Source: Natrialba sp. SSL1
Lineage (GTDB): Archaea; Halobacteriota; Halobacteria; Halobacteriales; Natrialbaceae
Reading direction: 5' to 3'
Assembly: GCF_001861355.1 (NCBI RefSeq)
Contig: NZ_MASN01000024.1
Span: 1 to 32,102, forward strand
DNA length: 32,102 nucleotides
How positions within the stretch are numbered: the stretch's first letter is position 1; every line of letters begins with the position of its first letter. The translations under genes and the position numbers were made by a program. This document shows positions 1 through 32,102 of this stretch, one piece after another. The notes beneath the pieces were generated by a model that did not search any database, was not told the origin of the DNA, and saw nothing but the letters and a program-made list of their open reading frames with translations.

Positions 1-19
1 CATACTTCAACTCATACTC

Positions 20-60
20 ACGCCCCGTAGAGTCATCGCTCTGCGGGGCGTGTTGTATTT
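20..60 (+). terminator. Hairpin terminator upstream of tRNA-Cys
   Basis: Positions 20-32 pair with 39-51 in a 13-bp stem (one G-U pair) around a 6-nt loop, followed by a T-rich tail at 51-60. This is the strongest simple hairpin in the window. In haloarchaea the order 23S-5S-tRNA-Cys is usual, so it may end or process a 5S transcript just outside the window. That link is inferred, because no 5S sequence is visible here. Confidence 0.6.
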
Positions 61-96
61 GTGCAGTCAGCGGATCACGGCTACGCCGTACCGCTA

Positions 97-106
97 TGCT
101 TAAACG
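97..106 (+). promoter_or_regulatory. TATA-like box of tRNA-Cys
   Basis: The sequence TGCTTAAAC is centred about 28 nt before the first base of tRNA-Cys, the normal archaeal TATA distance. The tRNA therefore probably has its own promoter in addition to any read-through from an upstream rRNA operon. Confidence 0.5.
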
Positions 107-130
107 AACGCAGTAACAACAATCAGTTGC

Positions 131-206
131 GCCAAGGTGGCAGAGTCCGGCCGAACGCAGCGGCCTGCAGAGCCGCCTACCGCCGGTTCAAATCCGGCCC
201 TTGGCT
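131..206 (+). tRNA. tRNA-Cys (anticodon GCA)
   Basis: A full cloverleaf can be drawn. The acceptor stem GCCAAGG (131-137) pairs with CCTTGGC (199-205). The anticodon stem GCGGC/GCCGC (160-164, 172-176) encloses loop CTGCAGA, giving anticodon GCA at 167-169. The T-arm GCCGG/CCGGC (182-186, 194-198) encloses TTCAAAT. The discriminator is T206, as expected for tRNA-Cys. There is no intron and no encoded CCA. tRNA-Cys commonly follows 5S rRNA in haloarchaeal rRNA operons, which fits its place at the window edge. Confidence 0.97.
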
Positions 207-323
207 TTTCTTGTGCGGTCACACCTGACCTAATGCTCTACTAGTGCCTTCCAAGTAACGTAGTATTGTTCGAGTCAGCGTTATTTCATCACACGCGGAA
301 CTAACTGCTACCTGCACACTGAC

Positions 324-339
324 GTTGGCATATTCCAAC
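324..339. promoter_or_regulatory. Palindromic putative operator, copy 1
   Basis: GTTGG-CATATT-CCAAC is an inverted repeat with perfect 5-bp arms. Its AT core lies about 29 nt before the ATG at 361, so it would coincide with the TATA box of a leaderless HTH_10 regulator gene. The same palindrome, differing at one base, lies at 1228-1243 before the next gene. This suggests autoregulation, but binding is inferred. Confidence 0.55.
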
Positions 340-360
340 AGAGTCTTCATTTTGATACTG

Positions 361-1098
361 ATGAAACAACACGGTATGCAGGAATTTGCTTTTACCGTCA
401 CGTACACTGACGGTGTCGACGATCTCATGGATGTCTTTATCAATAATCCTGGATTGTACTCACGGACTGTCTCTTGTCATGCGACGGAAGATACGATGTG
501 GCGCGTCGACGAGGTGACTGGACCGCAGGAAGCACTCACAGCCTACGATCAGCGTATTAGCAATCTGTCTCGGTGCTCGAACCTCCGCGGAATGGGAGGG
601 TGTCAGATCGACTGGGAGCACGAAGTCTTGTCTGAACAGCCAACGAGTCGTGTAATCTACTCCCAGCAATCTGAAGGATCTGGTTGCCGATCAATCCCGT
701 ATCTCGTCGCAACGCATCTCGGTGATGGTGCTCTCTGTCGAGCCGAACAGTACAGTGGTACGTACCGATGGCGCATTCTCGCAGATACTGCTGCTTCGTT
801 GACCCCGATTCACGAAGAACTGCGAGCAAACCTCCGTGAGGGGCTGGAATTGACCTTCGAACGGGTCGATCAGTCGCCCGAGTGGAGCGAGCGTCAAGTA
901 CCCGGCTCGAAACTGTCCCACGAGCAGCGTGAAGCGCTCGAGTTGGCTGCCGAATACGGCTACTACGATTCGCCGCGTCAACTATCCCTACAGGAGATTG
1001 CAGAGGCCGAAGGGATGCCGGTGTCGACACTCCAGTACCGCCTGACGCGCGCGGAAGCCCAACTCGTGACGACATTTTTGTCGGAGATATCTGGTTAG
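361..1098 (+). CDS. HTH_10 (bacterio-opsin activator-type) transcription regulator
   Basis: A 245-residue protein with a C-terminal HTH_10 domain at about residues 190-240 (LSHEQREALELAAEYGYYDS onward, then an LSLQEIAEAEGMPVSTLQYR-type recognition region). HTH_10 is the DNA-binding domain of the Bat/DmsR-like haloarchaeal regulators. The N-terminal part is a sensor-like region with several cysteines (VSCHATED, SRCSNL, GGCQID, GCRS, LCRA), which could bind metal or respond to redox; that is inference. The ATG at 361 was chosen because a further in-frame upstream start (325) would lie inside the palindrome at 324-339, whose AT core fits a TATA box for a leaderless start at 361; an ATG at 376 is also possible. 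The following gene carries the same palindrome and is the obvious candidate target. The ligand is unknown. Confidence 0.85.
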   Translation: MKQHGMQEFAFTVTYTDGVDDLMDVFINNPGLYSRTVSCHATEDTMWRVDEVTGPQEALTAYDQRISNLSRCSNLRGMGGCQIDWEHEVLSEQPTSRVIYSQQSEGSGCRSIPYLVATHLGDGALCRAEQYSGTYRWRILADTAASLTPIHEELRANLREGLELTFERVDQSPEWSERQVPGSKLSHEQREALELAAEYGYYDSPRQLSLQEIAEAEGMPVSTLQYRLTRAEAQLVTTFLSEISG

Positions 1099-1128
1099 GG
1101 GGTCTGTTGTGCGGTCCGCAGACGGTTG

Positions 1129-1151
1129 GTGAGTAGTGAGTAGTGAGTCGT
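1129..1151. repeat. Short 7-bp tandem repeat (TGAGTAG)
   Basis: About three copies of TGAGTAG/TGAGTCG follow the regulator stop codon. No function is evident. Confidence 0.5.
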
Positions 1152-1227
1152 GATTGCTACGTCTGTTAGCACCGGCTACAGTGACTCGCTGTATTTCACT
1201 TTACTACGAGAACACGGTGTCACACTG

Positions 1228-1243
1228 GTTGGTATATTCCAAC
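1228..1243. promoter_or_regulatory. Palindromic putative operator, copy 2
   Basis: GTTGG-TATATT-CCAAC matches the element at 324-339 at 15 of 16 positions and is preceded in both cases by CACACTG. It lies about 40-60 nt before the amidohydrolase start. A second dyad with the same half-sites, TCCAA-G-TTGGA, lies at 1260-1270. The pair of sites suggests that this gene and the HTH_10 gene are controlled by one factor. Confidence 0.55.
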
Positions 1244-1288
1244 TGAATCTCTATTCCGATCCAAGTTGGACGAAACAGTGTGGATTCA

Positions 1289-2773
1289 ATGAGACAGCAC
1301 AACCGAACGAAGCAGACGGGTGTCTCGCGCCGAGCGTACATGGCGGCTAGCGGCCTCGCAACAGTGACTTTCGGTGCGTTCGGGTCTGGTAGTGTTGGTG
1401 CAGATGGAGAGACACGTGAGAGTGACGAATCGTTTGATCCAGGTACCAGTCGTACACTGATCACGAACGGAACGATCGTCACGGTCGATCCCGATCTCGG
1501 AATTATCCAGAACGGCGATATTCTCGTCGAAGACGGTTGCATCTCCGAAATCGGTGATTCGATCGATGTCTCTGGAGTAGAGACGATCGATGCGACCGAT
1601 TCGATCGTTGTCCCCGGATTCGTCAACACGCACCTCCATGCGTGGCAAGCGGGCGTTCGCGGCGTTGCCGGCGACTGGTCGTTCAACGAGTATCTGGAGA
1701 CGATGCTCGGAGAGATCAGCAGCCACTACCGACCGACCGACGCGTATCTCGGTAACCTCTTCGGAGCCGTCGAGCAGCTCAATGCGGGAACGACAACGAT
1801 TTTGGATTGGTTCCACATCGCGAACAGCCCGGGGCACACGAACCGTGCGATCGACGGTCTCGAAGACGCCGGTATCCGCGCGGTGTTCGCACACGGTCCG
1901 CCGGGTGACGATAGTGCGACCTGGTGGGAGGAAAGCACCGAGCCACACCCGGACGATATCGAGCGCCTGCATCAGACCCGGTTCCCGTCGGACGACGGGC
2001 TTCTCACGCTGGCGATGGGGATTCGCGGGCCCGACTACGCGACGGACGAGGTCGTCGCACGGGACATCGAACTCGCTCGCGAACTCGATATTCCAGCGTC
2101 GATGCACATCGGATCGCTCGGTTCCGGCGGCGTTTCGACGCTCGAGGAACTCGGACTCCTCGGTGATGACCTGAACTACGTACACGCGAACCGTCTCACC
2201 GAGACGGAGTTCGACCTCATCGGTGACTCCGGCGGTTCGGTATCGATCACCCCAGAGGTCGAGATGCAGATGGGGATGGGGATGCCGGTGCTTCGGGAGA
2301 CGCTCGAGAGCGGTGGTATTCCTTCGATCGGCGTCGATATTGTCTCGAACGTGAGCGGTGACATGTTCACGCAGACGCGAACAGCGTTGCAGGTCGAGCG
2401 GGCACTCGACAATCAGCCGGCAGTCGATGACAACGAGCAAATTGAGACCGTCTCGATCGCAGCACAGCGCGCGCTCGAACTAGCGACGATCGATGGCGCG
2501 CGAGCGCTGGGGCTTGAGGACGAGATTGGGTCGTTGACACCGGGCAAGCGTGCGGACATAACGCTGATTCGGACGAACGATATCAATACGTCGCCAGTGT
2601 ACGATCCGGTCGAGACGGTGGTGTTCCAGGCGGGGACTGGCAATGTGGATACGGTGCTCGTCGACGGAACTGTCGTCAAGCGTGATGGTGTGTTGTACAA
2701 CGAACCGGCGCGGACGAGACAGCACGACCTGATCGAGTCTGGACGACGGATTCTTCGCGAGAGTGGCTTGTAG
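1289..2773 (+). CDS. Tat-exported amidohydrolase (TRZ/ATZ/cytosine deaminase-like superfamily)
   Basis: A 494-residue metal-dependent hydrolase. A twin-arginine signal (VSRRAYMAASGL, then a hydrophobic stretch) is present near residues 14-35, with no lipobox Cys, so the product is probably secreted folded. The amidohydrolase barrel follows. VPGFVNTHLH gives metal ligands His115 and His117. SMHIGS gives His273, YVHANRL gives His299 and GVDIVSN gives Asp350. The C-terminal part has the usual ALGLEDEIGSLTPGKRADI segment. Characterised triazine hydrolases and cytosine deaminases have a Glu three residues after the His273 equivalent, but here the sequence reads HIGS. The substrate is therefore uncertain; a cyclic amide or amidine is possible. 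ATG 1289 was preferred to an in-frame GTG at 1280. It is the likely target of the adjacent HTH_10 regulator because of the shared palindrome. Confidence 0.85.
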   Translation: MRQHNRTKQTGVSRRAYMAASGLATVTFGAFGSGSVGADGETRESDESFDPGTSRTLITNGTIVTVDPDLGIIQNGDILVEDGCISEIGDSIDVSGVETIDATDSIVVPGFVNTHLHAWQAGVRGVAGDWSFNEYLETMLGEISSHYRPTDAYLGNLFGAVEQLNAGTTTILDWFHIANSPGHTNRAIDGLEDAGIRAVFAHGPPGDDSATWWEESTEPHPDDIERLHQTRFPSDDGLLTLAMGIRGPDYATDEVVARDIELARELDIPASMHIGSLGSGGVSTLEELGLLGDDLNYVHANRLTETEFDLIGDSGGSVSITPEVEMQMGMGMPVLRETLESGGIPSIGVDIVSNVSGDMFTQTRTALQVERALDNQPAVDDNEQIETVSIAAQRALELATIDGARALGLEDEIGSLTPGKRADITLIRTNDINTSPVYDPVETVVFQAGTGNVDTVLVDGTVVKRDGVLYNEPARTRQHDLIESGRRILRESGL

Positions 2774-2777
2774 CGCA

Positions 2778-2795
2778 GAGTCCTATAGCGGACTC
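2778..2795. terminator. Small inverted repeat after amidohydrolase
   Basis: GAGTCC (2778-2783) and GGACTC (2790-2795) form a 6-bp stem with a 6-nt loop just after the stop codon. No T-run follows, so its role as a terminator is weakly supported. Confidence 0.25.
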
Positions 2796-2882
2796 GGTGG
2801 TTGGTACTGTGTTGCTGCCGAACGAACTGTCTCTATCTTTTATTGGCGTCGTCGCGTTGCTATCTGTGACAGCAGTTGCCAC

Positions 2883-3205
<323 letters not shown>

Positions 3206-3231
3206 CGTGTATTCCACTATTGGTGAGTAGT

Positions 3232-3239
3232 GGTTAAAC
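3232..3239 (-). promoter_or_regulatory. TATA-like box of tRNA-Lys
   Basis: GTTTAACC on the minus strand is centred about 30 nt before the tRNA-Lys 5' end, as expected for an archaeal promoter. Confidence 0.5.
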
Positions 3240-3311
3240 GTTTCTTTCTTCGGTGCCGGACGGCGAGTGGTTTGCCGTTTGCAATCCAGAGCTCTCCGAG
3301 CGTTCTGCTCG

Positions 3312-4085
3312 TCACTCGAGTGACGACTCGAGTGCGGCGGTGACGAGCTCGCCGGGATCGACACCGTCAAGGGAGGCCTGGCGTCTGAGGTCGCGGTAGC
3401 TGGCTGGCGAGAGCGTGAGTTCGAGGCGGCCGAGCTGGGTGCCGTTCGCGGCGAGTGCGTCCTCGATCGGTGTGCCATCGTTGACGGCGCTTGCGATGCT
3501 GCGGACATCGCGGACGGTGAGGTCGGCGTCGATTGCGGCCCAGGCGAGGAGGAGTCGGGCTTCGCCGCCGACGCGGGCGATGTGTTTGGCGGCGGTGGGG
3601 GCGATCTGTCCGAGTGCGACCTGTTTGCGAACGGACCGCGGGAGGTCGTGAACGCGGGCCCATTTGCGAATGAACGAGACCGTGACGTCGTCGCCGGCGC
3701 GTTCTGCGGCGGCTTTGTACGACCCTTCGCCGCGAACGAGTGCTGCGCAGGCGGCGGCTCCGCGGAGCATATAGAGGTGGTCGTCATCGCTGGCACCGGT
3801 TGCGAACTCTGTGACTGTGTCTGCGGCCTTCTGGAGGCTGTCCGGATCGTTCGGATCGAACTGGACGGCCCGGGTTGCGTGCTGACCGGTGACGGATTCG
3901 TCACCGCGGATAACTGGTGCGCCGACGGGTGACTCTCGGTCGGTTGGGATTGACCGGCTTCGTTCGGGCTGGTGCTCGTGCTCGTGCTCGCGCCCGTGGT
4001 TATGGCCATGGTCATCGTCATGGTCACGCTCGCGCTCATCGCGGCGATGTCCACGAGTGGAGTCACCAGGGCCGGTGTCTGTCAT
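3312..4085 (-). CDS. DUF7119-like haloarchaeal protein with ParB/HTH-like region
   Basis: A 257-residue protein. The first 50 residues are a hydrophilic tail with a His-rich run (HDDDHGHNHGREHEHEHQ). From about residue 65 a conserved domain begins at PVIRGDESVTGQH. It includes SYKAAAERAGDDVTVSFIRK and RSVRKQVALGQIAPTAAKHI, which look like a helix-turn-helix/ParB-type region. From memory this matches the haloarchaeal family DUF7119; the name should be treated as probable. The ATG at 4085 was chosen because CTTTTAG at 4114-4120 gives a TATA box for a nearly leaderless start, and because the reading frame upstream overlaps a separate small gene at 4147-4290. A DNA-binding role is inferred only. 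Confidence 0.75.
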   Translation of the reverse strand: MTDTGPGDSTRGHRRDERERDHDDDHGHNHGREHEHEHQPERSRSIPTDRESPVGAPVIRGDESVTGQHATRAVQFDPNDPDSLQKAADTVTEFATGASDDDHLYMLRGAAACAALVRGEGSYKAAAERAGDDVTVSFIRKWARVHDLPRSVRKQVALGQIAPTAAKHIARVGGEARLLLAWAAIDADLTVRDVRSIASAVNDGTPIEDALAANGTQLGRLELTLSPASYRDLRRQASLDGVDPGELVTAALESSLE

Positions 4086-4113
4086 GTGATAGTAGCGTGT
4101 ATGTTCTTGAGCG

Positions 4114-4120
4114 CTAAAAG
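4114..4120 (-). promoter_or_regulatory. TATA-like box of the DUF7119-like gene
   Basis: CTTTTAG on the minus strand lies about 32 nt before the ATG at 4085 and supports that start. Confidence 0.4.
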
Positions 4121-4146
4121 TGTCGCTCTCATAGTCCGGAGTTTCG

Positions 4147-4290
4147 TCAGTCGTCGTCCCCGCGCTGTTCGGCGAGGTGTTCCCAGATTTCGGTGCAGCC
4201 TGCTCCCTCCTCGATATCATCCAGGTGGGCATCATCTCGCTCGTCGTTCTGATCGATTGACTCCGGACTCCGTTCTGCCGCGTTCGTCAT
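4147..4290 (-). CDS. Conserved-looking 47-residue acidic protein
   Basis: An intact frame of 48 codons encodes an acidic 47-residue protein that ends EIWEHLAEQRGDDD and contains HLDDIEEGAGCTEIWEHL. That segment resembles a small protein I recall from other haloarchaea. The single Cys and the amphipathic end are the only notable features. The start ATG at 4290 has a TATA-like CTTATGC at 4315-4321, about 28 nt upstream, consistent with leaderless transcription. The gene lies upstream of the DUF7119-like gene on the same strand with a 61-bp gap. The function is unknown. It is easily missed because of its size. Confidence 0.75.
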   Translation of the reverse strand: MTNAAERSPESIDQNDERDDAHLDDIEEGAGCTEIWEHLAEQRGDDD

Positions 4291-4504
4291 ACACACTGGT
4301 ACGACCGCAGGTCGCATAAGTAGCCCCTCGCAAGCAAGCGATACCCGTACTCACCTCTAGCGGGGATTGTTGCCGTCGTCTGGGTCGTCGAAAATCCCGA
4401 TAGTGTGGCGTAGTACTGCGGTTTCCTCATTCTACTCCGTCACCGGCGACGCAAAACGTTGCGACCAGCGATGCACAGAGGACACTCGAGCACGTAGCTC
4501 GCTT

Positions 4505-4834
4505 ATGACCATTGCACTACGGACGTTGGACGACGGTGCCTGGATCAGCGTCAATGATTCCCGAGAGGTTGGCGTCAGCGATATCTGGACGCTTCCTGCC
4601 CGCGAGTTCTGCGGCTGTGAGACGCCACACGTGATGCTCGAGGGATTTTCCGGTGTCGACCTTCGTGGTGTCGATACGCACGTCATCGCCGACGCCGTCG
4701 GGATGTGTATCGACTGCGGAACGCGTGATGGCATCGAGTCGTTGCCGGTCGGTCGGATCGTCGACGGTGAGTTCAAACGCTACGAGCCGGAATCAGTACA
4801 GAGTCCGTCCGTCGACGCGGTTTCGAGCCGATAA
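4505..4834 (+). CDS. Small protein with two Cys pairs (putative zinc binding)
   Basis: A 109-residue protein starting MTIALRTLDDGAWISV. It carries FCGCETPH at about residues 38-45 and MCIDCG at about 74-79, that is C-x-C and C-x2-C pairs that could form one metal site. I do not recognise the family. The ATG at 4505 was chosen over earlier in-frame starts because the sequence becomes protein-like only from there; no clear TATA or Shine-Dalgarno element is seen. It is divergent from the 47-residue gene, and 139 bp upstream of the reductase gene. The last 15 residues are low complexity. Confidence 0.6.
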   Translation: MTIALRTLDDGAWISVNDSREVGVSDIWTLPAREFCGCETPHVMLEGFSGVDLRGVDTHVIADAVGMCIDCGTRDGIESLPVGRIVDGEFKRYEPESVQSPSVDAVSSR

Positions 4835-4941
4835 CTCGAGTCGACGGCGTTTCGCTCTGCTGAGAAACGTTCACACGCGATTGTTCTGGCAACACCTACC
4901 GCAACCAGCGAGAGGCGGCCGGGTCTGACGCGACGCACGGG

Positions 4942-4948
4942 CGTATAT
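4942..4948 (+). promoter_or_regulatory. TATA box of the nitrite/sulfite reductase gene
   Basis: GTATATG is centred 29 nt before the ATG at 4974. The box overlaps an in-frame ATG at 4947, which argues that 4974 is the true, leaderless start. Confidence 0.6.
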
Positions 4949-4973
4949 GACCCTCTCTCTATCTAGTGAGCAA

Positions 4974-6749
4974 ATGCCCAGTGATGTCGAGGAGTGGAAG
5001 GACGAAGTCTACGGCACAGACATTCGCGACCACATCGAGCGATTCGCCGAGAACGGTTGGGAGTCGATCCCGGACGACGAGAAGGACGCCTGGTTCGAGC
5101 GCTTCAAGTGGTACGGCCTGTACCACCAGCGCGCCGGTCAGGAGTCGTACTTTATGATGCGGATCGGTCCCCCGGGCGGCGTGCTCGAGCCGGGCCAGTT
5201 CCGCCGCATCGTCGAAATCGCGGACGAGTACGCCCGTGGTCCGGTTTCGAACCCCGAGTTCGGCAACGGCTGGCTCGACGTGACGACGCGGCAGGCGATC
5301 CAGTTGCACTGGATTCGAATCGAGGACGTGCCCGACATTTTCGAGGCACTCGAGGACGTCGGACTCTCGACGGTCCAGGCCTGCGGTGACTCCTGGCGAA
5401 ACATCGTCGGTTGCCCGGTCGCTGGGAAGGACAAACACGAGCACGTCGATGCGGGCGCGCTCGCGGAGGACCTCCACGATACGTTCAAGCGCAACGATGC
5501 ACACTCGAACCTGCCGCGCAAGTGGAAGGTCTCCGTCACGGGGTGTGACGAGGGCTGTGGGCAGGGCGACATCAACGATCTGGCGTTCGAGCCTGCCGAA
5601 AAGGAGGTAGACGGCGAGACCGTCACGGGCTACAACGTCCGCGTCGGCGGCGGCCTGGCGCGCAACGAGCCGCGGTTCGCGAAGAATATCGACGTCTTCG
5701 TGACGCCCGAGCAGGCCGTCGAGGTCGCCGGCGGCATCTCCGCGCTCTTCCGCGATCACGGAGACCGCGAGAATCGCTACAACGCACGCATGAAGTTCCT
5801 CGTCGACGAGTGGGGGCCAGAGAAGGTCCGCAACGTCCTCCAGGAGGAGTACATCGACTTCGAACTCGAGACGGCGGGTGAGGATCTGCGCCACTCCTAC
5901 AGCTACAACGCCGGCGACGCAGACGGGAAGCACGACCACGTCGGCGTTCACGAGCAGACCGACGGCACCAACTACATCGGCCTGAACGTCCTCGTGGGTC
6001 GTCTTGGGATCGACGACGGCTACGAAATCGCCGACGCGGCCGAGGAGCACGCCTCCGGCGAGGTTCGTCTGACTCAGCGCCAGAACATCATCCTGACGGA
6101 CGTGCCGGACGACGAAGTCGACGCGCTGCTCGACAATCCGGTCTTCGACGAGTACAGCCCAGACCCGCACCCGTTCCAGCGCGGCTCGATCGCCTGTACC
6201 GGTAGCGAGTTCTGTTCGCTCTCGATCGTCGAGACGAAGAATCGGCAGGTGCGCTTCTCGCGCTGGCTGGTCGACAACGTCTCGCTTCCCGAGGGTGTCG
6301 AGAATTTCCACATCCATCTTTCGGGCTGTACGGCGTCCTGTGCCCAGCCCCAGATCGCGGATGTCTCCCTGCGTGGTATGAAGACACGCAAGGACGGCGA
6401 GCCGGTCGAGGCGCTCGACATCGGCCTCGGCGGCGGCCTCGGCGAGAATCCGCAGTTTGCCTCCTGGGTGTCGGACCGCGTGCCTGCCGACGAAGTGCCG
6501 GGTGCGATCGAGAACCTGCTTGCCAACTTCGACGACGCGCGTAAAGACGGTGAGAGCTTCCGAGAGTTCGTCGCCGCTCGCGACGACGAGGAACTCGCCG
6601 CCCTCGTCGAACCCGAGGAGACGAGCTACGAGGACCCGTTCCTGCACAACACTAAGCGAACCTGGTATCCGTACGCGGAGGACGACGGATTCGACGACAG
6701 TCCTGCACCTGCCCGCGCGGACGGGACGCCGATCCCATCGGACGACTGA
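4974..6749 (+). CDS. Ferredoxin-type nitrite/sulfite reductase (siroheme, 4Fe-4S)
   Basis: A 591-residue cytoplasmic enzyme of the siroheme reductase family, which performs six-electron reduction of nitrite to ammonia or sulfite to sulfide. It has the two-fold repeated ferredoxin-like and siroheme domains. The cluster-siroheme ligands are visible as Cys408-x5-Cys414 (CTGSEFC) and Cys452-x3-Cys456 (CTASC). The first repeat has GCPVAGKDKHEH and VTGCDEGCGQGDIND. Length is normal for the single-polypeptide enzyme. The start at 4974 is supported by a TATA box at 4942-4948. The next gene encodes a DUF6360 protein, a neighbour I recall for this enzyme in haloarchaea. No nitrate reductase or transporter is adjacent, so assimilatory sulfite reduction cannot be excluded and no gene symbol is given. 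Confidence 0.93.
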   Translation: MPSDVEEWKDEVYGTDIRDHIERFAENGWESIPDDEKDAWFERFKWYGLYHQRAGQESYFMMRIGPPGGVLEPGQFRRIVEIADEYARGPVSNPEFGNGWLDVTTRQAIQLHWIRIEDVPDIFEALEDVGLSTVQACGDSWRNIVGCPVAGKDKHEHVDAGALAEDLHDTFKRNDAHSNLPRKWKVSVTGCDEGCGQGDINDLAFEPAEKEVDGETVTGYNVRVGGGLARNEPRFAKNIDVFVTPEQAVEVAGGISALFRDHGDRENRYNARMKFLVDEWGPEKVRNVLQEEYIDFELETAGEDLRHSYSYNAGDADGKHDHVGVHEQTDGTNYIGLNVLVGRLGIDDGYEIADAAEEHASGEVRLTQRQNIILTDVPDDEVDALLDNPVFDEYSPDPHPFQRGSIACTGSEFCSLSIVETKNRQVRFSRWLVDNVSLPEGVENFHIHLSGCTASCAQPQIADVSLRGMKTRKDGEPVEALDIGLGGGLGENPQFASWVSDRVPADEVPGAIENLLANFDDARKDGESFREFVAARDDEELAALVEPEETSYEDPFLHNTKRTWYPYAEDDGFDDSPAPARADGTPIPSDD

Positions 6750-6918
6750 GCCCTGCGTACTGTCCACGTCCGTTCCCCACTCCTCGTCGATATTCACCGG
6801 GCACCGCGGTAGACAACTGGTCCTCTATTTTTTGAGAACGCGACCGAGCCACGTCCATCGCGTGCACAGAGGCCACCCGTTGGAAGTCCCTAAGTGGTCG
6901 TAGTGCGACTCCCTAGCC

Positions 6919-7200
6919 ATGTCCGACCGACTGATGCGGGTCAACGCCTACACGACACTCGACTACGTCGAGGCATCGGCGAAAGGCCACGAGTTCGAGT
7001 TCGACTCCGTCGCCATCCTCAACGCCACGACCGACCGCGAGGAGCCCGACTGTGTCCGCCTCCAGTTCGAACTCGACAACGCCACCGAGCAACACCTCCC
7101 CAAGCACATGGAGGAACTCGAGTTAACGCCGGATCAGGCGCGCGAGCTTGCGGGGGAACTCGAGACGTATGCGGATCGTGTGGAGAGCGAGACGGAGTAG
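6919..7200 (+). CDS. DUF6360 family protein
   Basis: A 93-residue acidic protein beginning MSDRLMRVNAYTTLDYVE. It contains the typical VRLQFELDN and LTPDQARELAGELE segments of DUF6360, a small haloarchaeal family with no known function. It lies 169 bp after the reductase gene on the same strand; a weak TATA-like CCTAAG at 6889-6894 would make it leaderless with its own promoter. A role linked to the reductase is plausible from position only. Confidence 0.8.
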   Translation: MSDRLMRVNAYTTLDYVEASAKGHEFEFDSVAILNATTDREEPDCVRLQFELDNATEQHLPKHMEELELTPDQARELAGELETYADRVESETE

Positions 7201-7232
7201 GTGCTGCGGCGTGTCGTTGGCTGCTGTTGGTT

Positions 7233-7343
7233 GTCGCTGTCCACTGTTCCCGTGCTGTTTGTCGTTGTCCACTGTTTCCGTGCTGTTTGTTGCTGTCTGC
7301 CGTTCCTGTGCTGTCTGTCGCTACTTCCCGTTGCCCGCCGTTT
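7233..7343. repeat. 28-bp tandem repeat, four degenerate copies
   Basis: Units start at 7233, 7261, 7289 and 7317. The first two are nearly identical (GTCGCTGTCCACTGTTCCCG followed by TGCTGTTT). On the plus strand the array is T-rich and free of long purine runs. It follows the DUF6360 stop codon and could serve as a termination zone. No gene is seen at 7201-7429. Confidence 0.8.
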
Positions 7344-7367
7344 GTGGCTATTTCGAGATGCTCGGTA

Positions 7368-7396
7368 CGCCTGCGACGGCAGGCGTCTCGCTTTTT
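7368..7396 (+). terminator. Hairpin with T-run before the DUF892 gene
   Basis: CGCCTGC (7368-7374) and GCAGGCG (7379-7385) form a 7-bp stem with loop GACG, followed by TCTCGCTTTTT. This looks like an intrinsic-type terminator for the upstream unit; alternatively the T-run is part of the downstream promoter. Confidence 0.45.
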
Positions 7397-7429
7397 CACA
7401 CGCTTGGCGAAGCCGTTCGTGATCGTCTC

Positions 7430-7924
7430 ATGACCGTCGATACCATCCACGACCTGTTCGAGCACGGCCTCGAAGACATCTACCACGCAGAACACGAACT
7501 CCTCGATGCGCTCTCCGAACTGGAGTCGAATACGGAGCGCGAGGAGATTGCGGAGGCGTTCGCAGAGCACCGTGCGGAGACGGAAGAACAAATCGACCGT
7601 CTGGAGGAGGTCTTCGAGATGTTCGGCGAGCCACCCGAGAAAGAAGAGTGTGAGGGGATCAAGGGCCTGATCGAGGAGTACGAGGAGTTCGCCTCGATGG
7701 ATCCCTCTCAGGAGGTGATGGACTTTCACAGCATGGCAGCCGCGGAGAAGACCGAACACTACGAAATCGCGGCCTACGGCAATCTGATCCCGCTCGCGGA
7801 TCAGCTCGGAATGGACGACGCAGCAGATCTGCTAGAGGAGAATCTCCGTGAAGAACAGGCGGCGCTCGACGAGTTGAAGGAGCTGACGGAGTCGTACGAG
7901 ATGGACGCCATTCCGGCGGAGTAA
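7430..7924 (+). CDS. DUF892 (YciE/YciF) ferritin-like protein
   Basis: A 164-residue four-helix-bundle protein. Family motifs are IYHAEHELLDAL near residue 15, EHRAETEEQIDRLEEVF near 47 and AEKTEHYEIAAYGNLIPLAD near 105. The Glu and His residues in these helices are the expected di-iron ligands of YciF-like ferritin-superfamily proteins. The family is associated with stress responses in bacteria, but its chemistry is unsettled. ATG 7430 was chosen because homology begins there; the longer frame starting upstream includes the repeat array and the hairpin. It appears to be a single-gene unit. Confidence 0.9.
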   Translation: MTVDTIHDLFEHGLEDIYHAEHELLDALSELESNTEREEIAEAFAEHRAETEEQIDRLEEVFEMFGEPPEKEECEGIKGLIEEYEEFASMDPSQEVMDFHSMAAAEKTEHYEIAAYGNLIPLADQLGMDDAADLLEENLREEQAALDELKELTESYEMDAIPAE

Positions 7925-8243
7925 TTCCCGAGGCTAACTTCGCTGACGAGCGGAAAGCGAGAATGAAGGCGGATTCGAAGACACTGACGAGAGCGCGTGA
8001 GATGGGCTAGGGTACCGTCTGAACGGGTCCCTTTGCCCACCTGACGTGTGGTTCTCTGTGACGTTTGTGTAGCGAGATTGGTAGCACTGGTGTACCGTCG
8101 ACGACCCGAGTTAGCAGATTCGTCCTCGGACAACGGCATAGGTGTCTTGTACCGCAGAAATCAGTTGTTGCCGCTGTATGTCAGTTCCGCGCGCAATATA
8201 CTTATACGATGATACAGTGCATTGACACAGTGGGTGTTAGATA
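7925..8243. other. Intergenic stretch without recognisable gene
   Basis: About 320 bp between DUF892 and the transporter. I see no credible coding region, repeat or RNA. The only signal is an AT-rich zone with TATA-like CTTATAC at 8201-8207, which fits a transporter transcript with a leader of roughly 10-15 nt. Confidence 0.5.
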
Positions 8244-9704
8244 ATGGCAGACGCACCAGCAAAAACTGCACGAGCGGAGTGGGGAACACGGTTTGGGTTC
8301 CTCATGGCGATGATCGGCGCCATGGTCGGTGCCGGGAACATCTGGCGATTCCCGTACGTAATGGGAGACAACGGCGGTGGCGCGTTCGTCCTCGCGTTTC
8401 TGGTCCTGTTGTTCCTGCTCGCAGTCCCTGGCCTGATGGCTGAGGTCGCGCTCGGTCGCTATACGAACAAGGGCGTCATCGGCGCGTTCCGGGACGTTCT
8501 CGGTCCCGGCGGGATGGTCGGGCTCGGTGTTATCGTCCTCCTGGTGAACATCGCGCTGATGTCGTACTACTCGCCGCTGATCGGCTGGACGCTGTACTAC
8601 GCCGTCCACTCGCTGCTGTTTACGTTCACGGCGAGCGGCTTCGAAGCCGGCGCGTTCATGGACACGTTCTTCGCGAACTCGGCACTGATGATCGGCCTCC
8701 ACACGATCGTTATGGGGTCGATTGCGGCGATCCTCATCCTCGGCATCCGTCGTGGCGTCGAACGGCTCGTCGTCTACGCGGTGCCGGCGCTCGTCATCGC
8801 ACTCGTCGTGATGACGATCCGTGGGCTCACGCTCCCCGGCGCAAGTGAGGGGATTACGTTCATGTTCAGCGTCGACTGGGGCGCACTCGCCGCCAGCGAG
8901 ACCTGGATCGCCGCCCTCGGCCAGGCGTTGTTCTCGACCGGGCTCGGCTGGGGGATCGCCCTGACCGTCGGCAGTTACCTGCGTGAGTACGACGACGTAC
9001 CGCTCGGCGGCGGCGTCTTCACGGCGCTCGGCGAGTCGAGCATCGGTATCCTCGCCGCGCTCGCGATCTTCCCGATCGTCTTCGCCGTCGGCGTCGAACC
9101 GGACGCCGGTGCCGGACTCGCGTTCGTCTCGCTCGTCCAGGTCTTCCCCGAGATTCCGCTCGGTGGACTGGTCGCGATCCTGTTCTTCGTCGGGTTCTTC
9201 CTCGCAACGTTCACGTCCGGGCTGCTGATCACCGAAGTCAGCGTGACGACCGTGAGCGAGGAGACCCGGCTCGATCGCACACAGACGGTGCTCGCCGTCT
9301 GCGGTGGTATCTGGCTCCTTGGCATTCCGAGTGCCTACTCCGCGGATATCCTCGACTTCCTCGACTTCGTCTTCGGGAACTGGGGACTGCCGCTCGCGAC
9401 GCTCGCGATCATCGGCGTCATCGGCTGGGTTCTCGGCCCCAAACGGCTTCGTATGCTCGCGGTCAACCGCAACGCCGGCATCTACGTCGGCAAGTGGTGG
9501 GACCCGGTCATCAAGTACGTCATCCCGGCCGTCATGCTGTTCATCATGGGCTACTTCGCCTGGGAGAACTTCCGCGAACCCGAGATGGTCGCTGGCATGC
9601 TCGTGATCGTCCTGTTCCCGATCATCGGCTACGCCATCATGTCGGTCGTCGAGGGCCGTGGGGGCAAACCTGGCACCACAGAGGTCACCGGAGGTGATGA
9701 CTGA
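8244..9704 (+). CDS. Sodium-dependent transporter, NSS (SNF) family
   Basis: A 486-residue integral membrane protein of the neurotransmitter:sodium symporter family (LeuT fold), which couples Na+ entry to uptake of amino acids or related amines. The first helix carries the family signature GAGNIWRFPYVMGDNGGGAF at about residues 30-49, which includes residues forming the Na+ and substrate sites. About 11-12 hydrophobic segments follow. Length is close to bacterial homologues. The substrate cannot be read from the sequence. The stop codon TGA overlaps the ATG of a small membrane protein gene (TGATG at 9702-9706), so the two are translationally coupled. The family is certain; the substrate is open. 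Confidence 0.95.
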   Translation: MADAPAKTARAEWGTRFGFLMAMIGAMVGAGNIWRFPYVMGDNGGGAFVLAFLVLLFLLAVPGLMAEVALGRYTNKGVIGAFRDVLGPGGMVGLGVIVLLVNIALMSYYSPLIGWTLYYAVHSLLFTFTASGFEAGAFMDTFFANSALMIGLHTIVMGSIAAILILGIRRGVERLVVYAVPALVIALVVMTIRGLTLPGASEGITFMFSVDWGALAASETWIAALGQALFSTGLGWGIALTVGSYLREYDDVPLGGGVFTALGESSIGILAALAIFPIVFAVGVEPDAGAGLAFVSLVQVFPEIPLGGLVAILFFVGFFLATFTSGLLITEVSVTTVSEETRLDRTQTVLAVCGGIWLLGIPSAYSADILDFLDFVFGNWGLPLATLAIIGVIGWVLGPKRLRMLAVNRNAGIYVGKWWDPVIKYVIPAVMLFIMGYFAWENFREPEMVAGMLVIVLFPIIGYAIMSVVEGRGGKPGTTEVTGGDD

Positions 9705-10021
9705 TGCCAGTTCCAGCCGAGGTACTTGGCATGCTCGCGTTCACCTTGCTTGCCTTCTGGGGGATCGCCCTCTGGTCGCTAATCCGCACGCTCCGCCAGG
9801 AGAGTCGAAAAGTCGAGATCCTGAAACACCAGGATCGGATGGACACGTACTCACCCAGAGCGCTCGCCGACCTGCGCGAGTGGGTCGAAAACAACCCGGA
9901 CGATCCGCTCGCCGACCGTGCGAGAGAACGGTACAACGAGTGCGTCGATGTCCTCACCCAGACCGACCGCCACTTCTACGACTGGTCTGACACCGAAATC
10001 GAACAACTCGAGCGACTCTGA
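9704..10021 (+). CDS. Small one-helix membrane protein coupled to the NSS transporter
   Basis: A 105-residue protein with one N-terminal transmembrane helix (about residues 6-26, LGMLAFTLLAFWGIALWSLI) followed by a charged cytoplasmic-looking tail. Its ATG overlaps the transporter stop codon by one base. In Corynebacterium the NSS methionine transporter MetP needs a small one-helix partner, MetS; this gene has the same arrangement but a longer soluble tail. A subunit role is inferred from position and topology. No catalytic motif is seen. Confidence 0.8.
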   Translation: MPVPAEVLGMLAFTLLAFWGIALWSLIRTLRQESRKVEILKHQDRMDTYSPRALADLREWVENNPDDPLADRARERYNECVDVLTQTDRHFYDWSDTEIEQLERL

Positions 10022-10062
10022 CTCACAGCGCCCGACGCCTCGCTCGAGTTCCGGACACACCG

Positions 10063-10069
10063 TTTTTAT
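10063..10069 (+). promoter_or_regulatory. TATA box of the rimI-like gene
   Basis: TTTTTAT is centred 27 nt before the GTG at 10093, which supports a leaderless transcript and the GTG start. Confidence 0.6.
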
Positions 10070-10092
10070 CGCTCGGCACAGTAGCACACACC

Positions 10093-10581
10093 GTGACGGT
10101 ACCGGTACCCGAGGGACACGACGACGGCACCGACGACGAACTCGCGATCCGTCCAGCCGAACAGGCAGACCTCCTCGCCGTCGTCCGCATCGAAAACGAG
10201 TCGTTCCCCCAGCCCTGGCCGTACGACGCCTTCGACCGGTTCCTCGGCGAACCCGGCTTCCTCGTTGCCGACGTTCACGGTCAAATCGCCGGCTACGTCG
10301 TCGCTGATGTCTCCGCCTCGTTTGGCCGCCAGCTCGGTCATATCAAGGACGTTGCTGTCCACCCGGACCGACGCGGAATGGGTGTTGGTTCTGCGCTCCT
10401 CTCCCGGTCGATCGCCGTCCTCGCAGCCCACGGTGCCGACTCGATCAAACTCGAAGTCCGCCGCTCGAACGACGGTGCCAAACGACTCTACCGCCAGTTC
10501 GGCTTCGAACCGATCCGACACGTCCCCGGCTACTACGGCAACGGCGAGGACGCGATTATCATGGTCCGACAACTCGAGTAG
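10093..10581 (+). CDS. rimI: GNAT acetyltransferase, RimI-type N-alpha-acetyltransferase
   Basis: A 162-residue GNAT enzyme that uses acetyl-CoA to acetylate protein N-termini; in archaea RimI/Ard1 homologues acetylate many proteins. It shows IRPAEQADLLAVVRIENESF, the acceptor-side QPWPYDAF segment typical of RimI, and the acetyl-CoA loop VHPDRRGMGVGSALL, followed by LEVRRSNDGAKRLYRQFGFE. A GTG start at 10093 is supported by the TATA box at 10063-10069. The first 15 residues are a variable acidic tail. Confidence 0.9.
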   Translation: MTVPVPEGHDDGTDDELAIRPAEQADLLAVVRIENESFPQPWPYDAFDRFLGEPGFLVADVHGQIAGYVVADVSASFGRQLGHIKDVAVHPDRRGMGVGSALLSRSIAVLAAHGADSIKLEVRRSNDGAKRLYRQFGFEPIRHVPGYYGNGEDAIIMVRQLE

Positions 10582-10660
10582 CCTGGTTTCTGTTGTTCGA
10601 GTGCGTTCTCTCATCTTCTTATCCTGTGGTTCTCTCGGACTCTCGGTCCCTCGAACTATC

Positions 10661-10702
10661 GCACTCTCGTTCTCTCGCACTCTCGTTCTCTCGCACTCTC
10701 GT
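10661..10702. repeat. 16-bp tandem repeat in pyrimidine-rich tract
   Basis: Two exact copies of GCACTCTCGTTCTCTC (10661-10676 and 10677-10692) and a third partial copy, inside a wider CTCTCG-rich tract (10630-10702). On the plus strand the tract is pyrimidine-rich and follows the rimI stop codon, so it may help end transcription. Confidence 0.8.
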
Positions 10703-10753
10703 ACTCGAGTACCAGGTGCACCGCCAGCACGACTGGAACTGGAGACGTGGCCG

Positions 10754-10759
10754 TTTTAC
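10754..10759 (+). promoter_or_regulatory. TATA box of the DUF5810 gene
   Basis: TTTTAC is centred about 27 nt before the ATG at 10783, indicating a leaderless start. Confidence 0.55.
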
Positions 10760-10782
10760 TACGCGCGCTCCTAGCGGGTGGT

Positions 10783-11283
10783 ATGGGATACGCCTGCCCC
10801 GTCTGTGCGGCCGAACAGGCCGACGCGGAGCATCTCGCGAATCATCTCGCGATTACGGCCTCGCTTGGCCGTCAGGAACACCAGGAGTGGCTTGCCGAGC
10901 ACGCGCCGGAGTGGGAGGAGTGCTCACCGCCGGAACTTGGTGAGATCGTTGCGGAGCACGCGCCGGAGATCGAGACGCCGTCGTTCGAGGGTGGATCGAG
11001 TGGGGATCGGGGTGGTCACGATCATAGCCATGATTACGGTCACGGTCATGGCCACGATCACGACCACAACCACACCCAGGGCCGCCCAACCGGCCTCGAA
11101 GCCGACCTCGCCCGCCAGAGCCGCCAGCGCGGCCGCGGCTCGATGACCGCCGAAACCGAACACGTCCTGCAGGAAGCCTCCGAACTGACCCGCCAGATGG
11201 TCGAAAATGCATCAGATGAGGAAGAGGACTCGAGTACCAGCGCAGAATCGGACGCGCCATCGGAATCGGAGACGGACGAGTAG
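10783..11283 (+). CDS. DUF5810 family protein with zinc-finger-like start and His-rich linker
   Basis: A 166-residue protein beginning MGYACPVCAAEQADAEHLAN. The CPVC pair and the following His residues (EHLANH) suggest a C2H2-like metal site at residues 5-25. This is the DUF5810 family as I recall it, mostly haloarchaeal and of unknown function. After residue 70 a run rich in His and Asp (HDHSHDYGHGHGHDHDHNH) forms a probable disordered metal-binding linker. A conserved tail segment TAETEHVLQEASELTRQMVE precedes an acidic end. The neighbouring downstream gene encodes DUF5809, and the two families usually sit together. Confidence 0.85.
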   Translation: MGYACPVCAAEQADAEHLANHLAITASLGRQEHQEWLAEHAPEWEECSPPELGEIVAEHAPEIETPSFEGGSSGDRGGHDHSHDYGHGHGHDHDHNHTQGRPTGLEADLARQSRQRGRGSMTAETEHVLQEASELTRQMVENASDEEEDSSTSAESDAPSESETDE

Positions 11284-11370
11284 CTGACGGGTTCTGGGTC
11301 TCACTCCCGGGAGACGACGGGCGTGCGGAAACACGCAATTTGTAACTTGTTCCCGCCACCAGAAACAGGT

Positions 11371-11796
11371 ATGCACACCGTTGGGACAGCGACGTTCTCG
11401 TCGATGGACGACGCGCGCGAACGCTACACAGAAGCCGGGCCGACGGCCCAGACGGTCGTCCGCGAGGTCGCGAAGGCGATGGCGTTCGACCGCGAGGAGT
11501 ACGCCGAGCGCGTCACGAGCGATGTCGTCGAGACTGCACGCGACGTGCTGTTTGCGAGTTCGCTCGCGGTCACGGTCGGCACGCGCGAGGAGTTCGACGA
11601 CTGGCAGGAGTCCTACGAGGGCGAGGTGTCCGTCATCGGCAACGAGAACGTCGACCGCGTCGTCTGGCACGCCGGGCCGGACGGGGAGGCGGTCGCCGCA
11701 ACGTTCCAGAACGAGGAGGAGGCGGCGGTTGCGACGCTGCGCCGGCAGGCGTTCGGACGCCTGTACCGCGAACACGTCGAGCGTGGCGAGCCGTAA
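11371..11796 (+). CDS. DUF5809 family protein
   Basis: A 141-residue acidic protein beginning MHTVGTATFSSMDDARERY. The family hallmark stretches are PTAQTVVREVAKAMAFDREE, VVETARDVLFASSLAVTVG and AVATLRRQAFGRLYREHV. DUF5809 is uncharacterised and haloarchaeal. It lies 87 bp after the DUF5810 gene on the same strand. A TATA-like ATTTGTAAC at 11338-11346 gives the ATG at 11371 its own possible leaderless promoter, so co-transcription is optional. Confidence 0.85.
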   Translation: MHTVGTATFSSMDDARERYTEAGPTAQTVVREVAKAMAFDREEYAERVTSDVVETARDVLFASSLAVTVGTREEFDDWQESYEGEVSVIGNENVDRVVWHAGPDGEAVAATFQNEEEAAVATLRRQAFGRLYREHVERGEP

Positions 11797-11874
11797 GCAT
11801 CTGTTACAGTTCTCGAGTCAGTGTCAGTTTTCCTGCGAGTACTCGTACTCGTATCCTTCCAGCTACTCGTGTTC

Positions 11875-12399
11875 CTACAACCCCTCGTATTCCGACAGAT
11901 ACGGCCGGAGCAACGCCCCATCGTGAAGATCTGCTGGCAGCGTCTCGAACCACGAGGCAGCCGTAATCTCCCCTGGCGTTGTACCCAGTTCTTCGATATT
12001 GGGGAGCGAGCCGTCGGCACTGGCCGCGAAGACGACGTACGTTCCACTGTATGTCTCGTCAGTCGACGCCGAACGGTAGGTCTGTTCGACCACAACCAGC
12101 GGCTCGTGGATCGTTGCATCCAGTCCGGTTTCCTCACGGATTTCGCGGTGCGTGGCCTCGCGTACCGTCTCATCGGGTTCGACGGCACCGCCGGGAAGCA
12201 CCCACCCGTCGGACCAGCGATTCGAAACGAGCGCGATTCGGCCGTTCCGATCGCACACTCGAGCGGCGGCCGTACAGGCCGTTCCGTTCACTGCCCAGTC
12301 GCGAAACGACTCGAAGCGGTCCGCTGAGAGGCGAATGGTCTGTTGCTCTCGCGGAACACCATCGAACTCGTCGCCGAGCACGTCGCTCTCCACACTCAC
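11875..12399 (-). CDS. Nudix hydrolase
   Basis: A 174-residue Nudix protein that would hydrolyse a nucleoside diphosphate linked to another group. The Nudix box is complete: GGAVEPDETVREATHREI continuing to REETGL, fitting G-x5-E-x7-RE-U-x-EE-x-G-U. An N-terminal segment of about 45 residues precedes the fold. The substrate is unknown. It starts with GTG at 12399; a second GTG at 12393 is also possible. An AT-rich stretch at 12417-12424 gives a rough TATA box. It is divergent from another Nudix gene, with only 79 bp between the starts. Confidence 0.88.
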   Translation of the reverse strand: MSVESDVLGDEFDGVPREQQTIRLSADRFESFRDWAVNGTACTAAARVCDRNGRIALVSNRWSDGWVLPGGAVEPDETVREATHREIREETGLDATIHEPLVVVEQTYRSASTDETYSGTYVVFAASADGSLPNIEELGTTPGEITAASWFETLPADLHDGALLRPYLSEYEGL

Positions 12400-12446
12400 C
12401 AGTCATGCCCGGTCCGGAAAAATGCGTTCCGGCACGCAACCCGCAC

Positions 12447-12453
12447 CTATTAC
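12447..12453 (+). promoter_or_regulatory. TATA-like box of the second Nudix gene
   Basis: CTATTAC is centred 29 nt before the ATG at 12479 and supports leaderless initiation there. Confidence 0.45.
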
Positions 12454-12478
12454 GCCTCCGACCAGGTATACGCAATCA

Positions 12479-13132
12479 ATGACGACACCCGACGAGTGGA
12501 CACTTCTCGAGGAAGTGACCGAGTACGAAACGCCGTGGTACAATGGCGGATACGACCGACTCGAGCAACCCGACGGCGGCGAACAGCGCTACTACTGGGC
12601 CGAGCTCCCGCCGGCTGTCGTCATCGTTGCGCGCGTCGATGGACGGGTACTCGAGTCGGACGCCAGTGTTGACCTTGGGACCGGATCCGAGTCCGAGTCC
12701 GAGTCCGAATCCGAGTCAGTCGACACTCACCAGGACCGCGATCACCTTCTCTTCGTCGAGCAGTACCGCCCGGCAATCCGCGAAACACACCTCGAACTCC
12801 CGGCGGGAATCGTCGAGGACGGTGAGTCCTACACCGAGGCTGCTGCCCGGGAACTCGAGGAGGAGACTGGCTTCCGACCAACGAGCACGGTGCTTTTACA
12901 GGAGTACGCGGTCGCGACGGGCGTACTCCGTCACGACAGGGGAATCGTCTACGCTGACGGCCTGGTTCCCGGTGAACGCGAATTGGATTCGAACGAGTTC
13001 CTCGAGGTGACGACCGTGCCAGTTGAAGAGGCACTCGAGCGGGCGCGCGAACAGCCGGCGAACGATGCGACACTTGCGGCGCTCTTGCTCGCTCACGAGG
13101 ACGGTGTGTTGGCACCACCCGCTGCCGAGTAA
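12479..13132 (+). CDS. Nudix hydrolase, ADP-ribose pyrophosphatase-like
   Basis: A 217-residue protein. The segment ELPPAVVIVARVDGRVL, the strand LLFVEQYRPAIRETHLELPAG and the Nudix box GIVEDGESYTEAAARELEEE through ETGF match the NudF/ADP-ribose pyrophosphatase branch, which cleaves ADP-ribose to AMP and ribose 5-phosphate. Between two beta strands, at about residues 66-82, lies an unusual Ser-Glu repeat coded by TCCGAG hexamers at about 12688-12716. It probably forms an exposed acidic loop and does not touch the catalytic box. The exact substrate is inferred. Confidence 0.87.
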   Translation: MTTPDEWTLLEEVTEYETPWYNGGYDRLEQPDGGEQRYYWAELPPAVVIVARVDGRVLESDASVDLGTGSESESESESESVDTHQDRDHLLFVEQYRPAIRETHLELPAGIVEDGESYTEAAARELEEETGFRPTSTVLLQEYAVATGVLRHDRGIVYADGLVPGERELDSNEFLEVTTVPVEEALERAREQPANDATLAALLLAHEDGVLAPPAAE

Positions 13133-13175
13133 CCGGGGTCTGATTCGGGGCGAGACGGCTGGTGTGTCGCCCGCG

Positions 13176-13430
13176 TTAGCGACTCGCGCCGCGGCCTGCC
13201 GGCTCTGGTTCCTGGCCGCGGTCCCGTTCTCGGTCTGACTCGTCGCCGAACTCGTCGGGATCGAACCGGACTGCCGCGACGACGTGGCCGACGATCGCCG
13301 CGAGGATGATCAACCCGCCGGCGACTGTCGTCATCGTCAGCCCGCCCGTGAACAGCCCTGCGACGAGGACCATCGTGCCGACGAGCTGGACGCCGAACAG
13401 CGCTTCATATGTTACCAATTGACTTACCAT
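13176..13430 (-). CDS. Small two-helix membrane protein
   Basis: An 84-residue protein with two hydrophobic helices (about residues 9-30 and 34-54) and a charged, probably cytoplasmic tail (RFDPDEFGDESDRERDRGQE). I do not recognise a family. The stop lies 43 bp from the convergent Nudix gene. The start ATG at 13430 is divergent from the rhodanese gene at 13591. Confidence 0.7.
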   Translation of the reverse strand: MVSQLVTYEALFGVQLVGTMVLVAGLFTGGLTMTTVAGGLIILAAIVGHVVAAVRFDPDEFGDESDRERDRGQEPEPAGRGASR

Positions 13431-13559
13431 GGGTGAAGATACGCAATCGAGGACGATAACGCCTTGTTACGGTCGAGTTGTCTGTCACTCTCGCTGGTCT
13501 GTTCGGGTGGAGAGACGACGACCCGCAACTACTGTTCGACCTGCGGTCCGACCCGTGCG

Positions 13560-13566
13560 CTTATTC
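13560..13566 (+). promoter_or_regulatory. TATA-like box of the rhodanese gene
   Basis: CTTATTC is centred 28 nt before the ATG at 13591, which supports a leaderless start and rejects the longer frame beginning near 13429. Confidence 0.5.
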
Positions 13567-13590
13567 TTCCGGCAGCCTAACGCGGGCGTA

Positions 13591-13986
13591 ATGGATGGCG
13601 AAATCTCTCCGGACGATGTCAAGGAGCTACTCGAGTCGGACGCCGACGTTCGTATCGTCGACATTCGCGATCAGCACAGTTTTTCCCACAGCCGGATTCC
13701 CGGCAGCGAGAACGTCCCCTTCCAGGAACTCACGAGTCGTGTCGAGGAACTCGAGGACGCCTCGCGTATCGTCACCGTCTGTCCACACGGGAAGGCCAGC
13801 GTACAGGCGGCCCAACTGCTCAGTTCGTACGAAGGGACCGCGGATGCACAGATCGAGAGTATGGAAGGCGGTCTCGAAAAGTACGGCATGAAGTTCGGAC
13901 TCGTAGCCGGGAGTACTGAGGCGAGTGCCGACGGCGCTGGCGACGGTGAGAGCAGCGCTGACGCCGGCGCGGAGTCGCCGTTCTAG
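13591..13986 (+). CDS. Rhodanese-like sulfurtransferase domain protein
   Basis: A 131-residue single-domain rhodanese. It has VRIVDIRDQHSFSHSRIPGS, the family CH2A-like strand, and a catalytic Cys64 in VCPHGKAS, an active-site loop like that of GlpE-type proteins. Residues 75-100 (SYEGTADAQIESMEGGLEKY) form the end of the fold. The last 25 residues are an Ala/Ser/Gly/Asp-rich tail. Such proteins move sulfane sulfur, but the partner is not indicated by the neighbours. Confidence 0.9.
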   Translation: MDGEISPDDVKELLESDADVRIVDIRDQHSFSHSRIPGSENVPFQELTSRVEELEDASRIVTVCPHGKASVQAAQLLSSYEGTADAQIESMEGGLEKYGMKFGLVAGSTEASADGAGDGESSADAGAESPF

Positions 13987-14032
13987 GTGCTGTCGCGGCG
14001 CTCGGTGGCTTCTGTTACGAAACGCGAAGGGT

Positions 14033-14125
14033 GGGTCGAACGACCCGTCCGATAGCGTTTGCTGCCGCGAAAATATCGACCGCGGTTACTCACCGTCCGG
14101 TTCGGCGACCGGCGAGTTGCCGGTC
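14033..14125. other. Intergenic region with several hairpins
   Basis: Four dyads can be seen: GGGTCG-AA-CGACCC (14033-14046), CCGCG/CGCGG (14065-14085), CCGG/CCGG near 14097-14112, and GACCGGC/GCCGGTC (14107-14125, 5-nt loop). It lies between the rhodanese stop and the convergent eIF1 stop. It could be a bidirectional termination zone or an unrecognised structured RNA; I cannot decide. Confidence 0.3.
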
Positions 14126-14171
14126 AGCTTCGGGTCGTGGGTTCGGAAGCCGTCTCAGATCATCGCGGGCA

Positions 14172-14465
14172 TTAGGCGACGTTGAAACCGCGATCCCGAA
14201 GGAACTCTTCGATGCGTCCGGTGTGATTGCCCTGTAGCTCGATCTGACCGTCCTCGACGGTCCCGCCACAGGCAAACTTGGACTTGAGATCCGACGAGAG
14301 ACTGTCCAGATCGACGTCCTTCGGATCGAATCCTTCGACGATCGTTACCTCCTTACCGTATCTGCGCTCGTCAATGCGGATGTTGAGTTGCTGTTGTCCC
14401 TTGGCCACGTCCTCGCAGACGCAGAGTTCCTCAGGCAGCCCGCACGTCGAGCAGACTTCCGACAT
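14172..14465 (-). CDS. Translation initiation factor eIF1/SUI1
   Basis: A 97-residue archaeal aIF1, which binds the small ribosomal subunit and helps choose the start codon. A zinc-binding start [13 protein letters not shown] is followed by the SUI1 fold with [35 protein letters not shown] and FLRDRGFNV, all family hallmarks. The ATG at 14465 has a TATA box (GTTTAATA, 14491-14498) about 29 nt upstream, so the mRNA is probably leaderless. A single-gene unit. Confidence 0.96.
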
Positions 14466-14490
14466 TACGTTCCTTGCTACGAAATGGCCA

Positions 14491-14498
14491 TATTAAAC
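14491..14498 (-). promoter_or_regulatory. TATA box of the eIF1 gene
   Basis: GTTTAATA on the minus strand lies about 29 nt before the ATG at 14465. Confidence 0.6.
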
Positions 14499-14586
14499 AC
14501 TATCGGGACCTACATGCTGTCGTGTGGTTCTTTTTGAGTGACCTGCCTCATTCTGCCTTTGTTTCTGCCTTCTGAGGGGGAAGCAA

Positions 14587-17073
14587 TCATTCAGCTGTTG
14601 TGCTCTCGTCGCTCCCATCGTTCTCATCATCACTTCCACGCTCGGTCGACGCCTTGTGCTGGCCCGCACCCGACATAGCCCCGCCGACCAGCGGCACCTG
14701 TTCGCGCACCAGCTCGTCAACCGCCTCGACCGCACTCGTCGCTTCCCGTCGATTCACACCGCCGCCGTAGACTGCTTGCTCGTAGGACTCGAGTACCGCC
14801 TCGATACGAGGGTCTGTGGGATCCACATCTGTGGCGCTCTCCAAACTGTCCCCAGTATCGTCCGTCGCTGCCGTTCGGAGCGCTGTGACGTACGAACGCG
14901 CTGACTCACCCGGCCGTCGAGGTCGGTGAGTTCGACCCAACAGCCGTTCGAGCCGGCGATAGGCGCGTGCTGCGTCGTCGTCGGGGTCGTCAGTCGGCCG
15001 TTGCCAGAGGAGGCCGACGAGGCGCTGGAGACGCGTGCGGCCATCCGTTCGATGGATACCGGCTGCTAGCCCGACGAGGACGACGGTCGTGAGCGCGAGC
15101 AGTTCGCGCGAGACGGTAACCGGCAACGAGAACCCATCGCTGTCGTCGCCCTCACTCGAACCGTCTCCGTCCGCATCTGGAAGGCTGGTCCCGTCGGTCG
15201 TTTCGTTGCTCTCGTTTTCCGTGTCCGAATCTGGATCAGTGTCGGGGCCCTGATCGGGATCCGTCTCGTTTGTCTCGGGATCGTCCTGCTCTCCCTCGTC
15301 GGGTCCGGTTGGGTCGCGGTCGTTCTGTTCGTCCTCATCGTCGTCGTCCTCACGAACCGGGACATCCTCACTTTCCTCGATGTCGACGTTCTCGACATCG
15401 TCTGCGCGGGCGTCCTCGAGTTGGTCGGCGTGGACGTCGTCGCGTTCGCCGCTTGGCGTCGGTTCGAAGGCAACCCAGCCGTGGTCGGGGAAGTAGACCT
15501 CGACCCAGGCGTGGGCGTCGAGGCCGCGGACGACGTGGGTGTCGTCGTCGACCTGCTGGCCACTGGTGTAGCCGGTGACGTACCGTGTCGGCACTTCCTC
15601 GGCGCGCAGCATCTGGGTCATCGTTGTCGCGAAGTAGATGCAGTAGCCCTCGTCCATCTCGAAGAGGAACTCCTCGGCGACGTTGCCACTCGGCTGGGAG
15701 ACGTCGAGCGAGTACGACTTCGACGATCGAAGGTGGGTTTCGATCGCTGCGGCCTTTTCGTACGGTGTCTCGGCGTCAGCCGTCACGTTCGCGGTGTACT
15801 CGGCAAACTCGTCGGACGTATCTTCGGGCTGTTGCAGATAGCGCTCCTCGATCTGGTCAGGATACTCCGTTCCTGCCCGTTTCAACTCGTCCTGTCCGGG
15901 GTCGACGACGGCGCTTTCGACGACGTAGCTGTCGCCCTCGATGAGGGTCGTCGAGGGATGGACCTGCCCGTGTGCGGACAGTTCCGCGTACTGGGCTGCG
16001 CCGTCGGTAACCGTCAGCGGCTGTGGTGCGACCGGCATGACGCCGATCTCGGTTTCGGCGGTCACGAGCTGCTGCATCGTCTCGTAGTCGCCCGACGGCT
16101 CGTTAATCGGCCCATCGAGTGGCTGTTCCTGGCCGGTTCGGACCCACTCGTCGCCTGTGAACCGGTCGTAGACACCCGTTCGCCAGTAGGAGGGCTGTTC
16201 CGATTCAACTGTGAACCGAACCTCCGGCGAGAGGTCGACCTGCCCGGTGAACCCCGAGCGCTCGCCGGCCGAATCGATGGTGCCCTCGAGTGTCCCCGCG
16301 TCCGTCGCCCCGATGCTCGCTGGCCCCGTATCACCGCCCGGAACGAACGAGACGGACAGCGAGAGGACGATAATGAGCGCAAAGAGGGCGGCAAGCAGGT
16401 CGGCCTGGCTGATCGACCCGCCGCGACGCTCGAGTTCACCGAAGCCAACGGCCCCCAATCCGGCGAGGGTGCCGAGCAGGGTGACTGTCAGGTCGGCGTC
16501 ACCGGTGAGTACCAGAAAGGCGAGCGCGAAGCCGCCGGGGAGGACGCTCAGCGCGTAGCGGCCGCGGAGAGCGAGATACCAGGAGAGGAACACGGGCGCA
16601 GGGGCGAAGCCAAGCGTCCAGAGGCCGGCTTCGACGGTGCGGATAAGCGGGTGTCCGGTCGCAAGCGTCGCAATATCGGCGGCCAGCGCGCCGGTCTGTG
16701 AGAGGACGATACCGACGCCGACGCCGCTGCTTTCGAGATAGTAGGCAAAGCCGAGACCGGCGACGGTGAGCGCCGCGAGCAGTGCGGTTCGCGGTCGAAT
16801 CAGTCGTGCCAGTAGCGTCCCGGCGAGAAGCATGCCGCCAACGAGCGCGAACAGCGATGGCGTCCCGCCGACGGCCTGGGTTACCTCGTGGAGCACGTGG
16901 ACGAACGATGCGATTAACAACAGCACACAGCCCAGCGAGAGGATACGGAACACGTCGGGACCGATCGTTCGGGAGCCCGTTGCCCCATCGCCGACACCGA
17001 GCGAGATCGTCCGTGCGTTTCGCTGGTCACTGGCGGTTCCGGTGGTACTCTCACTGTTGGTCTCTGTGCTCAT
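14587..17073 (-). CDS. Membrane transglutaminase-like protein (TgpA type, DUF3488/DUF4129)
   Basis: An 828-residue membrane protein. About six transmembrane helices lie between residues 42 and 245. A large outside region follows with a papain-like transglutaminase core: Cys478 (EGYCIYF), His521 (LDAHAWVEV) and Asp530 (FPDHGWVAFEP) make the triad. A strongly acidic, Asp/Glu-rich linker at about 545-640 precedes one more helix (about 655-675) and a cytoplasmic DUF4129-like domain with YRRLERLLG. The ATG overlaps the stop of the DUF58 gene by 4 bp. In bacteria the MoxR-DUF58-TgpA trio is a known operon; its exact substrate is unknown. It is the last gene of the operon. Confidence 0.93.
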   Translation of the reverse strand: MSTETNSESTTGTASDQRNARTISLGVGDGATGSRTIGPDVFRILSLGCVLLLIASFVHVLHEVTQAVGGTPSLFALVGGMLLAGTLLARLIRPRTALLAALTVAGLGFAYYLESSGVGVGIVLSQTGALAADIATLATGHPLIRTVEAGLWTLGFAPAPVFLSWYLALRGRYALSVLPGGFALAFLVLTGDADLTVTLLGTLAGLGAVGFGELERRGGSISQADLLAALFALIIVLSLSVSFVPGGDTGPASIGATDAGTLEGTIDSAGERSGFTGQVDLSPEVRFTVESEQPSYWRTGVYDRFTGDEWVRTGQEQPLDGPINEPSGDYETMQQLVTAETEIGVMPVAPQPLTVTDGAAQYAELSAHGQVHPSTTLIEGDSYVVESAVVDPGQDELKRAGTEYPDQIEERYLQQPEDTSDEFAEYTANVTADAETPYEKAAAIETHLRSSKSYSLDVSQPSGNVAEEFLFEMDEGYCIYFATTMTQMLRAEEVPTRYVTGYTSGQQVDDDTHVVRGLDAHAWVEVYFPDHGWVAFEPTPSGERDDVHADQLEDARADDVENVDIEESEDVPVREDDDDEDEQNDRDPTGPDEGEQDDPETNETDPDQGPDTDPDSDTENESNETTDGTSLPDADGDGSSEGDDSDGFSLPVTVSRELLALTTVVLVGLAAGIHRTDGRTRLQRLVGLLWQRPTDDPDDDAARAYRRLERLLGRTHRPRRPGESARSYVTALRTAATDDTGDSLESATDVDPTDPRIEAVLESYEQAVYGGGVNRREATSAVEAVDELVREQVPLVGGAMSGAGQHKASTERGSDDENDGSDESTTAE

Positions 17074-18314
17074 GGCAACACCCCCGTCCCTTCTCCTGTG
17101 CCCGCCCCAGCGCCATCGTCGTGGCTGTGGGGTCCGTTCGTCGCCTGTCCTTGGCGATCCCGTCTCAGTTCTTGGTCACGTTCGTGTCCGTTCCCGTGCC
17201 CGTGCCCATGCCCGTGCCCGTGCCCATGCCCGTTCCCCCGCTCCCGCCCGCGGCCTCGACTCGACGTTCGATCCGCATCTCCCTCGTTTCGAAGTCGATC
17301 GAACTCGAACTTGAGTGCACGCTCGCCGTGGGCTGCGTGCCCTTCTCCGATGGTGACGGTCGTGCCGGACGTTCCGGCCACAACGCAGACATCGGCGTCA
17401 GCGCGTTCTTGCTCCGTGAGTGTGGCTGTCCCTGCGCGAGGCTCGAGTGCGGCGAGGACGCCGAGCAGATCGTAGTAGTGGTCCAGCCCGGTGTCTGGCT
17501 GGCGTTCGGTGCCGTCGACGAGGAGGCCAACCCGAATGTTGGCCTCGTGAATCGACGTCACCACGCTTGCGACTGCGCTCGCGAGGTCGTCCTCGCGGCC
17601 GGAAAGACACTCCGCGGCGACGGTAATCGAACCGAGTCCCTCGTCGGCAGCGTACTCCGTGACGACGAGGTCGTCTTCGGGCTGTTTGGCGGCGGCCTTC
17701 CAGTGGACGTCACGCAGCGAGTCGCCACGGCGATACTCCCGGAGGTGGTCGAACTCCTCGCGGCTTCGGCGGGCCGTCGCATCCGCGATGGTTTGCAGCT
17801 GGTGTCCCAGTTCACCGTCGAGGCTGTAGACTGCCGGATAGACCGTAATCTGACTCCGCTCGTCGTACTCGTAGCGGCGTGCGAACAGCCCGAAAATGTC
17901 GCTGACGGTGATCGAGACGGGGCCGACCGTCCGTTCACCGCGGCCGGTGAGGTCGATTTCGTAGCGGACGTGCGTCTCACCGTCGAGAATCGCGTGCGTC
18001 GAGAGTTCGTCCATCTCGTCGGTGGCTGCCGGTGTGAGTCCCGTCCCAATCCCATCGCGAACCGTTGCGGGGATATCGCTCTCCGTCTCGATGACGAACG
18101 CTATTTCGCGTGTCTCGCCGACGAAGCCGTCGTCAACGGGCTGTCGTCTGACAGTCGGTCGGTCGCGCCGAAACGTGATGAGGAAGCTGGCAGCCAGGAC
18201 GATGACCAGCGGTGCGACGATGGCGTTCAGTGCTCGCGGGCCGTACTGCCAACTCATCGCGAGCGAGCCAGCAATCGCAGCGAGGACGACCCATCCGCGA
18301 GCAGTCACTCTCAT
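17070..18314 (-). CDS. DUF58 domain protein
   Basis: A 414-residue protein with two N-terminal hydrophobic segments (residues 8-50), a beta-sandwich part and the DUF58 signature EFDHLREYRRGDSLRDVHWK at about residues 186-205, followed by a von Willebrand A-like half. DUF58 proteins are partners of MoxR ATPases. The C-terminal 60 residues are a low-complexity tail with a perfect Gly-His repeat (GNGHGHGHGHG), coded by hexamers at about 17188-17236. The gene overlaps both neighbours by 4 bp (TGA/ATG), so translation of all three is coupled. Confidence 0.94.
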   Translation of the reverse strand: MRVTARGWVVLAAIAGSLAMSWQYGPRALNAIVAPLVIVLAASFLITFRRDRPTVRRQPVDDGFVGETREIAFVIETESDIPATVRDGIGTGLTPAATDEMDELSTHAILDGETHVRYEIDLTGRGERTVGPVSITVSDIFGLFARRYEYDERSQITVYPAVYSLDGELGHQLQTIADATARRSREEFDHLREYRRGDSLRDVHWKAAAKQPEDDLVVTEYAADEGLGSITVAAECLSGREDDLASAVASVVTSIHEANIRVGLLVDGTERQPDTGLDHYYDLLGVLAALEPRAGTATLTEQERADADVCVVAGTSGTTVTIGEGHAAHGERALKFEFDRLRNEGDADRTSSRGRGRERGNGHGHGHGHGHGHGNGHERDQELRRDRQGQATNGPHSHDDGAGAGTGEGTGVLP

Positions 18315-19318
18315 CCGTCGACCGGAACCTGCTCGAGTGCGTCCGCGACGATGGCCTGACCGTCGCGTGTGCGGTCGTTCGTCTTCACTCGATGGCTCAG
18401 CACGACGGCGGCTTCCGCCTGCACGTCGTCCGGCGTCACGTAGTCGCGGCCGTTGATGACCGCACGGGCCTGGGCCGCCCGGAGTAATGCAATCGCTCCA
18501 CGCGGACTCGCACCGATATGTGCGTTTTCGCGCGTGTAGCCCGCTAACCGGGTCACGTACGCCCGAACTGGTTCTGCGACCTCCACGCGGGAGACCGTTT
18601 CCCGAGCGCGCACCAACGTCTCGCGATCCGTGACGGACTCGAGTTCATCGATCGGATGGGTGCCGACGGTTCGGCCGAGTAGTTCGGCTTCGTCCTCGGG
18701 GTCGGGATAGCCGAGGTGGAGTTTCTTCATGAACCGGTCGAGTTCGGCGAACGGAAGGTCGTAGGTTCGGTTCGGTTCGATGGCGTTCTGCGTCGCGATG
18801 ACGGTGAACGGTGCGGGAAGCGACCGCGTCTCGCCGTCGGCCGTGACCTGTTCCTCTTCCATCGCCTCGAGCAGCGCCGACTGTGTCTTCGGCGGTGCAC
18901 GGTTGATCTCGTCGCCGAGGACGATGTTGCCGAAGATGGGGCCGGGCTGGAACTCGAACTCGCGGGTTTGCTGGTTGAACACGTTTACGCCGGTCACGTC
19001 CGTCGGCAGCAGATCCGGGGTGAACTGAATTCGGCGGAACGTACAGTCGACCGAGGTCGCAATCGACCGCGCGAGCATCGTCTTTCCGACGCCGGGAACG
19101 TCGTCGAGCAACACGTGTCCGCGGCCAAGGAGGGCGGTGATGACGTGTTCGATGACGGACTCGTGGCCGACGATTACGCGCGCGACGTTGGCTTCGATGT
19201 CAGTCCCGATCGACTCGACGCGTGTAAGCGGCAAGGGATCGATCGCTTCCGTCTGCTCGTCGACGTCGATCGGCGTCGTCTCGAGTACCGTGTCGGTCGG
19301 TGGGTCAGCGTCAGTCAT
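18311..19318 (-). CDS. MoxR-family AAA+ ATPase
   Basis: A 335-residue AAA+ ATPase thought to act as a chaperone for assembling or activating partner complexes. Walker A is DDVPGVGKT at about residues 72-80; Walker B is VLGDEINR with Asp136 and Glu137. ASPRGAIALLRAAQARAVI is the sensor-2 region. An N-terminal extension of about 30 acidic residues precedes the domain. It is the first gene of the MoxR-DUF58-transglutaminase operon. AT-rich GCATATATTC at about 19399-19408 is a candidate distal TATA box, giving a leader of roughly 50 nt. Confidence 0.95.
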   Translation of the reverse strand: MTDADPPTDTVLETTPIDVDEQTEAIDPLPLTRVESIGTDIEANVARVIVGHESVIEHVITALLGRGHVLLDDVPGVGKTMLARSIATSVDCTFRRIQFTPDLLPTDVTGVNVFNQQTREFEFQPGPIFGNIVLGDEINRAPPKTQSALLEAMEEEQVTADGETRSLPAPFTVIATQNAIEPNRTYDLPFAELDRFMKKLHLGYPDPEDEAELLGRTVGTHPIDELESVTDRETLVRARETVSRVEVAEPVRAYVTRLAGYTRENAHIGASPRGAIALLRAAQARAVINGRDYVTPDDVQAEAAVVLSHRVKTNDRTRDGQAIVADALEQVPVDG

Positions 19319-19595
19319 CGGTCACAGTCATTGGGGAGGGTGTCTCGTAGGCGGGGGAGAACGGATTCATCTCGTTTGTCCGAGTTGCGCGGGTCGTGAA
19401 TATATGCTTTGTGTCGGTTCTGGTGACTATCGTTCGCGCGGACCGTTCTCTGTGTGAGCTGCTCTCATCCCGTACTACGGCGGCTTCGATAAAGTATGCT
19501 TGGCCTGCCGCCGTCGTTTGATCGGTCGTCGCTGACCGCTGGCGGCGCTATTCGTCGGGAGTCATTCAGAAAACGATACTGTTTGGATCGCCGGT

Positions 19596-19790
19596 TTAGA
19601 GGCGCTCGACGTTCGTCGCGCGCGGCCCCTTCTCGGCCTCTTCGATCTCGAACTCGACTTCCTGGCCCTCTTCTAAGTCTGGTCCGCCAACGTCTTCCAT
19701 GTGGAAGAACACGTCCTCGTCCGCGTCCTCGGTCTCGATGAATCCGTAACCGCCGGTGTCGTTGAAGAATGCAACCGTACCTTTCGCCAT
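19596..19790 (-). CDS. cspA: Cold-shock domain protein
   Basis: A 64-residue CSD protein that binds single-stranded RNA or DNA. RNP1 (GGYGFIE) and RNP2 (VFFHM) are intact, and the ends MAKGTVAFFND and KGPRATNVERL match haloarchaeal CspA proteins. Many acidic residues replace the usual surface Lys. The TATA box TTTATATC (19816-19823) lies about 29 nt before the ATG, so the mRNA is almost leaderless. Confidence 0.96.
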   Translation of the reverse strand: MAKGTVAFFNDTGGYGFIETEDADEDVFFHMEDVGGPDLEEGQEVEFEIEEAEKGPRATNVERL

Positions 19791-19815
19791 TGCAGGTTTA
19801 CAAAGCGGCGACGAA

Positions 19816-19823
19816 GATATAAA
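19816..19823 (-). promoter_or_regulatory. TATA box of the cold-shock gene
   Basis: TTTATATC on the minus strand is a good archaeal TATA box about 29 nt before the ATG at 19790. Confidence 0.65.
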
Positions 19824-19971
19824 TGTTCGGGGGGACTGGTGTTCGATTCGTCCGAAAACGGACGTGTATCACCACTTATTCGGATCGTTGTGACGTTTCC
19901 CCAGTAATGGTTCCTGTTCGGGCGATTACCGCTACCGCTGCCAACGCTCACCGGACCGCCTCAGTGGGCAC

Positions 19972-20298
19972 TCACCAGGCTTTGCAGTCGGGACAAACGA
20001 ACTGGCCGTCATCACACCAGAAGTGGCGACTCTCTGAACCACACTTCCTGCAGGTGTGTGCGGGTTCACTGTTGGGTGGTTGGACCGCGTAGGTGGCGAG
20101 CGAGGGGGTGAGTTCGGCGGGTGCGTCGGTGGCGTGTTCCTTGTCCTCTGTCTCTGTATCCGCTTTTGTCTGAGCGTCTGCTGTGGATGTGCGCGCGGAT
20201 TCGGAGTCCGCTGCTGATCCGGTCTCACCCGTTGACTCGGACACAACGTCGTCGTCTGGATCCGTTCCAAACGAAGACAGGGTCGCGTCGTCAGTCAC
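19972..20298 (-). CDS. Small zinc-finger protein (DUF7573-like)
   Basis: A 108-residue protein with a disordered acidic front half (Thr/Asp/Glu/Ser-rich) and a C-terminal zinc finger with two CxxC pairs (CRKCGSE, WCDDGQFVCPDCKAW). The arrangement matches small haloarchaeal proteins I recall as DUF7573. I chose the GTG at 20298, giving a start TDDATLSSFGTDPDD like related proteins, rather than the ATG at 20355. The TATA evidence (CCTAAGCC near 20321-20328) is weak. Its role is unknown. Confidence 0.7.
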   Translation of the reverse strand: MTDDATLSSFGTDPDDDVVSESTGETGSAADSESARTSTADAQTKADTETEDKEHATDAPAELTPSLATYAVQPPNSEPAHTCRKCGSESRHFWCDDGQFVCPDCKAW

Positions 20299-20349
20299 AT
20301 CCGTCTGTACGACCGTGCCTGGCTTAGGTCCGGCGGTGTTCGTGGTACA

Positions 20350-20412
20350 CAGCACAGAACTCCCACGCTACATGGCATGACACTCCCGCGCTACACTGCA
20401 GGACACTCAGCC
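20350..20412. repeat. Short ~23-bp degenerate tandem repeat
   Basis: The sequence around CACTCCCGCGCTACACTGCA occurs about two and a half times (CTCCCACGCTACATGGCATG, CTCCCGCGCTACACTGCAGG, CTCAGCCGCCGCTGCGATAC). No function is evident. Confidence 0.4.
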
Positions 20413-20490
20413 GCCGCTGCGATACACGGCATCAGCCACCCCTCGCACGCGACCGGCACGGCCAAGTACCACCGGTGACAACCCCCACGC

Positions 20491-20685
20491 ATGGAAACCG
20501 TCGCAGTACTGAACGCCATCGTGGATAATATCATCGAGATGAACGAATACTTCAGCGGTGTCGCGACCGGTGAGGGCTTCGCACCGCTGCTGATGATCGC
20601 CGGCACACTCCTCGTCGTCTTCTCACTCGGTGTCTTCGGTGCGCTCACCGCCGGCGCGTTCGGCAGCCTCTTCACGAGCAACTAG
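20491..20685 (+). CDS. Small membrane protein
   Basis: A 64-residue protein with one strong C-terminal transmembrane helix (about residues 31-56) after an amphipathic N-terminal part METVAVLNAIVDNIIEMNEYF. It looks like a small haloarchaeal membrane protein, but I cannot name a family. The ATG at 20491 has no clear TATA or Shine-Dalgarno signal. It runs convergent to the oxidoreductase gene, with an 18-bp repeat array between. Confidence 0.6.
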   Translation: METVAVLNAIVDNIIEMNEYFSGVATGEGFAPLLMIAGTLLVVFSLGVFGALTAGAFGSLFTSN

Positions 20686-20730
20686 AGACTCCACTGCAGT
20701 CGTTTTCTCCACACACAGCTCAGTTCCCCA

Positions 20731-20750
20731 GCGAGCCATCGCTGGCTCGC
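20731..20750. terminator. 8-bp hairpin after small membrane gene
   Basis: GCGAGCCA (20731-20738) and TGGCTCGC (20743-20750) form a stem with loop TCGC. It lies in the convergent intergenic space and may end transcription from one or both sides; no long T-run follows. Confidence 0.35.
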
Positions 20751-20760
20751 TTCGCAACGT

Positions 20761-20868
20761 AACCCAACTTCTGTCTACACGTCAACTTCCGTCCGCAACC
20801 CAACTTCTATCTACACATCAATTTCCGCACGTAACACAATTTCCGTCCGCAATTACGTTCCCGCCCGT
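20761..20868. repeat. 18-bp tandem repeat, six degenerate copies
   Basis: Units begin at 20761, 20779, 20797, 20815, 20833 and 20851; copies 1 and 3 differ at one base, as in AACCCAACTTCTGTCTAC and AACCCAACTTCTATCTAC. A 36-bp higher-order unit (20761-20796, 20797-20832) is visible. The array fills the gap between two convergent genes and stops 3 bp before the oxidoreductase stop codon. Confidence 0.85.
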
Positions 20869-20871
20869 AGC

Positions 20872-21900
20872 TCACTCCTCCGCCGCCGACACCGCCTGCT
20901 CCATCGCCTCGCTCGCCATCTCGACCGCACTCTCTAGATCCGGCCCCAGCGGCGAGCCAACGACGATGCCGTCGACGAACTCGAGTGCCGCCCCGAACTG
21001 TTCGGCCACCTGTTCAGTGGTACCAGCGATACAGAACGCGTCGATCATCTCGGGGGTGACGTGCCCGAAGGCCTCGGTGAGATTGCCCTGCGAAAGCGCG
21101 TCGCTGACGGCTTCGGCGGCCTCACGATTGATATCGTGGCGGTCGAGCACCGGGTCGGCTGCGCCGCCGACGATGAACGCGACCGGCGGTCGTGCGGCCT
21201 CGCGGGCGGCGTCCTCGTCGTCCGCGACACTCACACTAGCGAACGCGAGCGCCTCGAACGGACCGTGTTCGTCTGGGCGCTCCTCGAGTCCATGTTCCAG
21301 CTGTCCCGCAGCCCACTCGAGATCCTTCGGGTGGGCGGCGTTGATCAACACACCGTCGGCGTGCTTGGCACTCATCCGGAGCATGTGCGGTCCCTGTGCG
21401 CCGACGTAGACCGGGAGCTGCCCGGATGGGGGCTCGAGGTTGAGCGACGCGTCGCTGGCCGCAAAGGTGCCGTCGTGACTCACAGTGTCGCCGTCCCAGA
21501 GGTCACGCGCAACACCGAACGTCTCGAGGACGCGACGGAGCGGCCGCTCGTGTTCGATGCCGAGATTCGCGAGCGAGGAGCGGTCGCCAGCACCGATGCC
21601 GAAGACGGCGCGGCCGTCGCTCTCCTCGTCGATCGTCGCGGCCTGGCCGGCGAGTTTGACGGGATGGCTCTCGTAGGGGTTGACGACGCCCGGCCCGAGT
21701 CGAATCTCGTCGGTCGCCTCAGCCATGCGCGAGAGCGTGACGAACGGGTCGCGGTTGAAGTAGTGGCTGCTCGTGAACGCGATGTCAAAGCCCTCGTTCT
21801 CGGCGAGTGCAGCCAGGTCGGCGATGCGCTCCGTCGGATGTTCGGGGGTGAGTTCGATACCGACGGTCGGCTCGTCGCTAGGTTGCTGTGCGTCGTTCAT
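20872..21900 (-). CDS. LLM-class F420-dependent oxidoreductase
   Basis: A 342-residue luciferase-like (LLM) flavin/F420-dependent oxidoreductase, resembling methylene-tetrahydromethanopterin reductase. Visible family parts are VGIELTPEHP, FTSSHYFNRDPFVTLSRMAE, LGPGVVNPYESHP, AVFGIGAGDR and PVYVGAQGPHMLRMSAKHAD. The start ATG at 21900 shares 4 bp with the stop of the cofE gene, so an in-frame start further upstream is less likely. Being coupled to cofE supports F420 rather than FMN as cofactor. Whether it serves folate-like C1 chemistry or another substrate is not decided. Confidence 0.9.
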   Translation of the reverse strand: MNDAQQPSDEPTVGIELTPEHPTERIADLAALAENEGFDIAFTSSHYFNRDPFVTLSRMAEATDEIRLGPGVVNPYESHPVKLAGQAATIDEESDGRAVFGIGAGDRSSLANLGIEHERPLRRVLETFGVARDLWDGDTVSHDGTFAASDASLNLEPPSGQLPVYVGAQGPHMLRMSAKHADGVLINAAHPKDLEWAAGQLEHGLEERPDEHGPFEALAFASVSVADDEDAAREAARPPVAFIVGGAADPVLDRHDINREAAEAVSDALSQGNLTEAFGHVTPEMIDAFCIAGTTEQVAEQFGAALEFVDGIVVGSPLGPDLESAVEMASEAMEQAVSAAEE

Positions 21901-22679
21901 GCGTCTCCCTCCCACTCCCAGCCACGAAGTGCCTGTCTAATGAGGTCGTCCTCGACCGATCGGAACAGTTCGTCGCTGCCGGCGAGGTCGCCAAAGGTCC
22001 AGTCGCTGACGGCAACGGCTGGCACTCCGTCGGCCCCCTCGCCGGTGACGAGGTTCGCCGCCGACGCGAGTTCGTCGACCACGGACTGCACCGTCACGCC
22101 CAGCTCGCGGCCGTCGCGGTCCAGTTCTCCGCGCCAGTCACGACTTGCTGGCATCCCGTCCCAGCCGATCGCGACGCCGCGCTGGCCGTGCCGGAACGGT
22201 CGTCCGCAGGTGTCGGTGACGATCACGGCGACGTCTTCGTAGCCGCGCTCTGTGAGCCCCTCTCGGATCCGCGCCGCGCTCTCACTCGGCCGCTCGGGCA
22301 GCAAGAGCAGGTCGTGTCCCGGCACGTTCGACCGATCGATGCCTGCGTTCACGCAGATGTGGCCGAATCGCGTCTCGGTCAGCAGGAACGGGACTTCGAT
22401 CAGCAGTTCCGTGCTCTCCTCGAGTACCGCCTGGGCAAACCGGGGGTCTTTTTCTTCGCCGGCGAGCTCGCCGAGGCTGTCGGCGAGCTCCTGGGCGCGG
22501 CCGCTGACGGGGTACTCCGCGAGGTCGGCGGTTCGCCCTTCGGCCTTCGAGACGACCGTGCTGGCGACGGTGAGCACGTCGCCGTCGGCGAGGTCGTCGC
22601 CGGCCCGGTCCGCGATGAGATCGGCGAGGTCGTCGCCGGGACGGATTTCGGGCAGGTCCGTCACTGGTGTGAGTTCCAT
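21897..22679 (-). CDS. cofE: Coenzyme F420-0:L-glutamate ligase
   Basis: A 260-residue CofE, which adds L-glutamate to F420-0 using GTP. Family segments are VLTVASTVVSKAEGR, the ICVNAGIDRSNVPGHDLLLL region, VIVTDTCGRPFRHGQRGVAI and ELGVTVQSVVDELASAANLV. Length is normal. It precedes, with a 4-bp overlap, a gene for an F420-type oxidoreductase, so cofactor making and use are coupled. Thirty-six bp upstream on the same strand ends a small membrane gene. Confidence 0.95.
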   Translation of the reverse strand: MELTPVTDLPEIRPGDDLADLIADRAGDDLADGDVLTVASTVVSKAEGRTADLAEYPVSGRAQELADSLGELAGEEKDPRFAQAVLEESTELLIEVPFLLTETRFGHICVNAGIDRSNVPGHDLLLLPERPSESAARIREGLTERGYEDVAVIVTDTCGRPFRHGQRGVAIGWDGMPASRDWRGELDRDGRELGVTVQSVVDELASAANLVTGEGADGVPAVAVSDWTFGDLAGSDELFRSVEDDLIRQALRGWEWEGDA

Positions 22680-22715
22680 ACTGAAGCGTCGGCGAGCGGC
22701 GTCAAAAACGCACCG

Positions 22716-22961
22716 TCACCGGAGAGAGTCGTCGGCTCTCCCCTCCAGAAACGCGTCGATACCGCGAAAGAGGATTCGAATGACGAACAGGAGCCCGTAG
22801 AACCAGAGACACAGTGCGACGACGGTTCCGAACACGCCGAACAGATCCCCGGCGAGGAGTCCGCCGTAGCCGGTGAAGACGAGTGCGACCAGTACTCGTC
22901 CGAAGACCCACTGTGAAATCTCGTCGACCGACGCGGTCGGTGTTGGTTCGAACGCGTTCAT
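22716..22961 (-). CDS. Small two-helix membrane protein upstream of cofE
   Basis: An 81-residue protein with two hydrophobic helices (about residues 22-42 and 45-66) and polar ends; a short ASVDEISQWVFGRV segment begins the membrane part. No family is recognised. It ends 36 bp before cofE on the same strand, so it may be its operon leader gene. An AT-rich stretch at about 22979-22990 lies around 25 nt before the ATG at 22961. Confidence 0.65.
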   Translation of the reverse strand: MNAFEPTPTASVDEISQWVFGRVLVALVFTGYGGLLAGDLFGVFGTVVALCLWFYGLLFVIRILFRGIDAFLEGRADDSLR

Positions 22962-23006
22962 GCGGATTGCGAATAAGTCAAATAACTAACTATCTTCGAT
23001 CCTGAC

Positions 23007-23066
23007 TGCATCCACATCTGCATCAGCGTCTGCATCTACGTCTACATCTACATCTGTATCTCTATC
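23007..23066. repeat. 6-bp microsatellite (CATCTA/CATCTG)
   Basis: About nine degenerate copies of a hexamer (CATCTG, CATCTA, CATCAG and similar) lie after the hyuB stop and before the small membrane gene promoter. Two ACTCGAGT palindromes follow at 23067-23091. Read from the minus strand it lies directly downstream of hyuB. Confidence 0.7.
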
Positions 23067-23089
23067 ACTCGAGTTCCGCTGTACTCGAG

Positions 23090-24745
23090 TTACTCCTCTC
23101 GTTCGTCTGGCTCACCGTGTCCGCCACCACCGGGCGTCCGCACGGTGACGGTCGTCCCCGCGTCGACGTCGACCGTCGTCTTCGCGGGCACCGGCTCGCC
23201 GTCGAGCAGGTTCTCACCCGTCGAACCGTCTTCGCCGCCAGCGACGCCAGCCGGTGCGTGGCGGCGGCGTTCGGTCAGCAGCGAGACCGTCGCGTCCGCC
23301 TCGACCGTCACGGTGCGCTCGAGTCCCTCGCCGCCGCGGAACCGACCGCGGCCGCCGCTGCCCTCCCGCAGCGCGTAGCGTTCGACCCGGAGCGGGTACT
23401 CCGTCTCGAGTGACTCGACGGGCGTGTTGAGCGTGTTCGTCATTCCGACCTGCACGCCGTCCATGCCGTCGCGGTCGGCGCGAGCGCCGAACCCGCCCGC
23501 GATGGTCTCGTAGTAGGTGAACGAGCCGTCCCGCGCGCCGATGGTCAGGTTGTTCATCGTGCCCTGGCCCTGCGCCGGGACGCGGTCGGGTGCGGCCTCG
23601 GCGAACGCGGTGAAGACCACGTCGGTCACGCGCTGGCTGGTCTCGACGTTGCCGCCGACGACCGCGGCCGGCGGCTCGGGGTTGAGCAGCGTACCGTTCG
23701 GTGCGTGCACGCTCACGGGCTCGTAACAGCCGTGATTCGGCGGAATCTCGGGGTCGGTGAGACAGCGCACGACGAAGTAGACCGCGCTCGTCGCGACCGC
23801 TCGGGGCGCGTTGAGGTTGCCCGCGAGCTGCGCTGCGGTGCCCGAGAAGTCTACGTCGACCGACGTGCCATCGATGGTCACGGCGACGCTGATCTCGATA
23901 TCGTCGTCCGTTACGCCGTCGCCCTCCAGATAGTCCGTCGCCTCGTAGGTACCGTCGGGTAACGCCGCGAGTTCGTCCTCGATCCGCTCGCGTGAGTAGT
24001 CGATGACGGCGTCGAACCCCGACAGCACCGTCTCGCGGCCGTGTTCTTCGAACAGGTCGGCCAGCCGGTCCGCGGCTCGCTCGTTCGCCGCCCGCTGAGC
24101 CCGCAAGTCGGCGCGCCGTTCGCGAGCGTTGCGCACGTTCGCCAGCAGCAGCGACCGCACCTCCTCGCGGACCTCGCCGCCGGCCACCAGCCGCGTCGGC
24201 GGTATTCGAAGTCCCTCCTGGTAGATCTCCTCCGCGCCCGCGGGCATGCTTCCGGGCGTCATCCCACCAACGTCGGCGTGGTGGGCCCGCGAGACCGCGT
24301 AGCCGACGATTTCTCCCTCGACAGAAAGCGTGGAGACCATCGTCACGTCCGGGAGGTGCGTCCCGCCCTCGAACGGGTCGTTGAGCACGAAGACGTCGCC
24401 GGGTTCTGGGTCGAACTCGAGTACCGCCTCCACAGCGGCGGGCATCGCGCCGAGGTGGACGGGGATGTGTTCGGCTTGAGCGATCATTCGACCCTCGGCG
24501 TCGAAGAGGGCGGTCGAGCAGTCGCGGCGTTCCTTGATGTTGGGGGAGTAGGCCCCGCGGATCAGCGTTTGGCCCATCTCCTCGGCGATGCCGGCGAGCT
24601 GGTTGCGCAGGACTTCGAGGGTGACCGGGTCGATGGGTTGGTCTGTGGTCGTGGGAGATTCGTCAGTCGAGCCGTTGGCTGCTGAGTCGTGGTTTGTCGA
24701 GCCGTTGTTCGTCGAGTTGTGGTTCGTTGAGTCGTGATCAGTCAT
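23090..24745 (-). CDS. hyuB: Hydantoinase B / 5-oxoprolinase beta-type subunit
   Basis: A 551-residue HyuB-family protein, the partner of HyuA in ATP-dependent opening of hydantoins, 5-oxoproline or related rings. Family parts are DPVTLEVLRNQLAGIAEEMG, IKERRDCSTALFDAEGRMIA, HIPVHLGAMP, DVFVLNDPFEGGTHLPDV, SRAHHADVGGMTPGSMP and the Gly-rich end. The first 35 residues are a low-complexity Asn/Ser/Thr/His tail (DSTNHNSTNNGSTNHDS), coded by a 15-30 bp DNA repeat at about 24655-24740, which is outside the domain. The ATG overlaps the HyuA stop by 4 bp. Confidence 0.93.
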   Translation of the reverse strand: MTDHDSTNHNSTNNGSTNHDSAANGSTDESPTTTDQPIDPVTLEVLRNQLAGIAEEMGQTLIRGAYSPNIKERRDCSTALFDAEGRMIAQAEHIPVHLGAMPAAVEAVLEFDPEPGDVFVLNDPFEGGTHLPDVTMVSTLSVEGEIVGYAVSRAHHADVGGMTPGSMPAGAEEIYQEGLRIPPTRLVAGGEVREEVRSLLLANVRNARERRADLRAQRAANERAADRLADLFEEHGRETVLSGFDAVIDYSRERIEDELAALPDGTYEATDYLEGDGVTDDDIEISVAVTIDGTSVDVDFSGTAAQLAGNLNAPRAVATSAVYFVVRCLTDPEIPPNHGCYEPVSVHAPNGTLLNPEPPAAVVGGNVETSQRVTDVVFTAFAEAAPDRVPAQGQGTMNNLTIGARDGSFTYYETIAGGFGARADRDGMDGVQVGMTNTLNTPVESLETEYPLRVERYALREGSGGRGRFRGGEGLERTVTVEADATVSLLTERRRHAPAGVAGGEDGSTGENLLDGEPVPAKTTVDVDAGTTVTVRTPGGGGHGEPDEREE

Positions 24746-26982
24746 TCCTCACTCACCTCCGTACGCGTCATCGCAAGCGTCCCATCCGGAAGGATCTCAC
24801 CCGTCCACCTGGGCGGGATCACCGTCGTACTTTCTGCCTGTTCGAGCACCGCCGGACCGTCGACCCTCGCGCCGGGTGCGAGTCGGTCACGCTCGTAGAC
24901 CGTCGCCTCGCCCTGCTCCTCGTCCGCGCCGGGGAAGTGGGCGGTTCGCGTGCCGACGACCGCATCGCCTCCGCCCTCGTGTCGAACGGTCGGCTCCGCG
25001 CCGGGAACGGTCGCCGTCGTCCGCAGGTTCACGACCTCGACTCGCTCGTCCAGCGCGTAGCCGTAGGTTCGCTCGTGGGCCTCGTGGAAGCGGTCGGCGA
25101 CCGCCTCGGCGTCGAACGTCCCCTTCGAATCCACGGGGACGGTCAACTCGAAGCTCTGCCCGGCGTACCGACAGTCCGCCGCCCGCTCGAGTTGGGCCGC
25201 GTCCGGATCGGAGACGTCCGCGAGCACGTCTTCGACCAGCTCGTCGTACACCTCGCTGATCGTCGCCGGCGAGGCGGACTCGAGTGCAACACCAACGGTC
25301 CGAACGGCGTCGTGACTCTCGTCGGCCGCGAGGAGGCCGAACGCCGAGAGGACGCCGCCGGGGCGAGGCACGAGCACGCGCTCGACTGAGAGCGCGTCGG
25401 CCAGCGACGCGGCGTGCATCGGCCCTGCGCCGCCGAAGGCGACGAGCGCGAACTCGCGGGGGTCGTGGCCGCGCTCGACCGTGACGCTGCGGATCGTTCG
25501 GGTCATCGTCGCGTTCGCCACGCGGTAGACGCCGCGGGCGGCCTCGAGTGCGCCGTCCAGGCCAGCCTCCCCGGCAAGGCTCGCCAGGGCGTCGTGGGCC
25601 GCTTCGACATCGAGGGTCATCTCGCCGCCGAGCGCGGTTTCGGGGCCGATGTAGCCGAGGACGACGTTGGCGTCGGTCACGGTCGGTCGCGTGCCGCCGC
25701 GGCCGTAGCAGGCGGGACCGGGCTGTGCGCCCGACGATTCCGGGCCGACGCGGAGCGCGCCGCCGGCGTCGACCCAGGCGATGGAGCCGCCGCCGGCCCC
25801 GACGGTGTTCACGTCGACCATCGGCGTGCGGATCGGGAGGCCGTCGATTTCGGCGTCGGTCGTCCGCTCGGCGCGCCCGTCCCGGACGAGGCTCACGTCG
25901 CTCGAGGTGCCGCCCATGTCGAAGGTGACGAGCCCTTCGGGTGTCTCGCTGGCTGCGTCTGCAGGGTCGTCGCTGTCGCCATTGTCGTCGTTATCGGTAT
26001 TGTCGTCGATATCGCCGTTATCGCCGCTACCACTGGAGCCGCCGACGGTCGCCCCCGCGCCGACGACGCCCGCGGCCGGACCGGAGAGCGTCGTTGTCAC
26101 GGCGTGCTCGCGGACCGTTTCCGGTGCTGCGGTGCCGCCGTTCGCCTGCATAATCTGCGGTTCGGGAATCCCCGCGTCGTCGGCCTGCTCGACGAGTCGG
26201 CCGATGTAGCGGTCGATCGCGGGGCGGACGTAGGCGTCGACCGTGGTCGTCGACGTGCGCTCGAACTCGCGGAACTCGGCCAGCACCTCGTGGGAGGCCG
26301 ACACCGGAACCGAGAGCTCTTCGCGAAGAATGTCGGCGACCTGGCGCTCGTTCGACGGGTCGGCGTAGGCGTGCAGGAGCGAGACCGCGACGGCCTCGAC
26401 ATCCGCCTCGCGGAGTTTCGCTGCGAGATCGCGAACCTCGTCGGGGTCGACGGGTTGTTCGACACCCTCGGCCGTCGTCCGCTCATTGACCTCGAACCGG
26501 CGTTCGCGGGGGACGAGCCGCGCCGGCTTCTCGGCGTCGAGATCGTAGAGCGAGGGCCGATCCTGGCGACCGATCTCGAGTACGTCGCGAAAGCCGGCGG
26601 TGGTGACGAGTGCGGTCTCCGCGCCGTCGCGTTCGAGGAGGGCGTTGACCGAGACGGTCATCGCGTGGCTGAACTCGTCGATCTCGCCGGGGTCGATGCC
26701 CGCATCGTCGCAGGCTTTTTCGATGCCCTCGAGGACGCCGACGTGCTGGGGGTCCGTGCTCGGCACCTTCGCGGTGACGAGGTCGTCGTCGACAGAGAGG
26801 GCGACGTCGGTGAAGGTGCCGCCGACGTCGACGCCGATTCGGGTATCGGCGCGAGTGTGGGTTTGGGTGTGGGTTCGAGTGCAATCGTTCGAGTCGCGGT
26901 TCGGTGCGTCCTGTTGTGTCGAGTCACGTTGCATTGCGTGCTGTTGCGGTGGATCGCGTGCGTCTGTGTCGTTCTCGTTCAT
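24742..26982 (-). CDS. hyuA: Hydantoinase A / 5-oxoprolinase alpha-type subunit (ASKHA fold)
   Basis: A 746-residue HyuA-family ATPase subunit. The start of the domain is RIGVDVGGTFTDVAL at about residue 48; the first 45 residues are a polar tail (HTQTHTRADTR), so a later start is possible. Further signatures are SHAMTVSVNALLERDGA, TTLSGPAAGVVGA, VTFDMGGTSSDVSLV, the GAGGGSIAWVDAGGALRVGP region and ALVAFGGAGPMHA. A non-conserved insertion of about 38 acidic, Asn/Asp/Gly-rich residues (about 310-347) splits the domain, coded by a local DNA repeat. The gene ends inside hyuB and begins 15 bp after the transporter gene stop, forming one operon. Confidence 0.94.
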   Translation of the reverse strand: MNENDTDARDPPQQHAMQRDSTQQDAPNRDSNDCTRTHTQTHTRADTRIGVDVGGTFTDVALSVDDDLVTAKVPSTDPQHVGVLEGIEKACDDAGIDPGEIDEFSHAMTVSVNALLERDGAETALVTTAGFRDVLEIGRQDRPSLYDLDAEKPARLVPRERRFEVNERTTAEGVEQPVDPDEVRDLAAKLREADVEAVAVSLLHAYADPSNERQVADILREELSVPVSASHEVLAEFREFERTSTTTVDAYVRPAIDRYIGRLVEQADDAGIPEPQIMQANGGTAAPETVREHAVTTTLSGPAAGVVGAGATVGGSSGSGDNGDIDDNTDNDDNGDSDDPADAASETPEGLVTFDMGGTSSDVSLVRDGRAERTTDAEIDGLPIRTPMVDVNTVGAGGGSIAWVDAGGALRVGPESSGAQPGPACYGRGGTRPTVTDANVVLGYIGPETALGGEMTLDVEAAHDALASLAGEAGLDGALEAARGVYRVANATMTRTIRSVTVERGHDPREFALVAFGGAGPMHAASLADALSVERVLVPRPGGVLSAFGLLAADESHDAVRTVGVALESASPATISEVYDELVEDVLADVSDPDAAQLERAADCRYAGQSFELTVPVDSKGTFDAEAVADRFHEAHERTYGYALDERVEVVNLRTTATVPGAEPTVRHEGGGDAVVGTRTAHFPGADEEQGEATVYERDRLAPGARVDGPAVLEQAESTTVIPPRWTGEILPDGTLAMTRTEVSEE

Positions 26983-26997
26983 ATCGTTTCGTACACC

Positions 26998-28218
26998 TCA
27001 GAGGACGATGATATCGTACAGCGTCTGCAGCCCGATTCCGATGACGACGAGTGTGACTGCGCCGCCGAGGACGTTCTGGAGCGTGCTGTTGGTGTGCTCG
27101 CCGAGCAGTTCCTCGTTGTTCATCGCGTAGATGAGGAAGGCCGCGAGGATCGGGAGCAGGAGTCCGTTCGCGACCTGTGCGAAGACGATCACCTGGACGG
27201 GGTCGTAGTCGAGCGCGGAGAAGACGATTCCCGTTCCGAGGATCGTCATCCAGATGAGCCGAAAGCGCGTCGAGGTCAGGTCTCGTTCCCAGCCGAGCGC
27301 ACCAGCGGTGGCGTACGCGCCTGCGAGCGGCGCGCTCATCGCACTCGTGAAGCCGGCTGCAAAGAGGCCGATCGCGAAGAACCAGAGCGCGTAGCCGCCG
27401 AAGACTGGCTCGAGTTGATCCGCCATCTCACCGACGTTCTGGATCGACGTCCCCTCGGGGAACACTGCGGCGGCCGTGACGACGATCGAGGTCGTGATGA
27501 GGCCGCCGATAACGACCATCGCGATCGTGTCGGTGCGACACTCGGCGAGGTCGCTCGCGCCGTCCCACCGCTCCTGAACGGTGCTCGCGTGCAGGAACAG
27601 GTTGTAGCCGACGACCGTGGTGCCGATGAGGCCGGCGATCAGGTAGGCCGACCCGTCCGGAATCGTCGGCACGAGGCCCGCCGAGAGCGCGCCGAGATCG
27701 GGGCGGACGATGACCGCGTTGAGCACGAACGCGAGTCCCATGACGATCACGAGACCGATGAAGACGCGCTCGATCAGTTTGTAGTTGCCCGTCCAGAGCA
27801 AGCTAGCGGCGACGAGACCGATGAGCGGCCCCCAGACGTTCTCGCTGACGCCGGTAATCGTGGCGAGGCCCGTCGCCCCGCCGACGATGTTGCCCGTCTG
27901 GAACGCCGCGGTTCCGATGCCGATCGCGCTGACGACCAGCACGACCCCGACGCTCTTGACCAGCGGATTCGAGAACTCGCTTCGAAACGCTTCGCCCAAT
28001 CCATCCTGCGTGATCAGGCCGAATCGCGCGCTCATCTCCTGTAAGACGATCGTTGCGAGAATAGAGAAGGCAATCGTCCACAGGAGGACGTACGCGTATT
28101 CGGCGCCGAGAACGCTCGCAGTCGTGACGGTACCCGGTCCGACGAACGCCGCGGCGACGAGCGCCCCCGGTCCGATCGCTCGTATTCGGTTGAGCAAACC
28201 CATGATAGCTGTCCACAT
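26998..28218 (-). CDS. NRAMP-fold transporter with altered metal-site motifs
   Basis: A 406-residue protein with about 11 transmembrane helices and the NRAMP layout (IGPGALVAAAFVGPG near the start, GNYKLIERVFIGLVIVMGLA later). Helix 1 has Gly27-Pro-Gly-Thr30 in place of the metal-binding DPGN, and helix 6 has Val203-Gly-Tyr-Asn where MPHN is usual. So the Mn/Fe-binding Asp, Asn and Met are lost. It is the first gene of a unit with hyuA and hyuB. The NRAMP-like YcsG in the Bacillus oxoprolinase operon is a precedent. A hydantoin, oxoproline or similar substrate is inferred. The ATG at 28203 is an equally possible start. Confidence 0.9.
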   Translation of the reverse strand: MWTAIMGLLNRIRAIGPGALVAAAFVGPGTVTTASVLGAEYAYVLLWTIAFSILATIVLQEMSARFGLITQDGLGEAFRSEFSNPLVKSVGVVLVVSAIGIGTAAFQTGNIVGGATGLATITGVSENVWGPLIGLVAASLLWTGNYKLIERVFIGLVIVMGLAFVLNAVIVRPDLGALSAGLVPTIPDGSAYLIAGLIGTTVVGYNLFLHASTVQERWDGASDLAECRTDTIAMVVIGGLITTSIVVTAAAVFPEGTSIQNVGEMADQLEPVFGGYALWFFAIGLFAAGFTSAMSAPLAGAYATAGALGWERDLTSTRFRLIWMTILGTGIVFSALDYDPVQVIVFAQVANGLLLPILAAFLIYAMNNEELLGEHTNSTLQNVLGGAVTLVVIGIGLQTLYDIIVL

Positions 28219-28398
28219 ATATCGCTCGCAGAAACCATCAAAAACATTGTTAAGAACTGCACATACGTCTCGAGACCAGGCGATCTGGAGTATGATCGGT
28301 TATGAAATCGTGTGAATTGCGGTTCCGTGTTGGGAGAGTGCGTGCTCGTCCAGAAACCCGACACCGTGGGACGGGTGCGTGTGTGTTCCCGCTACGTT

Positions 28399-28962
28399 TC
28401 ACGCCGCGTCGGACGCCGTCTCGCGGTCTTCTTCGACGATAATCGCCTTCGACACGCCGCGTTCGACCTCGAGTTTCGTCCCAATTCGGACCGTACTCCG
28501 TTCGATAAATCGCGTCATGAACCAGCAGATCGACTCCGAGGGAAAGACCACGTGATACACACCCCCCTCAGCCCCCCGTACCTCGAGAAAGCCACAGAAC
28601 GATAGCCACTCGAGTAACTCCCCAACGCCGGAAAACCGATCCGCGTACTCGCGGGCGTGATAGTCGGAGACGCGGTCTGCGGCGTCGACGAATTCGGGGT
28701 CTGGGTCGCCACCGGCGTAGCTGTACTCCAGAAAGGCGTGTAAGAAGTCGACATCGAGGAGGACGTGTTCGCCCGAGGCGAGCATGCGGTAGTACTGTTC
28801 CAAGTTATCGCTCGGCTGGCGCTCTGCGGCGTCGAAGTTGGCCGCGTAGAAGGCGAGCGCGCGCCGGACGACCTCGCTCTGCCCGGCGTTCGTCTCGGCG
28901 ACCAGCGTCTCGAGGGCGGTCTGGGCCTCGTCGTCGAGTGAGACCGTTACGCGCTGTGTCAT
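28399..28962 (-). CDS. Ribbon-helix-helix (CopG-type) regulator
   Basis: A 187-residue protein. Residues 3-45 (TQRVTVSLDDEAQTALETLV, then QSEVVRRALAFYAAN) form a ribbon-helix-helix DNA-binding domain. A long C-terminal part of about 130 residues (LEQYYRMLASGEHVLLDVDF, LLEWLSFCGFLEV, VVFPSESICWFMTRFIERS) is a probable sensor of unknown ligand. The ATG at 28962 is supported by CTATA at 28988-28992, about 28 nt upstream (leaderless). It is divergent from the Nudix-eIF2B fusion gene; the 93-bp space may hold its operator. Confidence 0.85.
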   Translation of the reverse strand: MTQRVTVSLDDEAQTALETLVAETNAGQSEVVRRALAFYAANFDAAERQPSDNLEQYYRMLASGEHVLLDVDFLHAFLEYSYAGGDPDPEFVDAADRVSDYHAREYADRFSGVGELLEWLSFCGFLEVRGAEGGVYHVVFPSESICWFMTRFIERSTVRIGTKLEVERGVSKAIIVEEDRETASDAA

Positions 28963-28987
28963 GGTCGCTGGTCGGACTCGAGACGGG

Positions 28988-28992
28988 TATAG
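28988..28992 (-). promoter_or_regulatory. TATA-like box of the RHH regulator
   Basis: CTATA on the minus strand is centred 28 nt before the ATG at 28962. Confidence 0.45.
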
Positions 28993-29055
28993 TTCACGCA
29001 CGGTGACTCCGCTGCTCCCGAAAGTCATTCCGTTGCAGCCCCCATGAGGCCACGT

Positions 29056-30489
29056 ATGAGCGATTCCACGGACGGCGATGGGACCGAATCGGAGTCGATC
29101 CACGCCGATGTCGTTACTGCCTTCCTTCGTCACGGGGGCGAGATCCTTCTCTTGCGCCGCAGCGATGCCGTCGGTACCTACGCCGGACAGTGGGGCGGCG
29201 TCTCCGGCTTCGCCGAAGGCGACCCCGACGCACAGGTCCGCGCCGAAATCCGCGAAGAAACCGGCCTCTCGGACGCCGAGATCGACCTCGTCCGGTCTGG
29301 CCGCTCGGTCTCCGTCACCGATCCCGATCTCGACCGCGAGTGGACCGTCCATCCCTACCTGTTCGACGCCGACAGCCGCGATGTCGATCTGAGCGAAGAG
29401 CACGACGCACTCGAGTGGACCAGTCCGACAACCATCTGCACCGGCACTGCTGCCGGCAATGCCGATGCCGACTCGGACCGCCAGACGGTGCCGGCACTGT
29501 GGACGACCTACGAGCGCGTCGCACCGACAGTGCGCTCGATTACGGCGGACGACGAGCACGGTGCAGCCGCGCTCTCGATTCGCGCACTCGAAGTGCTTCG
29601 GGATCGGGCGGGACTGGTGGTTTCCGAGCGCGCGGATTCCGACGACGGCGACGATGCGGATCAGCATGTCGACGCTGACGCTGACGCCGACGCCGACACC
29701 GACGACGCCGACGAGGAGTGGGCCGAACTCACCGCACTCGCTGAGCGACTCCTCGAGGCACGGCCGTCGATGGCGGTACTCCGGAATCGGGTGAACCGAG
29801 CGATGGCGACGGCGACCGAAGACCTCGACACGGAGGCCGTCCCGGACGCACGGGCCGTACTCGAGTCCACCCTCGCGGGAATCGAGCGTGCGACTGCTGC
29901 GGACGACGACGCCGCGGCAACTGCAGCCGACGTGATCGACGGCACCGTGCTCACGCTCTCGCGCTCTGGAACCGTCGTCGACGCGCTCCGAACCGGCGCG
30001 CCGTCACGGGTGTTCGTCGCCGAATCCAGACCCGCGTTAGAGGGAGTCGACGTCGCCGAGGAGCTGGCCGCTGGGACGGTCGACTGCCCCGTGACACTCC
30101 ACACCGACGCCGCAGCCGCACACGTGCTCGCAACCGAATCCATCGACCGGGTGCTCGTCGGCGCGGACACGATTCGCCACGACGGCGCTGTCGTGAACAA
30201 GACCGGAACGCGAGCGCTCGCCGTCGCCGCCGCCCACGAGGACGTTCCCGTCACCGTCGTCGCCGCCACGGACAAAATTTCGACCCGTGAGGAGGTTACA
30301 CTCGAGTCCGCCGCGCGTGATGCGGTCTACGACGGCGAGGCCGCGGTCGATGTGCTGAACCCAACGTTCGACATCACACCCGCTGACTGTGTGGCGGAGT
30401 TCGCGACGGAACGAGGTCTGCTCGCGCCCGCCGAGATCGAGGGGATCGCCGAGAACCTGCGCGCACTCGAGTCCTGGCGCGACCGCTGA
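29056..30489 (+). CDS. Nudix domain fused to eIF2B-like (R15P isomerase/MtnA superfamily) domain
   Basis: A 477-residue two-domain protein. Residues 15-150 are a Nudix fold: the box reads GVSGFAEGDPDAQVRAEI then REETGL, with one extra residue between the Glu and the AEIREE stretch. An acidic linker with an Ala-Asp repeat (DADADADADTDDADEEW, about 205-220) leads to an eIF2B-like Rossmann domain with VFVAESRP and VLVGADTIRHDGAVVNKTGT. Asp371 is kept, but in the motif where isomerases have His-Cys (THCN) this protein has Leu-Ser302 (TLSRS). A regulatory or different catalytic role is inferred. ATG at 29056 was chosen; 29044 is possible. Confidence 0.88.
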   Translation: MSDSTDGDGTESESIHADVVTAFLRHGGEILLLRRSDAVGTYAGQWGGVSGFAEGDPDAQVRAEIREETGLSDAEIDLVRSGRSVSVTDPDLDREWTVHPYLFDADSRDVDLSEEHDALEWTSPTTICTGTAAGNADADSDRQTVPALWTTYERVAPTVRSITADDEHGAAALSIRALEVLRDRAGLVVSERADSDDGDDADQHVDADADADADTDDADEEWAELTALAERLLEARPSMAVLRNRVNRAMATATEDLDTEAVPDARAVLESTLAGIERATAADDDAAATAADVIDGTVLTLSRSGTVVDALRTGAPSRVFVAESRPALEGVDVAEELAAGTVDCPVTLHTDAAAAHVLATESIDRVLVGADTIRHDGAVVNKTGTRALAVAAAHEDVPVTVVAATDKISTREEVTLESAARDAVYDGEAAVDVLNPTFDITPADCVAEFATERGLLAPAEIEGIAENLRALESWRDR

Positions 30490-30680
30490 AGCGACAGAGG
30501 GAAACCCGTTCGTCGAGTAGGGACCGCCGGCGGCCGTGACGAGCAGTTACCCCCTCCGAGCCCCTTGTGACGAGGACTTTTCCCGAGCCGCCGTTTCTGT
30601 ACGTGCCGAGCTCCGCGTATCGCGACAGCAATGACACAGGTTGGCAAAGCTTGAACGTGGGGTCGTCCGTACCGGGCGGT

Positions 30681-31682
30681 ATGCCAGCTAGTTCAGACGA
30701 GACGGGCGACCGAGAGGCAGCGTCCGACTCGAACTCGGACGCCGATTCCGGCACCGACCGCGAAATCACACTCCTCGGCATCCACGACTCCGTCGGCAAC
30801 GTCTTCCCACCGGCCGAACTCGCCGACGAACTTGCCGAGCTTCCCGTCCCTGTGGAAGTCGTCGACACCGACGACAGCAGTAAGTGCGACGCTATCGTCA
30901 CGCGAGACTATCACGACGTCTTCCTCGACCTCGAGTGGGTCCACTCCATCCAGGCCGGCGTCGACCGCTTCCCCTTCGACGAGTTCGAAGCGAACGACGT
31001 GACCCTCACCAACAGCACGGGGATTCACGACCGGACGGTCGGCGAAACCGTCGCGGGCTACCTCCTCGCGTTCTCTCGGCGGCTCCACACCGCTATCGCC
31101 GCCCAGCAGGACCGCCGTTGGGACCGCCCCGCGTGGGACGAGGCGTTCACCCTGCCCGGCAAGACCGCCTGCGTTCTCGGCACCGGCACGCTCGGCAGCG
31201 GCGTTGCCGACACCCTCGGCTCGCTCGGCGTCCACGTCACCGGCGTCCGCCGTTCCGGCGACCCGGTCCCCGGCTTCGAGGAGGTGTACCCGACCGAAGA
31301 CCGCCACACGGCTGTCGCCGACGCCGACTTCGTGATCATCACGCTCCCGCTCACCGACGACACGCACCACCTCGCCGACGCCGAGTTCTTCGACGCTATG
31401 CGCGACGACGCCTACTTCGTCAACGTCGGCCGCGGCTCCATCGTGGACGAACCCGCGCTGGTCGATGCACTCGAGTCCAACTCGATCGAAGGCGCGGGCC
31501 TCGACGTGTTCGAGACGGAGCCGCTGCCAGAGGAGTCTCCGCTGTGGGAGATGGACGAGGTGATTATTACGCCCCACTGTGCCGCGTTTACGGTTGACTA
31601 CTTCCGTGATGTTGGTGGACTGGTTCGAGAGAACGTCGAGCACCTCAGGAATGGCGAGGAGCTAACGAATCGGGTCGTTTAA
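30681..31682 (+). CDS. D-2-hydroxyacid dehydrogenase (NAD-dependent)
   Basis: A 333-residue cytoplasmic dehydrogenase of the D-isomer-specific family. The Rossmann NAD-binding motif is VLGTGTLGSGVADTLG. The catalytic set is Arg in NVGRGSIVDE, Glu in DVFETEPLPEE and His in ITPHCAAF. The first 25 residues are a variable Asp/Ser-rich tail. The ATG at 30681 was chosen over an upstream GTG at 30567, because the extra 38 residues are unlike any domain. It follows the Nudix-eIF2B gene by 191 bp on the same strand. The substrate (glyoxylate, hydroxypyruvate or other) is not defined. Confidence 0.92.
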   Translation: MPASSDETGDREAASDSNSDADSGTDREITLLGIHDSVGNVFPPAELADELAELPVPVEVVDTDDSSKCDAIVTRDYHDVFLDLEWVHSIQAGVDRFPFDEFEANDVTLTNSTGIHDRTVGETVAGYLLAFSRRLHTAIAAQQDRRWDRPAWDEAFTLPGKTACVLGTGTLGSGVADTLGSLGVHVTGVRRSGDPVPGFEEVYPTEDRHTAVADADFVIITLPLTDDTHHLADAEFFDAMRDDAYFVNVGRGSIVDEPALVDALESNSIEGAGLDVFETEPLPEESPLWEMDEVIITPHCAAFTVDYFRDVGGLVRENVEHLRNGEELTNRVV

Positions 31683-31713
31683 ATTCTGGAGGGATCGAAC
31701 CGGATAGAGACCG

Positions 31714-31719
31714 TTTAAG
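31714..31719 (+). promoter_or_regulatory. TATA box of the terminal Nudix gene
   Basis: TTTAAG is centred 27 nt before the ATG at 31743, which fits a leaderless transcript. Confidence 0.55.
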
Positions 31720-31742
31720 GGGTGTGTTCACCTTTCGCCGAT

Positions 31743-32102
31743 ATGGAAACGACGCGCCATTTCACAGCAACGGTCTACATCGTCAACGACGGTGCGACTG
31801 CCCTCCACGAGCACAAGCGTCTCGGGTTGACGATTCCACCGGGCGGTCACGTCGATCGGGACGAACTACCTGCGCAAGCCGGCATTCGTGAGGTCCGTGA
31901 AGAGACAGGTCTCGAGGCGACACTGCTCTCCGATCCAGAACCGATTGGAGCACCCAAAGGTCGGCCGCTTCCGACACCTCGCCACCAGATGCTCTATGAT
32001 ATCAACACCCACGACGGCGCGGTGGGTCACCAACACATCGATTTGATGTATGTGTTTAGCCCGAAGGCTCAACAACCGGTACAGCGTGACGCCTTGAGAT
32101 CA
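31743..32102 (+). CDS. Nudix hydrolase, 3' end beyond the window
   Basis: An open frame of 120 codons with no stop before the window edge. The Nudix box is complete: GGHVDRDELPAQAGIREV through REETGL, fitting G-x5-E-x7-RE-U-x-EE-x-G-U. The N-terminal part reads METTRHFTATVYIVNDGATA, and the HKRLGLTIPPGG and HQHIDLMYVFSP segments match a mutT-like fold. It is the fourth Nudix domain in the window. The product is truncated here only because the window ends. Confidence 0.9.
   Translation, partial: METTRHFTATVYIVNDGATALHEHKRLGLTIPPGGHVDRDELPAQAGIREVREETGLEATLLSDPEPIGAPKGRPLPTPRHQMLYDINTHDGAVGHQHIDLMYVFSPKAQQPVQRDALRS

Follow-up and report, generated by a model that had tools for sequence, protein, structure and literature searches.

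eIF2B owes its regulatory core to the fold of the ribose-1,5-bisphosphate (R15P) and MTR1P isomerases, and the route by which such an enzyme turns into a sugar-phosphate sensor is the question raised by a gene of the haloarchaeon Natrialba sp. SSL1. The window analysed, a stretch of 32,102 nucleotides (contig NZ_MASN01000024.1, positions 1 to 32,102, forward strand), carries at 29056-30489 on the plus strand an open reading frame that translates into a 477-residue protein (P0001) fusing a Nudix domain to an IF-2B domain. Homologues match this protein over its full length; a second in-frame ATG is present just upstream of the start, at 29044. Pfam NUDIX (PF00293) matched residues 19-127 with 36 bits against a gathering cut-off of 21.1, and Pfam IF-2B (PF01008) matched residues 211-458 with 162 bits against a cut-off of 22.4.

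An AlphaFold2 model of the fusion was built from 17 homologues (mean pLDDT 81, pTM 0.80). Its Nudix fold spans about residues 12-158, with VIA-align Z scores of 16.5 to 2fkb and 15.8 to 3grn; the Nudix domain itself was placed at about residues 17-128 (29104-29439, plus strand). The second domain, of the IF-2B/R15P-isomerase fold, occupies residues 157-477 (29524-30486, plus strand). The closest fold to this part of the model was full-length TkR15Pi (3vm6), with a Z score of 30.8 over 292 residues and an rmsd of 3.4, and eIF2B chains gave Z scores of 21-28. The preliminary description had also pointed to an Ala-Asp linker between the two domains, which was wrong in both position and importance. 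The acidic Ala/Asp-rich stretch (about residues 194-220, 29635-29715, plus strand), where model confidence is low, sits in the model within the IF-2B N-terminal domain, where it separates helix 170-198 from helix 211-235; as the IF-2B domain starts at residue 157, before the stretch, it does not join the two domains. Its length across the family ranges from 2 to 45 residues, so that it is not a conserved feature, and a role as a functional linker was rejected. Compared with the nearest named relative, dN/dS was 0.16 for the Nudix domain and 0.08 for the IF-2B domain, indicating purifying selection on both.

The same description had proposed that the fusion lost the catalytic Cys of the isomerases and kept the catalytic Asp, and both halves of this claim were borne out. 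The best PDB matches of the fusion protein were TkR15Pi and PH0208. In the HMMER alignment to 3a11/3vm6, Ser302 (codon TCG, 29959-29961) aligned, with no gap, to the catalytic Cys of TkR15Pi (C133), and in a MAFFT map it aligned with that of PH0208 (C135). Ser302 belongs to a TLSRSGT motif (residues 300-306, 29953-29973, plus strand) in which Ser304 falls at Ser137 of PH0208; its TLSRS part is aligned with MTHCHS in 3a11 and with MTHSHS in 3vm6, the sequence of which itself carries Ser at the catalytic Cys position. A misaligned nearby Cys was rejected as the true catalytic residue, since the only Cys residues of the fusion protein (128, 344 and 445) lie elsewhere and none of them is conserved. 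In the alignment, the catalytic position is Ser in all 86 family members versus Cys in 12/12 R15P isomerases (R15Pi) and 7/7 MtnA proteins, and the residue at the catalytic and sugar-binding Asp204, Asp371 (codon GAC, 30166-30168, plus strand), is Asp in 86/86. Residues T300, S302, S304 and T306 are invariant in 83/83 fusions, and two non-haloarchaeal homologues also bear Ser at the Cys position. The Cys-to-Ser change is a fixed trait of the family.

What the pocket around this position has retained was mapped by aligning the 86 members to the PH0208 pocket as described (PMC5789824). At the sugar contacts Asn214-Lys215, the family has Asn381-Lys382 (30196-30201, plus strand; 86/86 each). Among the 5-phosphate ligands, Ser137 is matched by Ser304 (86/86) and Lys240 by Lys407 (30274-30276, plus strand; 86/86), where MtnA has T or S. 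The set of 1-phosphate ligands consists of Arg22, Arg65, Gln166 and Lys215, of which Arg65 and Lys215 are kept. Arg236 (29761-29763, plus strand) is at Arg65 and is Arg in 84/86 members. Arg22 is replaced by His168 (29557-29559, plus strand; His in 80/86 and Arg in 4/86), giving HGA for RGA, with residues 168-171 (HGAA) corresponding to RGAG of PH0208; Arg occupies this position in 12/12 R15Pi. Gln166 is replaced by Glu329 (30040-30042, plus strand) in 86/86 members, a position that is Gln in 12/12 R15Pi and 7/7 MtnA. With the sugar and 5-phosphate residues present in every member and two of the 1-phosphate ligands differing, only the 1-phosphate side of the pocket is altered, gaining a negative charge, while the sugar/5-phosphate side is untouched as judged from the aligned residues. 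The AMP site at the trimer interface of R15Pi (Arg190, Lys194, Arg229 and Asp290) is not conserved in the 86 members.

Two precedents bear on what such a pocket might do. The PH0208 C135S mutant is inactive and still binds R15P (Kd 13.8 uM), whereas C135A abolishes R15P binding (PMC5789824); the haloarchaeal family thus bears a substitution known to preserve binding and halt catalysis. In eIF2B-alpha, which lacks the catalytic Cys, the pocket binds sugar 6- and 5-phosphates that regulate the protein (PMC8187479). The fusion resembles eIF2B-alpha in its fold, in the absence of the catalytic Cys and in the combination of a kept 5-phosphate/sugar side with an altered 1-phosphate side, and differs from it at the positions of the catalytic Cys and Asp, which are Ser and Asp in the fusion but Ala and Glu in eIF2B-alpha (PMC8187479, PMC5789824). 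With R15Pi (TkR15Pi, PH0208 and Htur_0571) it shares the fold, the catalytic Asp and the sugar and 5-phosphate ligands, but it has Ser for Cys, His and Glu for Arg22 and Gln166, no AMP site and an additional Nudix domain. MtnA has the same fold, catalytic Asp and Asn-Lys pair, but keeps the Cys and has T/S where the fusion has the 5-phosphate Lys.

The invariance of Ser302 and of the sugar/5-phosphate residues suggests a phosphorylated-pentose binder or sensor and not an isomerase. We infer from the aligned pocket and from the two precedents that a 5-phosphorylated pentose is bound by the haloarchaeal IF-2B domain and is not isomerised there. The C-terminal domain would then be a former isomerase of the R15P/MTR1P type that has lost Cys-dependent isomerisation and retained a pocket for a pentose with a 5-phosphate and without a 1-phosphate, ribose 5-phosphate being a candidate, and it would act as a ligand-binding, probably regulatory domain much as the eIF2B-alpha pocket does. 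We tentatively favour this reading, a non-isomerase domain with a regulatory pocket for pentose 5-phosphates next to a Nudix domain that most members have kept intact, and give it somewhat less than an even chance.

The Nudix half of the protein has had a less constant history. The Nudix box at residues 48-71 (GVSGFAEGDPDAQVRAEIREETGL; 29197-29268, plus strand) contains the metal-binding Glu64, Glu67 and Glu68, each of which is present in 69-71 of the 83 fusions, and has Ala63 at the canonical Arg, a position that is Arg in 28/83. By pattern count the box is intact in 68/86 members and lost in about one fifth. The domain is missing altogether from three of them (L078, L079 and L083), and the box is degenerate in the other decayed members; among six decayed N-termini, three no longer gave a Pfam NUDIX match at E 0.1. 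On a tree of the IF-2B domains, box loss in 16 of the 48 rows needs at least seven changes, and Ser302 and Ser304 are fixed throughout. As the Nudix domain decayed repeatedly around these fixed residues, the unvarying function resides in the IF-2B domain. One genome (G068) holds two fusion copies (L072 and L073), each with a degenerate box. A separate second Nudix-domain open reading frame (31722-32102, plus strand; Pfam 37.7 bits) lies two genes downstream of the fusion and runs off the window.

Where its box is intact, as in most members, the N-terminal domain is probably a Nudix pyrophosphohydrolase. The nearest solved structures are MutT-like, NudI and YfcD proteins, with weak sequence scores that assign no specificity motif, so that any substrate named is putative. 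The two domains could be coupled if the Nudix domain splits an ADP-ribose-like substrate and the ribose 5-phosphate released is bound, or its level sensed, by the IF-2B domain. Several lineages have lost the box, which speaks against an obligatory coupling of product to sensor. The fuller scenario, in which a sensor arose by the route taken by eIF2B-alpha and senses ribose 5-phosphate that is made by, or controls, its own Nudix domain of an ADP-ribose type, appears to us quite unlikely.

The conserved residues could equally mean a different reaction, which is one point against the binder reading: Asp371 and Lys382 are retained, and Glu329 is invariant. The IF-2B domain might be a working enzyme with new chemistry, in which Ser302, Asp371, His168 and Glu329 act on a pentose 5-phosphate, perhaps the product of the Nudix domain. 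Three of these four residues are found in every member and His168 in 80/86, more than mere binding may need, and most members have an intact Nudix box. However, the Nudix domain decays while the pocket stays, which means that it cannot always provide the substrate, and deletion of the corresponding gene in Haloferax volcanii, HVO_1934, gave normal growth and no phenotype under 12 conditions, either alone or together with HVO_2706 (PMC3828320). We regard new chemistry as possible, though somewhat unlikely. The preliminary description had offered a regulator that binds a sugar phosphate or a new substrate as its two options, and this remains the best pair; the conserved pocket fits the first and allows the second.

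HVO_1934 is annotated as 'NUDIX family hydrolase/eIF-2B domain protein' and as aIF2Bsu, and has been published as a putative initiation factor. It shares the two-domain architecture of the Natrialba fusion, and its annotation suggests that the two are orthologues; none of the papers found on HVO_1934 takes up the Ser, the Nudix box or the pocket. The annotation, together with the fold common to eIF2B-alpha, -beta and -delta, would make the fusion an archaeal aIF2B subunit in translation initiation. This is improbable, given the normal growth of the single and double deletion strains, a pull-down that recovered no ternary complex and at most one or two initiation-factor partners (PMC8576121), and the absence of the family from 31 of 145 Halobacteria genomes. 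HVO_2706, the partner in the double deletion, has a counterpart in Natrialba sp. SSL1 (1486-2337 of L002, minus strand). Like the fusion, this second haloarchaeal IF-2B paralogue lacks the catalytic Cys; it has no Nudix domain, and in 4/4 sequences the HVO_2706-like proteins carry Asp where the Cys would be (THDYSS) and replace Arg22 by His, Arg65 by Asn and Lys215 by Arg. These replacements suggest that it is likely another non-isomerase. Proteins of the R15Pi fold are hexamers (PMC5789824), and the IF-2B domain might accordingly be a mere oligomerising scaffold for the Nudix enzyme; this we consider very improbable, as pocket residues are invariant even in members that lack the Nudix box or the entire Nudix domain.

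Outside the Halobacteria, two genomes of one genus (G169 and G178) have separate, overlapping Nudix and IF-2B genes. In G169 (3126-4420 of L120, contig C84, minus strand), a Nudix gene of 136 codons and the beginning of a 300-codon IF-2B gene overlap; in G178 (1-1100 of L152, contig C166), the contig stops within the Nudix gene. Similarly to the fusion, their IF-2B proteins have Ser at the Cys position (TCSYSS) together with HGA and RPSM. Their pocket is not identical, with Gly for Lys382 and Tyr for Glu329 in an automatic alignment. The best tree joins them to the fusion with an SH-aLRT of 83, but the AU test does not reject a grouping with R15Pi (p 0.58), so that this placement is tentative. 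The pair is likely an unfused form of the haloarchaeal fusion.

Neighbouring genes were compared across 53 loci after a gene filter that removed the shadow ORFs of GC-rich DNA. Downstream of the fusion lies a D-2-hydroxyacid dehydrogenase gene (NF041369; 30567-31682, plus strand; 20/53 loci), the true start of which is probably further in. On the opposite strand, cofE, encoding coenzyme F420-0:L-glutamate ligase (21897-22679, minus strand; 27/53 loci), adjoins a mer-like gene for an F420-dependent protein resembling 5,10-methylenetetrahydromethanopterin reductase (20872-21915, minus strand; 28/53 loci). Both turn up at roughly half of the loci, spread over haloarchaeal families and always on the strand opposite to the fusion. 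Between the fusion and cofE, a hydantoinase A/B (caprolactamase-like) pair (23090-26982, minus strand) is shared by a subset of relatives. A ribbon-helix-helix (CopG-like) protein is encoded divergently from the fusion (28399-28962, minus strand) and might regulate the intergenic region that the two genes share. A metallophosphoesterase-like gene, named by eye from its sequence, neighbours the fusion in 12/53 loci. Shared descent may account for the conserved gene order, and no function was drawn from the neighbours.

The fusion family is present in 114/145 Halobacteria genomes scanned (about four fifths), throughout the haloarchaeal families sampled, and the named close relatives are mostly Natrialbaceae. 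The genome of Natrialba sp. SSL1 has three IF-2B genes: the fusion, the HVO_2706-like gene and L001, a Cys-type R15Pi with THCHS and GADS motifs. A haloarchaeal enzyme of the latter kind, Ht-R15Pi (Htur_0571), was picked for its homology to the Thermococcus enzyme, and its activity was measured (PMC9700705). R15Pi scored over the cut-off in 94/145 genomes and type III Rubisco in 50/145, and Rubisco tracks R15Pi, 49 of those 50 genomes having both. The only type III Rubisco genome without a full-scoring R15Pi (G021) also lacks the fusion. Across the 145 genomes, 69 have both the fusion and R15Pi, 45 the fusion alone, 25 R15Pi alone and 6 neither. None of the 45 fusion-only genomes has a type III Rubisco over the cut-off, so that the fusion is neither an obligate partner of R15Pi, the association being if anything negative (p 0.055), nor its substitute on the Rubisco route, the one route for which substitution is rejected here.

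The fusion scored 105.3 bits against the R15P isomerase model TIGR00511, far short of its curated equivalog cut-off of 314.1, and 106.3 and 84.5 bits against the NCBIfam MtnA models with cut-offs of 271 and 279. The retained fold and Asp might suggest an isomerase of R15P or MTR1P that uses Ser instead of Cys, but this is highly improbable in view of these scores, the inactive PH0208 C135S, the differing 1-phosphate ligands, the Cys-type R15Pi of the same genome and the failure to find the fusion with Rubisco in R15Pi's stead. The earlier caution against an R15P isomerase label was well placed, for it is upheld by the Ser in all members, the low score, two changed 1-phosphate ligands and the lost AMP site, and further by the separate R15Pi and the pattern of co-occurrence.

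The family is already known by annotation. The open-access literature yielded no paper devoted to a Nudix/eIF-2B fusion, and none on the Cys-to-Ser change, the pocket or the Nudix decay; what appears to be new is the fixed Ser with an intact sugar/5-phosphate site, a Nudix box lost repeatedly and the pair of unfused genes. Genes of this family should not be named R15P isomerase or aIF2B from homology alone. At the catalytic position, this archaeal family has fixed the very substitution that in the laboratory gave a binding but inactive R15Pi, and because H. volcanii is genetically tractable and the deletion strain is viable, its ligand and role are directly testable.
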